A stretch of 64,000 bases of DNA. It comes from Sphingomonas telluris. Lineage in GTDB: Bacteria > Pseudomonadota > Alphaproteobacteria > Sphingomonadales > Sphingomonadaceae. The DNA lies in contig NZ_JAKZHW010000001.1 in the NCBI RefSeq assembly GCF_022568775.1, positions 1,922,001 through 1,986,000 on the forward strand, read 5' to 3'. A model generated the notes under the pieces. The model saw only the letters and a list, made by a program, of their open reading frames with translations, was not told where the DNA came from and made no database searches. A program made the position numbers and the translations under genes. Numbering within the stretch: the first letter of the stretch is position 1; every line of letters begins with the position of its first letter. Of the stretch, positions 1-64,000 are shown piece after piece.

Positions 1-893
1 TTGCCGTTTCCGGTGGTGCCGACAGTCTCGCGCTGCTGCTGCTCGCCGCGGATGTCCGTCCAGGCGAGATCGAGGCCGCAACGGTGGATCACGGCCTCCG
101 TGCGGAAAGCCGCGCGGAAGCCGAGGCCGTCGGGGACCTTTGCGAGCAGCTCGGCGTCCCTCACGCCATCCTGGCGATCGAATGGGACGTCCCGCCGAGC
201 ACCGCTCTGCAGGAGCAAGCGCGCGAAGTTCGATACGGCGCACTCGCCGGATGGCTGGGCGAGCAGTCTCTCGCCTCCGTCGCCACGGCCCACCACGCTG
301 ACGATCAGGCCGAAACGCTCCTGATGCGCCTCAACCGCGGCTCCGGAATTCGCGGCCTCTCCGGCATGCGCCCACTGGCCGCCGTTCCCGGCCATCCCAA
401 TCTCCAGCTCTTGCGCCCGCTGCTCGGCTGGCGCCGTACCGAGCTGGAAGGCGTATGCGAGCAAGCCGATCTGATCCCCATCCAAGACCCGAGCAATTCG
501 AATGAGCGGTTCGAACGGGTTCGCGTCCGCCGAGCGCTCGCAGACGCGGATTGGCTAAACCAGGCCGCGCTCGCCCGTAGCGCCGCCAACCTCGCGGACG
601 CCGACGACGCGGTCGAATGGGCCGCGGCGATGGAATGGACGCGTTTCGCCGAGGTCGAAGAGGGAGCGATGACCTACCGACCGGCTGCCGCACCGGCAGA
701 GATCCTGCGCCGGATCGTTGCCCGGGCTATCGAAGAGCTCGGGACCGAGGGCAGCCCCGGAGACTTGCGCGGCCGTGAACTCGATCGGCTGCTGTCCGAC
801 CTGCAGGCGGGTAATACGACCACCTTGCGCGGTGTCCGCTGCGCAGGCGGACAGAGGTGGCGGTTTACGCCCGCCCCGCCGAGGACCTCCTGA
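1..893 (+). CDS. tilS: tRNA(Ile)-lysidine synthase, 5' end outside window
   Basis: Modifies the wobble C34 of tRNA-Ile(CAU) to lysidine with ATP and lysine, so that the tRNA reads AUA. The reading frame is open from base 3 and shows the N-type ATP pyrophosphatase P-loop SGGADS at once, followed by a VDHGLR segment and the HHADDQAETLLMRL stretch typical of TilS. Only a short N-terminal piece can be missing. The gene ends in TGA at 891-893, 21 bases before the stop of a gene on the other strand. In alphaproteobacteria tilS usually lies just upstream of ftsH. Here two small genes lie between them. Confidence 0.95.
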   Translation, partial: AVSGGADSLALLLLAADVRPGEIEAATVDHGLRAESRAEAEAVGDLCEQLGVPHAILAIEWDVPPSTALQEQAREVRYGALAGWLGEQSLASVATAHHADDQAETLLMRLNRGSGIRGLSGMRPLAAVPGHPNLQLLRPLLGWRRTELEGVCEQADLIPIQDPSNSNERFERVRVRRALADADWLNQAALARSAANLADADDAVEWAAAMEWTRFAEVEEGAMTYRPAAAPAEILRRIVARAIEELGTEGSPGDLRGRELDRLLSDLQAGNTTTLRGVRCAGGQRWRFTPAPPRTS

Positions 894-914
894 TTGCCGG
901 CGAGCCTGGCCGGC

Positions 915-1226
915 TCAGCACCTCACCTGGTAGTCGTAATGCACCTGGTGGTGCTGATCGACGTAGTAACAATAGCCGCGGGTATCGCGGTAATATTGGC
1001 GATCGCCGACAATTGCGCCGACCATGCCGCCTAGCACGCCGCCGACGGCCGCGCCTGCACCTGTCCCGATTCCCGGGATGACGGACCCGGCAATCGCACC
1101 TGCTCCCGCACCGATCACGGCACCCGTGGCGCCGCTGGCGACCACATGGTCTCTGTACGGATCGCTCGTGCAACCTCCGATGGCGAGACTGCTCACGGCG
1201 ACGGCGGAGAGTAGCAGGCGTTTCAT
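915..1226 (-). CDS. Small glycine-zipper outer-membrane lipoprotein
   Basis: A 103-residue predicted lipoprotein. Residues 1-20 form a signal peptide ending in a lipobox-like IGGC. The middle, about residues 30-75, is a glycine-zipper region with alternating Gly/Ala at small-residue spacing (GATGAVIGAGAGAIAG and similar), as in the SlyB/Rick17kDa-like families. The C-terminus is Tyr/His rich (YCYYVDQHH) and ends in RC. The ATG at 1224-1226 was chosen because it starts the signal peptide; the longer open frame upstream has no such feature. The gene converges on tilS and diverges from the OmpA-like gene. The exact function is unknown; an envelope role is inferred. Confidence 0.8.
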   Translation of the reverse strand: MKRLLLSAVAVSSLAIGGCTSDPYRDHVVASGATGAVIGAGAGAIAGSVIPGIGTGAGAAVGGVLGGMVGAIVGDRQYYRDTRGYCYYVDQHHQVHYDYQVRC

Positions 1227-1459
1227 GTCTGGCCTCCAGGACAGCGCAGTCCCCGACCCCGGCACTCGAACCCGCAATGGAGCCCTGCGGACCGTAATGG
1301 CATCCGGAGAATGACCGATGGAGCGCGATGCGAGCACCGCGCGGTGATGCTGAGACCCTGTCCGACTAAGGCCTATCCCCGATGGCCGAGGCCCCATCCT
1401 GAACCGAAAAGAGCGACTGAGCGCTCAGGGATTATCCCAGCGCGCTGGAGCGGCTCGGC

Positions 1460-2029
1460 ATGGCAGTGCATTCGAGGGGGATAGACAAGAAAACGCGACG
1501 GGTGGTTTTCCTTGCGATCGCTCTCCTGCTCGCCGGCCCAGTCTACCTCACAGCAGGGCATGTGATCGAAAAAGTGCGCGGACCCGAACAGATCATCCAT
1601 CCCGAAAACGATCAGCTCATAGTCCTTCGCGACGGAACTACCCTGCACGTCCGCGAAGGATCGAGCGGCCGGAGGATCGCCGATTGGCTCGAACTAGACG
1701 TGCAGGGCCAAAAGAGCTTCGAGGTCGGAAATGAGAATTTCGCGCCGAATTCGGCAACTCTGACCCATGACGGTTGGCAGCACGTGGCCCAGTTCGCGCA
1801 GATGCTGGAAGCACATCCGGGGGTCAGTGCGGTCGTTCTTTACTCAGCTCGTCACGGCAATCCGGCGACGGTGAAGCTTGAGCATCTGCGCGCCGGTCTC
1901 ATTCACGACGAAGCGTTGAGACAAGGTGTGCATGGCGAGCAGATCGCCGTCGCCGAAGAGACTTTCGAAGCAACCCACAACACCGCGAGCGATGAGGGGC
2001 TGGAAGTCGTTCTCACCAACAAAGGGTGA
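1460..2029 (+). CDS. Membrane-anchored protein with degenerate OmpA-like domain
   Basis: A 189-residue protein with a basic N-terminus, one hydrophobic helix (about residues 15-34) and a periplasmic part. Residues 87-168 follow the OmpA/Pal C-terminal pattern: a first strand with NFAPNSATL, a helix QFAQMLEAHPGV, a strand SAVVLYSA, then the helix LEHLRAGLIHDEAL and QGVHGEQIAV. The Asp of the usual peptidoglycan-binding TD site is absent (YSARHGN instead), while the later Arg (R144) is kept. Peptidoglycan binding is therefore uncertain. The gene sits between tilS and ftsH, downstream of where tol-pal genes often lie. The start ATG at 1460 has no strong Shine-Dalgarno. Confidence 0.65.
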   Translation: MAVHSRGIDKKTRRVVFLAIALLLAGPVYLTAGHVIEKVRGPEQIIHPENDQLIVLRDGTTLHVREGSSGRRIADWLELDVQGQKSFEVGNENFAPNSATLTHDGWQHVAQFAQMLEAHPGVSAVVLYSARHGNPATVKLEHLRAGLIHDEALRQGVHGEQIAVAEETFEATHNTASDEGLEVVLTNKG

Positions 2030-2171
2030 ACCGCAGCCACAGAGTGATCCCGTCCCATTCCGAAACCGTCCGACCGAGGCACGATTCGCGGGGCGCCGGT
2101 ATCATTGTTATTAAGGTGGAAGCGCTTATCTTAGCTTCTGATCTGGCCCCAAGGCCGTCGAGAGAGACGAA

Positions 2172-4114
<1,943 letters not shown>

Positions 4115-4118
<4 letters not shown>

Positions 4119-4492
4119 GAGCCTACCGGCTCGGCCTTGCAGTCTTCGTCCTCGCCAGCGCCTCTCCGGCGCTGGCTGAGGAGGTCGCGAGCTTCCTCGT
4201 CAGGGTGAAGGCGGTCGAACGGCTCGGCCCGTTCGCTTTCTTCTCACGCGATTTCTACCGGCTGAAAGCCTTGGTTGAAGCCGATGGCGAAGAGCTGAAG
4301 AAGGAATATGCCGAGGCGAAGGCCGCAGGGCGCGAGACCACGTTCTGCCCTCCCGCCAAGGACAAGCCCCGCGTCAATCCGAAGGAATATCTGGCGGCGC
4401 TGAACGCGGTCCCTGAAGATCAGCGCAAGACGACCACGACCAAGGACGTTCTCAAGACCGTCCTCGAGCGCAAATACCCCTGCAAATCCTAG
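4115..4492 (+). CDS. Small secreted protein, possibly Rap1a/Tai-like
   Basis: A 125-residue protein with a clear signal peptide cut near ALA-EE at residue 22. It starts at TTG, whose last two bases plus the next A form the ftsH stop (TTGA), so it is translationally coupled to ftsH. The C-terminal half has a TFCPP motif (C78), a segment [11 protein letters not shown] and a final KYPC (C123), resembling the cysteine pair and spacing of the Rap1a/Tai immunity fold. That match is by eye only. A periplasmic disulfide between C78 and C123 is likely. Function unknown; the coupling suggests expression with FtsH. Confidence 0.6.
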
Positions 4493-5517
4493 AACAGCCC
4501 CATTGCTACCAGAACGATCAGAAAGAGCATCGCTGCGACGAACGCGAACAAGGTAAGGAGCGTGGCGCGCCAGATCGCCCCCCACCGGCTCAGCTCGTAA
4601 GTCCCGCGCAGCTGCCGATACATGTGGATGGGCGGAACAAACCAGAGCAGGCTGGCGATCGACGGCGCGACGAAGTCCAGCAATGTGCCGACCATCAGCA
4701 GCAGCAGCATGAAGCAGAGCGAATACGTCACGAAGACCGTGTGGTCGTAGAGCCGAAAGCGCCTGCTGAACGGGAAAAGCAGCCAGACGAAAGGTACGGA
4801 CAGAGGGATCAGCGCCCAGCTGAATTTGTAGGCGTTCGATTTGAGCTTGTAGAGCACCAGTTCCGGGTTTTTCAGGGCGTGTTCGACGGCGGACCGGAAC
4901 CAGCCCGGCATGTCGTCGGAGACCTGCACGGCGCTTCCTTCAATCCCCCTTGCCTGCAACCGCTTCAGGCCATCCAACTCCCTTCGAGTTTGCGCAATCT
5001 CGGCATCGATACCCACGGTGGAGCGGTCGGCCTTCTCCCTCTGCGCACGCTCAGCCTGCTGACGGGTGAGAGTCGCCTCGTGATCCTTAACCTGCGTGGC
5101 AACATCGGCCTTCACCTGCTCGGGGATCTCACCGAGCCCGGTCGCACTGACCACCGCGAACATCAGGAAGACGCAGAACAGGAAGAGTGCGATCGGCGAC
5201 ACGTAGCGCGCTCTCTGTCCGTCGATATAGCCGCGGGTCAGCTGCCCCGGCTTCCAGATGAGCATGGGAAGCGTCGTCCAGATCTTCCCTTCGAAATGGA
5301 ACACGCCGTGCAGCAGGTCATGGAAGAACGCCGAGAGCGAACGGTGGACGTGCGCCCTCTGGCCGCAGACGTAGCAGAACTCGCCTGAAAGCTGCGTCCC
5401 GCAGTTGAGGCAGGCGCTCTCGTGGGTATGGCCGTCGCCCTTGCGCCCTGCGCGCTCGACTGCCCCGGCGAGAACTGCGCCGGTCGCTGCGTCACCGATA
5501 GCTTCCAGGTCCGGCAT
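4489..5517 (-). CDS. DUF3667 family zinc-ribbon membrane protein
   Basis: A 342-residue protein that fits the DUF3667 family: a short zinc ribbon with two CxxC-type pairs (C36/C39 and C48/C51, in CLNCG and CYVCG), then a conserved stretch around LHGVFHFEGKIWTT and LTRGYIDGQRARYV leading into the first hydrophobic helix. A charged, probably coiled-coil region (about 140-195) separates this helix from three or four more helices in the C-terminal third. The role of the family is unknown. The stop shares the palindrome CTAG with the stop of the converging secreted-protein gene. It diverges from nadD with 58 bases between starts. Confidence 0.85.
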   Translation of the reverse strand: MPDLEAIGDAATGAVLAGAVERAGRKGDGHTHESACLNCGTQLSGEFCYVCGQRAHVHRSLSAFFHDLLHGVFHFEGKIWTTLPMLIWKPGQLTRGYIDGQRARYVSPIALFLFCVFLMFAVVSATGLGEIPEQVKADVATQVKDHEATLTRQQAERAQREKADRSTVGIDAEIAQTRRELDGLKRLQARGIEGSAVQVSDDMPGWFRSAVEHALKNPELVLYKLKSNAYKFSWALIPLSVPFVWLLFPFSRRFRLYDHTVFVTYSLCFMLLLLMVGTLLDFVAPSIASLLWFVPPIHMYRQLRGTYELSRWGAIWRATLLTLFAFVAAMLFLIVLVAMGLF

Positions 5518-5575
5518 CCATTTCCCCCTGCGGCGACATTATGCGGCCTTCACGGCTCATGCTAGCGGTCGACGC

Positions 5576-6238
5576 GTGAAGCGCGTTGGTCTCCTCGGCG
5601 GCTCGTTCAACCCGGCGCACCGGGGACACCGGCACATCAGCCTTGCCGCCATGACGGCACTTGGCCTTGACGAAGTCTGGTGGCTGGTCTCGCCCGGCAA
5701 TCCGCTGAAGGAGGGCGCGAAGGACATGGCGTCCTTCGGCGCGCGCTTCGCCTCCGCAAAGACAATGGCGCGGCGATCCCGCATCAAGGTCAGCGATTTC
5801 GAAGCCCGCCAGGGCACTCGCTACACCGTCGACACTGTGGCGAAGCTGAAGAAACGCCACCCGAACATCCGCTTCATCTGGCTGATGGGCGCCGATACTG
5901 TTGCACAATTCCATCAGTGGAGGCGTTGGCGCAAGTTGGCGGAATCACTGCCAATTGCGGTCATCTCCCGGCCCGGTTATGATTCGTCTGCCCACGCGGC
6001 TCGCGCGATGGGCTGGCTTCGAAGGTTCGTCCATCCTTCCGGCCAGGCCAGGGAATGGACGGATTGGAGTGCACCGGCGATCTTGCTGCTTCGCCTGCCG
6101 CCCGACCCGACATCCGCTACCGGCTTACGCGCGCACGACCCCAACTGGCATTTGCGGTTCATGGACCCGGCAGCGGGTTCCAAACGTTTCGTTATGCCAA
6201 CTTTACCTAGGAGAGCACTTGCCCGACCGTCCCACTGA
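5576..6238 (+). CDS. nadD: Nicotinate-nucleotide adenylyltransferase
   Basis: Joins nicotinate mononucleotide and ATP to give deamido-NAD in NAD synthesis. The protein opens with the nucleotidyltransferase signature GLLGGSFNPAHRGH and carries the later WLMGADTVAQFHQW and ISRPGY motifs of the family. The start is GTG at 5576. An in-frame ATG exists farther upstream, but it would add about 57 residues lying opposite the DUF3667 gene, and the family begins right at this Gly-rich strand. The predicted 220 residues match the usual size. The 3' end overlaps rsfS by 20 bases, the conserved nadD-rsfS order. Confidence 0.95.
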   Translation: MKRVGLLGGSFNPAHRGHRHISLAAMTALGLDEVWWLVSPGNPLKEGAKDMASFGARFASAKTMARRSRIKVSDFEARQGTRYTVDTVAKLKKRHPNIRFIWLMGADTVAQFHQWRRWRKLAESLPIAVISRPGYDSSAHAARAMGWLRRFVHPSGQAREWTDWSAPAILLLRLPPDPTSATGLRAHDPNWHLRFMDPAAGSKRFVMPTLPRRALARPSH

Positions 6239-6620
6239 GACCGCCGTCAAAGGCCGTCCTGAGATCGACGTCGAAGACCTCCATCGCCTCGTGCTTCAGT
6301 CGCTAGACGACGACCAGGCCGTCGAGGTCGTTTCCATTCCATTGGCGGGCAAGTCCAGCATCGCAGATCACATGGTCATCGCCTCGGGCCGCTCTACGCG
6401 GCAGGTGGCGTCGATGGCGCACAAGCTCGCCGACCGGATCAAGGAGAAGTACGGCAGGATCGCGCGGATTGAGGGTTTACCCGCAGCCGACTGGGTCCTG
6501 ATCGACGCAGATGACGTAATTGTGCATCTTTTCCGTCCCGAAGTGAGAAGTTTTTACAATTTGGAACGTATGTGGGCTTTCGGCGATGATGCCGATAAGA
6601 GTACAGCCGCTCGCGGGTGA
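6219..6620 (+). CDS. rsfS: Ribosomal silencing factor RsfS
   Basis: Binds ribosomal protein L14 and blocks subunit joining when nutrients are short. The family core is clear: a helix DLHRLVLQSLDDDQA, then HMVIASGRSTRQV, an EGLPAADWVLID strand and the HLFRPEVRSFYNLERMW end. The proposed start is TTG at 6219, preceded by TAGGAGA at a suitable distance inside the end of nadD; no in-frame ATG gives a sensible protein. The resulting 133 residues are typical. It lies between nadD and a beta-lactamase-like gene, with rlmH following. Confidence 0.95.
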   Translation: MPDRPTETAVKGRPEIDVEDLHRLVLQSLDDDQAVEVVSIPLAGKSSIADHMVIASGRSTRQVASMAHKLADRIKEKYGRIARIEGLPAADWVLIDADDVIVHLFRPEVRSFYNLERMWAFGDDADKSTAARG

Positions 6621-6626
6621 GGGCAC

Positions 6627-7496
6627 ATGCGGTTTGTTGCTATATTTCTCTGGCTGTTCGCGTTTGCGTTGCAGCCTGCAACCGCGGCGACTTCGTCGCC
6701 GAACCTGGCCAGCCTTGAGCAGCAACTCAGGGCTGTGGTCGGGTCTGCCTCCAGCAATGTGGGTGTCGCCGCGCTAGACCTCACCACGGGTGAGACCGTC
6801 AGCATCAACGGCGACGTCCGCTTTCCGATGGCGAGCACGGTAAAAGTCGCGGTTGCGGCGGCCTATCTGAATCAGGTCGACCACGGCAATCGCTCGCTCG
6901 ATGACAAGATTTCCGGCCAGACGGCCTCCAGCCTGATGCAGCGCATGCTCATTCACAGCGACAATCAGGCTACAGACATCCTCATTCGCGACCTCGGCGG
7001 GCCGCATGCCGTCCAGGATTGGCTGCGCTTCCAGGGTTTCAATACGATCCGCGTCGATCGCACCATTGCGCGCCTTCTCGCCGATCCTCGTGACCTTTGG
7101 GACATCCGCGATTCGAGTACGCCGATGGCGATGGTCGAGATGCTTCAGAAGCTCGATAAGGGGAACATTCTGAAGCCGCAGAGCCGGTCGTATTTGCTCG
7201 ACCTTATGGGCCGCTGCGCCACCGGCAGGAACCGCATCCGCGGCATGCTGCCGTGGGGAACGCGGGTCGAGCACAAGACGGGTACTCTGAACGGCTACAC
7301 CAGCGACATCGGGTTCATCACGCTGAACAACGGTCACCGGATCGCGGTCGCCATGTTTGCGCGGGGCGGCGCTGATCGCCCGCAGACCATCGCAACGGCC
7401 GCCCGCGCGATCTACGACGGCTTCACGCGGCTGTTCACTTGGCCGGCGCTTGCACCGAGCTTCGGCACGCTGGCTCCGTCGACGGGCGGTCAGTGA
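6627..7496 (+). CDS. Class A beta-lactamase-fold serine hydrolase lacking Glu166
   Basis: A 289-residue exported protein (signal peptide about 1-21) with the penicilloyl-serine fold. Visible motifs are S70-T-V-K73, S111-D-N113 and K217-T-G219, in the order and spacing of class A beta-lactamases. The omega-loop is different: the ExxLN motif that holds the deacylating Glu166 is missing. The stretch 147-162 reads IARLLADPRDLWDIRD before the conserved STP. An acylated enzyme would therefore probably turn over slowly, so a penicillin-binding, regulatory or peptidase role is possible. It is inserted between rsfS and rlmH, which are often neighbours. Family fold is sure; activity is not. Confidence 0.85.
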   Translation: MRFVAIFLWLFAFALQPATAATSSPNLASLEQQLRAVVGSASSNVGVAALDLTTGETVSINGDVRFPMASTVKVAVAAAYLNQVDHGNRSLDDKISGQTASSLMQRMLIHSDNQATDILIRDLGGPHAVQDWLRFQGFNTIRVDRTIARLLADPRDLWDIRDSSTPMAMVEMLQKLDKGNILKPQSRSYLLDLMGRCATGRNRIRGMLPWGTRVEHKTGTLNGYTSDIGFITLNNGHRIAVAMFARGGADRPQTIATAARAIYDGFTRLFTWPALAPSFGTLAPSTGGQ

Positions 7497-7504
7497 GAGG
7501 CTGA

Positions 7505-7924
7505 TTGCTTCTCCACATCGTCGCTCGCGGGAAGATCGGGCGATCGCCTGAAGCGGAACTCGTCGTGCGCTACCTGAAGCGCATCAGTTGGCCGACGAAG
7601 CTCACGGAGCTGAGCGAGCGCGCCGCGCTTCCCCCTGCCCCGCCATCATCTGTTACGGTGCTTCTCGACGAGAAGGGCAAGGCGCTGTCCTCTATGGAAC
7701 TGGCGAAGACGCTCGAGCAATGGCGCGATCGGGGAACGCGCGAAGCTCGCTTCGTCATCGGAGCGGCGGACGGCCATTCGGCGGAGGAACGCGCCGGCGC
7801 AGACCTCCTCATCTCCTTCGGCCCGGCGACCTGGCCGCACCTGCTGGTCCGCCCGATGCTCGCCGAGCAATTGTTCCGGGCGACATCAATCCTTGCGAAC
7901 CACCCCTATCATCGGGAAGGTTGA
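7505..7924 (+). CDS. rlmH: 23S rRNA (pseudouridine1915-N3)-methyltransferase
   Basis: SPOUT-class enzyme that methylates pseudouridine 1915 in helix 69 of 23S rRNA on 70S ribosomes. The knotted C-terminal SAM site is visible as VIGAADGHSAE, LISFGPATWPHLLVRPMLAEQL and the terminal NHPYHREG. The start is TTG at 7505, eight bases after the preceding stop, giving 139 residues, slightly shorter than the usual 155 owing to a compact N-terminal half. No ATG upstream fits. Confidence 0.93.
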   Translation: MLLHIVARGKIGRSPEAELVVRYLKRISWPTKLTELSERAALPPAPPSSVTVLLDEKGKALSSMELAKTLEQWRDRGTREARFVIGAADGHSAEERAGADLLISFGPATWPHLLVRPMLAEQLFRATSILANHPYHREG

Positions 7925-7928
7925 GGCC

Positions 7929-9104
7929 ATGCGCACCCTCGGCGTCGCTTTGGCTTCCTGCCTGCTGATTGCAGCGAGCGGTCCCGTGCAGACGGAGGGC
8001 GAGCCTCTCGACGTGACCGCCGCGCGCGCACAGGCGGAAGCGCAGGCCGCCGAGGCCGAAGCCGCGAAACTCCAGAAGGCCGCCGACGACGCCAAGGACG
8101 AAGCGCAAAAGCTGCGTGTCCGGCAAGCCGCCGCCGCCCAAGGCATCGAGGCCGCCGAAGCCCGCATCAGCGCTGCGGATGCCAACGCCCGCATCATCTC
8201 CGCGATGGTTGCGGCGCGGCGGGAACGGCTGACGCAGGAGCAAGCGCCGGCATCAGCACTGCTCGGCGCTTTGGCGGTCATGTCCGAGCGCCCACCTCTA
8301 TTGGCGATTCTGGACCAAGGCTCGACGCAAGAATTCGTCCGCGTGCGGCTTTTGCTCGACGCGACCCTTCCGGCCATCCGCAACCGAACGGCCGCCCTTC
8401 GGGCCGAGCTGGAGCGAGGCAAGGCGCTCGAGCGTGACGCCGAGCTTGCCCGCCAGGACCTGGTGAAGAGCCGCGACACGCTGGCACAGCGAAAGCTCGA
8501 GTTCGCGGAGCTGGAGACCCAAGCCCTGCAACTGGCCGCGCAGCGCGGCGGCGAGGCCCTCGGCGCGGGCGACCTGGCGCTGGCTCGCGGCGAAGACGTG
8601 CAGCAGATCGCGTCCGAGGCGGAGCGCCGCCGCGCCGCAGCGGGGATCGCATCCGACCTTTCGCGCATGCCTGCGGCACCCGCGCGGCCAGGCGCATCGG
8701 GGGAGGAAGCGCAGACGCCGCTGGCCTACCAACTGCCGGCCAGCGCGTCGGTCGTCGAGGGCCTGGGCTCCATCGCTTCGAACGGGGTGCGTTCGCGGGG
8801 CCTCACGCTGAACACGGGTCGCGGCGCGCCAATCGTCGTCCCGGCCTCCGGCATCGTTCGCTTCTCTGGTCCTTTCCGGAGATACGACTCGGTGGTCATT
8901 ATCGAGCATCAAGGCGGCTGGATGAGCCTGCTTCTCAACGTCGCGTCCGAGAAGAAGGCGGGTGACAAAGTGACCGCCGGCGAACCACTTGGGCGTGCGC
9001 TTGGTCGAATAGGGGTGGAATTGTCCCGAAACGGGCAACATGTGTCACCTGCTCTCATCGCAGGTTCATCTCAGAGCCTGTCAAAGGGCCGCAAAGAGGG
9101 TTAG
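7929..9104 (+). CDS. EnvC-like murein hydrolase activator (degenerate M23)
   Basis: An exported 391-residue protein. After a signal peptide (about 1-22) comes a long Ala/Glu-rich coiled coil (about 30-240), then a linker and a C-terminal LytM/M23 fold (about 285-385, starting near SRGLTLNTGRGAPIVVP). The metal-binding HxH of active M23 peptidases is not present (SLLLNV replaces the usual YAHL), as in EnvC, which activates amidases rather than cutting peptidoglycan itself. ATG 7929 was chosen because it begins the signal peptide and follows a TTGAGG site. It sits between rlmH and ctpA, a common alphaproteobacterial order. Confidence 0.85.
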   Translation: MRTLGVALASCLLIAASGPVQTEGEPLDVTAARAQAEAQAAEAEAAKLQKAADDAKDEAQKLRVRQAAAAQGIEAAEARISAADANARIISAMVAARRERLTQEQAPASALLGALAVMSERPPLLAILDQGSTQEFVRVRLLLDATLPAIRNRTAALRAELERGKALERDAELARQDLVKSRDTLAQRKLEFAELETQALQLAAQRGGEALGAGDLALARGEDVQQIASEAERRRAAAGIASDLSRMPAAPARPGASGEEAQTPLAYQLPASASVVEGLGSIASNGVRSRGLTLNTGRGAPIVVPASGIVRFSGPFRRYDSVVIIEHQGGWMSLLLNVASEKKAGDKVTAGEPLGRALGRIGVELSRNGQHVSPALIAGSSQSLSKGRKEG

Positions 9105-9136
9105 GGAAGTTGCCTGAGACCCGGGATACGAATGCC

Positions 9137-10483
9137 ATGAAGCTCGCGCACAAATTGCTTCCGCCGCTCGCCCTTGTCGGCGCGCTCGCTCTGGTGCCGG
9201 TGACGACGAGTTCGCTCGCCGCTGCCGATGTCGCCAATTACCAGGAGCTCGAGACGTTCATGAGCGTCTACGAGCGGGTGAAGGCGCAATATGTCGACCA
9301 GGTCGACGATCACACGCTGATGAAGGGTGCGATCGACGGCATGCTGGCTTCGCTCGACCCCCATTCCTCCTATGTGGAGGCCAGCGATTTCGACACGCTG
9401 AAGGCGACGACGGACGGCAATTACGGCGGCCTAGGCATCACCGTCTCCGTCGAGGATGGCGCTGTGAAGATCGTGTCTCCGATGGAAGACACGCCTGCAT
9501 GGCGCGCCGGCCTCAAGTCGGGCGACTACATCACCCACATCAACGGTGAGCTGCTCTACGGCCTGTCACTCGACGAGGCCGTCGAAAAGATGAAGGGCTC
9601 GCCGGGCACGAATGTGAAGCTCACGATCGTCCGTCCGGGCCGCGACAAGCCGTTCGACGTCTCCATGAACCGTGAGCGGATTGAGCTCCGCCCGGTGAAG
9701 TGGGAGATCAAGGACGGCATCGGCTACATCAACATCAACTCGTTCGCCGGCAACACGGGCGACGCCACCAAGGCGGCGCTTCTGGCAATCGACAAGGCGA
9801 CCGGCGGCAAGCCTCTCGGCTATGTCGTCGACCTTCGCTCGAACCCGGGCGGCCTGCTCGACCAGGCAATCGACGTCAGCGACGCCTTCCTTGAACGCGG
9901 CGAGATCGTCTCTCAGCGTGGACGCCAGAAGGACGACATCGAGCGCTACTATGCGACGCCCGGCGACATGGCGCACGGCCTTCCGGTCGTTGTCCTGATC
10001 GACGCGGGCAGCGCTTCGGCGGCCGAAATCGTCGCCGGTGCTCTGCAGGATCACCATCGCGCGCTGCTTATGGGCGAGCGCAGCTTCGGCAAGGGCTCGG
10101 TCCAGACGGTCCAGATCATGGGTCCGAAGGCGGCCCTCCGGCTGACCACGGCGCGCTACTACACGCCATCGGGACGCTCGGTTCAGGCCGGCGGCATCGA
10201 TCCGGATATCACCGTGCCGCAGCTGACGGACGCCGACTACAAGGACCGCAAGGTCGTGCGCGAGGCAGACCTTCGCCGGCACCTGCTGGGCCAGGCCAAT
10301 GTCGACGACAAGCTGCTCGAGGAGGACGACTTCTCGAAGGATCCGCGCTTCGCCTTTACTCCGGCCGAGCTGGAGAAGAAGGGCGTGAAGGACTTCCAGC
10401 TCGACTATGCGATCAAGACGCTGAAGCGGCTGTCGCCGCGCAGCACGACGGTCGCGTCCGCGGGCACGTCTTCACGGTCTTAA
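9137..10483 (+). CDS. ctpA: Carboxyl-terminal processing protease (S41)
   Basis: Periplasmic serine protease of the tail-specific family. From ATG 9137 there are 448 residues: signal peptide, an N-terminal helical part, a PDZ domain (about 85-165, with GGLGI and SPMEDTPAWRAGLKSGD) and the S41 core. The catalytic Ser-Lys pair is S294 in GSASAAE and K319 in SFGKGSVQ, with the usual 25-residue spacing. An alternative TTG start at 9110 has a GAGGG site upstream and would add nine residues. It follows the EnvC-like gene, and both act on the cell wall. The end overlaps no gene; dsbB starts two bases later. Confidence 0.95.
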   Translation: MKLAHKLLPPLALVGALALVPVTTSSLAAADVANYQELETFMSVYERVKAQYVDQVDDHTLMKGAIDGMLASLDPHSSYVEASDFDTLKATTDGNYGGLGITVSVEDGAVKIVSPMEDTPAWRAGLKSGDYITHINGELLYGLSLDEAVEKMKGSPGTNVKLTIVRPGRDKPFDVSMNRERIELRPVKWEIKDGIGYININSFAGNTGDATKAALLAIDKATGGKPLGYVVDLRSNPGGLLDQAIDVSDAFLERGEIVSQRGRQKDDIERYYATPGDMAHGLPVVVLIDAGSASAAEIVAGALQDHHRALLMGERSFGKGSVQTVQIMGPKAALRLTTARYYTPSGRSVQAGGIDPDITVPQLTDADYKDRKVVREADLRRHLLGQANVDDKLLEEDDFSKDPRFAFTPAELEKKGVKDFQLDYAIKTLKRLSPRSTTVASAGTSSRS

Positions 10484-10484
10484 G

Positions 10485-10994
10485 GTGAACGAAGCGGCGC
10501 TTCCGCAGACAGGCGGGGTATTCGGATCGGGCAACGCACAACTTGCGCGGCTGATCTCCCTGCTGCTTCCGCTAGGACTGCTCGGAGGCGCGCTCGGCTC
10601 GCAGTACATCGGCGGGCTCCACCCCTGCGAGATGTGCTACTGGCAGCGCTGGCCGCACGGCGCGGCGATCCTGCTCGCCCTGCTCGCTTTCACCAATCCC
10701 GCGGAGTCCTCGCGCACACGCAACTTCACGCTGCTCGCCGCGATCGCCATCGCCGTCTCGGGCATCATCGGCGTCTATCATGCCGGGGTCGAGCTCAAGA
10801 TCTTCGAGGGTATGACCACCTGCACGACGACGGGCGCGCGCTCACTCGAGGACATCCTGAAGGTTCCGCTGGTCCGCTGCGATCAGGTGCAATGGTCGTT
10901 CCTCGGCATCTCCATGGCGGGCTGGAACGCCCTCCTTTCGCTGTGCGGAGCCTCGCTGATCATGTTCCTGCTCGCGAAGGGCGGCCGCGCGTGA
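10485..10994 (+). CDS. dsbB: Disulfide bond formation protein B
   Basis: Four-helix inner-membrane protein that reoxidises DsbA and passes electrons to quinone. The first active pair is C48-E-M-C51 in a HPCEMCYWQRWPH motif; the second is C113 and C132 in the long periplasmic loop (MTTCTTTG and VRCDQVQW). The start is GTG at 10485, one base after the ctpA stop. At 169 residues it has normal length. Its stop overlaps the coq7 GTG by four bases. A DsbA-like lipoprotein lies at 26.3 kb, a possible partner. Confidence 0.93.
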   Translation: MNEAALPQTGGVFGSGNAQLARLISLLLPLGLLGGALGSQYIGGLHPCEMCYWQRWPHGAAILLALLAFTNPAESSRTRNFTLLAAIAIAVSGIIGVYHAGVELKIFEGMTTCTTTGARSLEDILKVPLVRCDQVQWSFLGISMAGWNALLSLCGASLIMFLLAKGGRA

Positions 10995-11527
10995 GCCCCT
11001 GGCGGCCAGGTCAGCGCAGGCCGGACACGGCCTCGATGCTACGCGTCGACCAGGCCGGCGAATATGGCGCGACCCGCATCTATGCCGGCCAGCTCGCGGT
11101 CCTGCGCCGCAATTCCTCCGCTGCAAAGCTCGTGTCGCGCATGGCTGAACAGGAGCAGCGCCACCTGAAGCGCTTCAACGCGCTGATGAGCGAGCGCGGC
11201 GTGCGCCCGACCGCGCTGCAGCCGGTCTGGCATGGCGCGGGCTTCATGCTTGGTGCGGTCACGGCTTTGATCTCCGAAGAAGCCGCGATGGCGTGCACCG
11301 AGGCGGTGGAGACGGAAATCGACCGCCACTACGGCGACCAGCTCCGCGAACTTGGGGAAGACGACCCCGTTCTCGCCAAGGACATCGAGGAATTCCGGGC
11401 CGAAGAGCTCGAGCATCGGGACGTCGCCCGTGAGGCCGGCGCAGCGCGCGCTCCGGCTTACCCCGTATTGACTGCGGCTATCCGTGGCGCTTGCAGGATA
11501 GCCATCGGACTGTCGAAACGTGTCTGA
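10991..11527 (+). CDS. coq7: 2-nonaprenyl-3-methyl-6-methoxybenzoquinol hydroxylase
   Basis: Di-iron hydroxylase (COQ7/CAT5 family) of the late ubiquinone pathway. The four-helix bundle with its carboxylate and His ligands is visible in LRVDQAGEYGATRIY, MAEQEQRHLKRF, CTEAVETEIDRHY and EFRAEELEHRDVA. The start GTG overlaps the dsbB stop (GTGA). The 178-residue length is typical for the bacterial form. Pairing with dsbB links it to quinone metabolism. Confidence 0.93.
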   Translation: MSPWRPGQRRPDTASMLRVDQAGEYGATRIYAGQLAVLRRNSSAAKLVSRMAEQEQRHLKRFNALMSERGVRPTALQPVWHGAGFMLGAVTALISEEAAMACTEAVETEIDRHYGDQLRELGEDDPVLAKDIEEFRAEELEHRDVAREAGAARAPAYPVLTAAIRGACRIAIGLSKRV

Positions 11528-11576
11528 GGAACTACAGGTGGGGCTCGCCCGCTTTAAGCTGTTGAAAGGACATAAG

Positions 11577-12005
11577 ATGAAGCTCGCAGCCCCTCTGGCA
11601 GCCCTTGCCGTTGTTTCTGGCTTTGCGGTGCCTTCGCCGGTGCTGGCGCAGGATGAGCAAAGTTCCTCAGGGACGACGCAAACGACCGGGCAGCGCATCG
11701 CCGAGATCGTCGTCTTCGGCAACGATCCCTGTCCGCGCTCCACCGACGACGAGGTCGTGGTCTGCTCGCGCGTTCCGGAATCCTACCGCTATCGGATGCC
11801 TGAATCCTACCGGCCGAGCGGCACCTATCAGCAGGGCCAGGCGTGGGCGAACAAGGCACGGAGCATCGAGCGCATGGGGCGCACGGGCATCCAGAGCTGC
11901 TCGCCGGTCGGCCCTGCCGGCTACACGGGCTGCCTCAACCAGATGATCAACGAGGCCAAGGAAGAGTCACGCGAAGCGGCGCAGGGAAGCCGGCCGCCGC
12001 AGTAA
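11577..12005 (+). CDS. Small secreted protein of unknown function
   Basis: A 142-residue protein with a signal peptide ending near VLA-QDE (residue 24). The mature part has a strand IAEIVVFGNDPCP, then DDEVVVCSRVPESYRYR, which resembles a segment seen in many uncharacterised sphingomonad exported proteins, and four cysteines (in DPCP, VVCSR, QSCSP and TGCLN) that may form two disulfides. The ATG at 11577 is preceded by GAAAGGA. It follows coq7 by 49 bases. I do not recognise a function. Confidence 0.75.
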   Translation: MKLAAPLAALAVVSGFAVPSPVLAQDEQSSSGTTQTTGQRIAEIVVFGNDPCPRSTDDEVVVCSRVPESYRYRMPESYRPSGTYQQGQAWANKARSIERMGRTGIQSCSPVGPAGYTGCLNQMINEAKEESREAAQGSRPPQ

Positions 12006-12100
12006 CGCTCTCTGCTGCCGGCTGATCCACGTACCCCGCATCATTGTGCCCCGCGCATCGGCGCTCTAGCCACTGCGTTATACCGCAAGGGAGAGTGCCG

Positions 12101-13639
12101 ATGACCGTAGCCGAAGTCACGCCGGATCTGGAGCATATCGAACGCTCCGACCGCGCGTTCCTCGGTCATCCGAAGGGTCTCGGCTATCTCGGCTTCACGG
12201 AGGCGTGCGAGCGCTTCTCCTATTACTCCATGCAGACCCTGCTCGTGCTCTACATGGTCAAGTATCTGCTCGTGCCGGGCAAGATCGAGACCGTGGTCGG
12301 GCTCGATTGGCTGCGCAGCTGGCACTATCCGGGTCTCGAAGGGCAGCCGCTCTCCTCGGCAATCTTCGGCGACTATGCCTCCCTCGTATATCTGACGCCG
12401 ATCCTCGGCGGGATCATCGCCGACAGGTTCACCGGCCGGAAGGTCGCAATGATCGCCGGAGGGCTGGTGATGGCCCTCGGTCATTTCCTGATGGCCTTCG
12501 AAGGGGCGTTCCTGTTCGCTCTGCTCTCGCTGATCATCGGCGTCGGGCTGTTCAAGGGAAACATCGCGACGCAGGTCGGTGACCTCTATTCGGAGAGCGA
12601 CGTACGCCGCGCGATGGCGTTCCAGATCTTCTACATTTTCATCAACGTCAGCGTGATCATCGCACCACTGATTGCGGGCACGCTCGGTCAAGAGGTCGGC
12701 TGGCATTACGGCTTCGGCTGCGCCGGCGTGGTTATGGTGATCGGCCTCGCCATCTACTTGTCTGGCCAGAAATACCTGCCGGAGGAAATCGAGGCCGGCC
12801 GTGCCGAACCCGGCAAATTGGTCAGCCGCGTGATTGCAGGCGCGCTCGGTATCGTTGCGCTGGTCATGCCCTGGCTGCTGGTTTCCGGCTACCTGTTCTC
12901 GTCCTGGATCGTCGGTTCGATCTCGGCGATCGTGCTGGTTAGCGCTCTTTACTTCGCCCTTACTCGCAATCTGGGCCAAGAGGACAAGCTGCGCACGCTA
13001 GCGCTCGTCGCACTGATCCCAATCATCGCGGTATCGCTCCTGACGAACCAGGAGATCTTCAATGCCTACCTCGTCTGGGGCGACCAGCACTTCAACTTGC
13101 GCTTCATGAGCTTCACCATCCCCAGCAGCTGGCTCATCTCGATCGATGCCGGCGTCAGTTTCACCATGCTGGTCGCCGTCGCCGGCTTTTGGAAATGGTG
13201 GGGACTCAAACATCGCGAGCCCGATGAGATCAGCAAGATGATCATCGGCAGCGTCTTCATCGTCGCGGGCGGACTTTGCCTTTTCATGGCCGCGCTCACC
13301 CAGCCGGCCGGCGGAAAGATTAGCCTCTTCTGGCCGATGATCTTCGAGCTGATGAACAGCACGGGCTTTGCGCATCTGATGCCGGTCAGCCTTGCCCTGT
13401 TCTCGAAGATGGCGCCCAGGCAGATCGGCGCAACCGTGATCGGCCTCTACTATCTGGCGTTCTTCGCGGCGAACAAGATCGTGGGCTATGTCGGCGGCCT
13501 GTACTCGGAGGTCCCGACGACGACGTTCTGGCTTCTGCACGTCGCCAGCGCAGTGGTGGGACTCGTCGCCTTCATCGTCTTCAAGCTGGTGATCGGACGG
13601 CGGTTCGCGGGCCAAGCGCCCATTCCAGCCGCAGCGTGA
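12101..13639 (+). CDS. POT-family proton-dependent oligopeptide transporter
   Basis: An inner-membrane symporter of the POT/PTR group of the major facilitator superfamily, predicted to take up di- and tripeptides with protons. The first helix carries the ExxER signature (EACERFSYYSMQ), followed by a second-loop GGIIADRFTGRK. At 512 residues with about 12-14 helices it has family length. ATG 12101 was chosen over an in-frame start 57 bases earlier because of the AAGGGAGAG site just upstream. The stop overlaps the next gene by four bases. Confidence 0.9.
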   Translation: MTVAEVTPDLEHIERSDRAFLGHPKGLGYLGFTEACERFSYYSMQTLLVLYMVKYLLVPGKIETVVGLDWLRSWHYPGLEGQPLSSAIFGDYASLVYLTPILGGIIADRFTGRKVAMIAGGLVMALGHFLMAFEGAFLFALLSLIIGVGLFKGNIATQVGDLYSESDVRRAMAFQIFYIFINVSVIIAPLIAGTLGQEVGWHYGFGCAGVVMVIGLAIYLSGQKYLPEEIEAGRAEPGKLVSRVIAGALGIVALVMPWLLVSGYLFSSWIVGSISAIVLVSALYFALTRNLGQEDKLRTLALVALIPIIAVSLLTNQEIFNAYLVWGDQHFNLRFMSFTIPSSWLISIDAGVSFTMLVAVAGFWKWWGLKHREPDEISKMIIGSVFIVAGGLCLFMAALTQPAGGKISLFWPMIFELMNSTGFAHLMPVSLALFSKMAPRQIGATVIGLYYLAFFAANKIVGYVGGLYSEVPTTTFWLLHVASAVVGLVAFIVFKLVIGRRFAGQAPIPAAA

Positions 13640-14463
13640 AGCCGAGCGAGGCGCTTCCCGACGACCTGGCCGGCGAGAGCCGCTTCCAGCTCCTCACCCG
13701 GCTAGGCTTCGCTGCCCGGGGCTTGCTCTACATCCTGATCGCCGCGCTGGTGATTCTTGCCGGCCGCACCGAGGATCTCACGGGCGCGCTGGAATATGTG
13801 GGGCATGGCATCGGCAAGCTGCTTATCACCGTGCTCGGCGCAGGGATGGCGGTCTACGGCCTCTGGCACCTCACCGACGCCCTGTTCGGCATCGAAAGCG
13901 GCCGTCATCACTGGAAGGCATGGCGCAAGCGGATCATCTCCGCGGGCAGCGGCGCGATCTATCTCTACCTTGCCTACAAGACCGTGTGGATCGTCTTCGC
14001 CGGTCGCTTTGGCGGCAACGAAACGCAGTCCCGCACGGCCGATGCCCTGCAACTGCAAGGCGGCGAATTGTTCGTCCTGATCGCCGCGGCGATCCTGTTC
14101 GGCACTGCGATCGGCCAGTTCTTCAAGGTCGCGCGCTGCAACTTCCTCGACCCACTCGACTGCACCGAACATCAGAAGCGCTGGATCAAGTGGCTCGGCC
14201 GTGCGGGCTATTCCGCGCGCGGCGTCATCTTTCTGGTGGTTGCGTGGCTGCTGGCGCAATCGGCCCTTCACCATAACGCCGCCGAGGCCGGCGGCCTGGA
14301 GCAGGCGCTCGATTTCTTTTCCCGCGATACGCGCGGCTGGGTCGCAGCCGGCCTCGCGCTGTTCGGCGTCCTGAGCCTCGTCGAGGCTCGCTATCGCCGC
14401 ATCCACCGTCCGCCTCCGGTCGAAGAGGTCGCCGACATGGTTGCGGAAAAGCTCGAGCGCTAG
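13636..14463 (+). CDS. DUF1206 domain membrane protein
   Basis: A 275-residue protein made of three repeats of a two-helix unit with the family pattern R-x-G-x-x-A-R-G near each first helix (RLGFAARGLLYI, and RAGYSARGVIFLVVAW in the third). DUF1206 proteins are uncharacterised inner-membrane proteins. The GTG start overlaps the transporter stop (GTGA), so the two are likely co-translated. Its stop shares CTAG with the converging hydrolase gene. Confidence 0.88.
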   Translation: MKPSEALPDDLAGESRFQLLTRLGFAARGLLYILIAALVILAGRTEDLTGALEYVGHGIGKLLITVLGAGMAVYGLWHLTDALFGIESGRHHWKAWRKRIISAGSGAIYLYLAYKTVWIVFAGRFGGNETQSRTADALQLQGGELFVLIAAAILFGTAIGQFFKVARCNFLDPLDCTEHQKRWIKWLGRAGYSARGVIFLVVAWLLAQSALHHNAAEAGGLEQALDFFSRDTRGWVAAGLALFGVLSLVEARYRRIHRPPPVEEVADMVAEKLER

Positions 14464-16370
14464 GGAACCACTGGCAGCATCACCGAGCTTGCCGTCGAAC
14501 CCCCGTAGAAGACGCTCTGCGTCGCTTTCCGATAGTCGTCCGCCTTGGCATAAAAGATGTTCGGCACGAAGGTCTGCGGATTGCGGTCGTAAAGCGGGAA
14601 GAGGCTCGACTGGACCTGCACCATGATGCGGTGCCCCGGCAGGAACACGTGGTCGACGTTCGGAAGATTGAACCGATATTCCTCGACCTTGCCGGGCGTC
14701 AGCGCCTCGGGCGCCGACAGGCTGTGGACGTAGCGTCCACGGAAGATCTCGATCCCGATCGGAAGCTCGAAGCCGGACATGTCCTGCTTGGACCCCTGTG
14801 ACGCCCCTTCCGGCGCTTCATTGGGATAGACGTCGATCAGCTTCACGACCCAGTCGCTGTCGGTGCCGCTGGTCGATGCGAACAGCCGTGCCTCTGGGGG
14901 GCCCATGATGTGCACCGACTTAGTCAGAGGCGCCGTCGTGTAGGACAGAACGTCGGTGCGGTCGGATACAAATCGCTGGTCGCGCACGAGCCACGGCTTC
15001 CACTGCTCGTCGTCGCCCATCTCGATCGGACGCGGGATGAAGGGGACCGGCTTTGCCGGATCAGAGACGTAGTCGTCATGTCCCGCCAAGGCGGGCTGCG
15101 CGAAGCTCGCGCCATTGCTTGCGTCGAGGAACAGGGGCGTCGGCGTGCCCATCGGCCAACGTGGGCTCTCGTTCCAGCGGTTCACGCCGGTCGAGTAGGT
15201 CAGCACCGGCGGGGTGTGGGGATCGGCCCCAGCCTTCAGATAATGATCGAAGAAAGGCTTCACGTAGCGCGTCCGCCATTCGGCGGCGGTGTCGCCGGTG
15301 AAGGTCAGGTCGCCGAGATCGTAGCCGTAATGGTTGGCGCCCGAATGCCGCCACGGACCGATGGCGAGATGCAGCAGGCCCGAACCTTCATACTTCGCCG
15401 CAAGCGCCTTGTATACCGCCGGACCGCCGTAGCTGTCCTCCTGGTCCCACTGCCCGACCTCGATGAGCGTCGGCACCGTCAGTTCACGAGCGGCGAGGAT
15501 CTTGTCGACGGCCTGGAGCGACCAGAAATCCGTGTAGGCGGGGTTCTGGAACAGCTTCTGCACGAACGGGTAGTTCTCGATGCCGAGCTTGCGCGCGTAA
15601 TCGCCCATCGAGCCCGCCTCGAGATAGCGGGTGTAATCGTCGCCCGGACCGACCGCGAAACCATTCCCTTCGGCCTTCTTGGTGCTCATCGCCACGGCAT
15701 AGTCGAGGCTGTTGGTGCGGAAGGCGCCGTTGTGGAACCAGTCGTCGCCGCGCCAGCCGTCGACCATCGGGCTTTCGGGCACCGCCGCCTTCAGCGCCGG
15801 ATGCGGGTTCACTTCCGCCGCGAGCGTGGTGAAGCCGAGGTAGGACGAACCGATGATCCCGACATTGCCGTTGCTTTCGGCGACATGCTTCACCAGCCAG
15901 TCGATCGTGTCGTAGGCGTCGGTGGATTCATCGATCTTGGTATTGTTGAGCGGCCCGACGAATGGCCGGTTCATCACCCACTTTCCCTCCGAATTGTGGA
16001 TGCCGCGGATGTCCTGGTAGACGCGGATGTAGCCGTCGTTGACGAACTCCTTGTCCATGATCGGAAGCACGTCGACGAGCGACTGGCTGGCCGTGCGAGT
16101 GACGCTGCCCTTCGCGTCATAAGGCGTGCGCGACAGGAGGATCGGCGCGTTCGCCGTCCCCTTCTTCATCATGATCACGGTGTAGAGCTTGGTGCCGTCG
16201 CGCATGGGGATCATGATGACCCGCTTCACGAAATCCGCTTCCGGCCGGACCTGCTCGTAGTTCGCGACCACGTCCGGAGTCATCGGCGTCACGGGCTGCG
16301 GCGGCGCAGCGGCGACGAGGGTGGACAGCGCCAGAAGCGACGCGGCGGAGCGGAAGGCTGTGCGGATCAT
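14460..16370 (-). CDS. CocE/NonD family hydrolase (X-Pro dipeptidyl-peptidase-like)
   Basis: An exported 636-residue alpha/beta hydrolase (signal peptide about 1-22) of the group that includes cocaine esterase and glutaryl-7-ACA acylase. The N-terminal catalytic domain has the nucleophile motif G174-S-S-Y-L-G179 (Ser176), a RDGTKLYTVIMMKKG opening strand and a YQDIRGIHNSEG segment. The C-terminal part is the jelly-roll (PepX_C) domain, with PGHRIMVQVQSSLFPLYDRNPQ near the end. The start ATG 16370 begins the signal peptide. It diverges from the radical SAM gene across 91 bases. The substrate cannot be told from the sequence. Confidence 0.9.
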   Translation of the reverse strand: MIRTAFRSAASLLALSTLVAAAPPQPVTPMTPDVVANYEQVRPEADFVKRVIMIPMRDGTKLYTVIMMKKGTANAPILLSRTPYDAKGSVTRTASQSLVDVLPIMDKEFVNDGYIRVYQDIRGIHNSEGKWVMNRPFVGPLNNTKIDESTDAYDTIDWLVKHVAESNGNVGIIGSSYLGFTTLAAEVNPHPALKAAVPESPMVDGWRGDDWFHNGAFRTNSLDYAVAMSTKKAEGNGFAVGPGDDYTRYLEAGSMGDYARKLGIENYPFVQKLFQNPAYTDFWSLQAVDKILAARELTVPTLIEVGQWDQEDSYGGPAVYKALAAKYEGSGLLHLAIGPWRHSGANHYGYDLGDLTFTGDTAAEWRTRYVKPFFDHYLKAGADPHTPPVLTYSTGVNRWNESPRWPMGTPTPLFLDASNGASFAQPALAGHDDYVSDPAKPVPFIPRPIEMGDDEQWKPWLVRDQRFVSDRTDVLSYTTAPLTKSVHIMGPPEARLFASTSGTDSDWVVKLIDVYPNEAPEGASQGSKQDMSGFELPIGIEIFRGRYVHSLSAPEALTPGKVEEYRFNLPNVDHVFLPGHRIMVQVQSSLFPLYDRNPQTFVPNIFYAKADDYRKATQSVFYGGSTASSVMLPVVP

Positions 16371-16461
16371 CACCGGACCGTAGGGGCGCTCCGGCTGAGC
16401 AGCAAGCGTACCGCTAAACGTCTGTATGGACACGAGAAGTTCTGGAACATATTAAGAACAC

Positions 16462-17706
16462 ATGGCCCAGCTGGACCTTCAGTCGAAGCTCGCGATTCTC
16501 GCCGACGCGGCGAAGTATGACGCGTCCTGCGCATCCTCGGGCACATCGAAGCGCGACAGCCGCGGCGGCAAGGGGCTCGGCTCCACGGAGGGCATGGGCA
16601 TCTGCCATGCCTACGCCCCCGACGGCCGCTGTATCTCGCTCCTGAAGATCCTACTGACCAACAGCTGCATCTTCGACTGCGCCTACTGCATCAACCGCAA
16701 GAGCTCGAACGTGCGCCGCGCGCGCTTCACGGCTGAGGAGGTCGTCCGCCTCACCCTCGAATTCTACAAGCGCAACTACATTGAGGGCCTGTTCCTCTCG
16801 TCCGGGATCATCCGCTCGTCGAATTACACGATGGAGCAAATCGTCGAGGTCGCACGCAGCCTGCGCGAGGACCACGACTTTCGCGGATACATTCACCTGA
16901 AGACGATCCCCGACGCCGATCCCGAGCTGGTACGACAGGCCGGTCTCTACGCGGACCGAGTATCGATCAACGTGGAGCTGCCGACGGAGGATGGGCTGCG
17001 GCGCCTCGCACCGGAAAAGGACGGCGGGCAGATCGAGAGCGCTATGAGCGACACGCGGGCCGCGATCGATGAGGGCGAGGAAGCGAAGAAGAAATACAAG
17101 TCGGCGCCCGGTTACGCGCCAGCCGGCCAGTCGACGCAGATGATCGTCGGAGCGGACGCGGCAAGCGATGGCGACATCATCACGCGCGCGAGCGGACTGT
17201 ACGACCGCTTCCGGCTTCGCCGCGTCTATTACTCGGCGTTCTCCCCCATCCCGGATGCGAGCGCCGTTCTTCCGCTCAAGCGGCCGCCGCTGCTGCGTGA
17301 GCACCGGCTGTACCAGTCCGACTGGCTGATGCGCTTCTACGGCTTCAAGCCGGCCGAGGTCGTCAACGCGGCGGGCGATGACGGCATGCTCCCGCTCGAC
17401 ATCGACCCGAAGCTTGCATGGGCCCTCAAGTTTCGGGAATCGTTTCCGGTCGACGTGAACCGCGCGCCGAAGGAGCAGCTGCTGCGCGTCCCGGGACTGG
17501 GCACGAAGGCCGTCGACCGCATCCTGGCATCTCGGCGCTGGCGCAAGCTTCGGCTGGACGATGTCGCGCGCCTCACAGTGTCGATCTCGAAGGTGCGGCC
17601 GTTCATCGCCACGATCGACTGGCGTCCGACTTTGCTTACGGACCGCGCGGATCTTCGCACCCTCCTTGCCCCTAGAGAGCAGCAGCTGGAGTTGTTCGCG
17701 GCATAG
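16462..17706 (+). CDS. Putative DNA modification/repair radical SAM protein
   Basis: A 414-residue protein of the radical SAM group annotated as putative DNA modification/repair. The iron-sulfur motif is C69-x3-C73-x2-C76 (CIFDCAYC), followed by a TIM-barrel core with LSSGIIRSSNYTMEQ and RVSINVELPTEDGL. Further N-terminal cysteines (C23, C48, C57) precede it. Near residues 330-360 is a helix-hairpin-helix DNA-binding motif (LRVPGLGTKAVDRIL). The next gene, two bases later, encodes a DUF4130-UdgX fusion; this pairing recurs in bacteria (family knowledge). The reaction is not known. The Shine-Dalgarno is weak (AAGAA). Confidence 0.9.
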   Translation: MAQLDLQSKLAILADAAKYDASCASSGTSKRDSRGGKGLGSTEGMGICHAYAPDGRCISLLKILLTNSCIFDCAYCINRKSSNVRRARFTAEEVVRLTLEFYKRNYIEGLFLSSGIIRSSNYTMEQIVEVARSLREDHDFRGYIHLKTIPDADPELVRQAGLYADRVSINVELPTEDGLRRLAPEKDGGQIESAMSDTRAAIDEGEEAKKKYKSAPGYAPAGQSTQMIVGADAASDGDIITRASGLYDRFRLRRVYYSAFSPIPDASAVLPLKRPPLLREHRLYQSDWLMRFYGFKPAEVVNAAGDDGMLPLDIDPKLAWALKFRESFPVDVNRAPKEQLLRVPGLGTKAVDRILASRRWRKLRLDDVARLTVSISKVRPFIATIDWRPTLLTDRADLRTLLAPREQQLELFAA

Positions 17707-17708
17707 TC

Positions 17709-19154
17709 ATGCTCCGCGAAGGCCCGATGATCGACGCGCACCGCGTCACGCTTGCCGCCCAGGACGATTTCGAGGGCTGGCGCGATGCCGCGCGCGATCT
17801 TGCCGAAGCCGGGGTGCCGCCATCCGCCATCATCTGGCGCGTCGACGGTGGTCCCGACGACCTGTTCGCGACCGACGCCACGCAACCGAAGGGCGCGAGC
17901 TTTGCCGTCCCGCGCGCCTTCATCGATCTTGCGAAAAGCGTTGTCTGCCACTCGGATCCGGAACGGTTCGCGCTGCTCTACGCCATGCTGTGGAAGCTGC
18001 GGACCAACCGCAATGCATTCGAGGACCGGGCGGACCCGCTTGTCGACCGTTTGGAACGACTGGCTAAGGAAGTCCGCCGTGACGTGCACAAGATGCACGC
18101 CTTCGTCCGCTTCCGCGAGATCAACGACCGCTTCGTCGCCTTCTTCGAACCGGACCATCACATCGTCCGGCACACTGCGGGCTTTTTCGTCCGCCGCTTC
18201 ACCAACATGCGCTGGTCGATCCTGACGCCGGAGCTCTCAATCTACTGGGACGGCGAGGCACTGACCGAGGGCCCCGGCGCAGCGCGGGCGGAGGCGCCTG
18301 GCGGCGATCCGCTCGAAGCCATGTGGAAGACCTACTACGCGTCCATCTTCAATCCGGCGCGGCTGAAGGTCGGGGCGATGCTCAAGGAGATGCCGAAGAA
18401 GTACTGGCGCAACATGCCGGAGACTTCGCTCGTTCAGCCCCTGATTGCGAACGCCCGCACGCGGGAGTTGGAGATGATCGACCGAGCCGCCGCCAAGACG
18501 GGTTTGAAGCATGCGCTGGAGGCCGAGCGAAGCATCGAGCCGGGTGGAAACCTGCGCGCGTCGTGGGAGGCGCTGTTCAAGGAAGCGCGCGGCTGCACGC
18601 GATGCGACCTCTACAAGCACGCGACGCAAACGGTGTTCGGTGAAGGCCCACTCGACGCGTCGATCATGTTCGTCGGCGAGCAGCCGGGCGACCAAGAGGA
18701 CCTCGCTGGCCGTCCGTTCGTCGGGCCCGCGGGGCAAGTGTTCGATGAAGCGCTGGAGAAGGCCGGCATCCCGCGCTCACAGGTCTACGTCACGAATGCC
18801 GTGAAGCACTTCAAGTTCGAGCAGAAGGGCAAGAAGCGCGTCCACAGCAAGCCGAACGCGGGCGAGATCGAGGCCTGCCGCTGGTGGATCGACCAGGAAC
18901 GGTCGCTCATCCGCCCGCCCGTGACGGTAGCGCTAGGCGCGACTGCGGCGCGTTCCGTGCTCGACAAGGTCGTGACCATCAGCAAGGTGCGCGGATCGCC
19001 GATCCCGCTGGCCGAAGGCGGCGAATGCTGGGTGACCGTCCACCCAAGCTTTCTTCTGCGCATTCCCGAACCCGAGCGCCGCGTGGAAGAACGCCAGAAG
19101 TTCGTCGACGACCTCAAACGCATCCGCGACCGCGCGGAGAAACTGACGGCCTAG
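17709..19154 (+). CDS. udgX: DUF4130-UdgX fusion uracil-DNA binding protein
   Basis: A 481-residue two-domain protein. Residues about 10-260 are the radical-SAM-associated DUF4130 domain. About 275-480 is a family 4-like uracil-DNA glycosylase domain of the UdgX type. Features of UdgX are the GEQPGDQED motif (about 322-330), the K-K-R-V-H loop with H379 at the position of the His that bonds covalently to the abasic sugar in mycobacterial UdgX, and HPS at 445. Cluster cysteines are C296, C299, C390 and probably C440. A second possible start, ATG 17727, has GAAGG upstream. It overlaps the converging dioxygenase stop at CTAG. Confidence 0.92.
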   Translation: MLREGPMIDAHRVTLAAQDDFEGWRDAARDLAEAGVPPSAIIWRVDGGPDDLFATDATQPKGASFAVPRAFIDLAKSVVCHSDPERFALLYAMLWKLRTNRNAFEDRADPLVDRLERLAKEVRRDVHKMHAFVRFREINDRFVAFFEPDHHIVRHTAGFFVRRFTNMRWSILTPELSIYWDGEALTEGPGAARAEAPGGDPLEAMWKTYYASIFNPARLKVGAMLKEMPKKYWRNMPETSLVQPLIANARTRELEMIDRAAAKTGLKHALEAERSIEPGGNLRASWEALFKEARGCTRCDLYKHATQTVFGEGPLDASIMFVGEQPGDQEDLAGRPFVGPAGQVFDEALEKAGIPRSQVYVTNAVKHFKFEQKGKKRVHSKPNAGEIEACRWWIDQERSLIRPPVTVALGATAARSVLDKVVTISKVRGSPIPLAEGGECWVTVHPSFLLRIPEPERRVEERQKFVDDLKRIRDRAEKLTA

Positions 19155-19840
19155 CAGTCCGCCCAGCGGCGGAGCAGGTTGTGATAGGTGCCCGTCAGCG
19201 AGACGATCGCGGGGTCCTTGTCGCCGAGGTTTGTAGCGAGGGTGCGGATGGCGGCGTCCATTTCAAGGAGCAGCGTGCGCTGGCCGTCGTCGCGGACCAT
19301 CGATTGAATCCAGAAGAAGGATGCCACTCGCGATCCGCGCGTCACGGGCTCAACCCGGTGCAACGAGGCCGACGGGTAGAGGACGAGGTCACCCGCGGAG
19401 AGCTTCACAGCATGCTCGCCGTACGTGTCCTCGATCACGAGCTCCCCTCCATCGTAGCTGTCCGGATCGGAGAGGAAGAGCGTCGCCGACAGATCCGTTC
19501 GAATGCGGTCCGAGCGATCTGGCAAGTAGCGGATCGCGTTGTCGACATGATTGTCGAAACCATGCCCGGAGTCCGCATCGTAGCGGTTGAAGAAGGGCGG
19601 GAAGACACGCTTCGGGAGCGCCGCCGACATGAACAGACCGTTGTTCGCCAGCGCGGCGAGGATGATCTCGCCGGCCGCCTGGGCGTCCGGACATTCGGCC
19701 TTCAACTGCAGGTTGCGCTTGGCAAGTTCCGACTGCTTGCCGGCGGTTGCTCGCCCGTCCTCCCACGCGCCGCTGAGCACGAGCCGCCGGACTTCGGCGA
19801 GCTCATTGCCTGAAAGCGCAGCGGGGACCGCGACGAGCAT
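19151..19840 (-). CDS. PKHD-type Fe(II)/2-oxoglutarate hydroxylase (PiuC/YbiX)
   Basis: A 229-residue non-haem iron dioxygenase. The metal ligands are H98-x-D100 (NHVDN) and H161 (SLHRVEP); the 2-oxoglutarate-binding Arg is R171. The family (PiuC, YbiX) is usually found beside iron-regulated TonB receptors, as here: the receptor gene lies nine bases upstream on the same strand. The substrate in any organism is not settled; a role in siderophore use is inferred from context. Confidence 0.9.
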   Translation of the reverse strand: MLVAVPAALSGNELAEVRRLVLSGAWEDGRATAGKQSELAKRNLQLKAECPDAQAAGEIILAALANNGLFMSAALPKRVFPPFFNRYDADSGHGFDNHVDNAIRYLPDRSDRIRTDLSATLFLSDPDSYDGGELVIEDTYGEHAVKLSAGDLVLYPSASLHRVEPVTRGSRVASFFWIQSMVRDDGQRTLLLEMDAAIRTLATNLGDKDPAIVSLTGTYHNLLRRWADC

Positions 19841-19849
19841 CGCCCGTCC

Positions 19850-22090
19850 TTACAGGCCGAACGCCAGGGTGGCGACTGCGCTGCGACCCGCACCCGGCAC
19901 GAAGTGGCCGCCGCCGAGAGAGTCGGCGTAGCGCTTGTCGAAAAGGTTAAAGGCGTTGAGGCGGAGCGTGACCTTCTTGCTGATGTCGTAGCCGAAGGTG
20001 GCGTCAGCGACCCAATAATCGTCGACCTTTCGCGTGTTCGTCGTGTTCGTGTAGCGTGCCCCGACGTAGCGAACGCCGCCGCCGATCTCGATGCCCTGCG
20101 GGAAGGTGTAGAGGGTCCAGAGCGAGCCGCTGTTCTTCGGCACGTTACCGAGGCGATTGCCGATATCGGTGATCGTGTTGGAATCGATCACCTCGCTGTC
20201 GAGATAGGTGTAGCTCGCGACCAGCTGCCAGCGTTCGGTGATGCGCCCCGTCGCGCCGAACTCGAAACCGTCCACGCGCTGCTCGCCCTCGAGGACCATG
20301 GCAGGCTCGCCGGGAAGGCCGGGCGTGCGGGCGTTGGTCTTCTCCGTGCGGAACAGAGCGGTCGTCACAAGTAGCTTGCCGCCGAAGCCGTCCCACTTCG
20401 AACCGACCTCGAAGGTGCGGCTGTGCTCGGGCTTCAGCGCGCCCTGAGCCTCTGTCGGAGTCGTCTGCGTCAGGTTCTCGATCGACGGGTTCACCGACGT
20501 TCCGGCGCCGGCGTAGAGGCTAAGCGTCCGGATCGGCTTGTATGTGATGCCCGCGCGCCAGGTCAGGTACGAATCGCTGCGGTCGATCGGGCCGACCGTT
20601 GCCGAGAGTTGCGACGGCGCAGGATCGAACTCGCTCTTGTTGTGCTCCCAGCGCAATCCGCCCGTGATGAGGATCTGGTCGGTGAGATAGGCGGTATCGA
20701 AGACGTATGCCGCGACCGTGTCCGCCTTTGCGTGGACGACCTCGCCCGGAAGATGGACAACCGTCCCATCCCAGGGGCGCTCTGGATCCGGATCGAAGAT
20801 GTTCGTTGGGGTACCATCGGTAATCAGGCGAAGCTGGTTGCGGCTCTTCTCGCTCGAAATCTCGAAACCCGCGATCGCGTCATGGCGGACGCTGCCGGTC
20901 TGGAACTTCGCGAAAAGGTTCGACTGATTGAGCAGAACCTTATCGACCGTGTCGCGCGACTGCGTTTGCGGGTTCACTAGCAGCCCGGTGTTAGTCGTCG
21001 GTGGGTCGCTAGGAATGACTGCAAATCGCGGCGAGGAATAGATCGAGTCTCGCGTCGCGTAGCCGTATCGGGTCGTGTTCGCGATGCGGATGTCCGACGT
21101 GATGTCGTGCTCCAGCGCGAACGTCGCGATGTTGGTGACCGTGTCCTCGTAATCTCGCTCCGTCAGCCCGTAGTAATTGTCGTAATCCACCGGCGCGGGC
21201 TTGTTGTGATATTCCGGAAGCGCCGTGTTAGTGTCGGGAACGAACGGGATTCCGTAATCCGGCTGATTGTCCCCCTCTAGGCGGAAATAGGACAGGATGG
21301 CTCGCGTCGACGTGCCGAGGCCGGCGGCAATGGACGGCGCGATGCCCCAGCGCTTGGTTTCGACATGGTCGCGCCCGGGCGTGTCGGCCTCATGATAGAG
21401 CAGATTGACCCGAAGCGCCGTGCCGCCGCCCAGGCCGAGCCGATCCCCGCCCACGTTCACGTCGGCAGTTCCCCGCACGTAGCCGGGCAAGCCCACGCCG
21501 ACCGTGCCGCTTACGAAGGTCCCCAGCTTCGGCTGCTTCGAGAACATGTTGATGTAGCCGCCGGTCGACCCGCGTCCGGTCTGGGCCGACGCGGGACCCT
21601 TCACTACCTCGACCTGTTCCACGTTGAACGTGTCGCGCGTGTAGCTGGCAAAGTCGCGAATGCCGTCGACGAAGATGTCGTTGCGTGCACCGAAGCCGCG
21701 TAGCGTCAGATTGTCGCCCGCCGGTCCGCCGCCGCCCTCGCCGGCAGCCATGCTGATGCCGGAGACGTTGCGAAGCACGTCGTTGAGCGTCGTTGCCGCC
21801 TGCTGTTCGATGATCTCGCGGGGGACGATGCTGATCGATTGCGGCGCATCGCGCACGTCGGGCAGGCGGCTGTTCAGCGTGTTGATGCGATACTTCGCCC
21901 CGGTGACGATGATGGGGTCGGCGCCCTCGCTGTTTTCGGCAGCGTCCGAGGTCGTCGCCGCAGTGGCCGTTCCGGATGCCGCGACGTCGTTCGCGTAGGC
22001 TTCCGTGCTGAACAGCAGCGTGGAGCCCACCAGCACCGATGCCGCCTTCCTGTACGAACGGATACCGGCGCTACTGCTGAATCGCGACAC
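19850..22090 (-). CDS. TonB-dependent siderophore receptor (Fiu-like)
   Basis: A 746-residue outer-membrane receptor. After the signal peptide (about 1-34) comes a TonB-box-like DPIIVTGAKY, then the plug domain (about 75-190) with DAPQSISIVPREII, RGFGARNDIFVDGIRD and VEVVKGPASAQTGRGSTGG, all typical of the siderophore receptor subfamily, and a 22-strand barrel ending in a C-terminal aromatic-type strand (VATLAFGL). The start is GTG at 22090 with AAAGGGG upstream. A Fur-like palindrome lies 46-66 bases before the start. With the PKHD hydroxylase it resembles the fiu-ybiX iron unit, so catecholate siderophores are the likely ligands. Confidence 0.9.
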   Translation of the reverse strand: MSRFSSSAGIRSYRKAASVLVGSTLLFSTEAYANDVAASGTATAATTSDAAENSEGADPIIVTGAKYRINTLNSRLPDVRDAPQSISIVPREIIEQQAATTLNDVLRNVSGISMAAGEGGGGPAGDNLTLRGFGARNDIFVDGIRDFASYTRDTFNVEQVEVVKGPASAQTGRGSTGGYINMFSKQPKLGTFVSGTVGVGLPGYVRGTADVNVGGDRLGLGGGTALRVNLLYHEADTPGRDHVETKRWGIAPSIAAGLGTSTRAILSYFRLEGDNQPDYGIPFVPDTNTALPEYHNKPAPVDYDNYYGLTERDYEDTVTNIATFALEHDITSDIRIANTTRYGYATRDSIYSSPRFAVIPSDPPTTNTGLLVNPQTQSRDTVDKVLLNQSNLFAKFQTGSVRHDAIAGFEISSEKSRNQLRLITDGTPTNIFDPDPERPWDGTVVHLPGEVVHAKADTVAAYVFDTAYLTDQILITGGLRWEHNKSEFDPAPSQLSATVGPIDRSDSYLTWRAGITYKPIRTLSLYAGAGTSVNPSIENLTQTTPTEAQGALKPEHSRTFEVGSKWDGFGGKLLVTTALFRTEKTNARTPGLPGEPAMVLEGEQRVDGFEFGATGRITERWQLVASYTYLDSEVIDSNTITDIGNRLGNVPKNSGSLWTLYTFPQGIEIGGGVRYVGARYTNTTNTRKVDDYWVADATFGYDISKKVTLRLNAFNLFDKRYADSLGGGHFVPGAGRSAVATLAFGL

Positions 22091-22135
22091 GTGAAAAGCC
22101 CCTTTGCCTCGATTGAAGAGTTAGGGGCGGACTAT

Positions 22136-22156
22136 CGTTATTGATAGTCATTCGCA
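22136..22156 (-). promoter_or_regulatory. Fur-box-like operator upstream of siderophore receptor
   Basis: On the minus strand this reads TGCGAATGACTATCAATAAC plus G, close to the alphaproteobacterial Fur/Irr pattern of TGC-AAT repeats and to the classical GATAATGATTATC box. It lies 46-66 bases upstream of the receptor start, a sensible position for iron repression. Assigned by eye. Confidence 0.55.
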
Positions 22157-22188
22157 ATAGCAGGCGTGGAATAGCTTGATTAGAGCGC

Positions 22189-22881
22189 TTAAACCGTTGA
22201 GTTCAGGCGATTTGCCGCCGCTCTTACGCGTCTTTCGCGATCCGGCGCGAAGCGGTTGGACCGATCATGAACGGCGGCAATGAGCCTCTCGCCAGCCTTT
22301 TCGGGCGATCCTGATTCGAATGGCGGGTGCGGATCGTATTCCAGCCCGAGCTGCACGCCGCGGGCATATTCCTCGCCCCGGATCTCGGCCATCAGCGCGA
22401 AAGCGAAGTCGATGCCTGCAGTGACTCCGCCGCCCGTGACCCGGTTGCGATCGAAGACGACGCGCTCGGCGACGGGTTCCGCTCCGAAGAGGCTGAGATA
22501 GTCGCGCCAGGCCCAGTGCGATGTTGCGCGATACCCTGCGAGCAGGCCCGCGGCGCCGAGAATGAGCGAGCCGGTGCAGACGCTCGTCACCCACCGCGCA
22601 TTGTCCGCGACGCCTCGAAGCCAGTCCAGCACCTCTTCGTCTTCCATGACGTCCATGCAGCCGAACCCGCCCGGCACGCAGAGGATGTCTGCCGCGGCCA
22701 CTTCTTCCAGTGTCGCGGTCGGGAGGAGCGCGAACCCGCTGTCGGTCGGGACGGGCTCGCGCGCTTTCCACACGAGGTCGACCTTCGCATCGCCGAGCCG
22801 CGACAGGACCTGCGCCGGACCGGTGAGGTCGAGCTGCGTGACGTTGGGATAGACGAGAAAGACGACGCGAAGGGGGCCCAT
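22189..22881 (-). CDS. DJ-1/PfpI family protein, isonitrile-hydratase-like
   Basis: A 230-residue protein of the DJ-1 superfamily. The nucleophile elbow is V-T-S-V-C102-T-G, and D18 lies in TQLDLTGP; these match the Cys and Asp pair of isocyanide hydratase (C101 and D17 in the Pseudomonas enzyme, allowing for one extra residue). VFDRNRVTGGGVTAGIDF is also typical. ATG 22881 starts four bases after the smc stop, so the genes may be cotranscribed. Hydration of isonitriles to N-formamides is possible but unproven here. Confidence 0.82.
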   Translation of the reverse strand: MGPLRVVFLVYPNVTQLDLTGPAQVLSRLGDAKVDLVWKAREPVPTDSGFALLPTATLEEVAAADILCVPGGFGCMDVMEDEEVLDWLRGVADNARWVTSVCTGSLILGAAGLLAGYRATSHWAWRDYLSLFGAEPVAERVVFDRNRVTGGGVTAGIDFAFALMAEIRGEEYARGVQLGLEYDPHPPFESGSPEKAGERLIAAVHDRSNRFAPDRERRVRAAANRLNSTV

Positions 22882-22885
22882 CGCC

Positions 22886-25800
22886 TTATTCTGCAGCGAG
22901 AAGCGTCGTCGCTCCACCCAGATCGACGGAGACCAGGCGGCTGATGCCCTTTTCGATCATCGTTACGCCGTAGAGGCGGTGCATGCGGCTCATCGTCACC
23001 GCGTTGTGCGTGACGATGAGGTAGCGCGTGTCGGTTTCGCTCGTCATGCGGTCGAGCAGGTCGCAGAAGCGCTCAACGTTCGCATCGTCAAGCGGCGCGT
23101 CGACCTCGTCGAGCACGCAGATCGGCGCGGGGTTCGTTAGGAACAATGCGAAGATGAGCGCGACCGCGGTCAGGGCCTGCTCGCCGCCGGACAGCAAAGT
23201 CAGCGTCGAAAGGCGCTTGCCCGGCGGCTGCGCCAGGATCTCCAGCCCGGCCTCGAGGGGATCGTCGCTCTCGACCAGTTCAAGGTGAGCCTGGCCGCCG
23301 TTGAACAGTGTCGTGAACAGGTCCCGGAAGTGCGCGTCGACCTTCTGAAAGGCATCGATGAGCCTAACCCGGCCTTCGCGGTTGAGATTGCCGATCGAGC
23401 CGCGCAGGCGATGGATGGCCTGCGTCAACTCCTCCGCTTCCTCGGCGCCCTTGACCCGGGCATCTTCAAGCTCGGCCAGCTCCTGCTCGGCGACGAGGTT
23501 CACCGGCCCGATGCGCTCGCGCTCGGCGGTGAGGCGTTCGAGGAGCGCGGACTGAGCCTCGGCATCGACCTGTTCGCCGGCATCGAAGCCAAGCCGTTCC
23601 GGCAGCCGCTGCGGCACGCACTCGAAACGCTCCAAGCATACGCGCGCATATTCGGCGCGGCGGGCCTCTTGGCCCTCGGCGCGAGCGGCGGCGGCAGCGC
23701 GGCGCTCGCGGGCGGAGGAAAGGGTTTCATTGGAAGCCGCCAGATCCGACGCGGCCTTCAACACGCCAGCCTCAGCGGCGCGCTCCGCTTCTGCAGCCGC
23801 AGAGGTCGCGCGCTCCAGCTCGCGCGAGCGGCCTTCCTGTTCGCTGATGGCGGCATCGAGCCGCTGCGGCTCATCCGTTAGCTCCGCTCGCTCGGCGGCC
23901 TGTTGCCCCTGGCGCTCGACGGCCAGCGCGAGCCTACGCTTCGCGTCCGCGTGGCGCTTGCGCCATTCGTCCTGTTCGCGCCCGGCAGCGCCATGACGTT
24001 CGCGCGCAGCAGCGGTTTCACGAGCTCGCGTCGCCGCTTCTGCACGCTTGTCGGCAACGGCGGTTCCAGCAGCAGAGGCAAGGGCCCTAGCCGCTTCGAC
24101 ATCTGCTTCGAGCGCGGCCGGATCGGGCAAGCCAGCGAGGACAGTCTCGGCCGCCTGAAGTGACTCGGCGGCGGCCTCGGCGACGGGCTTGAGGTCGTCG
24201 AGCCGCTGCGAAATCGCTTCGCGCTGCGCGTTGAGACGGTCGATCGCGACGGCAGCAGCGTCAGCGGCGCGCTCTGCATCGCGAGACTCGCGTTCGGCGG
24301 CGGAGCCCGCCTTGCGCTGCTCGTCGCCTTCGGAGCGCCAGCGCTCGACGTCGCGCGCAGCCTCGTCGCGCGCGGAGGCGGCCGCTGCAACGGCGCCTTC
24401 AAGCTCCGGCAACTGCCGGTTCAATTCGGCGAGACGGTTAGCGCGGATCAGGCGTTCCGCCGCCGCCGCACCCGAGCCGGTCGAGACGAAGCCGTCCCAG
24501 CGCCGAAGCTTGCCGTCGCGCGTCACCAGCCTCTGGCCGACCGCGAGCGGCTGGCCGCTGTCCTCATCGGCGACGCCGATCTGCTTCAGGCGCCTCAGCA
24601 ATTGGGAAGGGGCGCGAACGTGATCGATGAGGGGCGTCAGGCCGGGCGCCAGCGGCGGATCGCCTGCCTGCGTCACGCTGCCCATCCACCGGCGGACGCC
24701 GCCGCCGCCGATCGACGCATCCGCGTCTTCACCGAGCGCAGCGGCAAGAGCGCGTTCGTATCCGGCTTCCGCAGTCAGGCTCTCGATCGCCGAGCCGCCG
24801 CCGTGTAGCAGGGCCCGCTCCAGCGCCTGCGCCTCGGCCTTCACCGCCGACAGGGCCGCACGCGCGGCTGCCACGGCGCTCTCCGCCCCGTCCCGGCGTT
24901 CGGCAGCTTCGGCGCGCTGGGCCTCCGCGGCCTCCAGCTTGGTTTCGGCGGCCGCTTGCGCGGCCTTTGCGGCCTCAGCGCGCTTCAACGCTTCCTGGCG
25001 GGCGGTCTCCTGCTCAGACCCCGAGCCAAGCGCTTCAATCTGGCCCGCAAGCTTCTGGCGCTCCTGCTCGGTCCGGTCGACCTGCGCCCTGGCCGCATCC
25101 AGAGCCGCCTCCGCGACCCGGCGCTCGGCCCGCATCGCAGCCTGCCGCGCGAGCAGGTCGGCCAATGCCGCTTCCGCTTCGCGCGATGCCGTTTCCAGTT
25201 CCGCCAGCTCGCGGCCGATGCGAGCCGCCTGGGTCTCGTCATCGGCAAGGCGTGCATCGATCGCTGCCCGCTCGGCATCGAGCTCTGCGATCCGCGTCTC
25301 GGCATCGCCCCGAAGCGCTTCCTCGCGCTCCATGTCAGCCGCCAGCGCAGCGTCGAGCCTGTCGAGTTCCGCCAGCCGTCGAACCACCGTGTCGCGGCGT
25401 GCGCGCGTCGTAGCCAGCTCGTGCGCGAGCTCGGTCGCCCGTTCGCGCGCCTGCGACAGCTCGTTGCGGCGCTGCGTCAGGAGAGCCGCCGCCTGGTCCT
25501 GCGCCTGCTGGACCTCGACCAAGGTCCGCTGAAGCGTCGCGACCTCGCCCTCTGCGGCCTTGGCTTCGGCCGTCGCTGCAGTCGCTGCCTGATCAGCCTC
25601 GACCCAGCGGGCGTGGACAAGCCGAGCCTCGGCTGCCCGAATCTTGTCGGAAAGCTGGCGATAGCGCTCGGCCGCGCGCGCCTGACGCCTTAGCGCCGCC
25701 GCCCGCTGCTCCTGATCCGAGAGAAGCTCGGCAAGGCGCGTAAGGTTGGTTTCGGTCGCCCGCAGCTTCTGTTCGGCGTCCTTGCGCCGCGCGTGCAGGC

Positions 25801-26305
25801 CTGAAATGCCGGCGGCCTCTTCCAGGAGGAGCCGCCGCTCGGTCGGCTTGGCGGCGATGATCGACCCGACCTTGCCCTGGCTGACTAGCGCCGGCGAATG
25901 GGCGCCCGTCGCGGCGTCCGCGAACAGCAGCGACACGTCCTTGGCGCGGACATCGCGGCCGTCGAGCCGGTAGGCCGAACCGGCACCGCGCTCGATACGC
26001 CGCGTAACTTCGGATTCGCCCGAAAGTCCTCCGTCGTCCGTGCGATTACGCTCGATGAGGATCGAGACTTCGGCGAAGTCGCGCGGCGGGCGGGTCGCGG
26101 TGCCGGCGAAGATCACGTCGTCCATCCCGCCGCCGCGAAGCGACTTGGGACTGCCTTCGCCCATCACCCAGCGGATGGCTTCCAACAGATTGGACTTGCC
26201 GCAGCCGTTAGGTCCGACGACGCCCGTGAGGCCGGGTTCGATGCGCAGCTCCGACGGCTCGACGAAGCTCTTGAAGCCGCTGAGCTTGAGCCGTCGGATG
26301 CGCAT
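22886..26305 (-). CDS. smc: Chromosome segregation ATPase SMC
   Basis: A 1139-residue condensin. Walker A is at 31-38 (GPNGCGKS). Two long Ala/Glu/Arg-rich coiled coils flank a hinge (about 490-620, around SVTQAGDPPLAPGLTPLIDHV). The C-terminal head has the LSGGEQALTAVALIFALF signature and the Walker B VLDEVDAPLDDANV. The start ATG follows the DsbA-like gene by 27 bases. The order dciA, dsbA-like, smc on one strand opposite mutY is common in alphaproteobacteria. Confidence 0.97.
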   Translation of the reverse strand: MRIRRLKLSGFKSFVEPSELRIEPGLTGVVGPNGCGKSNLLEAIRWVMGEGSPKSLRGGGMDDVIFAGTATRPPRDFAEVSILIERNRTDDGGLSGESEVTRRIERGAGSAYRLDGRDVRAKDVSLLFADAATGAHSPALVSQGKVGSIIAAKPTERRLLLEEAAGISGLHARRKDAEQKLRATETNLTRLAELLSDQEQRAAALRRQARAAERYRQLSDKIRAAEARLVHARWVEADQAATAATAEAKAAEGEVATLQRTLVEVQQAQDQAAALLTQRRNELSQARERATELAHELATTRARRDTVVRRLAELDRLDAALAADMEREEALRGDAETRIAELDAERAAIDARLADDETQAARIGRELAELETASREAEAALADLLARQAAMRAERRVAEAALDAARAQVDRTEQERQKLAGQIEALGSGSEQETARQEALKRAEAAKAAQAAAETKLEAAEAQRAEAAERRDGAESAVAAARAALSAVKAEAQALERALLHGGGSAIESLTAEAGYERALAAALGEDADASIGGGGVRRWMGSVTQAGDPPLAPGLTPLIDHVRAPSQLLRRLKQIGVADEDSGQPLAVGQRLVTRDGKLRRWDGFVSTGSGAAAAERLIRANRLAELNRQLPELEGAVAAAASARDEAARDVERWRSEGDEQRKAGSAAERESRDAERAADAAAVAIDRLNAQREAISQRLDDLKPVAEAAAESLQAAETVLAGLPDPAALEADVEAARALASAAGTAVADKRAEAATRARETAAARERHGAAGREQDEWRKRHADAKRRLALAVERQGQQAAERAELTDEPQRLDAAISEQEGRSRELERATSAAAEAERAAEAGVLKAASDLAASNETLSSARERRAAAAARAEGQEARRAEYARVCLERFECVPQRLPERLGFDAGEQVDAEAQSALLERLTAERERIGPVNLVAEQELAELEDARVKGAEEAEELTQAIHRLRGSIGNLNREGRVRLIDAFQKVDAHFRDLFTTLFNGGQAHLELVESDDPLEAGLEILAQPPGKRLSTLTLLSGGEQALTAVALIFALFLTNPAPICVLDEVDAPLDDANVERFCDLLDRMTSETDTRYLIVTHNAVTMSRMHRLYGVTMIEKGISRLVSVDLGGATTLLAAE

Positions 26306-26332
26306 TTATTCTGCCCCCACCCTCAGCTTGCC

Positions 26333-27082
26333 TTAGCCGCCGAGTGCGTCACGCAGCTGCGGTTCGAGCTTGTCCCAGGTGGCGGTCTGCTCGAGCATCT
26401 TGCCGTTGATCACGAAAGTCGGCGTTCCCGCGAATTCGGGGAATTGCGTTGTCGCATCGCCGTTCATCTGCACCAGCTGGTTGATCTCCGCCTGATTGGT
26501 CAGGCACTGCGCGCTCTTCGACGAGGGGACGCCATGCTGCGCGCCCCACTGCTGAAGCCCCGCCCATTCGGCGATCTTCGTGAACTGCTGTTCCGGACCC
26601 ATTGTCTGGAGGCTCTGCGTCTGCTCCGCCGGAATGGCCTGCAGCTTCGCGATCCAGTTCTTCTGATCCGCGTAGAGCTCGTGCGTCAGCGGGAAGAAGC
26701 GCTCCGGCCCCGCACAGCGCGCGATCAAAGCAGCCGTCAGGTCGTACGGATCGCGGACGAAGTTGCGGAACTCGTAGCTGACGCGGCCGGTCTTCACGTA
26801 CTTGTTGATGAGCGCCTCGCCGCCCTTCTCGTCGAACTCGGCGCAGTGCGGGCAGGTCATGGAGCCGAACTCGATCAGCTTCACGTCGGCCTCGGGATTG
26901 CCCATTACGTAGCCGCCGGCTTCAGTGCGCGAGACCATCTTGGTCCAGTCGCCGCCCTTCGGCGGAGCGACGGCCTTGATCGGCGCCGCAGCGGTCGTGT
27001 TGGCTTCATCGCCTTTCTTGGCATCGCAGGCGCCGCTGGACAGCACCGCGACGGCGGCAAGCAGGACATAGGCTGGCTTCAT
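26333..27082 (-). CDS. DsbA-like thioredoxin-fold lipoprotein
   Basis: A 249-residue exported thiol oxidoreductase. The signal region ends in SSGAC (C19), suggesting lipid attachment, although a plain signal peptidase site is possible. The thioredoxin fold has a CPHC active site (MTCPHCAEF, about residues 79-82) and the cis-Pro loop GTPTFVINGK near the end. The insert between them is helical, as in DsbA and BdbD. ATG 27082 was chosen as the signal peptide start. It lies between dciA and smc, with four bases to the dciA stop. Confidence 0.88.
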   Translation of the reverse strand: MKPAYVLLAAVAVLSSGACDAKKGDEANTTAAAPIKAVAPPKGGDWTKMVSRTEAGGYVMGNPEADVKLIEFGSMTCPHCAEFDEKGGEALINKYVKTGRVSYEFRNFVRDPYDLTAALIARCAGPERFFPLTHELYADQKNWIAKLQAIPAEQTQSLQTMGPEQQFTKIAEWAGLQQWGAQHGVPSSKSAQCLTNQAEINQLVQMNGDATTQFPEFAGTPTFVINGKMLEQTATWDKLEPQLRDALGG

Positions 27083-27086
27083 CGGT

Positions 27087-27650
27087 TCATTCACTCCGGA
27101 AAGGTAATGGAATCGGGTTTTCCACAGGCGAATCCACGGTGGGAGCCCCGGTGCTAGCAGCGATCCTGCCCGCAAGCGATTCGAGGCAGGCGCGAAGCTC
27201 CGGATCGGCGATCTGCCGAAGTCCCTCACCGAGTTCCTTCGGAACGGGCCGAAGCTGGGGACGCGCCGGCTCGGGCTCGCGGGGAAGAGGCTTGCCCTGC
27301 CTGAACACCACCCGGTTCACGGCCTCATATCCAAAGAAGCGGTTCACGCGCTCGATGATCAGAGGGCTGAGATGCTGAAGCAGAGGTGAATGCGCGCCTT
27401 CGACGAGCAGGGTCAGGACGCCGCCGGACTTCTTGCCCGTCGGAAAACGGATGGATTCCGGGGACGAAACCTTGGCGTACCGCTCGCCAACGAGTTCCGG
27501 CCAGCGGCTGACGATCGCGCTCTGGACGAAACCGAAGCGGCGGAAGGCAACGCCGCCAATTTCGCCGACGAGCTCTCCGGCGGCACGCGGACGGCCGCTC
27601 CTCGGCGCGTCCTCATTCTTCTTCGTATTCGGTGACTTGGGCTTCGCCAT
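27087..27650 (-). CDS. dciA: DciA-like DUF721 protein
   Basis: A 187-residue protein whose residues about 25-115 form the DUF721/DciA fold (VGEIGGVAFRRFGFVQSAIV, WPELVGERYAKVS, then a strand GVLTLLVEGAHSPLLQHL). DciA loads or interacts with the replicative helicase DnaB in bacteria without DnaC. The C-terminal tail is Pro/Arg rich and probably flexible. The gene diverges from mutY with 28 bases between starts. The assignment rests on fold pattern and conserved neighbourhood. Confidence 0.85.
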   Translation of the reverse strand: MAKPKSPNTKKNEDAPRSGRPRAAGELVGEIGGVAFRRFGFVQSAIVSRWPELVGERYAKVSSPESIRFPTGKKSGGVLTLLVEGAHSPLLQHLSPLIIERVNRFFGYEAVNRVVFRQGKPLPREPEPARPQLRPVPKELGEGLRQIADPELRACLESLAGRIAASTGAPTVDSPVENPIPLPFRSE

Positions 27651-27678
27651 TTGACGGAGGTCATGCCATAGGGGGCGC

Positions 27679-28677
27679 GTGCCCGCCAACCGGTTGCTCC
27701 AACATTATGTGGATAACGCCCGCCGCCTTCCATGGCGCGCGATGCCCGGTGAGGAAACGTCAGATCCCTATCGCGTTTGGCTGAGCGAGGTGATGCTTCA
27801 GCAGACCACCGTCGCAGCCGTGACACCGCGATTCGAGCGGTTCCTGGCGCGCTGGCCGACGGTCGAAGCGCTGGCCGCAGCGGCCGACGAGGATGTGCTC
27901 TCCGAGTGGGCCGGGCTCGGATATTATGCCCGTGCCCGCAACCTCATCGCTTGCGCGCGAGAGGTCGCCGGCCGCGGAGGATTTCCGGACACCGAGGAAG
28001 AGCTTCGCAAGCTTCCGGGCATCGGCGGCTACACTGCCGCTGCGATTGCCGCGATCGCCTTCGGCAGGCGCGCGGTGGTGATCGACACCAATGTGGAGCG
28101 GGTTGTCGCGCGGCTGCATGGGATCGACGTGCCCATCGCGGAGGCCAAGGATCGAATCCGGGAGCTGGCGGACGCGCTGACTCCGCAGGTCGGCGCCGGC
28201 GACTTCGCCCAAGCGATGATGGACCTCGGCGCGACCATTTGCCGACCGCGGGCGCCAGAGTGCACTAAGTGCCCTCTTTCACCGGACTGCAAAGCTTTCG
28301 CATCGGGCGAGCCAGAGCGGTTCCCCGCGCCGAAGCGCAAGCTGGTGCGGCCGACGAAGCACGGCATCGCTCAATGGATCGAGCGCGACGGCTGCATCTG
28401 GCTCATCCGGAGGCCCGCCAAGGGCATGCTCGGCGGAATGGCTGCGTTGCCGGGCCCGGAATGGACCGCCGACACAGCAAACGAAGGTCCGGCGCTTGCT
28501 CGCGTGACCCACGTGTTCACCCATTTCCGCCTGGAGTTAGACATCGTCGCTGCATCAGAGCCTGAGCGCGAAGGCTGGTGGCAGGCACTTTCACAGATCA
28601 GCGACGCCGGGCTTCCGACCCTCTACCGCCGCGCCATCGACGCAGTTCTGGAATCGAGGACCAAGCTTGCGGCCTGA
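27679..28677 (+). CDS. mutY: A/G-specific adenine DNA glycosylase
   Basis: Removes adenine mispaired with 8-oxoguanine. The catalytic Glu is E37 (SEVMLQQT) and the Asp is D136 (VVIDTNVERV). The helix-hairpin-helix is LPGIGGYTA at 112-120. The 4Fe-4S ligands are C188, C195, C198 and C204 with the standard spacing 6-2-5. A C-terminal NUDIX-like domain (about 225-325) recognises 8-oxoguanine. The start is GTG at 27679. The end overlaps nudC by 11 bases. With UdgX, LigA and RecN it is one of several repair genes in the window. Confidence 0.96.
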   Translation: MPANRLLQHYVDNARRLPWRAMPGEETSDPYRVWLSEVMLQQTTVAAVTPRFERFLARWPTVEALAAAADEDVLSEWAGLGYYARARNLIACAREVAGRGGFPDTEEELRKLPGIGGYTAAAIAAIAFGRRAVVIDTNVERVVARLHGIDVPIAEAKDRIRELADALTPQVGAGDFAQAMMDLGATICRPRAPECTKCPLSPDCKAFASGEPERFPAPKRKLVRPTKHGIAQWIERDGCIWLIRRPAKGMLGGMAALPGPEWTADTANEGPALARVTHVFTHFRLELDIVAASEPEREGWWQALSQISDAGLPTLYRRAIDAVLESRTKLAA

Positions 28678-29512
28678 GCCATTTTTCTCCGGCACCGGGA
28701 TCGATCGCGCGGACCAGGTCCGGGTCGATCCTGCGCGTGTTTCCGAACTGACCGGCAGCCGTGACGCCCGTCAGCTGGTCTGGCGCGAAGGCCTTCCGGC
28801 AGTCGGCCCGGACGGCCGCCTCGAGTGGCAGGGACTCACCTCGCCCGACCTCTTTCTCGGTCTTCAGGACGGGCTCGCGCGTTTCTCGGCGATCGAGCAG
28901 CCGCATGGCAACGCCCGCGCTGCTTTCGACACAATCGGCACTCTCGCGCCCGACGAAGCGCCCTTGTTCGCTGCCGCGCTCAGCCTCGCCTGGTGGCACT
29001 CGCGACATCGCTTCTGCGCGAACAGCGGTCACCCGACCGAGCTGGAGCGCGGCGGCTGGTCGCGGAGCTGCCCCGTCTGCGGAGCCCAGCATTTCCCGCG
29101 CGTCGATCCGGTCGTCATCATGCTTGCCGAGCATGACGGCCGCCTGCTGCTCGGCCGCCAGCCGCAATATCCGGCCGGCCGCTACTCGGCGCTCGCGGGC
29201 TTTCTGGAACCGGGCGAGTCGATCGAAGCGGCCGTCGCTCGCGAGTTGCACGAGGAGGCAGGCATCGAAGTCGCGGACGTGACCTATGTCGCCAGCCAGC
29301 CGTGGCCGTTCCCGTCATCGCTCATGATCGGATGTCATGCGCGCGCGCTCGACGCTGATCTGACCATCGATCGGACCGAGCTCGACGATGCCCGTTGGTT
29401 CACTCGCGAAGAGATCGCGGCAGCCCTCGCCGGGGAGGCCGATGCGGCCTTCCTGCCACCCCCGCGCTTCGCAATTGCGCGTACTCTGCTGGACCATTGG
29501 CTGACGGCTTGA
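28667..29512 (+). CDS. nudC: NAD(+) diphosphatase / NAD-cap RNA decapping NUDIX hydrolase
   Basis: Cleaves NADH or NAD caps to nicotinamide mononucleotide and AMP. The NUDIX box is G178 to G199 (GFLEPGESIEAA then RELHEEAG), followed by the NudC-specific SQPWPFPSS. The zinc ribbon has C117, C135 and C138, but the second Cys of the first pair is Ser120 (CANSGH), so the site may use His122 or be weakened. The TTG start lies inside the mutY end. The 281 residues match the family. Confidence 0.92.
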   Translation: MRPEPFFSGTGIDRADQVRVDPARVSELTGSRDARQLVWREGLPAVGPDGRLEWQGLTSPDLFLGLQDGLARFSAIEQPHGNARAAFDTIGTLAPDEAPLFAAALSLAWWHSRHRFCANSGHPTELERGGWSRSCPVCGAQHFPRVDPVVIMLAEHDGRLLLGRQPQYPAGRYSALAGFLEPGESIEAAVARELHEEAGIEVADVTYVASQPWPFPSSLMIGCHARALDADLTIDRTELDDARWFTREEIAAALAGEADAAFLPPPRFAIARTLLDHWLTA

Positions 29513-29588
29513 TGAACGGCTTGGGCACCCCTAAAGGATCGGCGCAAATTCTATCCTAGCAGCCTCGGCAGTCGCCGATCGGAGACCC

Positions 29589-30272
29589 ATGGACGACCGT
29601 TTCAATACCATCGCAGGTTGGGTGCTGTTCGCCGGAATCGTTGCCCTTGGGGCTTCGATCGTCACGGGCGAGACTTTCCACGGCGAGCGCCCGGAGCACA
29701 TGGGCTATCCGATCGAGGGCGTGGTCGAGGAAGGCGCCGGAACCGCGGAGGCCGAGAAGCCGATCGCTTTCTACCTTGCGAGCGCCGATCCGGCCGCGGG
29801 CGAGCAGGTCTTCAAGAAGTGCACCGCCTGCCACAACGCCGACAAGGGCGGCGCCAACGCGCTCGGCCCGAACCTGTGGGGCGTTCTCGGTGAGCCGATC
29901 GGCAAGGGCGCCAATGGCTTCCCGTTCTCGCCCGCGTTGTCGGGCGTCGGCGGAGCCTGGGACTTCGAGAGCTTGAACCACTGGCTGACGAGCCCGAAGA
30001 AGTTCGCTCCGGGCACGAAGATGACCTTTGCGGGGCTCAGCAATCCGCAGGACCGCGCCAACGTGATCGCTTTCCTGAACGCGCACAGCGATCACCAGCA
30101 GCCGCTTCCGGCCGCTCCAGCGGAAGACGCCAAGCCCGCCGAAGCCGCTGGCAAGCCGGGCACCGGCACCAACGACGGTCCGCAGAAGGCGTCCGAGAAG
30201 GAGCCGCTGCCGCCCAAGCTGAATGAGAAGACCAGCGGCGGTAACCCCGAGGCGACGGCGCCGGCGCACTAA
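29589..30272 (+). CDS. Membrane-anchored c-type cytochrome
   Basis: A 227-residue cytochrome resembling CycM/c552. An uncleaved N-terminal helix (about 8-27) anchors a periplasmic class I domain with haem motif C78-T-A-C81-H82 and axial M145 in GTKMTF. The core has the GPNLWGVLG and AHSDH features of mitochondrial-type cytochrome c. The C-terminal 60 residues are Pro/Ala/Lys rich and low in complexity. It probably carries electrons between complex III and an oxidase. The stop codon lies in the loop of a hairpin. Confidence 0.92.
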   Translation: MDDRFNTIAGWVLFAGIVALGASIVTGETFHGERPEHMGYPIEGVVEEGAGTAEAEKPIAFYLASADPAAGEQVFKKCTACHNADKGGANALGPNLWGVLGEPIGKGANGFPFSPALSGVGGAWDFESLNHWLTSPKKFAPGTKMTFAGLSNPQDRANVIAFLNAHSDHQQPLPAAPAEDAKPAEAAGKPGTGTNDGPQKASEKEPLPPKLNEKTSGGNPEATAPAH

Positions 30273-30279
30273 GCGCCGG
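30261..30279. terminator. Hairpin between convergent cytochrome and LOG genes
   Basis: A 7-bp inverted repeat, CCGGCGC and GCGCCGG, with loop ACTAA that includes the cytochrome stop codon. It sits at the junction of two converging genes and could end transcription in both directions. There is no T-run, so it may need Rho or only protect the 3' ends. Confidence 0.45.
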
Positions 30280-30281
30280 GC

Positions 30282-31178
30282 TTACTTCGCCGGTCCGTTC
30301 TGCTCCGGTGCCGGAGCGGGATGCTCTTCGTAGAAGCGCTGCACGAAGTCCCACGCGGACTGCGCATCCTCGCACCAATGGAAGATTTCGAGGTCGTGCG
30401 GCGCAATCACGCCTTCGTCGACCAAAGCCTCGAAATCGACCACGCGCGTCCAGAACTCGCGGCCGAATAAAAGCACGGGCAGCGGCCTGACCTTGCCGGT
30501 CTGGATGAGCGTCAGAAGCTCGAAGAATTCGTCGAACGTCCCGAACCCGCCGGGGAACACCGCGACCGCTCGCGCGCGGAGAAGGAAGTGCATCTTCCTC
30601 AGCGCGAAATAGTGGAACTGGAAGCTGAGGTCGGGCGTGACGTAGCGGTTCGGCAGCTGCTCGTGCGGAAGCACGATGTTGAGGCCGATCGTCTCCGCTC
30701 CCGCCTCGATGGCGCCGCGGTTCGCGGCTTCCATGATCGACGGTCCGCCGCCCGAGCAGACGACGAAGTGGCGCAGCCCTTCTTCGTCGCAGCCGCAATT
30801 GCTGGCGAGCACCGCGAGCTCGCGGGCGACCTCATAATAATGCGACTTGGCCTTGAGGCGTTCGGCCACCGCCCGCTGGCGATCGTCGGTCGCACCGGCC
30901 ACCAGCGCGTCGGCCATCGACGGCTCCGGAATGCGCGCCGAGCCGTAGAAGACGAAGGTCGATCCGATGCCGGCCTCGTTCATCAGCAGCTCGGGCTTCA
31001 GCAGCTCGAGCTGGAAGCGGACGGGGCGGAGATCCTCGCGGAGCAGGAACTCATTGTCCTGGAAGGCGAGCTTGTAGGCTCCGCTCTCGGTTTGCGGGCT
31101 GGAAGGGACGTGCCGAGCCGCTTTCGCGTCGACTTTGGCTTCCGGGAAAATACGCTTGGGCGGTACGGGCTCGGTCAT
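30282..31178 (-). CDS. LOG family protein (TIGR00730-type Rossmann fold)
   Basis: A 298-residue protein with the lysine-decarboxylase-like/LOG fold. The family motif PGGFGTFDE (PGGxGTxxE) and the upstream VVCSGGGPSIMEAANRGA are clear. LOG enzymes remove ribose phosphate from cytokinin nucleotides; bacterial relatives act as nucleotide 5'-monophosphate phosphoribohydrolases. This is the longer group with an N-terminal extension of about 90 residues. The ATG is at the base of a 12-bp hairpin (31178-31210), which may affect translation. Confidence 0.88.
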   Translation of the reverse strand: MTEPVPPKRIFPEAKVDAKAARHVPSSPQTESGAYKLAFQDNEFLLREDLRPVRFQLELLKPELLMNEAGIGSTFVFYGSARIPEPSMADALVAGATDDRQRAVAERLKAKSHYYEVARELAVLASNCGCDEEGLRHFVVCSGGGPSIMEAANRGAIEAGAETIGLNIVLPHEQLPNRYVTPDLSFQFHYFALRKMHFLLRARAVAVFPGGFGTFDEFFELLTLIQTGKVRPLPVLLFGREFWTRVVDFEALVDEGVIAPHDLEIFHWCEDAQSAWDFVQRFYEEHPAPAPEQNGPAK

Positions 31179-31210
31179 TGCCGACGGGCCTTAGCTGAGC
31201 CCGTCGGCAA
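31178..31210 (-). promoter_or_regulatory. 12-bp inverted repeat abutting the LOG start codon
   Basis: Perfect arms TTGCCGACGGGC and GCCCGTCGGCAA with a 9-base loop, lying between creD and the LOG gene. On the minus strand the A of the ATG is the last base of the stem and the only AAGG-like ribosome site spans the loop and the stem. It could be a creD terminator (no T-run) or a translation-controlling structure. Confidence 0.5.
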
Positions 31211-31219
31211 CCCCAAGCG

Positions 31220-32614
31220 TTACGCCAGTTCCTGCTGACGCGGTGCGCCCCAGTCGATCCGGCGTGTCCCGTACATCACACCGGCGAGTGCCGCGAAGAG
31301 CAGCAGCGAGCCGATCAGCAGCGAGTAAGCCTCGAGGCTGAGCAGGATGTAGAGCACTGCATAAAGCGCGACGAGCAGGCCGCCGATGAACCAGGCGCGC
31401 TTCCAGCTTCCGAGGACGGCAGCCGAATAGGCCGTGTTCAATGCGGCTATCGCAGCCGACGCGACGATGTAGGCGGGCGTGAAGCCGATGACTTCTGCGA
31501 AAGCCAGCAGCAGGACGAAGAACAGCACGATCGCCGCGCCCATCAGCAAGTACTCGACCGCCGAAACGCGAACGCCGCCGATGACGTCGAACATCAGCAG
31601 CGCCAGGAACGTGAAGCCGATGAATAGGAAACCGTACTTCGTGGCACGGTTGACCTGCGAATAGAGGTCGACCGGCTGGATGAGACTGATGCTGGCGACC
31701 TGCGGCACGCCCGCATCGCGTGGACCGTCATAAGCCGTCGTCGATGCCGGAGGCACCTTGTCGATGACGTTGCTTTGCCCTGCGTCTGCAGTCGCAACCA
31801 GCGACTTGCCTAGCGCGAGGTTGCCGATGCGGTATTCGGCCTTGAAGCCGTTCGCGGCGACCGTTCGCTTCTCGGGAAGGAAGTCGCCGCCGAAGCTCGG
31901 GTGGGGCCAGGCGGAACGGACGGTCCAAACCGTTTCGCCGGCTTGCGGGGCCAGCGTCAGCGAGGAATTGCCCCGCAGGCCAAAATCGTAGCGCACGGTG
32001 ATCGGCCGGCTGGCAAGCTGGGTAGCGTCAACGAACGCAAAGAAGCCGCGACCTCCGCCGCTACCGCCGCCCGGCTGAAGCCTGAGCGGCGCGCTGTTGA
32101 CGACGACGCTCGGGTTCGCGCCGAGGCCCCGCGCATCGCTCACCCCGAAGCGGAGCTCTGCTCGAGTCAGGTCCATCGATCCGGGCTCGACGCCATGCCG
32201 CGCGAGGTCGGGCGGAAAGGCGAAACGCGCTGCTCCCTCGAGCTTCGCATCGTACACAACCGCCTCGTAGATCGACCGCTTCCGCCGTTCCGGAGCGACG
32301 GACGTAATGACCGTCGAGACCTCCGGCGAAAGGCTGAGCTCCCGCACCACCTGGCGAGTGCGCGTTACGCTTTGCCCGTTTTCGACCACGGTCTCGGTCG
32401 ACGTCGCCTTGTACGGAATCACGATGACTGGGCCGGAGATCGCCTGCGGTCCGCCCCACCCTTCCGTGATGGAGGCGGTCGCTTCCTGCGATTGCGTCTG
32501 ACGGTCGTAGACGAGGAGCCACACCGAAAAAAGCGGGATGACGAGCGCGGCGCCCACCAGGATCGCCAAGAGGAATTTGAACCCCGGCGTACGTGTGCCT
32601 TCAGATCGAAACAC
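31220..32614 (-). CDS. creD: Inner membrane protein CreD
   Basis: A 464-residue membrane protein of the CreD/CET family. One N-terminal helix (about 13-35) is followed by a large periplasmic domain with the conserved AISGPVIVIPY and PTRSAWPHPSFGGDFLP-like segments (here VRSAWPHPSFGGDFLPEKR), then about five C-terminal helices, including YLLMGAAIVLFFVLLLAFAE. In enterics creD is controlled by CreBC and affects envelope integrity and colicin or beta-lactam responses. No creBC genes are adjacent. The start is GTG 32614 with AGGGAG upstream. Confidence 0.92.
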   Translation of the reverse strand: MFRSEGTRTPGFKFLLAILVGAALVIPLFSVWLLVYDRQTQSQEATASITEGWGGPQAISGPVIVIPYKATSTETVVENGQSVTRTRQVVRELSLSPEVSTVITSVAPERRKRSIYEAVVYDAKLEGAARFAFPPDLARHGVEPGSMDLTRAELRFGVSDARGLGANPSVVVNSAPLRLQPGGGSGGGRGFFAFVDATQLASRPITVRYDFGLRGNSSLTLAPQAGETVWTVRSAWPHPSFGGDFLPEKRTVAANGFKAEYRIGNLALGKSLVATADAGQSNVIDKVPPASTTAYDGPRDAGVPQVASISLIQPVDLYSQVNRATKYGFLFIGFTFLALLMFDVIGGVRVSAVEYLLMGAAIVLFFVLLLAFAEVIGFTPAYIVASAAIAALNTAYSAAVLGSWKRAWFIGGLLVALYAVLYILLSLEAYSLLIGSLLLFAALAGVMYGTRRIDWGAPRQQELA

Positions 32615-32620
32615 GAGATT

Positions 32621-32644
32621 CTCCCTGTTTTCCTTTAGAGGGAG
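32621..32644 (-). promoter_or_regulatory. Hairpin covering the creD ribosome binding site
   Basis: CTCCCT and AGGGAG pair across a 12-base loop just upstream of creD on the minus strand; the AGGGAG arm is the likely Shine-Dalgarno, 6-7 bases before the GTG. A 6-bp stem could reduce initiation. Weak evidence. Confidence 0.3.
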
Positions 32645-32753
32645 CAGTGTGGCCCAAACGGGGGTGAGCGGCATGAGCGACTTCTGACCTTTCGCTGAAA
32701 AGGCCAAACTGCAGTGCGGCGGTCAAGCCCGCGCAGAGCCCGACGAACGGACT

Positions 32754-33212
32754 TCAGGAATCCAGCAATTGCTTGCGCTGTTCCGGCGTCAGCAGCTCGC
32801 AATACTCCGACTTGCCGAACCATCGATAACGGTTCCGGGCGACCAAGTCGTACACCCAGTCACGCAATCCGCGCGGCATGACCCTGAAGCCATTGAGCAG
32901 CCGCCACGGCCCGCCGAGCTCGTGGAACAGGCGGAAATATCCGTCGCTCTTGGTCCAACCGCGGCCGTCGACGATCAACAGATAGCTCTCGTCGATCGGC
33001 ATGCCGTAATGCGCATACAGCGCCCGGCCCACTGCCGACTGCGCCGAGGCGAATGCGATCCGCGCCTTGTTGTCGTGCCGCATCAGGAAGGATGAGCCGC
33101 TCGAGCACAGGACGCACACACCGTCAAACAGGAAGAGCGCCCGGCCATCGTCGAAATCCGGAACGTCCGGATCGGAGCGGTAATCGTATGCAGTGCCCTC
33201 AAGCAGCGGCAT
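32754..33212 (-). CDS. DCC family thiol-disulfide oxidoreductase (DUF393)
   Basis: A 152-residue protein of the DCC family, named for its conserved Asp-Cys-Cys pattern: FDGVCVLC with C33 and C36. The rest follows the family (SDGYFRLFHELGGPWRLL, then WVYDLVARNRYRWFGK). A thioredoxin-like redox role is predicted, without a known substrate. Its ATG lies within the end of the damaged saccharopine dehydrogenase-like gene (14-base overlap), so the two were one transcription unit. Confidence 0.88.
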   Translation of the reverse strand: MPLLEGTAYDYRSDPDVPDFDDGRALFLFDGVCVLCSSGSSFLMRHDNKARIAFASAQSAVGRALYAHYGMPIDESYLLIVDGRGWTKSDGYFRLFHELGGPWRLLNGFRVMPRGLRDWVYDLVARNRYRWFGKSEYCELLTPEQRKQLLDS

Positions 33213-34316
33213 CGGCGCCTTCCACTACGACGGAGATGTCCAGTCCCTTCAGTGCATCGAGATATTCCGGCAAGTCGATGAGGTCGAGGCAGGCCCGTGC
33301 TCCGGCAGCAATCTGCTCGCCCGCGGCAATGCGCCGGGCAAGGAGGATTGCGGGAATGCAGGGGATATTCGGCCCATGCACCTGCCGCGCGTCATGAAGA
33401 TGCGCACGGTTTTCGCGCGGCCATCTGTTCCCTTGCCCTCCAGGACCATGTGGAAACCGCTCTTGTCTGAACCGAGGGGATCGAAAAGGAACGACAGCTT
33501 GAGCAGCCGGTCCGCGTAGGGCGAGAGCGACTTCGCGAGGCCCAGCCGCACGCCCCAGCTGAGCAGCCAGGTACCGAAGTGGAGGAGCTTCACTTCGTGA
33601 CCCGCCACGAAGCGCAAGTCGCGAAGCTCGGGATAGCGCTCGGGAAAAAGGTCGAGGTCGGGAATGTCGCAATAGCCGAACACGCGCAGGCCAAGCTCGG
33701 GATAATGGACCCCGTGAAGGCCCTGCCAGCCGAAGACCCGCTCGCGTTTTCCCTCTGCGAGAATGGTAAACGGCTTGCCCACGTAGCTCAGGATCGCGGC
33801 AGCGGTTCCCAAACCTCGGTTCGTGGCTTGCGCGGCAGCGATGCCCTAGACCGCGCTCTCGAGTGTCGCGAAGTGCGGCTTGTAATGGTCGATGCAAGCG
33901 GCGGTCAGGCAGGGCACGGAACTGGCGCCCGCAATGACTGCGACGCCGGCCGCACGAGCGTCCGCATCAAGCTCCCCGATGTTCGCGACGAACTGCCGGG
34001 CGTCCGCGAGATCGCAATAGTGCGCGCCGGCTTCGATCGCGGCGCCGGCGACCCGATAGTCCTGTGATTGAAAGGGTCCGGTCGTATGGATCACGAAGTC
34101 CGGACCGATCTCACGCAGCCGTCCGGCGATATCGCCATCAATGTCTAGCGCGCATCCGCTCGCGGGATTCACGGCATTTAGAGAGGCCGCGAATTCATCG
34201 GCGCGTGATTGGGATCGCCCGCCGATAAGAAGCGCGATGTTCTCATCTTGGGCAAGCGCACGGGCGATGTATCCCCCGAAATTCCCGTAGCCGCCGATGA
34301 TGAGAACCCGCTTCAC
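33199..34316 (-). pseudogene. Saccharopine dehydrogenase-like gene with nonsense and frameshift
   Basis: The frame begins at GTG 34316 (VKRVLIIGGYGNFGG, a Rossmann motif) and continues with THTTGPFQSQDY-type family features to an in-frame TAG at 33846-33848. The same frame then resumes as GIAAAQATNRGLGTAAAILSY and runs on as normal family sequence until about 33385-33400, where a missing base (or two extra) moves the coding to another frame, which ends GPNIPCIPAILLARR to DAAA at 33199. An intact gene would give about 370 residues. Either it is decaying or the assembly contains errors. The family is NAD(P)-binding; substrate unknown. Confidence 0.75.
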
Positions 34317-34763
34317 CAGCCCGGCTTGGCGACCATCAGGTAAAAGACGAAATAAAAGTCCGCCGAACGCCGGCCAGCCAAGCGCGAACCAGCGCCGCCG
34401 GAGACTCTCGAAACGCGCTTCATAGAACGCGTCACCGGCGACCTTCGCCTCCAGCATCCGGCACATACGGATCTGCAGCCAGACGACGGGCAGCCAGCAC
34501 AGGCCGGCGAGCAGGTACAGCGCGTAGCTGAGAAGCAGCCAGCGATCCGACCATTCGAACCCCGCCCGCGCGATCATCCATGCGCCGGTCAGTGGTTGCA
34601 GCACCACCGCGGGCAGCGTGAAGAAATAGTCCGCCCGGACTGTCGTCCTCGCCGCAAACAGGCGCGCGGCGTCATCCGCGTTACACGACGACCAGAAGAA
34701 GAATGCCGTGCCAATGCCCGTCCCGAACAAGTGCAGCGCTTTCACGAGGGCATAGATGCCCAC
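34313..34763 (-). pseudogene. DUF2269 membrane protein with C-terminal frameshift
   Basis: Starts ATG 34763 (MGIYALVKALHLFG) and has four helices with the DUF2269 pattern (TGIGTAFFFW, VVLQPLTGAWMI, LAGLCWLPVVWLQIRM). Near 34355-34362 one extra base shifts the frame, so that the reading runs on into the downstream dehydrogenase. In the other frame the expected end FYFVFYLMVAKPGW and a TGA appear, with that TGA overlapping the dehydrogenase GTG start in the GTGA style used elsewhere here. So the apparent 305-residue fusion is more likely a frameshift than a real fusion. Confidence 0.65.
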
Positions 34764-34819
34764 GCCTGGCGTGCCCCTCTAGCTCTGACGGATGAGCGCC
34801 GAGCCTCCGGCGGCCTCGC

Positions 34820-36619
34820 TCAATACACGCGCGCCTTGGGCTTGATGTACGAGATCTCATCGGTGAGCGTGAAGTCGTGGACCGGCCGGTAGTCGATCCT
34901 CACGGCGCCACCCTTGCCGCCCCAGCCTTCGAACCATGAAGCGGTGTGCTTCATCCAGTTCTTGTCGTCGCGATCGGGGTAGTCTTCCTGCATGTGCGCG
35001 CCGCGGCTTTCCTTGCGGTTCGCCGCGCAGTGCATGGTGACGACGGCCTGCGAGACGAGGTTGTCGAGTTCCAGCGTCTCCACGAGGTCGCTGTTCCAGA
35101 TGAGGCTGCGGTCGCCGACGCGGATGTCCTCCATCTTCTTGTAGACGGCGTCGATCTTCGCTTGCCCTTCGGCGAGCGTGCGGTTGGTGCGGAACACGGC
35201 GCAATCTGCCTGCATCGTGCGCTGCATTTCCAGCCGGATCTCGGCCGTGGGCGTGTTGCCCTGCGCGTTGCGGAAGTGATCTAGCCGAGCGAGCGCCAGA
35301 TCGGCGGAATCCTTCGGCAGTTCCTTCTGCGGTGCGTTAGCCTTGAGGATTTCGCCGAGGCGCAGGCCCGCTGCACGGCCGAACACCACAAGGTCGATCA
35401 GGCTGTTGGAGCCCAGCCGGTTGGCGCCGTGCACCGACACGCATGCCGCTTCGCCGACCGCGAACAGGCCGGGCACGACCGCATCCGGATTGCCGTCGCG
35501 AAGCGTCACCACCTCGCCGTGGAAGTTCGTCGGGATGCCGCCCATGTTGTAGTGGACGGTCGGGACCACCGGCACCGGCTGGCGCGTGAGGTCGACCCCC
35601 GCGAAGGTCTTGGCAGTCTCCGTGATGCCTGGAAGCCGCTCCGCCAGCACGTTCGGATCGAGGTGATCGAGGTGCAGGAAGATGTGGTCCTTGTTCTCGC
35701 CGACGCCCCGGCCCTCGCGGATTTCCATCGCCATCGAGCGCGAGACGACGTCGCGGCTGGCAAGATCCTTCGCGTGTGGCGCGTAGCGCTCCATGAAGCG
35801 CTCGCCTTCGGAGTTGGTGAGGTAGCCGCCCTCACCCCGCGCGCCCTCGGTGATCAGCACGCCCGCGCCGTAGATGCCCGTCGGGTGGAACTGCACGAAC
35901 TCCATGTCCTGCAGCGGAAGGCCGGCGCGCAGCACCATCGCATTGCCGTCACCGGTGCAGGTGTGCGCCGACGTCGCGGAGAAGTACGCACGGCCGTATC
36001 CGCCCGTCGCAAGCACGACCGACTGCGCGCGGAAACGGTGGATCGAACCATCGTCCATGCACAGTGCGACGACGCCGCGGCAGGCGCCGTCTTCCATGAT
36101 CAGGTCGAGCGCAAAATATTCCACGAAGAAGTCGGCGTCGTACTTCAGGCTCTGTTGGTAGAGCGTGTGAAGCATGGCGTGTCCGGTGCGGTCCGCGGCC
36201 GCGCAGGTGCGCTGCGCCGCCGGGCCCTCACCCATGTTCTGCGTCATGCCGCCGAAGGCGCGCTGGTAGATCTTGCCTTCCTTGGTGCGGCTGAACGGCA
36301 TGCCGGCATGTTCGAGCTCAATCACTGCAGCAGGCGCTTCGCGACAAAGGTATTCGATCGCGTCCTGGTCGCCGAGCCAGTCCGACCCCTTCACGGTGTC
36401 GTACATGTGCCAGGTCCAGTGGTCCGGGCCCATGTTGCCGAGGCTCGCAGCGATCCCGCCCTGCGCCGCGACCGTATGGCTGCGCGTCGGGAAAACTTTC
36501 GTGATGCAGGCGGTCTTCAGCCCCTGGTTCGCCGCGCCCATGGTCGTCCGGAGACCCGCACCGCCGGCGCCCACGACGACGACGTCATAGGTGTGGTCGA
36601 TAATCTTGTAGGCGCTCAA
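34820..36619 (-). CDS. sdhA: Succinate dehydrogenase flavoprotein subunit
   Basis: The 599-residue FAD subunit of complex II. The N-terminal Rossmann [11 protein letters not shown] and the FAD-attachment region [10 protein letters not shown] (H48 as covalent ligand) are present, as are the [41 protein letters not shown] and [11 protein letters not shown] segments. It ends in the usual KPKARVY. Its ATG overlaps the sdhD stop by four bases. The iron-sulfur subunit gene sdhB does not follow, although it often does. Confidence 0.98.
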
Positions 36620-37011
36620 GCTGCGCCTCCGAATGCGATCTTGCCGAGCGCGAACAGCGCCAGCGCCGCGCCGCCGACCGCAAGGAACAGCAGCAGCGTA
36701 TTCAACGCGAAATTGTTGCCGGGCTCATGGACGTAATCGTCGACGACTACCTTCAGCCCATCGAGGCCATGGTAGAAGGACGTGACCACGAACAGCGCCA
36801 TCGGCACGGCGCCCCACGGCGTCTGCAGCCACTCGCGGACCGTTGCAGAGTCCAGCGTCGGCAGGAACAGCAGCGACGCGATCAGCCACACACCGAGGAA
36901 AAGCAGCGCGACGCTGCTGACCCGCTCGCCGATCCAGTGCTCGCCGCCTTCGCGCGCGGAGCCGAGGCCGCGGACGCGCTTCAGCTCCGTCGAGCTGTTA
37001 CCGACGCTCAT
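36616..37011 (-). CDS. sdhD: Succinate dehydrogenase membrane anchor subunit
   Basis: A 131-residue three-helix subunit with the family features [18 protein letters not shown] and [19 protein letters not shown], where the His and the DY motif help bind haem b and quinone. It overlaps sdhC and sdhA by four bases on either side, so the three are translationally coupled. Confidence 0.93.
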
Positions 37012-37403
37012 TTCACGCCTCCCAGAAGGTAGAACCAGAGCGCCGCGGTTAGAATGACCGATCCCACGATCGTTGCGATTGCCGACGTTCTGTTCACGCC
37101 AAGCTCGAACGCCTCACCCGTGTCCATGAACAGGTGGCGGATGCCCGAAAGCAGATGCTGGAAAAACGCCCAAGTGAGCCCGATCAGGACGACCAACCCG
37201 AGCCAGTGCGTCGCTGCACTGTTGAAGGTGGCATAGCCTTCGCGGTCGCCGGCGAGCGCCAGCAGCCACCAGGTCAGGACAGCGAGACCGGCAACGGCCA
37301 GTGCGCCGCCGGTAATGCGGTGGAGGATGGAAACTGTCATCCCCGGTCCCCAGCGCCAGACACTGAGGTGCGGCGACAGCGGTCGCGCGCGTTGTTCGGC
37401 CAT
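37008..37403 (-). CDS. sdhC: Succinate dehydrogenase cytochrome b556 subunit
   Basis: A 131-residue membrane subunit. RPLSPHLSVWRWGPGMTVSI, including SILHRITG, is the SdhC signature, and HLLSGIRHLFMDTGE contains the haem-ligand His. First gene of the sdhC-sdhD-sdhA unit. Its ATG faces the chemotaxis-receptor gene across 154 bases, which should hold both promoters; I cannot pick out convincing -35/-10 boxes. Confidence 0.95.
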   Translation of the reverse strand: MAEQRARPLSPHLSVWRWGPGMTVSILHRITGGALAVAGLAVLTWWLLALAGDREGYATFNSAATHWLGLVVLIGLTWAFFQHLLSGIRHLFMDTGEAFELGVNRTSAIATIVGSVILTAALWFYLLGGVK

Positions 37404-37557
37404 GCGGCATCCCTTTTCGATTGCGCTGCCCGCTTAAGCGCCGGTTCGCCCCGAACGCAAGATTTGCGAAGTCCGGCGGCCGCCTAACTCGCCCTTAACC
37501 ATTGTCGGCGCATGTCGGCCTCAACAGTCGATCTCGGGAATTCGGAGACTATTGGGC

Positions 37558-38847
37558 ATGAACGGCGACAACGGACATCTGCAGCGCCTGTCGGACGAGC
37601 AGGTGTCGATCCGCTTGAAGGCATATTCGGACGGTGGCCGCCTGCAGGAGAGCATGCGTTGGCTCTGGGACCAGGCCGGCGACATCATCGAAGAGACCGT
37701 TCAGAAGCATTTCGGGGAGCGCGTCGCCAAGCTCAACCGCGACCACTTCACCAAGCCCGTGAACGATAGCTGGGTCCGCGCGACCGCCGAGCAGGGCGTG
37801 ATCATGTATTCGGGCAAGCTCAGCGTTCCGGAATTCATCGCCGCGCACTGCAACATGGCCCGCGACGTCATCCGCCAGTTCGAAAGCCGATTCGAGGGTC
37901 GCACCGAGGAGAAGCTGTCGGCGATCGACAACTTCAACCGCGCCCTGGCCTATGCCGAGGACATCATCCTCGCCCAGATTTCCGTGCTGGAAGCGAATGC
38001 TGCCGCCGATGCGAGGGGCCGGCAGAGCGAGCAGTTCGAGCGCCGCGTCGGCGAGCTGGTCCGCGCCAGCACCGATCAGTCCAAGACGCTGACCGACCGC
38101 ACCCGTGCGACCGCTTCGTCGACCCGCGGCATGCTGGGGAAGACCAGCGAAGTTGCGGCCGCCGCCGAGCAATCGGCCGTCGCCATGCGTGAAGCCGCCC
38201 AAACGGCTGCCGGCCTGATCCGCGCCATCGAGGACGCCCGCTCGGAGGTCGAGGTCGCTGCCGACGTCGCCACCCGCGCCGGGGACCAGGCGAGCCAGGC
38301 CGTGAAGGTCAGCCAGGCCCTGTCGAGCCACGTCGAAGCGATCGAATCGATCCTCAGCCTCATCCGCGACATCGCTGGCCAGACAAACCTGCTCGCACTC
38401 AACGCCACGATCGAGGCGGCGCGCGCTGGCGACGCCGGCCGCGGCTTCGCGGTCGTCGCGCAGGAGGTGAAGAGCCTCGCTTCGCAGACTGCGCGAGCGA
38501 CCGACGACATTACCGCCAAGATCACGGCCATCCAGCAGGCGACCAAGCAGACCGTGGACGCCAACGGCTCGATCCAGACGACCGTCGAGGAGGTTCAGTC
38601 CTCCGCCGACCGCATCCGCCAGGCGATGGAGCTTCAAGCGCAGACGGTGACGATGATCACCGCCGCCGTGGACGAAACCGCGCTGGCCGCCGACTCGATG
38701 AGCTCGACCATCGCCGCGATCCGCAGCGACACCGAGAACGTCGCCAAGGACATTGACCAGGTCGAACAGGGCTTCGGCCGCTTCGCCGAACAGATCGGCG
38801 AGTTCGCGTCCAAGACGAAGGACTTCGTCTCCAGCGTCGCGGCCTGA
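37558..38847 (+). CDS. Soluble methyl-accepting chemotaxis-type receptor
   Basis: A 429-residue receptor without a signal peptide or transmembrane segment. Residues about 1-150 form an all-helical sensor domain; H97 in AAHCNMARD could be a haem ligand if the domain is globin-like (protoglobin sensors have this size), but that is not certain. The rest is the coiled-coil signalling domain with the conserved tip [20 protein letters not shown] (about 275-300). No CheA, CheW, CheB or CheR gene is near. ATG 37558 was preferred to a TTG six bases upstream. Confidence 0.88.
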
Positions 38848-38851
38848 CTTC

Positions 38852-38870
38852 CCCCGCCGTTCGGGCGGGG
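38852..38870 (+). terminator. GC-rich hairpin after the receptor gene
   Basis: CCCCGCC and GGCGGGG arms around a short GTTCG loop, starting five bases after the receptor stop. No T-run follows (CTAGTCG), so it is a weak or Rho-assisted terminator candidate. Confidence 0.4.
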
Positions 38871-38883
38871 CTAGTCGAGAGCC

Positions 38884-39585
38884 ATGAACATCCTCCTTAC
38901 CGGCGCGAGCCGCGGCATCGGCGCGGCAACCTTCGACCTGCTCAGGTCACGCGGGCATAATGTTGTCGGCCACTCCACCAAGGGCGGCAACGGCCTTATC
39001 GCGGGCGACCTGATGGATCCCGGCGCGCCTTCCGCGATCTGGGAAGAGGCCCTGGTACGGCTCGACGGCCGCATCGACGCGTTGGTGAACAATGCCGGCA
39101 TCTTCGAAGCCGCCGACATCGCCGGCACCGAGGAAGAGTGGCAAGCGAGCTGGCGTCGCACGATGCAAATCAACCTGCATGCTCCGGCCGACCTGTGCCG
39201 CCATGCCGTGAACCACTTTCGCCACTCAGGCGGCGGGCGAATCGTCAATGTCGCTAGCCGTGCGTCGTGGCGCGGGGACAGCCCGCTGCACTGGCACTAT
39301 GCCGCGTCCAAGTCGGGCATGATCGGCATGACCAAGTCGATCGCGCGCGCCTATGCGGCCGACGGCGTGCTCGCCTTCGCCGTGGCTCCCGGATTCACCG
39401 TGTCCGAAATGACTGAGGAATATCTGCAGGGCCGCGGAGGCGCGCAGGTCGTGGCCGACATCCCGCTCGGCCGTGTCGCTTCGACGGATGAAGTCGCCGA
39501 GGTCATCCGCTGGCTGGCGACGGAAGCCCCCGCATCCTCGACGGGCACCACGGTGGACGTGAACGGCGCGAGCTATGTTCGCTAG
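38884..39585 (+). CDS. SDR family oxidoreductase
   Basis: A 233-residue classical short-chain dehydrogenase/reductase. Cofactor motif TGASRGIG at residues 6-13; NNAG, Ser in NVASRASW and the catalytic YAASK follow; the C-terminal DIPLGRVASTDEVAE resembles 3-oxoacyl-ACP reductases. The substrate cannot be told. Its last 11 bases overlap the start of the metallo-beta-lactamase gene, so the two are coupled. Confidence 0.9.
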   Translation: MNILLTGASRGIGAATFDLLRSRGHNVVGHSTKGGNGLIAGDLMDPGAPSAIWEEALVRLDGRIDALVNNAGIFEAADIAGTEEEWQASWRRTMQINLHAPADLCRHAVNHFRHSGGGRIVNVASRASWRGDSPLHWHYAASKSGMIGMTKSIARAYAADGVLAFAVAPGFTVSEMTEEYLQGRGGAQVVADIPLGRVASTDEVAEVIRWLATEAPASSTGTTVDVNGASYVR

Positions 39586-40495
39586 CCTGCTTGCGCTGGC
39601 GCTGGCCGGTTCGGGCCAGCCGATCACGATTCCCCTCGGCAAGACTCCGCCGCATGTTGAGGCGCCGAGAGCGCCGATGCAGACCGCCGGACCTGCTTGG
39701 GCGCTGGCCTGCAAGGACTCCGACGATTGGGAACGGCCCGCGCCGCCCGTCCGAATCCACGCGAACACCTACATGGTCGGGACCTGCGGGATCACGTCGA
39801 TCCTGATCACCGGAACGGACGGCGACATCCTGATCGACGGGGGGACCGAAGCCGATGCGGACATCATCGCCAACAACATCCAGAACCTCGGCTTCAAGCT
39901 ATCGGACGTGCGGATCATCCTGCACAGCCACGAGCATTTCGACCATGTCGGCGGCATTGCGCGGCTCCAGCAGCTGAGCGGCGCGCAGCTCTACGCTTCA
40001 CCCGAAGCGGCGAAAGTCTTCGAGACCGGCACGGCCGGCATCGGCGATCCGCAGGCGGGCATGCACAAGCCGTTTCCCACGGCGCACGTCGATCGCATCA
40101 TCCACGACGGCCAGCCCGTGCGCCTGGGCAATCTCTACCTGACGCCGATGACGACGCCCGGGCATACGTCCGGCGCGCTCAGCTGGCACTGGGTCGCCTG
40201 CGACGGCGGCGTGTGCCGAACGATCGTCTATGCCGACAGTCTGACGCCGGTCAGCCGGGACGACTATCGCTTCTCGGAACATCCGGCCTATGTTGCCGCG
40301 TACCGCGCGTCGCTGGCCAAGGTTCGCAAGGAGGATTGCGAGATCCTGCTGACGCCGCATCCGTCCGCCAGCAACATGCGCGACCGCTTCGTCGGGCTTG
40401 CCCCGCTGGAAGACGAGAATGCGTGCCGCGACTATGCCGACAAGATGAGCAAGGCGCTGGACGAGCGGCTCGCCAAGGAAGCGGCGAAGAAGTGA
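39575..40495 (+). CDS. Subclass B3 metallo-beta-lactamase
   Basis: A 306-residue exported enzyme (signal peptide about 1-14). Zinc ligands follow the B3 pattern: H119-x-H121-x-D123-H124 (HEHFDH), H197 (TPGHTSG) and H262 (PHPS). There is no Cys ligand, and the VYADSLTPVS strand with YRFSEHP is typical of B3 enzymes of environmental proteobacteria. Such enzymes hydrolyse penicillins, cephalosporins and carbapenems; activity here is inferred. It sits between an SDR gene and prmA with overlaps on both sides, so it is probably intrinsic rather than acquired. Confidence 0.92.
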   Translation: MFASLLALALAGSGQPITIPLGKTPPHVEAPRAPMQTAGPAWALACKDSDDWERPAPPVRIHANTYMVGTCGITSILITGTDGDILIDGGTEADADIIANNIQNLGFKLSDVRIILHSHEHFDHVGGIARLQQLSGAQLYASPEAAKVFETGTAGIGDPQAGMHKPFPTAHVDRIIHDGQPVRLGNLYLTPMTTPGHTSGALSWHWVACDGGVCRTIVYADSLTPVSRDDYRFSEHPAYVAAYRASLAKVRKEDCEILLTPHPSASNMRDRFVGLAPLEDENACRDYADKMSKALDERLAKEAAKK

Positions 40496-41379
40496 GCTGG
40501 CGCGTCACCGTCCCCTGCACGCGCGCCCAGGGCGAAGCGATTGCACAGACTGAGGACCTATTGCCGGAGGCCGACAACTCGCCGGTTGTGGTCGCCGACG
40601 AGCCGGACCCCGACAAGCCGGACGATTGGGTGCTTCACGCTTATTTCGACCACGCGCCGTCGGAGGCCGAAGTCGCGCGGCTCCGTGAGCTCGGGTGGGG
40701 CGATCCGCAGGTCGAGGAGCTTCCCGAAACGGACTGGGTGACGAAGAGCCAGCAAGGCCTTTCGCCTCTCCGTGCCGGCCGCTTCTTCGTCCACACGCCG
40801 ATGCATTATTCGGACCGGCCTGAAACCACGATCAACTTCGAGATCGACGCCGGCCTGGCGTTCGGAACCGGCCAGCACGCGACTACCTCCGGCTGCCTGG
40901 AAGCGCTCGACAAGCTGGAACGCAGAGGTGCGCGGTTCGCCAACGTCGCTGACATCGGCACCGGCACGGGCTTGCTCGCGTTCGCGGCGATGGCGCTTTG
41001 GCCGGACGCGCGCAGCATTGCGACCGACATCGACCCGATCGCCGTCGACGTCGCCCGCGACAATGCCGCGATCAACGGCGTGAAGCTTGGCCATGGCAAG
41101 GGAGAGCTGTTGCTCGCGGTCGCGGACGGAATGGGCTCGCCGATGCTGACCGCGCGAGCGCCGTTCGACCTGCTCATCGCAAACATCCTCGCGGGCCCAC
41201 TGATCGAGCTGGCGGCGGATTTCACGAAGGCGCTGACGCCGGATGGCACCATCATTCTCGCCGGCCTGCTCAACACGCAGGCCGATGCTGTCGCCCAAGC
41301 CTACGAAGCGCGCGGCCTGACACTGCGCGAACGCGGCCATGGCGAATGGCCCGTGCTGGTTCTGGAGGCCGCCGCCTAG
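40492..41379 (+). CDS. prmA: Ribosomal protein L11 methyltransferase
   Basis: Trimethylates lysines and the N-terminus of L11. The 295-residue protein has an N-terminal substrate-binding part, then the class I SAM fold with DIGTGTGLLA, and the PrmA motifs GLAFGTGQHATT and LLIANILAGPL. The GTG start overlaps the metallo-beta-lactamase stop (GTGA), an odd operon partner for a housekeeping enzyme. Confidence 0.95.
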   Translation: MSWRVTVPCTRAQGEAIAQTEDLLPEADNSPVVVADEPDPDKPDDWVLHAYFDHAPSEAEVARLRELGWGDPQVEELPETDWVTKSQQGLSPLRAGRFFVHTPMHYSDRPETTINFEIDAGLAFGTGQHATTSGCLEALDKLERRGARFANVADIGTGTGLLAFAAMALWPDARSIATDIDPIAVDVARDNAAINGVKLGHGKGELLLAVADGMGSPMLTARAPFDLLIANILAGPLIELAADFTKALTPDGTIILAGLLNTQADAVAQAYEARGLTLRERGHGEWPVLVLEAAA

Positions 41380-41450
41380 GGTTTTCGCTTGCCACCCAAA
41401 ACAGCCGCTGCAATCAGTTCGGCCCCGTTCCCGGCCGAGACCTTCCATCC

Positions 41451-43106
41451 ATGCTGATCACGATCGCAGCTTTCCTCGCGACGCAGGCTGTTGCCGCAAC
41501 TCCAGCCGCCGCCGAGCCGCCCAAGGCCGAAGCTCAGACACCTGCGGCAGCAAGCGCGGCCAAGGCGAAGTCCGAACCGAAGGAACCGACAAAGCCGATC
41601 TTCACGCCGAACGAGGTGAAATCCACCGGCTCGGCCACGGTCGGCGGACGGCGCATCGCCTATCAGGCGATGGCAGGAACCCTGGTCGTCCACGCGAAGG
41701 ACTGGGACGACACCGAAGCGCTGGAAGACGCAGCCACACCGGACAAGAAGAAGGACGACGAGGACGACAAGCCCAAGGCCGAAGCGTCCATGTTCTATAC
41801 GGCCTATTTCAAGAACGGTGCTCCCGCCGCGAACCGGCCGATTACCTTCCTGTTCAACGGCGGCCCGGGTTCATCGACGGTGTGGCTGCACATGGGCGCT
41901 TTCGGCCCGCGGCGGGTTGTCACCGCCGAGCAGCGGCACACGCCGGCGGCGCCCTACACCGTCGTCAACAACGACCAGAGCCTTCTGGACGCGAGCGACC
42001 TCGTCTTCATCGATGCGCCGGGAACCGGCTTCAGCCGTGTCGCCGGCAAGGACAAGGAAAAGTCGTTCTACGGCGTCGATCAGGATATCGACGCCTTCAC
42101 CCAGTTCATCACGCAATTCCTGTCGAAATACGGCCGCTGGAACTCGCCCAAATATGTGTTCGGAGAGAGCTACGGCACCATGCGCGGAGCGGGCCTCGCG
42201 CTGGCGCTGCAGAACAAGGACGTCGACCTCAACGGCCTCATCCTGCTGTCGGACATCCTCAACTGGGACCTTCTACCCGACGATCCGCAGATCAATCCCG
42301 GCATCGACCTGCCGTACGTAGTCGCGCTGCCGACTTACGCCGCAACGGCCTGGTACCATAACCGCGTCGGGAACCGCCCGGCCGACCTGCAGACCTTCCT
42401 CGCGGAAGTTGAGGCCTTCGCGACCGGCGAATATGCCCAGGCCTTGATCAAGGGGAACGACCTGGGCGCCGACGAGCGCCAGCGCGTCGCCGCCAAGCTG
42501 GCGACCTATACGGGCCTGCCGGTCGCCTATCTGCTTAAGACGAACCTGCGTATCGAATATGGCGCGTTCCAGAAGGAACTGATGACTGAGCAGGATACGA
42601 CCGTCGGGACGCTCGACACGCGCTTCGTCGGCGTGACGCTCGATCCGTTGAGCAAGGTTGCAAGCTACGATCCGCAAAGCGCGGCAATCAGTGCGGCCTA
42701 TGTCGCCGCGTTCAACGATTATGCGCGCGGCACGCTGCGCTACGGCGAGGGAACGGAGTTCAAGTCCGGCATCCCGATCTATTCGAAGTGGGACTACAAG
42801 CATCAGCCGCCGACCGCCGACAAGCCGCTGATCGCTCTGCCGAACGTGCTTCCCGACCTGGCGGTGGCGATGAAGACCAATCCGGACCTGAAGGTCATGG
42901 TCAACGGCGGCTACTACGACGTTTCGACGCCCTACTTCGCCGGCAAGTTCGAGATGCGGCACCTGCCGGTCCCGGCGAACATCCTGAGCAACGTCGAGTA
43001 TCATTACTACGAGTCCGGCCACATGGTTTATGCACACCAGCCGTCGCTGGTTGCGATCCACGACAATGTCGCGGACTTCATTCGGCGGACGTCGGGTGCT
43101 CGGTAG
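41451..43106 (+). CDS. S10 family serine carboxypeptidase-like protein
   Basis: A 551-residue exported peptidase (signal peptide about 1-16, then an Ala/Lys/Pro-rich linker). The oxyanion motif NGGPGSS is at 137-142, the nucleophile Ser240 in GESYG, the Asp in GGYYDVSTPY and the His in ESGHMVYAH near the C-terminus. These complete the carboxypeptidase Y-type triad. It removes C-terminal residues from peptides, probably in the periplasm. An acidic/lysine insert (KKKDDEDDKPK, about 99-109) precedes the core. Confidence 0.92.
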   Translation: MLITIAAFLATQAVAATPAAAEPPKAEAQTPAAASAAKAKSEPKEPTKPIFTPNEVKSTGSATVGGRRIAYQAMAGTLVVHAKDWDDTEALEDAATPDKKKDDEDDKPKAEASMFYTAYFKNGAPAANRPITFLFNGGPGSSTVWLHMGAFGPRRVVTAEQRHTPAAPYTVVNNDQSLLDASDLVFIDAPGTGFSRVAGKDKEKSFYGVDQDIDAFTQFITQFLSKYGRWNSPKYVFGESYGTMRGAGLALALQNKDVDLNGLILLSDILNWDLLPDDPQINPGIDLPYVVALPTYAATAWYHNRVGNRPADLQTFLAEVEAFATGEYAQALIKGNDLGADERQRVAAKLATYTGLPVAYLLKTNLRIEYGAFQKELMTEQDTTVGTLDTRFVGVTLDPLSKVASYDPQSAAISAAYVAAFNDYARGTLRYGEGTEFKSGIPIYSKWDYKHQPPTADKPLIALPNVLPDLAVAMKTNPDLKVMVNGGYYDVSTPYFAGKFEMRHLPVPANILSNVEYHYYESGHMVYAHQPSLVAIHDNVADFIRRTSGAR

Positions 43107-43107
43107 T

Positions 43108-46220
<3,113 letters not shown>

Positions 46221-46224
<4 letters not shown>

Positions 46225-46733
46225 TCGACCTCCTTTGCCATCTCCGCGAGTTTGGCGACCGTATTCATGTTACGTGCGGTACCGCCGGCGGCAGCGGGAA
46301 TCCGCAGCTTCGACCGGGCCATGCCGCTTGGGTAGTGCACATAAATCTCGCGAGCGCCGAGCGCCATGCGTTCGTCGTCGATTCCGCGCGCATTTTCGAT
46401 CGCATCCTTCGGCGGCGCCTTGTCGAGAAAAATTGCCGCGACCGTCGACGCCTTCTGATCCGCGAAGGGGTTCGCGCGGGCAACAGCGGCCATCTCGGCG
46501 GCAGTGCGGACCAGCACGGGAACCTCCGCGCTCATGTGCTCGCCCAAGCACTGCTCCAACAATTTGGTGACGGCGCTCTCGCTCAGGTCGCTCGCGAAGA
46601 TGAGATTCCCGCTGGCGATGAAGGTTTTTGCCTTGTTCAGCCCGGCCTTTTCGGCAATCGCCTTGAGGTCGGACATCACCAGTTTCCGGCCCCCCACGTT
46701 CACGGCTCGCAACAACGCGACGTAGGCGGTCAT
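46221..46733 (-). CDS. DUF1697 family protein
   Basis: A 170-residue protein with the family start YVALLRAVNVGG and the following KAKTFIASGNLIFAS, and a C-terminal ARNMNTV. The structure is known for the family as a ferredoxin-like duplication, but no function has been assigned. It overlaps recN and the hydrolase gene by four bases each. Confidence 0.9.
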
Positions 46734-48382
46734 GCCGCTTCCAGCAGTCTCGCCGCCTGCGCCCGGGCCTCGTCAGTGACCGCTGCGCCAGACAACATGC
46801 GCGCAATTTCCTCGCGCCGCTCGTCCGCAGTGAGCCGCCGCACGGTGGTACGCGTGCCGTGCGGGCCGTGCACCTTCTCGATGCGAAAGTGGTGCGCCGC
46901 GCGGGCCGCGACCTGCGGCGAGTGGGTAACGACCAGCACCTGCGACTGCTTGGCGAGCCGGGCCAGGCGCTCGCCGATGGCGCTGGCGACGGCGCCGCCA
47001 ACTCCTCGGTCGATCTCGTCGAAGATCATCGTTCCCGCGCTCCCCGCCTCGGCCAGCGCGACTTTCAAAGCGAGGATGAAGCGCGACGTCTCGCCGCCGC
47101 TGGCAATGCGCGTCAGCGGTCCGAACGGCGCGCCCGGATTGGTCGAGACTTCGAACTCGACGCGGTCCGTGCCCGCCGGGCCTGGTTCCGCTTCCACGAT
47201 CGCCGTACGGAAGCGCGCCGCATCGAGCTTCAACGGATGAAGCTCTGTTGCGACCGCTGCATCCAGTCGCGCGGCGGCGGCGCGGCGCCTGGCGCCAAGG
47301 TCCGTTGCAAGCTCCGAATAGCGCAGCCGCGCCTGCTCCAGCTCGCGATCCAGCAACGCGATCTGCTCGCCGCCTGCTTCGATATCCGACAGCTGTGCGC
47401 GCATCCGATCCGCCAGCTCAGCCAAGGCATCCGGTTCGACGCGGTGCTTGCGCGCAAGGCCGCGAATGTCGAACAGGCGCGCCTCCGACGCTTCTAGCCG
47501 TGCAGGGTCGAACGTCAGTGCGTCTGCGGCTCGGGCGATCTTGTCTTCCGCATCGCTCGCTTCGATCAGCGCGCGGTCGAGGGCGGCCAAAGCTTCTGCG
47601 AGCAGTGGATGGTCGGCCGCTCCGCGCTCGATCCTCCGGGCCGCAAGCCGAAGCTGCGCCAGCGCACCGTCGGAACCGCCGAGCAGCTCGTCGAGGCCTG
47701 TCAGAGCCTCGCCGGCCTTGAGCCCTGCCTGCATCGCCGCCCGCTCCTCTGCAAGCTTCGTCTCCTCACCCGCCTCAGGCGCGAGTGCGTCGATCTCTGA
47801 AAGCGAATGCGCGAGATAGTCGCGGTCGCGCTCCGCTGCGGCCAGCTCGGCGCGGGCGGTCGCCAGCTCTCCCTCGATGCGAGTGACCTCTTCCCAGGCC
47901 GCTGCAACGGCAGCGACATCGAGGCGTCCGAAGACGTCCAGAAGCGCCCGATGCCCGCGGGGGTTGAGCAGGCCGCGATCGTCATGCTGGCCGTGGATTT
48001 CGACCGCGAGCGCGCCGATGTCGCGGAGCAGGCCAGCCGAGACCGCGGCAGCGCCGATGAAAGCGCGGCTCCCGCCATCCGCCTTGAGCGTGCGCCGAAT
48101 GATCAACGGCTCACCGCTGTCGACTTCGATGCCCTGTTCGCTGAGCAGCACTTGCGCCGGATGATCGGAGGAAAGCTCGATCTCCGCCGAAACGGACGCG
48201 GCATCCTCGCCGCTCCGCACCAGGCCGGCATCCGCGCGCGCTCCAAGTGCGAGCCCCAGCGAATCGAGCAGGATCGACTTGCCCGCGCCGGTCTCGCCCG
48301 TGAGGACGCCGAGCCCGGCATCGAACTCGAGTTCGAGCTGGTCGACCAGCACGACATTACGGATTGCGAGCTGCCTCAGCAT
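46730..48382 (-). CDS. recN: DNA repair protein RecN
   Basis: An SMC-like ATPase for double-strand break repair. Walker A GETGAGKS at 29-36, the coiled-coil arms (about 150-350), then the signature IASGGETSRFILALK and Walker B IFDEIDRGVGG. The 550 residues match the family. It follows bamD by 13 bases and overlaps the DUF1697 gene. Confidence 0.97.
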   Translation of the reverse strand: MLRQLAIRNVVLVDQLELEFDAGLGVLTGETGAGKSILLDSLGLALGARADAGLVRSGEDAASVSAEIELSSDHPAQVLLSEQGIEVDSGEPLIIRRTLKADGGSRAFIGAAAVSAGLLRDIGALAVEIHGQHDDRGLLNPRGHRALLDVFGRLDVAAVAAAWEEVTRIEGELATARAELAAAERDRDYLAHSLSEIDALAPEAGEETKLAEERAAMQAGLKAGEALTGLDELLGGSDGALAQLRLAARRIERGAADHPLLAEALAALDRALIEASDAEDKIARAADALTFDPARLEASEARLFDIRGLARKHRVEPDALAELADRMRAQLSDIEAGGEQIALLDRELEQARLRYSELATDLGARRRAAAARLDAAVATELHPLKLDAARFRTAIVEAEPGPAGTDRVEFEVSTNPGAPFGPLTRIASGGETSRFILALKVALAEAGSAGTMIFDEIDRGVGGAVASAIGERLARLAKQSQVLVVTHSPQVAARAAHHFRIEKVHGPHGTRTTVRRLTADERREEIARMLSGAAVTDEARAQAARLLEAA

Positions 48383-48395
48383 GCCCGCTGACGCA

Positions 48396-49190
48396 TCAGG
48401 ACTGGGCCGCGGCTCGCGGCATATGCTTGGAGATCAGCGCATAGGCCCGGTGGTACCACTCGCTCCCCGGATAATTCCGGCCGAGCACGGCGGCGGCCTT
48501 CTGCGCTTCCTGCGGGATACCGAGCTGCAGGTAGCATTCGACGAGCCGCTCCAGAGCTTCCGGCGTGTGGTTGGTCGTCTGGTACTTCTCGACCACGGTC
48601 CGGAAGCGGGTGGTCGCCGCAAGCCATTTGCCCGAACGCTGGTAGAAGCGGCCGATCTCCATCTCCTTGCCGGCCAGATGGTCGTTGATGAGGTCCTGCT
48701 TCAGGCGCGCATCAGCCGCGTAGCGACTTTCCGGGAAGCGGCGGATCAGCTCACCGAAGGCCTGCGATGCCTGAAGCGTCGTGCCCTGGTCGCGCGTCAC
48801 GTCGGCGATCTGCTGGTAATAGCTCATCGCCACCAGATAGTGCGCGTAGGCCGCGTCCTTGTTGCCCGGGTGGATGGTCAGGAAGCGCTGGGCAGAGCTG
48901 ATCGCCTCCGGATACTTCTCTGCGAGATAATAGCTGAAGGCGCTCATCATCTGCGCGCGGCGGGCCCACACCGAATAGGGGTGCTGGCGCTCGACCTCGT
49001 CGAACAGCTTCGCCGCATCCTCATAGCGCCTCTGGTCCAGCGTCTGCTTCGCAAGCGCGTAGAGCGTGTTGACGTCGCGGGCGACGTAGGCGGTGTCGGT
49101 CTTCGTCTTGTTGCGGGCACATCCCGCGGCAGGAGCAATCAGCGCGCAGGCGACGAGAAGAACGGCGATACGGGTCGGCTTTGGCGGCAT
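48396..49190 (-). CDS. bamD: Outer membrane assembly lipoprotein BamD
   Basis: A 264-residue lipoprotein of the beta-barrel assembly complex. The signal peptide ends in a lipobox-like PAAGC. Five TPR-like helical repeats follow, including YALAKQTLDQRRYEDAAKLF and EVERQHPYSVWARRAQM. ATG 49190 is the signal peptide start. Together with secD, secF and yajC upstream, it is part of an export and outer-membrane assembly block. Confidence 0.95.
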   Translation of the reverse strand: MPPKPTRIAVLLVACALIAPAAGCARNKTKTDTAYVARDVNTLYALAKQTLDQRRYEDAAKLFDEVERQHPYSVWARRAQMMSAFSYYLAEKYPEAISSAQRFLTIHPGNKDAAYAHYLVAMSYYQQIADVTRDQGTTLQASQAFGELIRRFPESRYAADARLKQDLINDHLAGKEMEIGRFYQRSGKWLAATTRFRTVVEKYQTTNHTPEALERLVECYLQLGIPQEAQKAAAVLGRNYPGSEWYHRAYALISKHMPRAAAQS

Positions 49191-49268
49191 GAAGACCTCA
49201 TTAGCGTGCGGCCATGGGCAGGCCAAGCGGGAGATGGACGCCATCAGCTTGGCGCCAGATGAACGGTT

Positions 49269-50219
49269 TCAGACTGCCGCCGGGCCGGGCACTTTTTCCT
49301 CGTCGCTCTTGAGGAAGCTGTCCGGTTTCACACCGAGCCAGACGAGCACCGGGGTCGAAACATAGACCGACGAATAGGTACCGATGACAACCCCGAGGAA
49401 GATGGCCAGGGACAGGCCGAAGATCACTTCCGGACCCACCAGCATCATCACACCCATGGCGATCAGCACGGTCAGGGAGGTGACCACGGTCCGCGCCAGA
49501 GTCTCGTTGAGTGACAGGTTCAGCAGGGGGATGATCGCCATCTTGCGGTACTTCTTCAGATTCTCGCGGATCCGGTCGTAGATGACGACGGTATCGTTGA
49601 GCGAATAGCCGACGATGGTCAGGAACGCGGCGACAACGTTCAAGTCGACTTGCAATCGCGTGAAAGCAAAGAAGCCCAAGGTCATCGCGACATCGTGAGC
49701 AAGCGTCAGTAGGGCCCCGACACCGAACTGCCACTCGAAGCGGAACCAGATGTAGAGCGCAATGCCGATCATCGCGAAAATGATGGCCTTGGCGCTGTCC
49801 TTCGCGAGCTCCCCGCTCACCTTTCCGGAGACAGTGTCGACGGAGTCGATACGCGCACCGGGATAATCCCGGGTGATCAGGTCTTTCACCCTCGTGGCCG
49901 CGACATTAGCCGCGGCGTCCCCGCCCTCGGGCTTGGGAAGCCGGATCTGATAGGTCTTCGGGCCCCCGAACTCCTGAATGCTTGCCTCGCCAAGGTGCAA
50001 GCTCAGCACCTCTCCGCGCAACTTCTCGACTTCGATCGGCTGGGCGAAAGTGACGCGAACCAGCTGTCCGCCGACGAAGTCGACGCCAAGGTTCAGCCCG
50101 CGATAGGCGGTGAATGCGAGGGAGGCGACCGTTGCCAGCGTCGACAGGATCACCGCCAGGTTGCGCCAGCGCATGAAGTCGATGTTGGTATGGTCGGGAA
50201 CGAGCTTCAGGAGCTTCAT
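49269..50219 (-). CDS. secF: Protein translocase subunit SecF
   Basis: A 316-residue RND-type subunit with six helices. The first helix is followed by the FVGGQLVRV motif; the helical bundle has VVAAFLTIVGYSLNDTVVIYDRIREN, the SecF signature. With SecD it uses the proton gradient to aid late steps of export. The start ATG 50219 lies ten bases after secD. Confidence 0.97.
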   Translation of the reverse strand: MKLLKLVPDHTNIDFMRWRNLAVILSTLATVASLAFTAYRGLNLGVDFVGGQLVRVTFAQPIEVEKLRGEVLSLHLGEASIQEFGGPKTYQIRLPKPEGGDAAANVAATRVKDLITRDYPGARIDSVDTVSGKVSGELAKDSAKAIIFAMIGIALYIWFRFEWQFGVGALLTLAHDVAMTLGFFAFTRLQVDLNVVAAFLTIVGYSLNDTVVIYDRIRENLKKYRKMAIIPLLNLSLNETLARTVVTSLTVLIAMGVMMLVGPEVIFGLSLAIFLGVVIGTYSSVYVSTPVLVWLGVKPDSFLKSDEEKVPGPAAV

Positions 50220-50229
50220 GACGTGAGCC

Positions 50230-51822
50230 TCAGATGTGCAGCGCCCGCGGGCGTGCGCGGCGAATCCACAGCGCAACCAGCATGCGGGTGAAGTAAACGG
50301 CGGTGAACACGGACGTGACGACGCCGATCAGCAGGACGACCGCAAAGCCGCGGACCGGGCCCGAGCCGAAATAGGCCATGATCGCAGCAGAGACGACGTG
50401 CGTGACGTTGGCGTCGAAGATGGCGCGGAAGGCTTCGTGGTAGCCGGTCTCCACGGCATCGATCAGCTTGCGCCCGCGCCGCATCTCTTCGCGAATTCGC
50501 TCGTTGATCAGCACGTTCGCGTCAACGGCGGCGCCGATGGTCAGGATGAAGCCGGCGATACCCGGCAGGGTCAGCGTCGCGTTGAAGATCGCCATGATCG
50601 CCAGGATCAGGAAGGCGTTCACGATCAGCGCGATGTTCGCGTAGACGCCAAAGCGCCCGTAGGTCACCAGCATGAAGATCATGATGCCGACCATGCCGAT
50701 GGCGCTGGCGATCACGCCCTTGTGGATAGAGTCCTTGCCGAGGTCCGGACCGACCGAGCGCTCTTCGATGACGTTGAGCTTCACCGGCAGCTTGCCCGAG
50801 GCGAGTGAGACGGCGAGCTGATTGGCAGTTTCAACGGTAAAGTTGCCGCTGATCTGCGCCTGGCCACCCAGGATCGGTTCGTTGATGTTCGGAGCCGACA
50901 GGACCTTGTCGTCGAGGATGATCGCGAACGGCTTGTTCACGTTCTCCTGCGTGACACGGCCGAAACGGCGCGCGCCCGCGGTATTGAACTTGATGGAGAC
51001 GACCGCGCGGCCGTCCTGGTCGAAGCTCTGCCGGGCATCGGTCAACTGGTCGCCGGAGACCATCACGCGGCGCTTGACCGCGATGAAGCCGCCCCCCTCC
51101 GCCATCGGCAAGACCTGGCTTCCGGCGGGCGCACGGCCCTGCTGAACCTGCGCCGGGTCGGCGGTGAGATCGACGAGCTTGAACTCGAGGCGAGCCGTTT
51201 GGCCGATGAGATTCTTCAGCGCTTCGGGATCTTCGACGCCCGGCACCTGCACGAGGATGCGGTTGCCGCCCTCGGTGATGACGGTGATTTCCTTGGTTCC
51301 GCCCGGATCAATACGGCGGCGGACGACGTCACGGGCAACGCCCATCGCGTCCTTGAGCGCTTGCGCGGTTCCACTAGCGGTCGGGGTCAGGACGATACGC
51401 GTCGAATCGACCACCTGGACATCCCAATCGCGGTTGCCGGTCAGCGCGACCGGCTGGGTCAGCTTGCGAAGGCGCTCGACGGCGGCATCGACCTGGGTCG
51501 GATCGCGGACGAGGAAGGAGAGCCTTCCGCCGGCAGTCGAAATGTCGCCAATGTCGATTTTGGCCCCGCGGCGAAGCTCGGTGCTGACGGACTCTTCCAT
51601 GGACTGCAGGCGCTGGCGCTGCGCGTCCTTGGCGTCCGCTTCGAGCAGCAGGTGGCTGCCGCCCGCGAGGTCGAGCCCGAGGCTGATCTTGTAGTGCGGG
51701 AACCAGCTCGGCCACTTGTTCTCAAGCGGCGTGCCGATGATCAGGCTGGGGATCGAAAAGAAGACGCCGAGAGCGACGACCAGCGTGACGAGCCAGACCT
51801 TCCAGCGCGGGAATTCGAGCAT
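50230..51822 (-). CDS. secD: Protein translocase subunit SecD
   Basis: A 530-residue partner of SecF. The N-terminal helix (WLVTLVVALGVFFSIPSL) leads to the first periplasmic domain with LGLDLAGGSHLLLE, the P1 head domain, then a bundle of helices with the GFILTIGAAVDANVLINERIREE signature. Separate secD and secF genes are usual in alphaproteobacteria. It is 12 bases downstream of yajC. Confidence 0.97.
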   Translation of the reverse strand: MLEFPRWKVWLVTLVVALGVFFSIPSLIIGTPLENKWPSWFPHYKISLGLDLAGGSHLLLEADAKDAQRQRLQSMEESVSTELRRGAKIDIGDISTAGGRLSFLVRDPTQVDAAVERLRKLTQPVALTGNRDWDVQVVDSTRIVLTPTASGTAQALKDAMGVARDVVRRRIDPGGTKEITVITEGGNRILVQVPGVEDPEALKNLIGQTARLEFKLVDLTADPAQVQQGRAPAGSQVLPMAEGGGFIAVKRRVMVSGDQLTDARQSFDQDGRAVVSIKFNTAGARRFGRVTQENVNKPFAIILDDKVLSAPNINEPILGGQAQISGNFTVETANQLAVSLASGKLPVKLNVIEERSVGPDLGKDSIHKGVIASAIGMVGIMIFMLVTYGRFGVYANIALIVNAFLILAIMAIFNATLTLPGIAGFILTIGAAVDANVLINERIREEMRRGRKLIDAVETGYHEAFRAIFDANVTHVVSAAIMAYFGSGPVRGFAVVLLIGVVTSVFTAVYFTRMLVALWIRRARPRALHI

Positions 51823-51834
51823 TGCTGGGACGCC

Positions 51835-52173
51835 CTAGTCGTTTGCCGGCTTCGTGCTCTTGGTGAGCACCTGGCTAAGCGTTCCCTTGACGACGCGGAC
51901 GCGCACGCCCTGCGCGATCTCGAGCTCCACCTCATCGTCGGCGACCTTGGTCACGCGGCCGCGGATTCCGCCGCCCGTAATGACCTCATCGCCCTTCTGG
52001 ATCGCGGTTATGGCCCGCTGATGCTCTTTGACCCGCTGCTGCTGCGGACGGATCATGAGGACGTAGAAGATCACGAAGATCAGCAGCCAGGGCGCAATGC
52101 CGATCAGGATCGCCGAAGCACCATTCGGATTCGCGGCTGCGGCTGCAGCGATGGTCAGGAGGGAGTTGCTCAT
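51835..52173 (-). CDS. yajC: Preprotein translocase subunit YajC
   Basis: A 112-residue protein with one helix (about 20-40) followed by MIRPQQQRVKEHQ and GDEVITGGGIRGRVTKV, the YajC signature. The N-terminus is longer than usual and Ala rich. ATG 52173 is followed by a good family match. It is the first gene of the yajC-secD-secF unit, with tRNA-Pro 82 bases upstream. Confidence 0.96.
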   Translation of the reverse strand: MSNSLLTIAAAAAANPNGASAILIGIAPWLLIFVIFYVLMIRPQQQRVKEHQRAITAIQKGDEVITGGGIRGRVTKVADDEVELEIAQGVRVRVVKGTLSQVLTKSTKPAND

Positions 52174-52254
52174 CTGAGAGGGAAAAATTCCTAATCGGAA
52201 GTCGGCGGCGACTATCACGGCAATTACGAGTGGTGCAACAATTGCTCCGCTCGA

Positions 52255-52331
52255 TGGTCGGGGCGACTGGATTCGAACCAGCGACCCCCACACCCCCAGT
52301 GTGATGCGCTACCAGGCTGCGCTACGCCCCG
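52255..52331 (-). tRNA. tRNA-Pro (anticodon GGG), CCA encoded
   Basis: The minus strand reads a full cloverleaf. The 7-bp acceptor is CGGGGCG with CGCCCCG, the D-arm contains AGCCTGGTAGCGC, the anticodon stem TCACA pairs with TGTGG (one U-G pair) around loop CTGGGGG (anticodon GGG, reading CCC), and the T-arm contains GGTTCGAATCC. Discriminator A is followed by encoded CCA at 52255-52257. Confidence 0.95.
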
Positions 52332-52376
52332 ACCGAGGGCTGGCATCTAGGCACCAGTCCGCCATAACACAAGCGA

Positions 52377-53078
52377 GTGTCACCGCGTCGCCGAGCCCGC
52401 CGTCGAAGGAAGCCGTGGAAAAGGCGCATCGCGCTGGCTTTGCTCGCAATTCCCGGCCTCTATCTGCTCTTGGCGCTCGCGGGATCGCTGATTCCGATCA
52501 ATCGCGGCTGGACCGAGCCTGAGGACGGCGTCACCGTCTATATCGCCGACAACGGCGTGCATTCCGACATCGTCATGCCGGCGAAGGCGCTGGGCCTCGA
52601 CTGGACGCCGATCGTTCCGAAGAGCGACTTCGCTGCGCCCAGTCCGGAAGCGCGCTGGGTCGCCTTCGGGGCTGGCGAGGAGCGCGTCTATCTCGACACC
52701 CCTCGCTGGCGGGACATCAAGCTCCGGACGATTTGGTCGGCGCTCGCCGGAGGCCGGCGTGTCATGCACGTCGAGTGGGTCTCGAACCCCGATTACATGG
52801 ATCGTGCAATCCGCCTTCGGCCAGAGGAGTACCGTCGCCTTTGGGCGGCGATCCGCGCCGATTTCCAGCTTGGAGAAAACGGCAAGCCGGAGCGGGTGAA
52901 CCACTCCGGCTATGGCCGATCCGACGCTTTCTATTGGGCAACCGGGAAGGCGAACGCAGTCAGGACCTGCAACAGCTGGACGGGCGACAAGCTTAGGATC
53001 GCCGGTGTGAAGACGAGCCTCTGGTCGCCGTTCGTGCAGGGCCTGACCTGGCGTTATCGCAAGGTCAGTTCAGACTAA
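52377..53078 (+). CDS. DUF2459/TIGR02117 family protein
   Basis: A 233-residue protein with a very basic N-terminus (MSPRRRARRRRKPWKRR), one helix (about 18-38) and an exported domain. VYIADNGVHSDIVMP and the NSWTGDKLRIAG end identify the DUF2459 family, once noted near urease genes, function unknown. Conserved His59-Ser60-Asp61 and the Cys in RTCNSWTG suggest a papain-like or NlpC-like site, which is speculation. GTG 52377 is the start. Its TAA overlaps the next converging gene stop (CTAA). Confidence 0.82.
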   Translation: MSPRRRARRRRKPWKRRIALALLAIPGLYLLLALAGSLIPINRGWTEPEDGVTVYIADNGVHSDIVMPAKALGLDWTPIVPKSDFAAPSPEARWVAFGAGEERVYLDTPRWRDIKLRTIWSALAGGRRVMHVEWVSNPDYMDRAIRLRPEEYRRLWAAIRADFQLGENGKPERVNHSGYGRSDAFYWATGKANAVRTCNSWTGDKLRIAGVKTSLWSPFVQGLTWRYRKVSSD

Positions 53079-53656
53079 CCCTTCGTCTTGGTCTTCGTTT
53101 TCGTCTTCGTTGTCGTCGTCGTAGTCTTCGCCTGCGCGTCCAGGTCGGCCTTAGTCACGCTGACCACCAGGCCCTTGTCGTTCTTGCCGAAGCTGGTGAG
53201 CGGAATTTCCGCGCGGGCCTTGCCGGTGCTCACGACCGCGCCGTCGGCCTTCACGGAATCGACCTTGCCGACGAGTTCGCCCTTCTGGTCGTAGACCGAT
53301 GCGCCTTTCGCGATGTCGGCTTCGGTGGCCGCGGTCACGGCGCCCGCGGCATCCGTGGTCGTGGTCTGCGTTGTGGCCGTCGTGGCAGGATCCGTCGTCG
53401 AGGGCTGCGTTTGTGTGGTCGTGGTCTGAGTAGTCGCCGCCGGATCGGTCGTGGTCGGCGCCGTCTGGGTCGTCGTGGTTTGCGTCGTCGTTGCCGGCTC
53501 AGTCGTGGTCGATGTCACGGGCGGCGTCTGGGTCGTCGTGGTTTGCGTCGTCGAACCCGGCTCGGTCTGGGTCGTGGTCGTCGCTGTCTGAGCGAAAGCC
53601 GCGGCCGAGAAGGTGACGAACGTCGCTGCAGTCAGAAGTGTAAGCTTGGATCGCAT
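53075..53656 (-). CDS. Exported Thr-rich repeat protein with PRC-barrel-like domain
   Basis: A 193-residue protein. Signal peptide about 1-22. Residues 24-104 consist of about five imperfect repeats of TTQTTTTQT-x-P units. Residues about 115-175 form a compact domain (ASVYDQKGELVGKVDSVK, VVSTGKARAEIPLTSFGKNDKGL) resembling a short PRC-barrel seen in other sphingomonad proteins. The tail is a run of Thr then (KT)n ending in G. Start ATG 53656 begins the signal peptide. The Thr segment may be glycosylated or span the wall; that is inference. Confidence 0.78.
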   Translation of the reverse strand: MRSKLTLLTAATFVTFSAAAFAQTATTTTQTEPGSTTQTTTTQTPPVTSTTTEPATTTQTTTTQTAPTTTDPAATTQTTTTQTQPSTTDPATTATTQTTTTDAAGAVTAATEADIAKGASVYDQKGELVGKVDSVKADGAVVSTGKARAEIPLTSFGKNDKGLVVSVTKADLDAQAKTTTTTTKTKTKTKTKG

Positions 53657-53717
53657 GGATGGTCTCCCATTGAATGAACGCCGGAGACCAACGACGACTA
53701 ACACATGTGGGTGCACG

Positions 53718-53750
53718 CCTGTCGGCAGGCCGTTCACGGTTCCCGACAGG
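53718..53750 (-). terminator. Hairpin downstream of hslU
   Basis: CCTGTCG and CGACAGG arms flank a loop of about 19 bases, 19 bases after the hslU stop on the minus strand. Could reduce read-through into the Thr-rich protein gene. There is no T-run. Confidence 0.35.
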
Positions 53751-53768
53751 CGGCTCGATTTCCCGCGT

Positions 53769-55118
53769 TTAGAGCACGTAGCGGCTGAGATCGGCGTTCT
53801 GCGCAATGCCTGACAGCTGCTGTTCGACGAAGGCGCGGTCGACGACGAGCGTCTCACCCGAGCGATCCTCGGCCTCGAAGCTGACGTCCTCCAGCAGCTT
53901 TTCCATCACCGTCTGGAGGCGGCGCGCACCGATGTTCTCGACCGCCTCGTTCACTTCGGCGGCGATGCGGGCGAGGGCCTCGATGCCGTCGTCGGCAAAG
54001 GTGACCGTCACGCCCTCGGTGCCGAGCAGAGCCTGATACTGCTGCGTCAGGCTTGCCCGCGTCTGCGACAGGATGCGCACGAAGTCCTCCTGCGTCAGGG
54101 CGTTGAGTTCGACCCGGATCGGCAGACGGCCCTGAAGCTCCGGAAGCAGGTCCGCCGGCTTGGCGATGTGGAACGCGCCTGAGGCGATGAAGAGGATGTG
54201 ATCCGTCTTCAGCGGCCCGTACTTGGTCGCGACGGTCGTGCCCTCGATCAGCGGAAGCAGGTCGCGCTGGACCCCCTCCCGGCTGACCGAACCGCCGCGC
54301 ACGTCGCTGACCGCAATCTTGTCGATCTCGTCCAGGAAGACGATGCCGTTCGCCTCTGCATCCGCCAGAGCGACGCGGTTGATGTCGTCCGGGTCGACGC
54401 GCTTGTCGGCCTCTTCCTCGGTCAGGCGCTGGAACGCGTCCGGCACCTTCAGCTTGCGCTTCTTGCCGGGCTGGCTGCCGAACGCCTTCCCCATCATGTC
54501 GCTGAGGTTGATCATGCCGACCTGGCCGCCCATTCCGGGGATTTCGAAAGGTGTCGACGGCGCTTCCTGCACCTCGATCTCGACCTCGGCGCTGTTGAGG
54601 CTCCCGTCGCGGTAGCGCTGGCGGAAGCTTTCGCGGGTCGCCGCGCTGGAGCCCTTGCCGGTCAGCGCATCGAGCAGCCGCTCCATCGCGGCCTCTTCGG
54701 CGCCGGTGCGGACCGCCTCCCGTCGGCGTTCACGCTCGAGGCGAACCGCCTCTTCGACCAGGTCGCGGGCGATCTGCTCGACGTCGCGGCCGACGTAGCC
54801 GACTTCGGTGAACTTGGTCGCCTCGACCTTCACGAACGGCGCATCGGCCAGCTTGGCGAGACGGCGGCTGATCTCCGTCTTTCCGCAGCCGGTCGGCCCG
54901 ATCATCAGGATGTTCTTCGGCGTGACCTCATCGCGCAGTTCAGTCGACAGCTGCTGACGCCGCCAGCGGTTGCGAAGAGCGACGGCGACCGCCTTCTTCG
55001 CATCGTTCTGGCCGACAATATGCTCGTTGAGAGCGGCAACGATCGCCTTGGGAGTGAGCTTGTCCTTCAGCATTTCGGGGGCCCCGCCGCTCTGGGGAAT
55101 GGATGTGTGATAGTTCAT
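53769..55118 (-). CDS. hslU: ATP-dependent protease ATPase subunit HslU
   Basis: AAA+ unfoldase that feeds HslV. From ATG 55118 there are 449 residues, with [22 protein letters not shown], Walker A GPTGCGKT at 74-81, [20 protein letters not shown], a variable I domain (about 120-240), Walker [11 protein letters not shown], and the C-terminal L-x-R-Y-V-L that docks on HslV (LSRYVL). An alternative start is ATG 55073 (MLKDKL). Follows hslV by 44 bases. Confidence 0.97.
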
Positions 55119-55143
55119 GTGAAACCTAGATTGGAAAGGCGAG

Positions 55144-55162
55144 CCCCCGCTTCAAGCGGGCC
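55144..55162. repeat. Palindrome between hslV and hslU
   Basis: Arms CCCGCT and AGCGGG around TCA, extended by imperfect GGGC/GCCC ends, in the 44-base gap of the hslV-hslU unit. It may act as an attenuator or be an extragenic palindrome copy; no second copy was found in the window. Confidence 0.4.
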
Positions 55163-55699
55163 CTATTCGACCGTTTCGACAGTCAGCTGGTCGTTGGTGA
55201 AGACGCAGACCTCCGCAGCGATCTGCATCGCACGCCGGGCCAGCTTCTCCGGATCCTGTTCGTAATCGGTCAGCGCACGCGCGGCGGCGAGCGCGTAATT
55301 GCCGCCCGACCCAATCGCGGCGATGCCGCCTTCAGGCTCGAGCACGTCGCCGTTGCCAGTCAGGATCAGAAGCGATTCCTTGTCGGCGACGATCATCATC
55401 GCTTCGAGGTTCCGAAGATACTTGTCGGTCCGCCAGTCCTTGGCGAGCTCGACGGCGGCGCGCATGAGCTGGCCGTTGTACTGTTCGAGCTTGCGCTCCA
55501 GCCGTTCGAACAAAGTGAAGGCATCCGCGGTCGCGCCGGCGAAGCCGCCGATCACTTTGCCGCCGTCGCCGATCCGCCGCACCTTCTTCGCGTTCGGCTT
55601 GATGACCGTATTGCCCAGGCTGACTTGCCCATCCCCGGCGACGACGGTCTTGCCGTCCTTCTTCACGCCGAGGATCGTAGTTCCGTGATATTTTTCCAT
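55163..55699 (-). CDS. hslV: ATP-dependent protease subunit HslV
   Basis: A 178-residue N-terminal-threonine protease related to proteasome beta subunits. The mature end is expected at Thr7 (MEKYHG then TTILGVK); K-x-V-R-R-I and [18 protein letters not shown] follow, and [14 protein letters not shown] is conserved. ATG 55699 was chosen over longer in-frame starts because the short propeptide is typical. Confidence 0.97.
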
Positions 55700-55734
55700 G
55701 GGCCGGATGTGGGAAGGCTCCGGAACAGCTGCAA

Positions 55735-56301
55735 CTAGGCGCTGACGAAGCGGCGGTCCGGGATGAGCCACAGGAACGCCACGCCAACGTAGATCGCGAT
55801 CGAGATGTGGGTTGAGACGAAGGCGAGTGGCACCGCGACGACATAGCCAATGAAGCTAACCCACTCCTTCGTGCCTCGCCCGACCGCCTTCTTGACGCTG
55901 GAGCCGTCACCTTCGGCTGCGACGAGTGCTCGCTCGAGCAAAACGTAACAGATCGAAGCACCGACCAACACCAGACCGAACGATGCGACGGGCCAAGGCG
56001 TGGGGCCGGCCTCGTCGATCCACCGGATCATCAACGGGAACAAAGTCAGGCAGAAGAGCAAAGCGTGGTTGGCCCACAGGACGGTGCCGGTCACCTTCCG
56101 GGCGGACTGCATCATGTGATGATGGTTGTTCCAATAGATGGCCACGTAAATGAAGGCGAGGAGGTAGGCCGCGAGCAACGGAAGCACTGCCATCAGCGCG
56201 TCCAGCGTCGGTTCTTCAGGGAACTTCAGCTCCAACACCATGATCGTCATCACAATGGCGACGACGCCGTCCGTCAGTGCATTCAGCCGCTCCGGCCGCA
56301 T
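55735..56301 (-). CDS. TMEM175-family (DUF1211) membrane protein
   Basis: A 188-residue protein with about five helices. The start [21 protein letters not shown] is the DUF1211 signature; related bacterial TMEM175 proteins are potassium channels, and the usual FSD filter helix reads LTD here. [10 protein letters not shown] segment follows the third helix. It lies upstream of hslV on the same strand with 35 bases between them. Confidence 0.85.
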
Positions 56302-56315
56302 CCCCGCCCCCCCGG

Positions 56316-56729
56316 TTACCGTTCCGCTCCCTTGACCTTACCCCAGGTCCGCGCCGCCGTGTAGCCGAGGTAGCCGGTGCCGAAGAGCGCATAGAGTTCC
56401 TCCGGTATGCCCCGCAAATAGGCTGTCATACCGTCGGCGATGCCCTTGGCCATTTCCGGGCGGACGGCCGCGATCAAACCCATCGGGATGGCCCACAGGA
56501 TGAGCGCGTACATCATGTACAGAAAGCTCGGCCTGGCGCGGCTGGTCCAGGGATCGGTCGACTGCGCTTCGGCGACGATCGCCTGCATCTGGGCGCCGAT
56601 GGTTGCGAGTTCCTGATCGCCCTGGAGCTTCAGCAGCTCCAGCTTGGCCTTGTCGCGCGCCTGCGGGTCCGGGATGATCTTGTCGAGCAGGCTGGCAACC
56701 GGCCCAACGATGGCTTCGAAAACACCCAT
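56316..56729 (-). CDS. Holin family protein (GTA holin, 3TM type)
   Basis: A 137-residue protein. The N-terminal part is a helix and a charged coiled coil (LDKIIPDPQARDKAKLELLK), then DPWTSRARPSFLY and two or three hydrophobic helices (YALILWAIPMGLIAA and others). This is the pattern of the family called holin of 3TMs, for gene-transfer release. ATG 56729 has GGAG six bases upstream; a TTG at 56741 is less likely. It lies 61 bases downstream of an endolysin gene. Confidence 0.85.
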   Translation of the reverse strand: MGVFEAIVGPVASLLDKIIPDPQARDKAKLELLKLQGDQELATIGAQMQAIVAEAQSTDPWTSRARPSFLYMMYALILWAIPMGLIAAVRPEMAKGIADGMTAYLRGIPEELYALFGTGYLGYTAARTWGKVKGAER

Positions 56730-56790
56730 ATGCTTCTCCAAAGTTCACTAAGTTCGCTCCATCTACGCGCGTGCGTGAGGTTCGCCTTTA

Positions 56791-57357
56791 TCAACTGATT
56801 GTGCCAACGCGGTTCGCGAGCCATCCGTAGAGGAACGCCTCGTTGGCTGGCCGACGCTCGGCGAGGCGGAGATATCGCTCGCCTTGCAGAGCCTCGAGCG
56901 CACGCATCAGGACAGTCTCGCCGCCCTTCTTCCCGCGCGTAGCCAAGAAGGCTTCGAGAGCGTGCAGCGTCACCGAACCGATGCGTCCGTCCGGTGTCAG
57001 GTCCGCGTAATCCTTCGCGTTGCGGTTCAGTGCTGTCAGCGCCCGTTGAAGGAAGGTCGTCGCGACGGCCGGCCTCATGTTTACGCCCGTGTCGAACAGC
57101 TCCGCTGCGATCCTGGCGGAAAGCGTGGCGACTTGGTCGAAACGAGGCCGCAGCCAGTAGAGGCGGCGATAGATTGCGGCAGCTTCTTCGCGGGGAAGAT
57201 CCGCCATTGCACCGGCGTATCCATGGGCGCGTGCAACCGCCTCAGTGATGCCGAAGCAGGTCGACCCTCCCTTGTCGGCGGGATGATTCACATACCCGCC
57301 CTCACGATCGATCAGCGCGTCGATCAATTCGTCGACGCCGAACTCATCTTCTTCCAC
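56791..57357 (-). CDS. GH108 N-acetylmuramidase (endolysin)
   Basis: A 188-residue lysozyme-like enzyme. DREGGYVNHPADKGGSTCFG at 18-36 holds the catalytic Glu (E19) of glycoside hydrolase family 108. The C-terminal part is the small peptidoglycan-binding domain (about 100-188, with LTPDGRIGSVTLHAL). No signal peptide, so release needs a holin, which is the next gene. The start is GTG 57357. No other phage genes are adjacent. Confidence 0.9.
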   Translation of the reverse strand: MEEDEFGVDELIDALIDREGGYVNHPADKGGSTCFGITEAVARAHGYAGAMADLPREEAAAIYRRLYWLRPRFDQVATLSARIAAELFDTGVNMRPAVATTFLQRALTALNRNAKDYADLTPDGRIGSVTLHALEAFLATRGKKGGETVLMRALEALQGERYLRLAERRPANEAFLYGWLANRVGTIS

Positions 57358-57445
57358 CCTACACTCCCCGAACGTACCACCGAGTCGAGCAAGTGCTAAC
57401 CTGTTTGGTTATGTGTAGGAAAGCCAGTTTGTCCTTGAGGTATAT

Positions 57446-57480
57446 GGCCCTGACGTACCCCTCGGGGCCACGTCAGGGTC
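57446..57480. promoter_or_regulatory. Strong hairpin in the divergent region before the TonB receptor
   Basis: Arms CCCTGACGT (57448-57456) and ACGTCAGGG (57470-57478), extended by one G-C and one G-U pair, with an inner CCCC/GGGG pairing. It lies about 105 bases before the receptor start and about 90 before the endolysin start on the other strand. It may be a leader structure or an operator. The rest of this 227-base gap shows no gene I can support. Confidence 0.45.
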
Positions 57481-57584
57481 GTTACGGATGTGACGCAATT
57501 GCGAAAGTTGCTGACGCGACGGAAGAAAGGTCGCGCCGACAAGCTGCCTAACTGTCCCGTCCCAAATTCCGGGAGGGGAGCCAC

Positions 57585-60110
57585 GTGAATCATCGTAAGC
57601 AGTTGCTCGCATTCGCGAGCGCATCGTCTTTGGCCTTCGGGCTTTGTGCGTCCCCTGCGTACGCGCAGGATCAGACTCAGGATCAAACGCAAGCAGCGCC
57701 GGCCGCTGACGAAGCAGCCGCGGCTACGACCACTGCCGATCAGGCAGCGCCGGCGCCTGCCGCTAATGACGACACCGGCGAGATCGTCGTGACCGCGCAG
57801 AAGCGTGCGGAGAACGTCCAGGACGTTCCGATTTCGATCGCAGCCTATTCCGGCAGCACGCTGGAGCGGAACAATGTCGTCAACGTCGAGGGCCTGGCGA
57901 AGATCACGCCGAACCTCAGCGTCGCCAAGGGCGCGCAGACGTCCTACGTCCGCCTTGCCATCCGCGGCATCGGCGCCGCGAGCAACACGACCGTCGAGCC
58001 CAGCGTCGCCGTCTTCCTGGACGGCGCTTACGTCCCGCGCGTGGGCGCGGTCGTCAGCTCGATGCTCGACATGGAAAGCGTCGAAGTCCTTCGCGGACCG
58101 CAGGGCACGCTCTTCGGCCGTAACGCCAGCGTCGGCGCAGTGTCTTTCCACACCGCACAGCCGAAGTTCGGCGACCTGTCAGGCGAACTGACGGGCGAGA
58201 TCGGCAACGGCAATCGCTACCGCGCTTACGGCTACCTCAACGTGCCGGTCGGCGATCACTCCGCGTTCCGCTTCGCCGGGTCGCAGCAGTGGTTCAAGGG
58301 CTATTGGCACAATGAACTCGACGGCAAGCAGGTCGGCGGCACGGATGACACCATCCTGCGCGGCAGCTTCCGCACCGAGGTTGGGCCGTTCGATTGGGTG
58401 TTCCGCGCCGACTACGCCAAGGTGACGGGCGACGCAGCGACGAACATCGACTTCGATCGCAGCAGCGTTTCCGACGCGCAGTGGAACTTCTTCAGCGCGT
58501 TCTTGGGTGCGCCCGACACGAACCTCAACGACGACAAGATGAACCAGTACCTGACGGCCAACGTCAAGGATAAGCAGTGGGGCCTGAACAGCACCCTGTC
58601 CTTCGACGTCGGCGGCGGTTCGACGGTTCGCCTGATCGACAATTACCGCGACTGGAAGAACACGCAGCTCGACGGCGACGTGATCTTCACTCCGAGCCAG
58701 ATCCTGTCGCGTACGGCGCCGTACGATTCGAAGAGCCAGAACCACGAGCTTCAGTTCATCTCGCCGACGGGTCAGTGGCTGGATGGCCGTCTCGATCTGG
58801 TCGCCGGCCTCTATTACTTCCACGAGAAGTACGAGCAGGGCGAGCGGCTGCACATGAACTCGCAGTTCTGCAAGATCATACCGCCCACACCGCTGCCGTC
58901 ACCGCCGTTCCCACCGGGAACAACGCAGAAAAGCTTCTGCAACGGGATGCTGGCAGCAAACGGCGGGACGATTGAGAACGCCACGGTCCAGGACGTCCAC
59001 CAGACCACGGACAGCTATGCCGCCTATGCGCAGGCGAACTTCCACTTCACCGACCAGTTCTTCGCGACGGCCGGCGGACGGTTCAGCAAGGACAAGAAGG
59101 ACGGTTCATACAACCAGCAGACCAATCCGCTGCTGGCGACCGTCCGAGCCTTGGAGGTGCTCGATCTCCCGGACATCGACGACAGCCGGTTCACCTATCG
59201 CCTCGGCCTCAATTACGAGCCGACCCAGGACCTGCTGTTCTTCGGCACCTATTCCACCGGCTACAAGTCGGCAGGCTACAACAGCGGCGCCGGCTCGCCG
59301 TCGCTGACGACCGTGGGCAATCCGCCGGTCTTGGTGACGCCGCAGCGGCGCGTCTTCGATCGTGAGACGACCGAGAACTGGGAGCTGGGCGCCAAGACGA
59401 GCTGGCTCGATCGGAAGCTCACCTTGAACCTCACGTTCTACCGGATGAACATCAAGGGCTTCCAGGATCGTGCGTTCGACGGCACGAGCTTCACGGTTCG
59501 CAACGCCGGCAACCTGCGCCACCAGGGCTTTGAGTTCGACGGTGTCGCGAAGCCGGTGCGCAACCTGTCGCTCTTCGCGAGCGTCGCCTACCTCGATTCC
59601 GAGTTCACCGACTATCCGAATGCGCCGGGCCTTCCCGGCTGCGCGCCCACCGCTTTGGGGGTCCCGGCGGCTTGCGTGGCGGCCGGTTTGGGTCCGATCC
59701 AGGACCTCAAGGGCAAGCCCGCGACGTTCGCTCCCAAGTGGAGCGGCCGCCTTGGCTTCGACTGGTACGGCGATTTCGGATCAAGCGGCTGGGGCTGGGA
59801 TCTGACGTCCAACCTGACGTTCGTCTCGAAGCAGTACGGCGGCCTTCAGAACGACGCCAACCCGCAGACGATCATCGACGGCTATGCGCTGCTCGGTGCG
59901 CGCGCGACGCTGAACGGCCCAGGCAACCGCTGGTCGGTCGCGCTGTTCGGCAACAACCTGCTCGATAAGCAGTATGAGGCCGGGAACCTCTACCAGTTCC
60001 TTGGCGGCAGCCTTGGCCTGGGCAATGGCGTGTACCCGGGCAGCATGGCGACCCGCCGGCTGCACGCCGACCCGCGGACCTACGGCATCTCGGGAACGAT
60101 CCGCTTCTAG
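57585..60110 (+). CDS. TonB-dependent receptor
   Basis: An 841-residue outer-membrane importer. Signal peptide about 1-27, a low-complexity Gln/Ala linker, TonB box EIVVTAQKR (about 66-74), plug domain with VEVLRGPQGTLFGRNASVGA, then a barrel ending in GISGTIRF. It belongs to the large sphingomonad receptor group rather than to siderophore receptors. Two Cys-bounded extracellular loops are visible (C429-C452, Pro-rich; another pair in GLPGCAPT and AACVAA). GTG start with GGAGGGGAG upstream. It faces the BKACE/TauD cluster and may supply its substrate. Confidence 0.92.
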   Translation: MNHRKQLLAFASASSLAFGLCASPAYAQDQTQDQTQAAPAADEAAAATTTADQAAPAPAANDDTGEIVVTAQKRAENVQDVPISIAAYSGSTLERNNVVNVEGLAKITPNLSVAKGAQTSYVRLAIRGIGAASNTTVEPSVAVFLDGAYVPRVGAVVSSMLDMESVEVLRGPQGTLFGRNASVGAVSFHTAQPKFGDLSGELTGEIGNGNRYRAYGYLNVPVGDHSAFRFAGSQQWFKGYWHNELDGKQVGGTDDTILRGSFRTEVGPFDWVFRADYAKVTGDAATNIDFDRSSVSDAQWNFFSAFLGAPDTNLNDDKMNQYLTANVKDKQWGLNSTLSFDVGGGSTVRLIDNYRDWKNTQLDGDVIFTPSQILSRTAPYDSKSQNHELQFISPTGQWLDGRLDLVAGLYYFHEKYEQGERLHMNSQFCKIIPPTPLPSPPFPPGTTQKSFCNGMLAANGGTIENATVQDVHQTTDSYAAYAQANFHFTDQFFATAGGRFSKDKKDGSYNQQTNPLLATVRALEVLDLPDIDDSRFTYRLGLNYEPTQDLLFFGTYSTGYKSAGYNSGAGSPSLTTVGNPPVLVTPQRRVFDRETTENWELGAKTSWLDRKLTLNLTFYRMNIKGFQDRAFDGTSFTVRNAGNLRHQGFEFDGVAKPVRNLSLFASVAYLDSEFTDYPNAPGLPGCAPTALGVPAACVAAGLGPIQDLKGKPATFAPKWSGRLGFDWYGDFGSSGWGWDLTSNLTFVSKQYGGLQNDANPQTIIDGYALLGARATLNGPGNRWSVALFGNNLLDKQYEAGNLYQFLGGSLGLGNGVYPGSMATRRLHADPRTYGISGTIRF

Positions 60111-60146
60111 GTTCCTATCGAGGGGAACTTAGGAACTTGGGGGGTT

Positions 60147-60184
60147 AGGGCTCCGGCGGTCATCCGCCGGGGCCCTATTCTTTT
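60147..60184 (+). terminator. Rho-independent terminator of the TonB receptor gene
   Basis: AGGGC-T-CCGGCGG, loop TCAT, CCGCCGG-G-GCCCT, then ATTCTTTT. A strong stem followed by a T-rich run, 37 bases after the receptor stop. Confidence 0.75.
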
Positions 60185-60247
60185 GGCGATGAGGCGGTTT
60201 GCAAACACACGGCTTGGGTGTGCTCGTGGAAGCTGCTTAAGGGACGA

Positions 60248-61255
60248 TCAGACCCAGCCGATCCGGATTGCGGTAAGCGCGATGCCGGCGATGAAGATGG
60301 TCTCGAGGACCATCAGGATGGCGGGCTTCCAGCCGGCTGATGCAATGTCCTTGAAGCGCGTCTTGACGCCCAGCGCGGCGATCGCGGCGACGAGGCAGAA
60401 GCGGGACAGGGCGCTGCCGCCCTCTCGGAGCCAGGTTGGAACGGGCAGGATACTGTTGAGCACGACGAGAACGGCGAAAGCGGTCGCGAACCATGGAAGG
60501 AGGGGCGGCCGGTCCTGAGCTTCGGTGTCGAGGCTGCGCGATGCAGCGCCGACCGCGAGGATGACCGGCAGCAGCATGGCAACGCGTGCCAGCTTTACGA
60601 TGGTCGCCGTGTCTCCCGCCTCGGGCGAAATGGCGTAGCCCGCCCCGATCACCTGGGCGACGTCGTGCACGGTCGCGCCGATGAAGATGCCTGCATGCAG
60701 ATTGTCTAGGCCCGCCAGCCTGGCAATGGTCGGGTAGGCGAGCATTGCGACCGTCGACAGGATCGAGACGCCGACGACCGTGAAGAGGGTCGCATATTCC
60801 TTGCGTGGGTGGCTCGGCAGAGCAGCGGAAATGGCCATCGCAGCGGAGGCGCCGCAGATCGCGGTCGCGCCGCCCGACAGGACTCCGAAGCGGGGATCGA
60901 ACCCCATCCACCGGGCCGCCAAGGTCGAGAGTCCGATGGTGAGGGCAACTGCCGTCACCACGAGCAAGAGCGGGCTCCAGCCAAGCGACATCACCTCGCC
61001 CAGCGTGATCTTCAGGCCGAGAAGGGCGACACCCAGGCGAAGCACGGTTTTGGACGTGAAGGCGATGCCCGGGTCGCAGCGATCGACGTCGCCAAGGAAG
61101 TTCATCGCCAGCCCGATGAGCAGCGCGAACAGCATGATCGGTCCGCCGCTCGCACTGGCGGCAAGGCCAGCGGCGGCTGCGATCACGAGGGATGCGACGA
61201 GGCCTGGGCCGACGCCGCGAAGCGCCGCCCAGCTTTTCACGGTGATTGTCTTCAT
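60248..61255 (-). CDS. YeiH-type putative sulfate exporter
   Basis: A 335-residue membrane protein of the UPF0324/YeiH group. About ten helices; LGVALLGLKITLGEV, GGATAICGASAAMAIS and GATVHDVAQVIGAGY are characteristic. The family is annotated as putative sulfate exporters, with limited experimental support. ATG 61255 overlaps the MFS stop (ATGA), so it is coupled to that gene. Confidence 0.9.
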   Translation of the reverse strand: MKTITVKSWAALRGVGPGLVASLVIAAAAGLAASASGGPIMLFALLIGLAMNFLGDVDRCDPGIAFTSKTVLRLGVALLGLKITLGEVMSLGWSPLLLVVTAVALTIGLSTLAARWMGFDPRFGVLSGGATAICGASAAMAISAALPSHPRKEYATLFTVVGVSILSTVAMLAYPTIARLAGLDNLHAGIFIGATVHDVAQVIGAGYAISPEAGDTATIVKLARVAMLLPVILAVGAASRSLDTEAQDRPPLLPWFATAFAVLVVLNSILPVPTWLREGGSALSRFCLVAAIAALGVKTRFKDIASAGWKPAILMVLETIFIAGIALTAIRIGWV

Positions 61256-62493
61256 GCGGGTTCGGCAGCTCCGATTTCGGCCGATGTATTGCGTGCGCCG
61301 ATCAGGAAGATCCCGGCGGCGGCGAGGCTCGCGAAAGGCAGCCACTGCATCGCTCCCAACAGGCCGATCCGGTCGGCAAGCCAGCCGGTCAGGATCGGAC
61401 CGGGGGCGAGCCCAAAGGCGTTATTCGCAAGCGTCAGAATGGCGAACGCCGTGCCGTGCAGGGCGGCCGGCGTCAGGTTGGCGACCATCGCGCCCGCCGG
61501 TCCGGCCGAAGCGGCGGCAAGGAACATGCCCGCGCCAAGCAGCACGAGCTGCGCCGATCCAGGCTCAAGGCTCATGGCCAGCGTGATCAGGAATGCGCAG
61601 CCGAGGCAGTAGGCCACCGACAGCAGCGAGCGATGGTTGGACGTGCGGACGAACTTGTCGCTGATCGCTCCGCAGATGACCATTCCGGCGCCACCGATGG
61701 CGAGGAAAATCGCTGCGAGAGGCGCCGCCTTCTCCAGCGGCAGATCGTAGTAGCGAACGAAATAGGTCGGCAGCCAGGCAGGGAGTGCTGCGGCCGTCAG
61801 CAGCGACAGGCCGCTGCCGATATAGGCGCACTTCAGCTGCCGCCCCGCAAACAAAGCGCCAAGGCTGGCCCAGGTCACTTGCCCACGCGCGGGGTTTTCA
61901 CCGCCATTGAGGCGAGTTTCGCGGACGAGAAGCGGATAGACGAGCGCGAGCAGCAGGCCGCCGATGCCAATGGCGACGAACGCCATGCGCCAGCCGTGCG
62001 CCGCGGCGACGACCCCGCCGATGCCTACGCCCAGGACCTGCCCGGCGAGGCCGCCCGCCATGAAGGCTCCGGTCAGAGTCGCGCGCAAACGCTGCGGGAA
62101 CACGCTGAGGATCACGGCGATGCCGACGCTTCCGTAGGCCGCCTCGCCGACACCGACGAGCACGCGCGCGGCGAGCATCTGCTGATAGTCCTGCGCGAAG
62201 CCGCACAGCAGCGTGGCAATGCTCCATAGCACGGCCATGAAGGCGATGCTCTTCACCCGCCCGAGTCGGTCGGCCAGCAGGGAAATCGGGAAGGTCAGAA
62301 GCCCGACCATCAGCGCGACGACTCCCGAGAGGAAGCCGAGCTGGCCGTCGGTCAGGCTCCATTCCGCCTTCAGCAGCGGGAACACGGCATTGAGAACCTG
62401 CCGCGCCATGTAGTCGGAGATGAGCAGTCCGAAGGTAAGCGCGAACACCAGCCAGGCGTAGGCTTGCACCTTCTCCTTGCTAGTGCGCGTCAC
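61252..62493 (-). CDS. MFS transporter
   Basis: A 413-residue major facilitator protein with 12 helices, starting with LTFGLLISDYMARQVLNAVFP and having the A-motif LLADRLGRVKS. This N-terminal pattern occurs in sphingomonad transporters for organic acids. GTG 62493 starts one base past the BKACE stop and was chosen because the preceding open frame lacks helix and family features. The substrate is unknown. Confidence 0.88.
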   Translation of the reverse strand: MTRTSKEKVQAYAWLVFALTFGLLISDYMARQVLNAVFPLLKAEWSLTDGQLGFLSGVVALMVGLLTFPISLLADRLGRVKSIAFMAVLWSIATLLCGFAQDYQQMLAARVLVGVGEAAYGSVGIAVILSVFPQRLRATLTGAFMAGGLAGQVLGVGIGGVVAAAHGWRMAFVAIGIGGLLLALVYPLLVRETRLNGGENPARGQVTWASLGALFAGRQLKCAYIGSGLSLLTAAALPAWLPTYFVRYYDLPLEKAAPLAAIFLAIGGAGMVICGAISDKFVRTSNHRSLLSVAYCLGCAFLITLAMSLEPGSAQLVLLGAGMFLAAASAGPAGAMVANLTPAALHGTAFAILTLANNAFGLAPGPILTGWLADRIGLLGAMQWLPFASLAAAGIFLIGARNTSAEIGAAEPA

Positions 62494-62494
62494 G

Positions 62495-63547
62495 TCAGGC
62501 CGCCTGGCGTTGCGCCGCCGCCGCAGACTTGCGGTTGGGAAGCCAGCCGTTCTTCTCAAGCGTCTCGTCGATGCTCGAGTAGAAGGTGCCGATCTTGTAG
62601 ATCTCGCGTGCCTGCTCGGCCGTCGCAACTGGACGCCACAGTTCGTTGGAGATCTTCACCATCTTCTCGATCTGCTGGACCGAGGTCGCGCGCTCCCCGC
62701 GGCGGCCGTAGAGATTGTCCTCCTGGCCGACGCGCACGTGAAGGCCCATCGCAATGCCCATGGTGCAGAGCGGGTAGACGTGGCGCATGAGGCCCTCGAC
62801 GGTCAGCACCGCATTCTGCGGAACGCGGTTGATGAATTCCATCAGGTTGCGCGGGTTCGGTCCATCGTGGCCACCACCGATGGAGACCCAATTCAATACG
62901 TAGGGACCCATGTACTGGCCCTGGCGGACGATGCGCTCCACCGTCTCCAGGTCCTTGATCGACCCGATCATGAAGTGCGGCTGGATGCCGGCACCGACGA
63001 GGCGCTTCAGGTGCTCCTTCACGAAGCCCGGGCCGCTCTCGTAGTACATCTCGGTGTAGGCGTGCCTGTAGTCGGGCTCACCCATCGAGGTGCCGGCGGC
63101 GTCCTCGTCGGTGATGAGCTCCATCACGTTCATCTGGTTGGTGTTGATCGCGATGGTGACCTGGTCCGGCTTCGGATTGAGCTCGGCCAGCATGTGGCGG
63201 GTGTCGTCGCTCAGCCACTTGGCCGCTTCGCCTTCGTCCTTCGGCGCGAAGCTGATCGAGCCGCCGACCTGTAGGATCATGCCCGGCACGGCAGTCCGGA
63301 GGCGATCGAGCATCTCGTTGAACATCTCGAGGCGCTTCGAGCCCTTGCCCGTATCCGGCTCGCGGACGTGGACGTGCAGAAGCGTGGCGCCCGCATTGTA
63401 GCAGTCGACGGCCTTCTGGACCTGCTCCGCCATGGTCAGCGGAATGTCGTCCGAATCCCGCGGGAAGAAGCTCGGCGCGTAGGGCGCGACCTGGATGACC
63501 AGCGGGTCCTGGTTTTCGGGCAGCAGGCTATCGTCCATGAACTGCAT
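62495..63547 (-). CDS. BKACE family beta-keto acid cleavage enzyme (DUF849)
   Basis: A 350-residue TIM-barrel enzyme that uses acetyl-CoA to cleave beta-keto acids. Zinc ligands H58 and H60 are in LLHVHVRE, and NWVSIGGGHDGPNP, GLHVRVGQEDNLYGRRG and ERATSVQQIEKMV follow the family. The known members act on 3-keto-5-aminohexanoate and a wide range of beta-keto acids, so the substrate needs context. It is 14 bases downstream of the dioxygenase gene. Confidence 0.92.
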   Translation of the reverse strand: MQFMDDSLLPENQDPLVIQVAPYAPSFFPRDSDDIPLTMAEQVQKAVDCYNAGATLLHVHVREPDTGKGSKRLEMFNEMLDRLRTAVPGMILQVGGSISFAPKDEGEAAKWLSDDTRHMLAELNPKPDQVTIAINTNQMNVMELITDEDAAGTSMGEPDYRHAYTEMYYESGPGFVKEHLKRLVGAGIQPHFMIGSIKDLETVERIVRQGQYMGPYVLNWVSIGGGHDGPNPRNLMEFINRVPQNAVLTVEGLMRHVYPLCTMGIAMGLHVRVGQEDNLYGRRGERATSVQQIEKMVKISNELWRPVATAEQAREIYKIGTFYSSIDETLEKNGWLPNRKSAAAAQRQAA

Positions 63548-63561
63548 GGTCGTTCTCTCCG

Positions 63562-64000
63562 TTAGTAAGGCTTGTCGCCGATGATGCCTGCGCGCTCCAT
63601 TTTCCGGACCGCGGGCCAGTAATCCATGACCGCGTAATGCTGGGTGCAGCGGTTATCCCAGATCGCGACGCTATTCGGGCGCCAGCGCCACCGGACCTGG
63701 TATTCGGGGATCGCCGCACGGGCGATCAGATAGTTGAGAAGGTTCGAACCGCCCGGAGAATAATCCTGACCGTACCGCACGTTTTCCGACGTGTGGAAGT
63801 TCGTGAAATGGGTGGCGAAGCTGTTCACGAAGAGCACGCGCTCGCCCGTCTCTGGATGCTGCCGCACGACGGGGTGCTCGGCGTCCGGGAACTGCGCCTT
63901 CAGCGCGTGACGCTTCTCGATCGGCATGCGTGCGCCGAATGAGGATTCGATGGAGTGGCGTGCGTAGAGCCCGTCGATCTGGTCCTTCACATGGTCGCTC
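63562..64000 (-). CDS. TauD/TfdA family dioxygenase, N-terminal part outside window
   Basis: The C-terminal part of an Fe(II)/2-oxoglutarate dioxygenase. HPVVRQHPETGERVLFVN, then WRPNSVAIWDNRCTQHYAVM (the distal His and nearby Arg) and the end RAGIIGDKPY are TauD/TfdA features. TauD releases sulfite from taurine, TfdA cleaves 2,4-D ethers, and AtsK acts on sulfate esters; the substrate here cannot be told. It heads the leftward BKACE-MFS-YeiH series in the window. The metal-binding HxD lies beyond the edge. Confidence 0.9.
   Translation of the reverse strand, partial: SDHVKDQIDGLYARHSIESSFGARMPIEKRHALKAQFPDAEHPVVRQHPETGERVLFVNSFATHFTNFHTSENVRYGQDYSPGGSNLLNYLIARAAIPEYQVRWRWRPNSVAIWDNRCTQHYAVMDYWPAVRKMERAGIIGDKPY

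Follow-up and report, generated by a model that had tools for sequence, protein, structure and literature searches.

What does a radical SAM enzyme do beside a protein that joins a DUF4130 domain to a UdgX domain, and which of these parts is essential to the pair? The question is raised by two consecutive genes of Sphingomonas telluris (assembly GCF_022568775.1), in a window of 64,000 nucleotides, i.e. the whole stretch of DNA that was analysed (contig NZ_JAKZHW010000001.1, positions 1,922,001 to 1,986,000). The original prediction placed the fusion at the centre of a cassette that would modify or mark DNA bases and then trap, excise or protect the product. We find that the observation was right and that the locus is a known, uncharacterised SOS operon, but that the fusion is not its heart. 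Our preferred reading, to which we give a probability of around 0.6, is that of an SOS-induced, clamp-tethered two-gene operon for the processing of DNA lesions, with an optional uracil-capping domain.

Neither the association of these families nor their link to the SOS response is new. NCBIfam already names the set of genes (TIGR03916, TIGR03915, and TIGR03914) and the association of the pair is in print (PMC3765255, PMC8565304). A two-gene COG1573-COG4277 SOS operon has been described in Bacteroidetes, where reports from Verrucomicrobia and Alphaproteobacteria are also cited (PMC8565304), LexA control has been predicted for CAC3343-CAC3344 of Clostridium acetobutylicum (PMC3828012), and a gene bearing the family name of the operon is up in dried Acinetobacter (PMC13130816). 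The locus in the window has the same three families in one operon with a LexA box upstream, and does not differ in kind from the COG4277-COG1573 operon; what the accessible portions of these descriptions do not mention is that the tail is clamp-like, that there are extra invariant cysteines, and that UdgX is modular. The statement that the chemistry is not described agrees with our search, which took in a minority of the subscription papers and found no described lesion or reaction.

Both open reading frames lie exactly where they had been placed (Table 1) and are separated by 2 bases (TAG tc ATG). The second gene may in fact start at an in-frame ATG further on (17727), which is nearer to the beginning of most aligned homologues, and the gap would then be of 20 bases. 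The neighbours are on the opposite strand and look unrelated: a gene for an S15-type peptidase upstream, genes for a PKHD-type hydroxylase and a TonB receptor downstream. No tandem repeats were found between positions 14000 and 22000. The genome (3.03 Mb in 3 contigs) has a single match to TIGR03916. Among the matches listed (best 120 per protein search), the close relatives that carry a name come from Sphingomonas and Sphingomicrobium for both proteins. The LexA box, the clamp-like tail, three invariant cysteines, and a C-terminal helix-hairpin-helix-like segment are additions to what had been noted for this DNA before.

Table 1. Features of the operon, in coordinates of the window.
Feature	Position	Strand	Basis or remark
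Putative promoter TGGACA (16427-16432), 17-base spacer, TATTAA (16450-16455)	16427..16455	+	sequence reading
LexA box GAACATATTAAGAAC (GAAC-N7-GAAC)	16445..16459	+	ends 2 bases before the start codon of the radical SAM gene
Radical SAM protein gene, TIGR03916 rSAM_link_UDG, 414 aa	16462..17706	+	profile scores
Further invariant cysteines C23, C48, C57 (and H49), codons	16528..16632	+	alignment
CX3CX2C radical SAM motif C69, C73, C76	16666..16689	+	alignment
Helix-hairpin-helix-like segment, residues 329-358	17446..17535	+	Pfam HHH_3, below cut-off
Beta-clamp-binding-like motif QLELF, residues 408-412	17683..17697	+	published motif definition
DUF4130-UdgX fusion gene, 481 aa (475 aa if the start is 17727)	17709..19154	+	profile scores
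DUF4130 / TIGR03915 domain, residues 17-239	17757..18425	+	profile match
UdgX / TIGR03914 domain, residues 241-472	18429..19124	+	profile match
UdgX motif A GEQPGD, residues 323-328	18675..18692	+	E324/Q325 = E52/Q53
UdgX R-loop KKRVH, residues 375-379	18831..18845	+	H379 = cross-linking H109
UdgX motif B HPSFLLR, residues 445-451	19041..19061	+	

The two domains of the fusion were correctly recognised, as both score above curated cut-offs in a single chain. The N-terminal one matches TIGR03915 with 218.5 bits over residues 17-239 (cut-off 112.25) and Pfam DUF4130 with 132.4 (cut-off 27), and the C-terminal one matches TIGR03914 (UdgX) with 321.7 bits over residues 241-472 (cut-off 189.95) and UDG in Pfam. 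Using published motif definitions (motif A GEQPG with its Gln, His in the R-loop; PMC10359453), we find motif A and the equivalent of the covalent His, H379, intact, and the UdgX domain looks active. Compared with UdgX of Mycobacterium smegmatis (6ajo, 6iod, 6l6s), the domain here makes up the C-terminal half of a fusion with DUF4130 that sits under a LexA box, and its R-loop reads KKRVH instead of KRRIH. Across 24 standalone DUF4130 members, 12 residues are invariant, whose equivalents in the window are R134, F135, P148, F160, R163, I171, W206, Y209, R218, P229, W233, and E238. The profile of these 24 proteins had no matches at E ≤10 among PDB sequences. DUF4130 gave a weak match to 2d4g (E 0.083), and in a fold search with the whole fusion the matches were filled by UdgX.

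To study how the three families occur together, we used 299 genomes of Pseudomonadota drawn evenly. TIGR03916 was over its cut-off in 72 of them and TIGR03915 in 75, and all 72 had both (Fisher p 2.6e-66, kinship ignored), so the pairing is not due to chance. Only three genomes had DUF4130 without the radical SAM gene (G174, where the match is near a contig end, G185, and G233). The pair is thus found in about a quarter of the sampled Pseudomonadota, and records of other phyla have it as well. Its genes are also adjacent in single records of Bacteroides, Clostridia (Acetoanaerobium), and Acinetobacter, and in a Psychrobacter-like genome. Hence, the co-occurrence stated in the original prediction is strict in this sample and extends beyond close relatives. 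Among the best 80 of 589 confirmed loci in GTDB, 77 have DUF4130 downstream; two of the others reach contig ends (L140, L152), and L157 is followed by 5 kb without it. The partner starts within 30 bases of the radical SAM gene in 59 of the 72 operons, a spacing that is approximate because start codons in the compared operons were chosen by a script.

The UdgX domain behaves differently. DUF4130 and UdgX share one frame in 54 of the 72 operons, i.e. in 46 of the 50 from Alphaproteobacteria and 8 of the 22 others. In the remaining 18, UdgX had no match in the stretch examined (17 operons) or was in another frame (one operon), which indicates that it is an accessory. The exceptions among Alphaproteobacteria are two standalone DUF4130 (L068, L071), one UdgX in another frame (L079), and one operon cut by a contig end (L091). 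We also inferred a quick LG+G4 tree from 152 radical SAM proteins; L061 and L207 are long end branches in it, and 9 of its rows carry no fusion label due to contig ends, split frames, or partners that were not found. Parsimony on this tree gave 13 changes of the fusion state with one routine and 14 with another, and strong branch support forces at least 9 of them. DUF4130 comes without a UDG domain in the partners that we scanned from Bacteroides, Acetoanaerobium, Acinetobacter, and the Psychrobacter-like genome. Given the pairing in 72 of 72 genomes, the repeated changes of the fusion, and these UDG-less partners, the core of the machine is the radical SAM protein with DUF4130, and UdgX is an optional add-on. 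The original prediction therefore holds for a DNA-related pair, with the catalytic residues of UdgX kept, and fails in giving the fusion the central place.

These results bear on the reading of PMC8565304, where the COG1573-COG4277 operon is taken as a UDG-based repair system. The UDG domain would then be the main worker of a base-excision system and the radical SAM protein an auxiliary. Such an SOS operon has indeed been described there, and the UdgX domain in the window has the look of a working enzyme, but many operons have no UdgX match (14 of 22 non-alphaproteobacterial operons and 2 complete ones of the 50 from Alphaproteobacteria), DUF4130 stands alone in the four scanned partners just named, and the fusion was repeatedly gained or lost on the tree. 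We regard this explanation as improbable. The label "UDG-based" is wrong for some lineages, since the partner has no glycosylase domain there.

When is the operon expressed? The box GAACATATTAAGAAC upstream of the radical SAM gene matches the alphaproteobacterial LexA motif, a GTTC-N7-GTTC direct repeat (PMC8565304). The pattern GAAC-N7-GAAC is by itself not rare: it occurs once in the window when shuffling leads one to expect 2.08, it occurs 88 times in the genome compared with 52 for the reversed pattern, and some of the genomic boxes precede genes without a known SOS role (such as glnA and genes for a GGDEF protein, a GST-like protein, and an MCE-family protein). The case for LexA thus rests on the place of the box and on its conservation. 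All 50 alphaproteobacterial operons have it in the 120 bp that precede the start (shuffled controls have 0.26 on average, and coding windows 0 of 450), and in 33 of the 50 it begins at most 25 bases from the start codon. Among the 22 other operons, 12 have a perfect CTGT-N8-ACAG; by eye, the box overlaps the chosen start in two of the other 10, is one base off in five, and is not recognisable in three (L061, L093, L094). In the best 80 of 589 confirmed GTDB loci, a set that overlaps the alphaproteobacterial one taxonomically and is not independent of it, a box was found within 150 bp at 75 loci and was absent within this distance at L192, L199, L202, L203, and L208. In the genome of S. telluris the same box precedes lexA, recA, uvrB, and radA, lies over the called start of pdeM, and precedes an RmuC-like gene (185.5 bits, below its cut-off of 810). 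Apparently, the operon is under SOS (LexA) control.

The TATTAA of the putative promoter falls inside the LexA box and the transcript would begin at the ATG. In the alignment of relatives there is a tendency towards TTG, a 17-base spacer, and TATNNN within the box. A scan with the strict sigma-70 consensus found no promoter between 16250 and 19400. The TATNNN of the relatives within the box, together with a start codon at the presumed point of transcription initiation, suggests a promoter that is leaderless and occluded by LexA.

The radical SAM protein ends in REQQLELFAA, and the QLELF tail is modelled as disordered (pLDDT <50). Clamp-binding motifs have been defined as Q-phi-x-[L/M]-[F/L] or one residue longer, the strongest being QLxLF and QLxLxF (PMC11139829). 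We scanned the last 20 residues for this definition, taking A, V, L, I, and M as phi. It fits 52 of the 72 tails of the Pseudomonadota sample (shuffled tails: mean 3.2, maximum 8; other windows: 4 of 1376), and a pattern wider than the published one fits 59. The 20 tails outside the definition are mostly near-variants (QMALW/QMGLW, QLSLI, QLGFGF, QGSLF). For comparison, a similar tail pattern was found in one of the 72 partner proteins. Among the best 80 of 589 GTDB loci, the definition fits 75 tails (shuffles have 3.0 on average; other windows, 2 of 1523) and 5 of 525 control ORFs, and the strict motif is present in 53 tails and in none of these ORFs. The control ORFs were called mechanically (at least 150 aa, longest first), with DUF4130 proteins included and radical SAM proteins left out. 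Elsewhere, the Bacteroides tail QLLLDF and the Acinetobacter tail QLSLGF fit, and the Acetoanaerobium tail QLSIF and the tail QLSFF of a faecal record miss the definition.

Hence, the radical SAM protein seems to have an accessible clamp-binding-like motif, and its docking is predicted. Clients of the beta clamp such as Pol IV likewise carry a peptide of the Q-L-x-L-F type in a disordered C-terminal tail, but the candidate client here is a radical SAM enzyme. If docking holds, this would be a new kind of clamp client. In our search, which covered a minority of subscription papers, no paper among those listed linked the TIGR03916 family or a radical SAM repair protein to the sliding clamp. Together, the LexA box and the tail point to a time (after damage) and a place (the replication fork) for the activity of the operon.

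SOS control and the clamp-like tail also suggest that damage is repaired or tolerated, and not that DNA is marked in a programmed way. They must be weighed against a mutagenic or base-modifying module, in which the radical SAM protein and DUF4130 would alter a base such as thymine under SOS control and UdgX would trap the product. This is the reading of PMC3765255, and that of the original prediction. It agrees with SOS control, and PMC3765255, in which modified thymines are mentioned, predicts that DUF4130 is an enzyme related to mutagenesis. Yet according to PMC10359453 the specificity of UdgX for uracil is high, and UdgX is missing from many operons, which makes this module unlikely.

The radical SAM protein itself matches TIGR03916 with 569.7 bits (cut-off 343.5), in agreement with Radical_SAM in Pfam. 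The predicted cysteines C69, C73, and C76 could be verified, as the CX3CX2C motif is invariant in all 87 aligned proteins, that of the window included. C23, C48, and C57 are equally invariant (87/87) and absent from a paralogue in Gemmatirosa (L217); they are perhaps an auxiliary Fe-S or metal site, as judged from the cysteines only, in a region (residues 21-60) of low model confidence. The helix-hairpin-helix-like segment has 22.0 bits to HHH_3, below the Pfam cut-off of 27, which the Gemmatirosa paralogue passes with 30.9 bits, and the family profile has weak matches to ComEA and RuvA (E 0.02-0.25). Structural neighbours include lipoyl synthase, HydE, and biotin synthase (10-18% identity), with which the protein has the radical SAM barrel in common. 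These enzymes act on small-molecule or peptide substrates and several of them carry auxiliary clusters. Spore photoproduct lyase (SPL) was not among the 50 fold matches listed.

Could the protein reverse a UV lesion of pyrimidines directly, in the way of SPL? Radical SAM chemistry, SOS control, and the helix-hairpin-helix-like segment would suit such a role, and the associated radical SAM proteins were called SplB-like in PMC3765255. The genome has a second radical SAM gene, of the PA0069 family, which can serve as a comparison. This family is, we presume, part of the COG1533/SplB group, and beyond the cysteine loop its protein in this genome and the TIGR03916 protein do not match (BLASTP E 1.2; hhalign probability 4%). 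This comparison, made with the PA0069 family, speaks against SPL-like reversal without deciding the matter, and we consider such reversal unlikely.

Despite the lack of detectable similarity outside the cysteine loop, the two families are alike in being radical SAM proteins with a LexA box in the same genome and a clamp-like C-terminal tail. The PA0069-family gene has its box 24 bases before the start, and its product has the tail QLRLL. Among its relatives (the best 30 of 84 genomes over the cut-off), the clamp definition fits 29 tails, and an alpha-type box is found within 200 bp in 22, a count made without a shuffle control. The same kind of tail and box in both families raises the tentative idea, which we hold at a little under even odds, of a class of SOS-induced, clamp-riding radical SAM repair enzymes, to which TIGR03916 would add an auxiliary Fe-S site, a lesion-presenting DUF4130, and an optional UdgX cap. 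To our knowledge, spore germination is the main setting in which radical SAM enzymes are otherwise known to repair DNA, and such a class would couple radical repair to the replication fork.

In the lesion-processing operon that we favour, cleavage of LexA would lead to expression, and the radical SAM protein would use QLELF to dock on the beta sliding clamp, which would deliver it to stalled or gapped forks. Its helix-hairpin-helix segment would hold the DNA and DUF4130 would recognise or present the damaged base, a role that we infer from the strict co-occurrence. The SAM-bound [4Fe-4S] cluster would then generate a 5'-deoxyadenosyl radical, and the lesion would be repaired or converted by hydrogen abstraction, possibly assisted by an auxiliary cluster that C23, C48, and C57 would hold. 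A fused UdgX would excise uracil at the same sites and remain on the abasic site as a cap that protects it from breakage before processing. The clamp tail, the extra cysteines, the conserved operator, and the modular UdgX make the function of the operon directly testable.

A module of anti-phage defence that senses modified phage DNA, or traps it, might also use the capture of DNA by UdgX, and plasmid copies exist (158 records). The conserved SOS operators argue against it, as does the setting of the pair, which stands alone amid unrelated genes on a 2.15-Mb contig, and we find this role very improbable. Such a role was rejected in a PADLOC search, in which neither protein matched a family at E ≤0.001, and PHROGs gave weak matches only. 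Two radical SAM loci were found among viral contigs, and in a faecal "phage" record DUF4130 (76.9 bits to a custom profile) comes directly after the radical SAM gene.

In Gemmatirosa, a paralogue from the family of the operon's radical SAM protein (TIGR03916) has helix-hairpin-helix (HhH) matches over the cut-off and lacks the three extra cysteines (C23, C48 and C57 in the protein of the window), and we found no DUF4130 within 4 kb of it. At a locus of Sphingomonas koreensis (contig RCZF01000002.1, L157), the radical SAM gene has a LexA box and no DUF4130 was found in the 5 kb downstream. At another locus (L206:6221-7683), two overlapping frames hold DUF4130 and UdgX, which reflects either a frameshift or a natural split. 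In genome G071 of the Pseudomonadota sample, a degraded DUF4130 sequence (C1:5487547-5487696), interrupted by a stop codon in frame, adjoins an intact UdgX gene, and TIGR03916 is absent from the genome; this is perhaps a decayed operon of which only UdgX is left.

The second radical SAM family, PA0069, was studied in the best 30 of the 84 genomes over the cut-off (L281-L310). A clamp-binding-like C-terminal motif is present in 29 of these, and an alpha LexA box lies within 200 bp in 22 of the 30 loci.

The radical SAM gene occurs in 158 plasmid records, most commonly from Phaeobacter (58), and 142 of them were typed as non-mobilizable. In records named "Acinetobacter phage MD-2021a" (L219, CAKLQH020000003.1), the pair lies close to glyS/glyQ, and the DNA appears to be bacterial chromosome.

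In the window, the stop of the PKHD-type hydroxylase gene overlaps that of the DUF4130-UdgX fusion gene.

Coordinates of the features in the window and at other loci (L-numbers)
Feature	Location	Remarks
PKHD-type hydroxylase and TonB receptor genes	window 19151-22090	convergent to the operon
TIGR03916 paralogue, Gemmatirosa	L217:4001-5263	
PA0069-family radical SAM gene	L026:1540-2610	listed with L281-L310 for clamp-binding-like tail and LexA box
Hemerythrin-HHE gene	L133:6277-6765	Pfam Hemerythrin
Hemerythrin-HHE gene	L134:4153-4635	Pfam Hemerythrin
Hemerythrin-HHE gene	L137:6503-6976	Pfam Hemerythrin
Hemerythrin-HHE gene	L145:6318-6797	Pfam Hemerythrin
Hemerythrin-HHE gene	L162:6742-7212	Pfam Hemerythrin

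In several sphingomonads, the radical SAM gene is separated from the DUF4130-UdgX gene by a hemerythrin-HHE gene. All five intervening ORFs that were scanned passed Pfam Hemerythrin, and the encoded protein may protect an oxygen-sensitive cluster or supply it with iron. By eye, similar ORFs are seen at three other loci (L143, L090 and L092).
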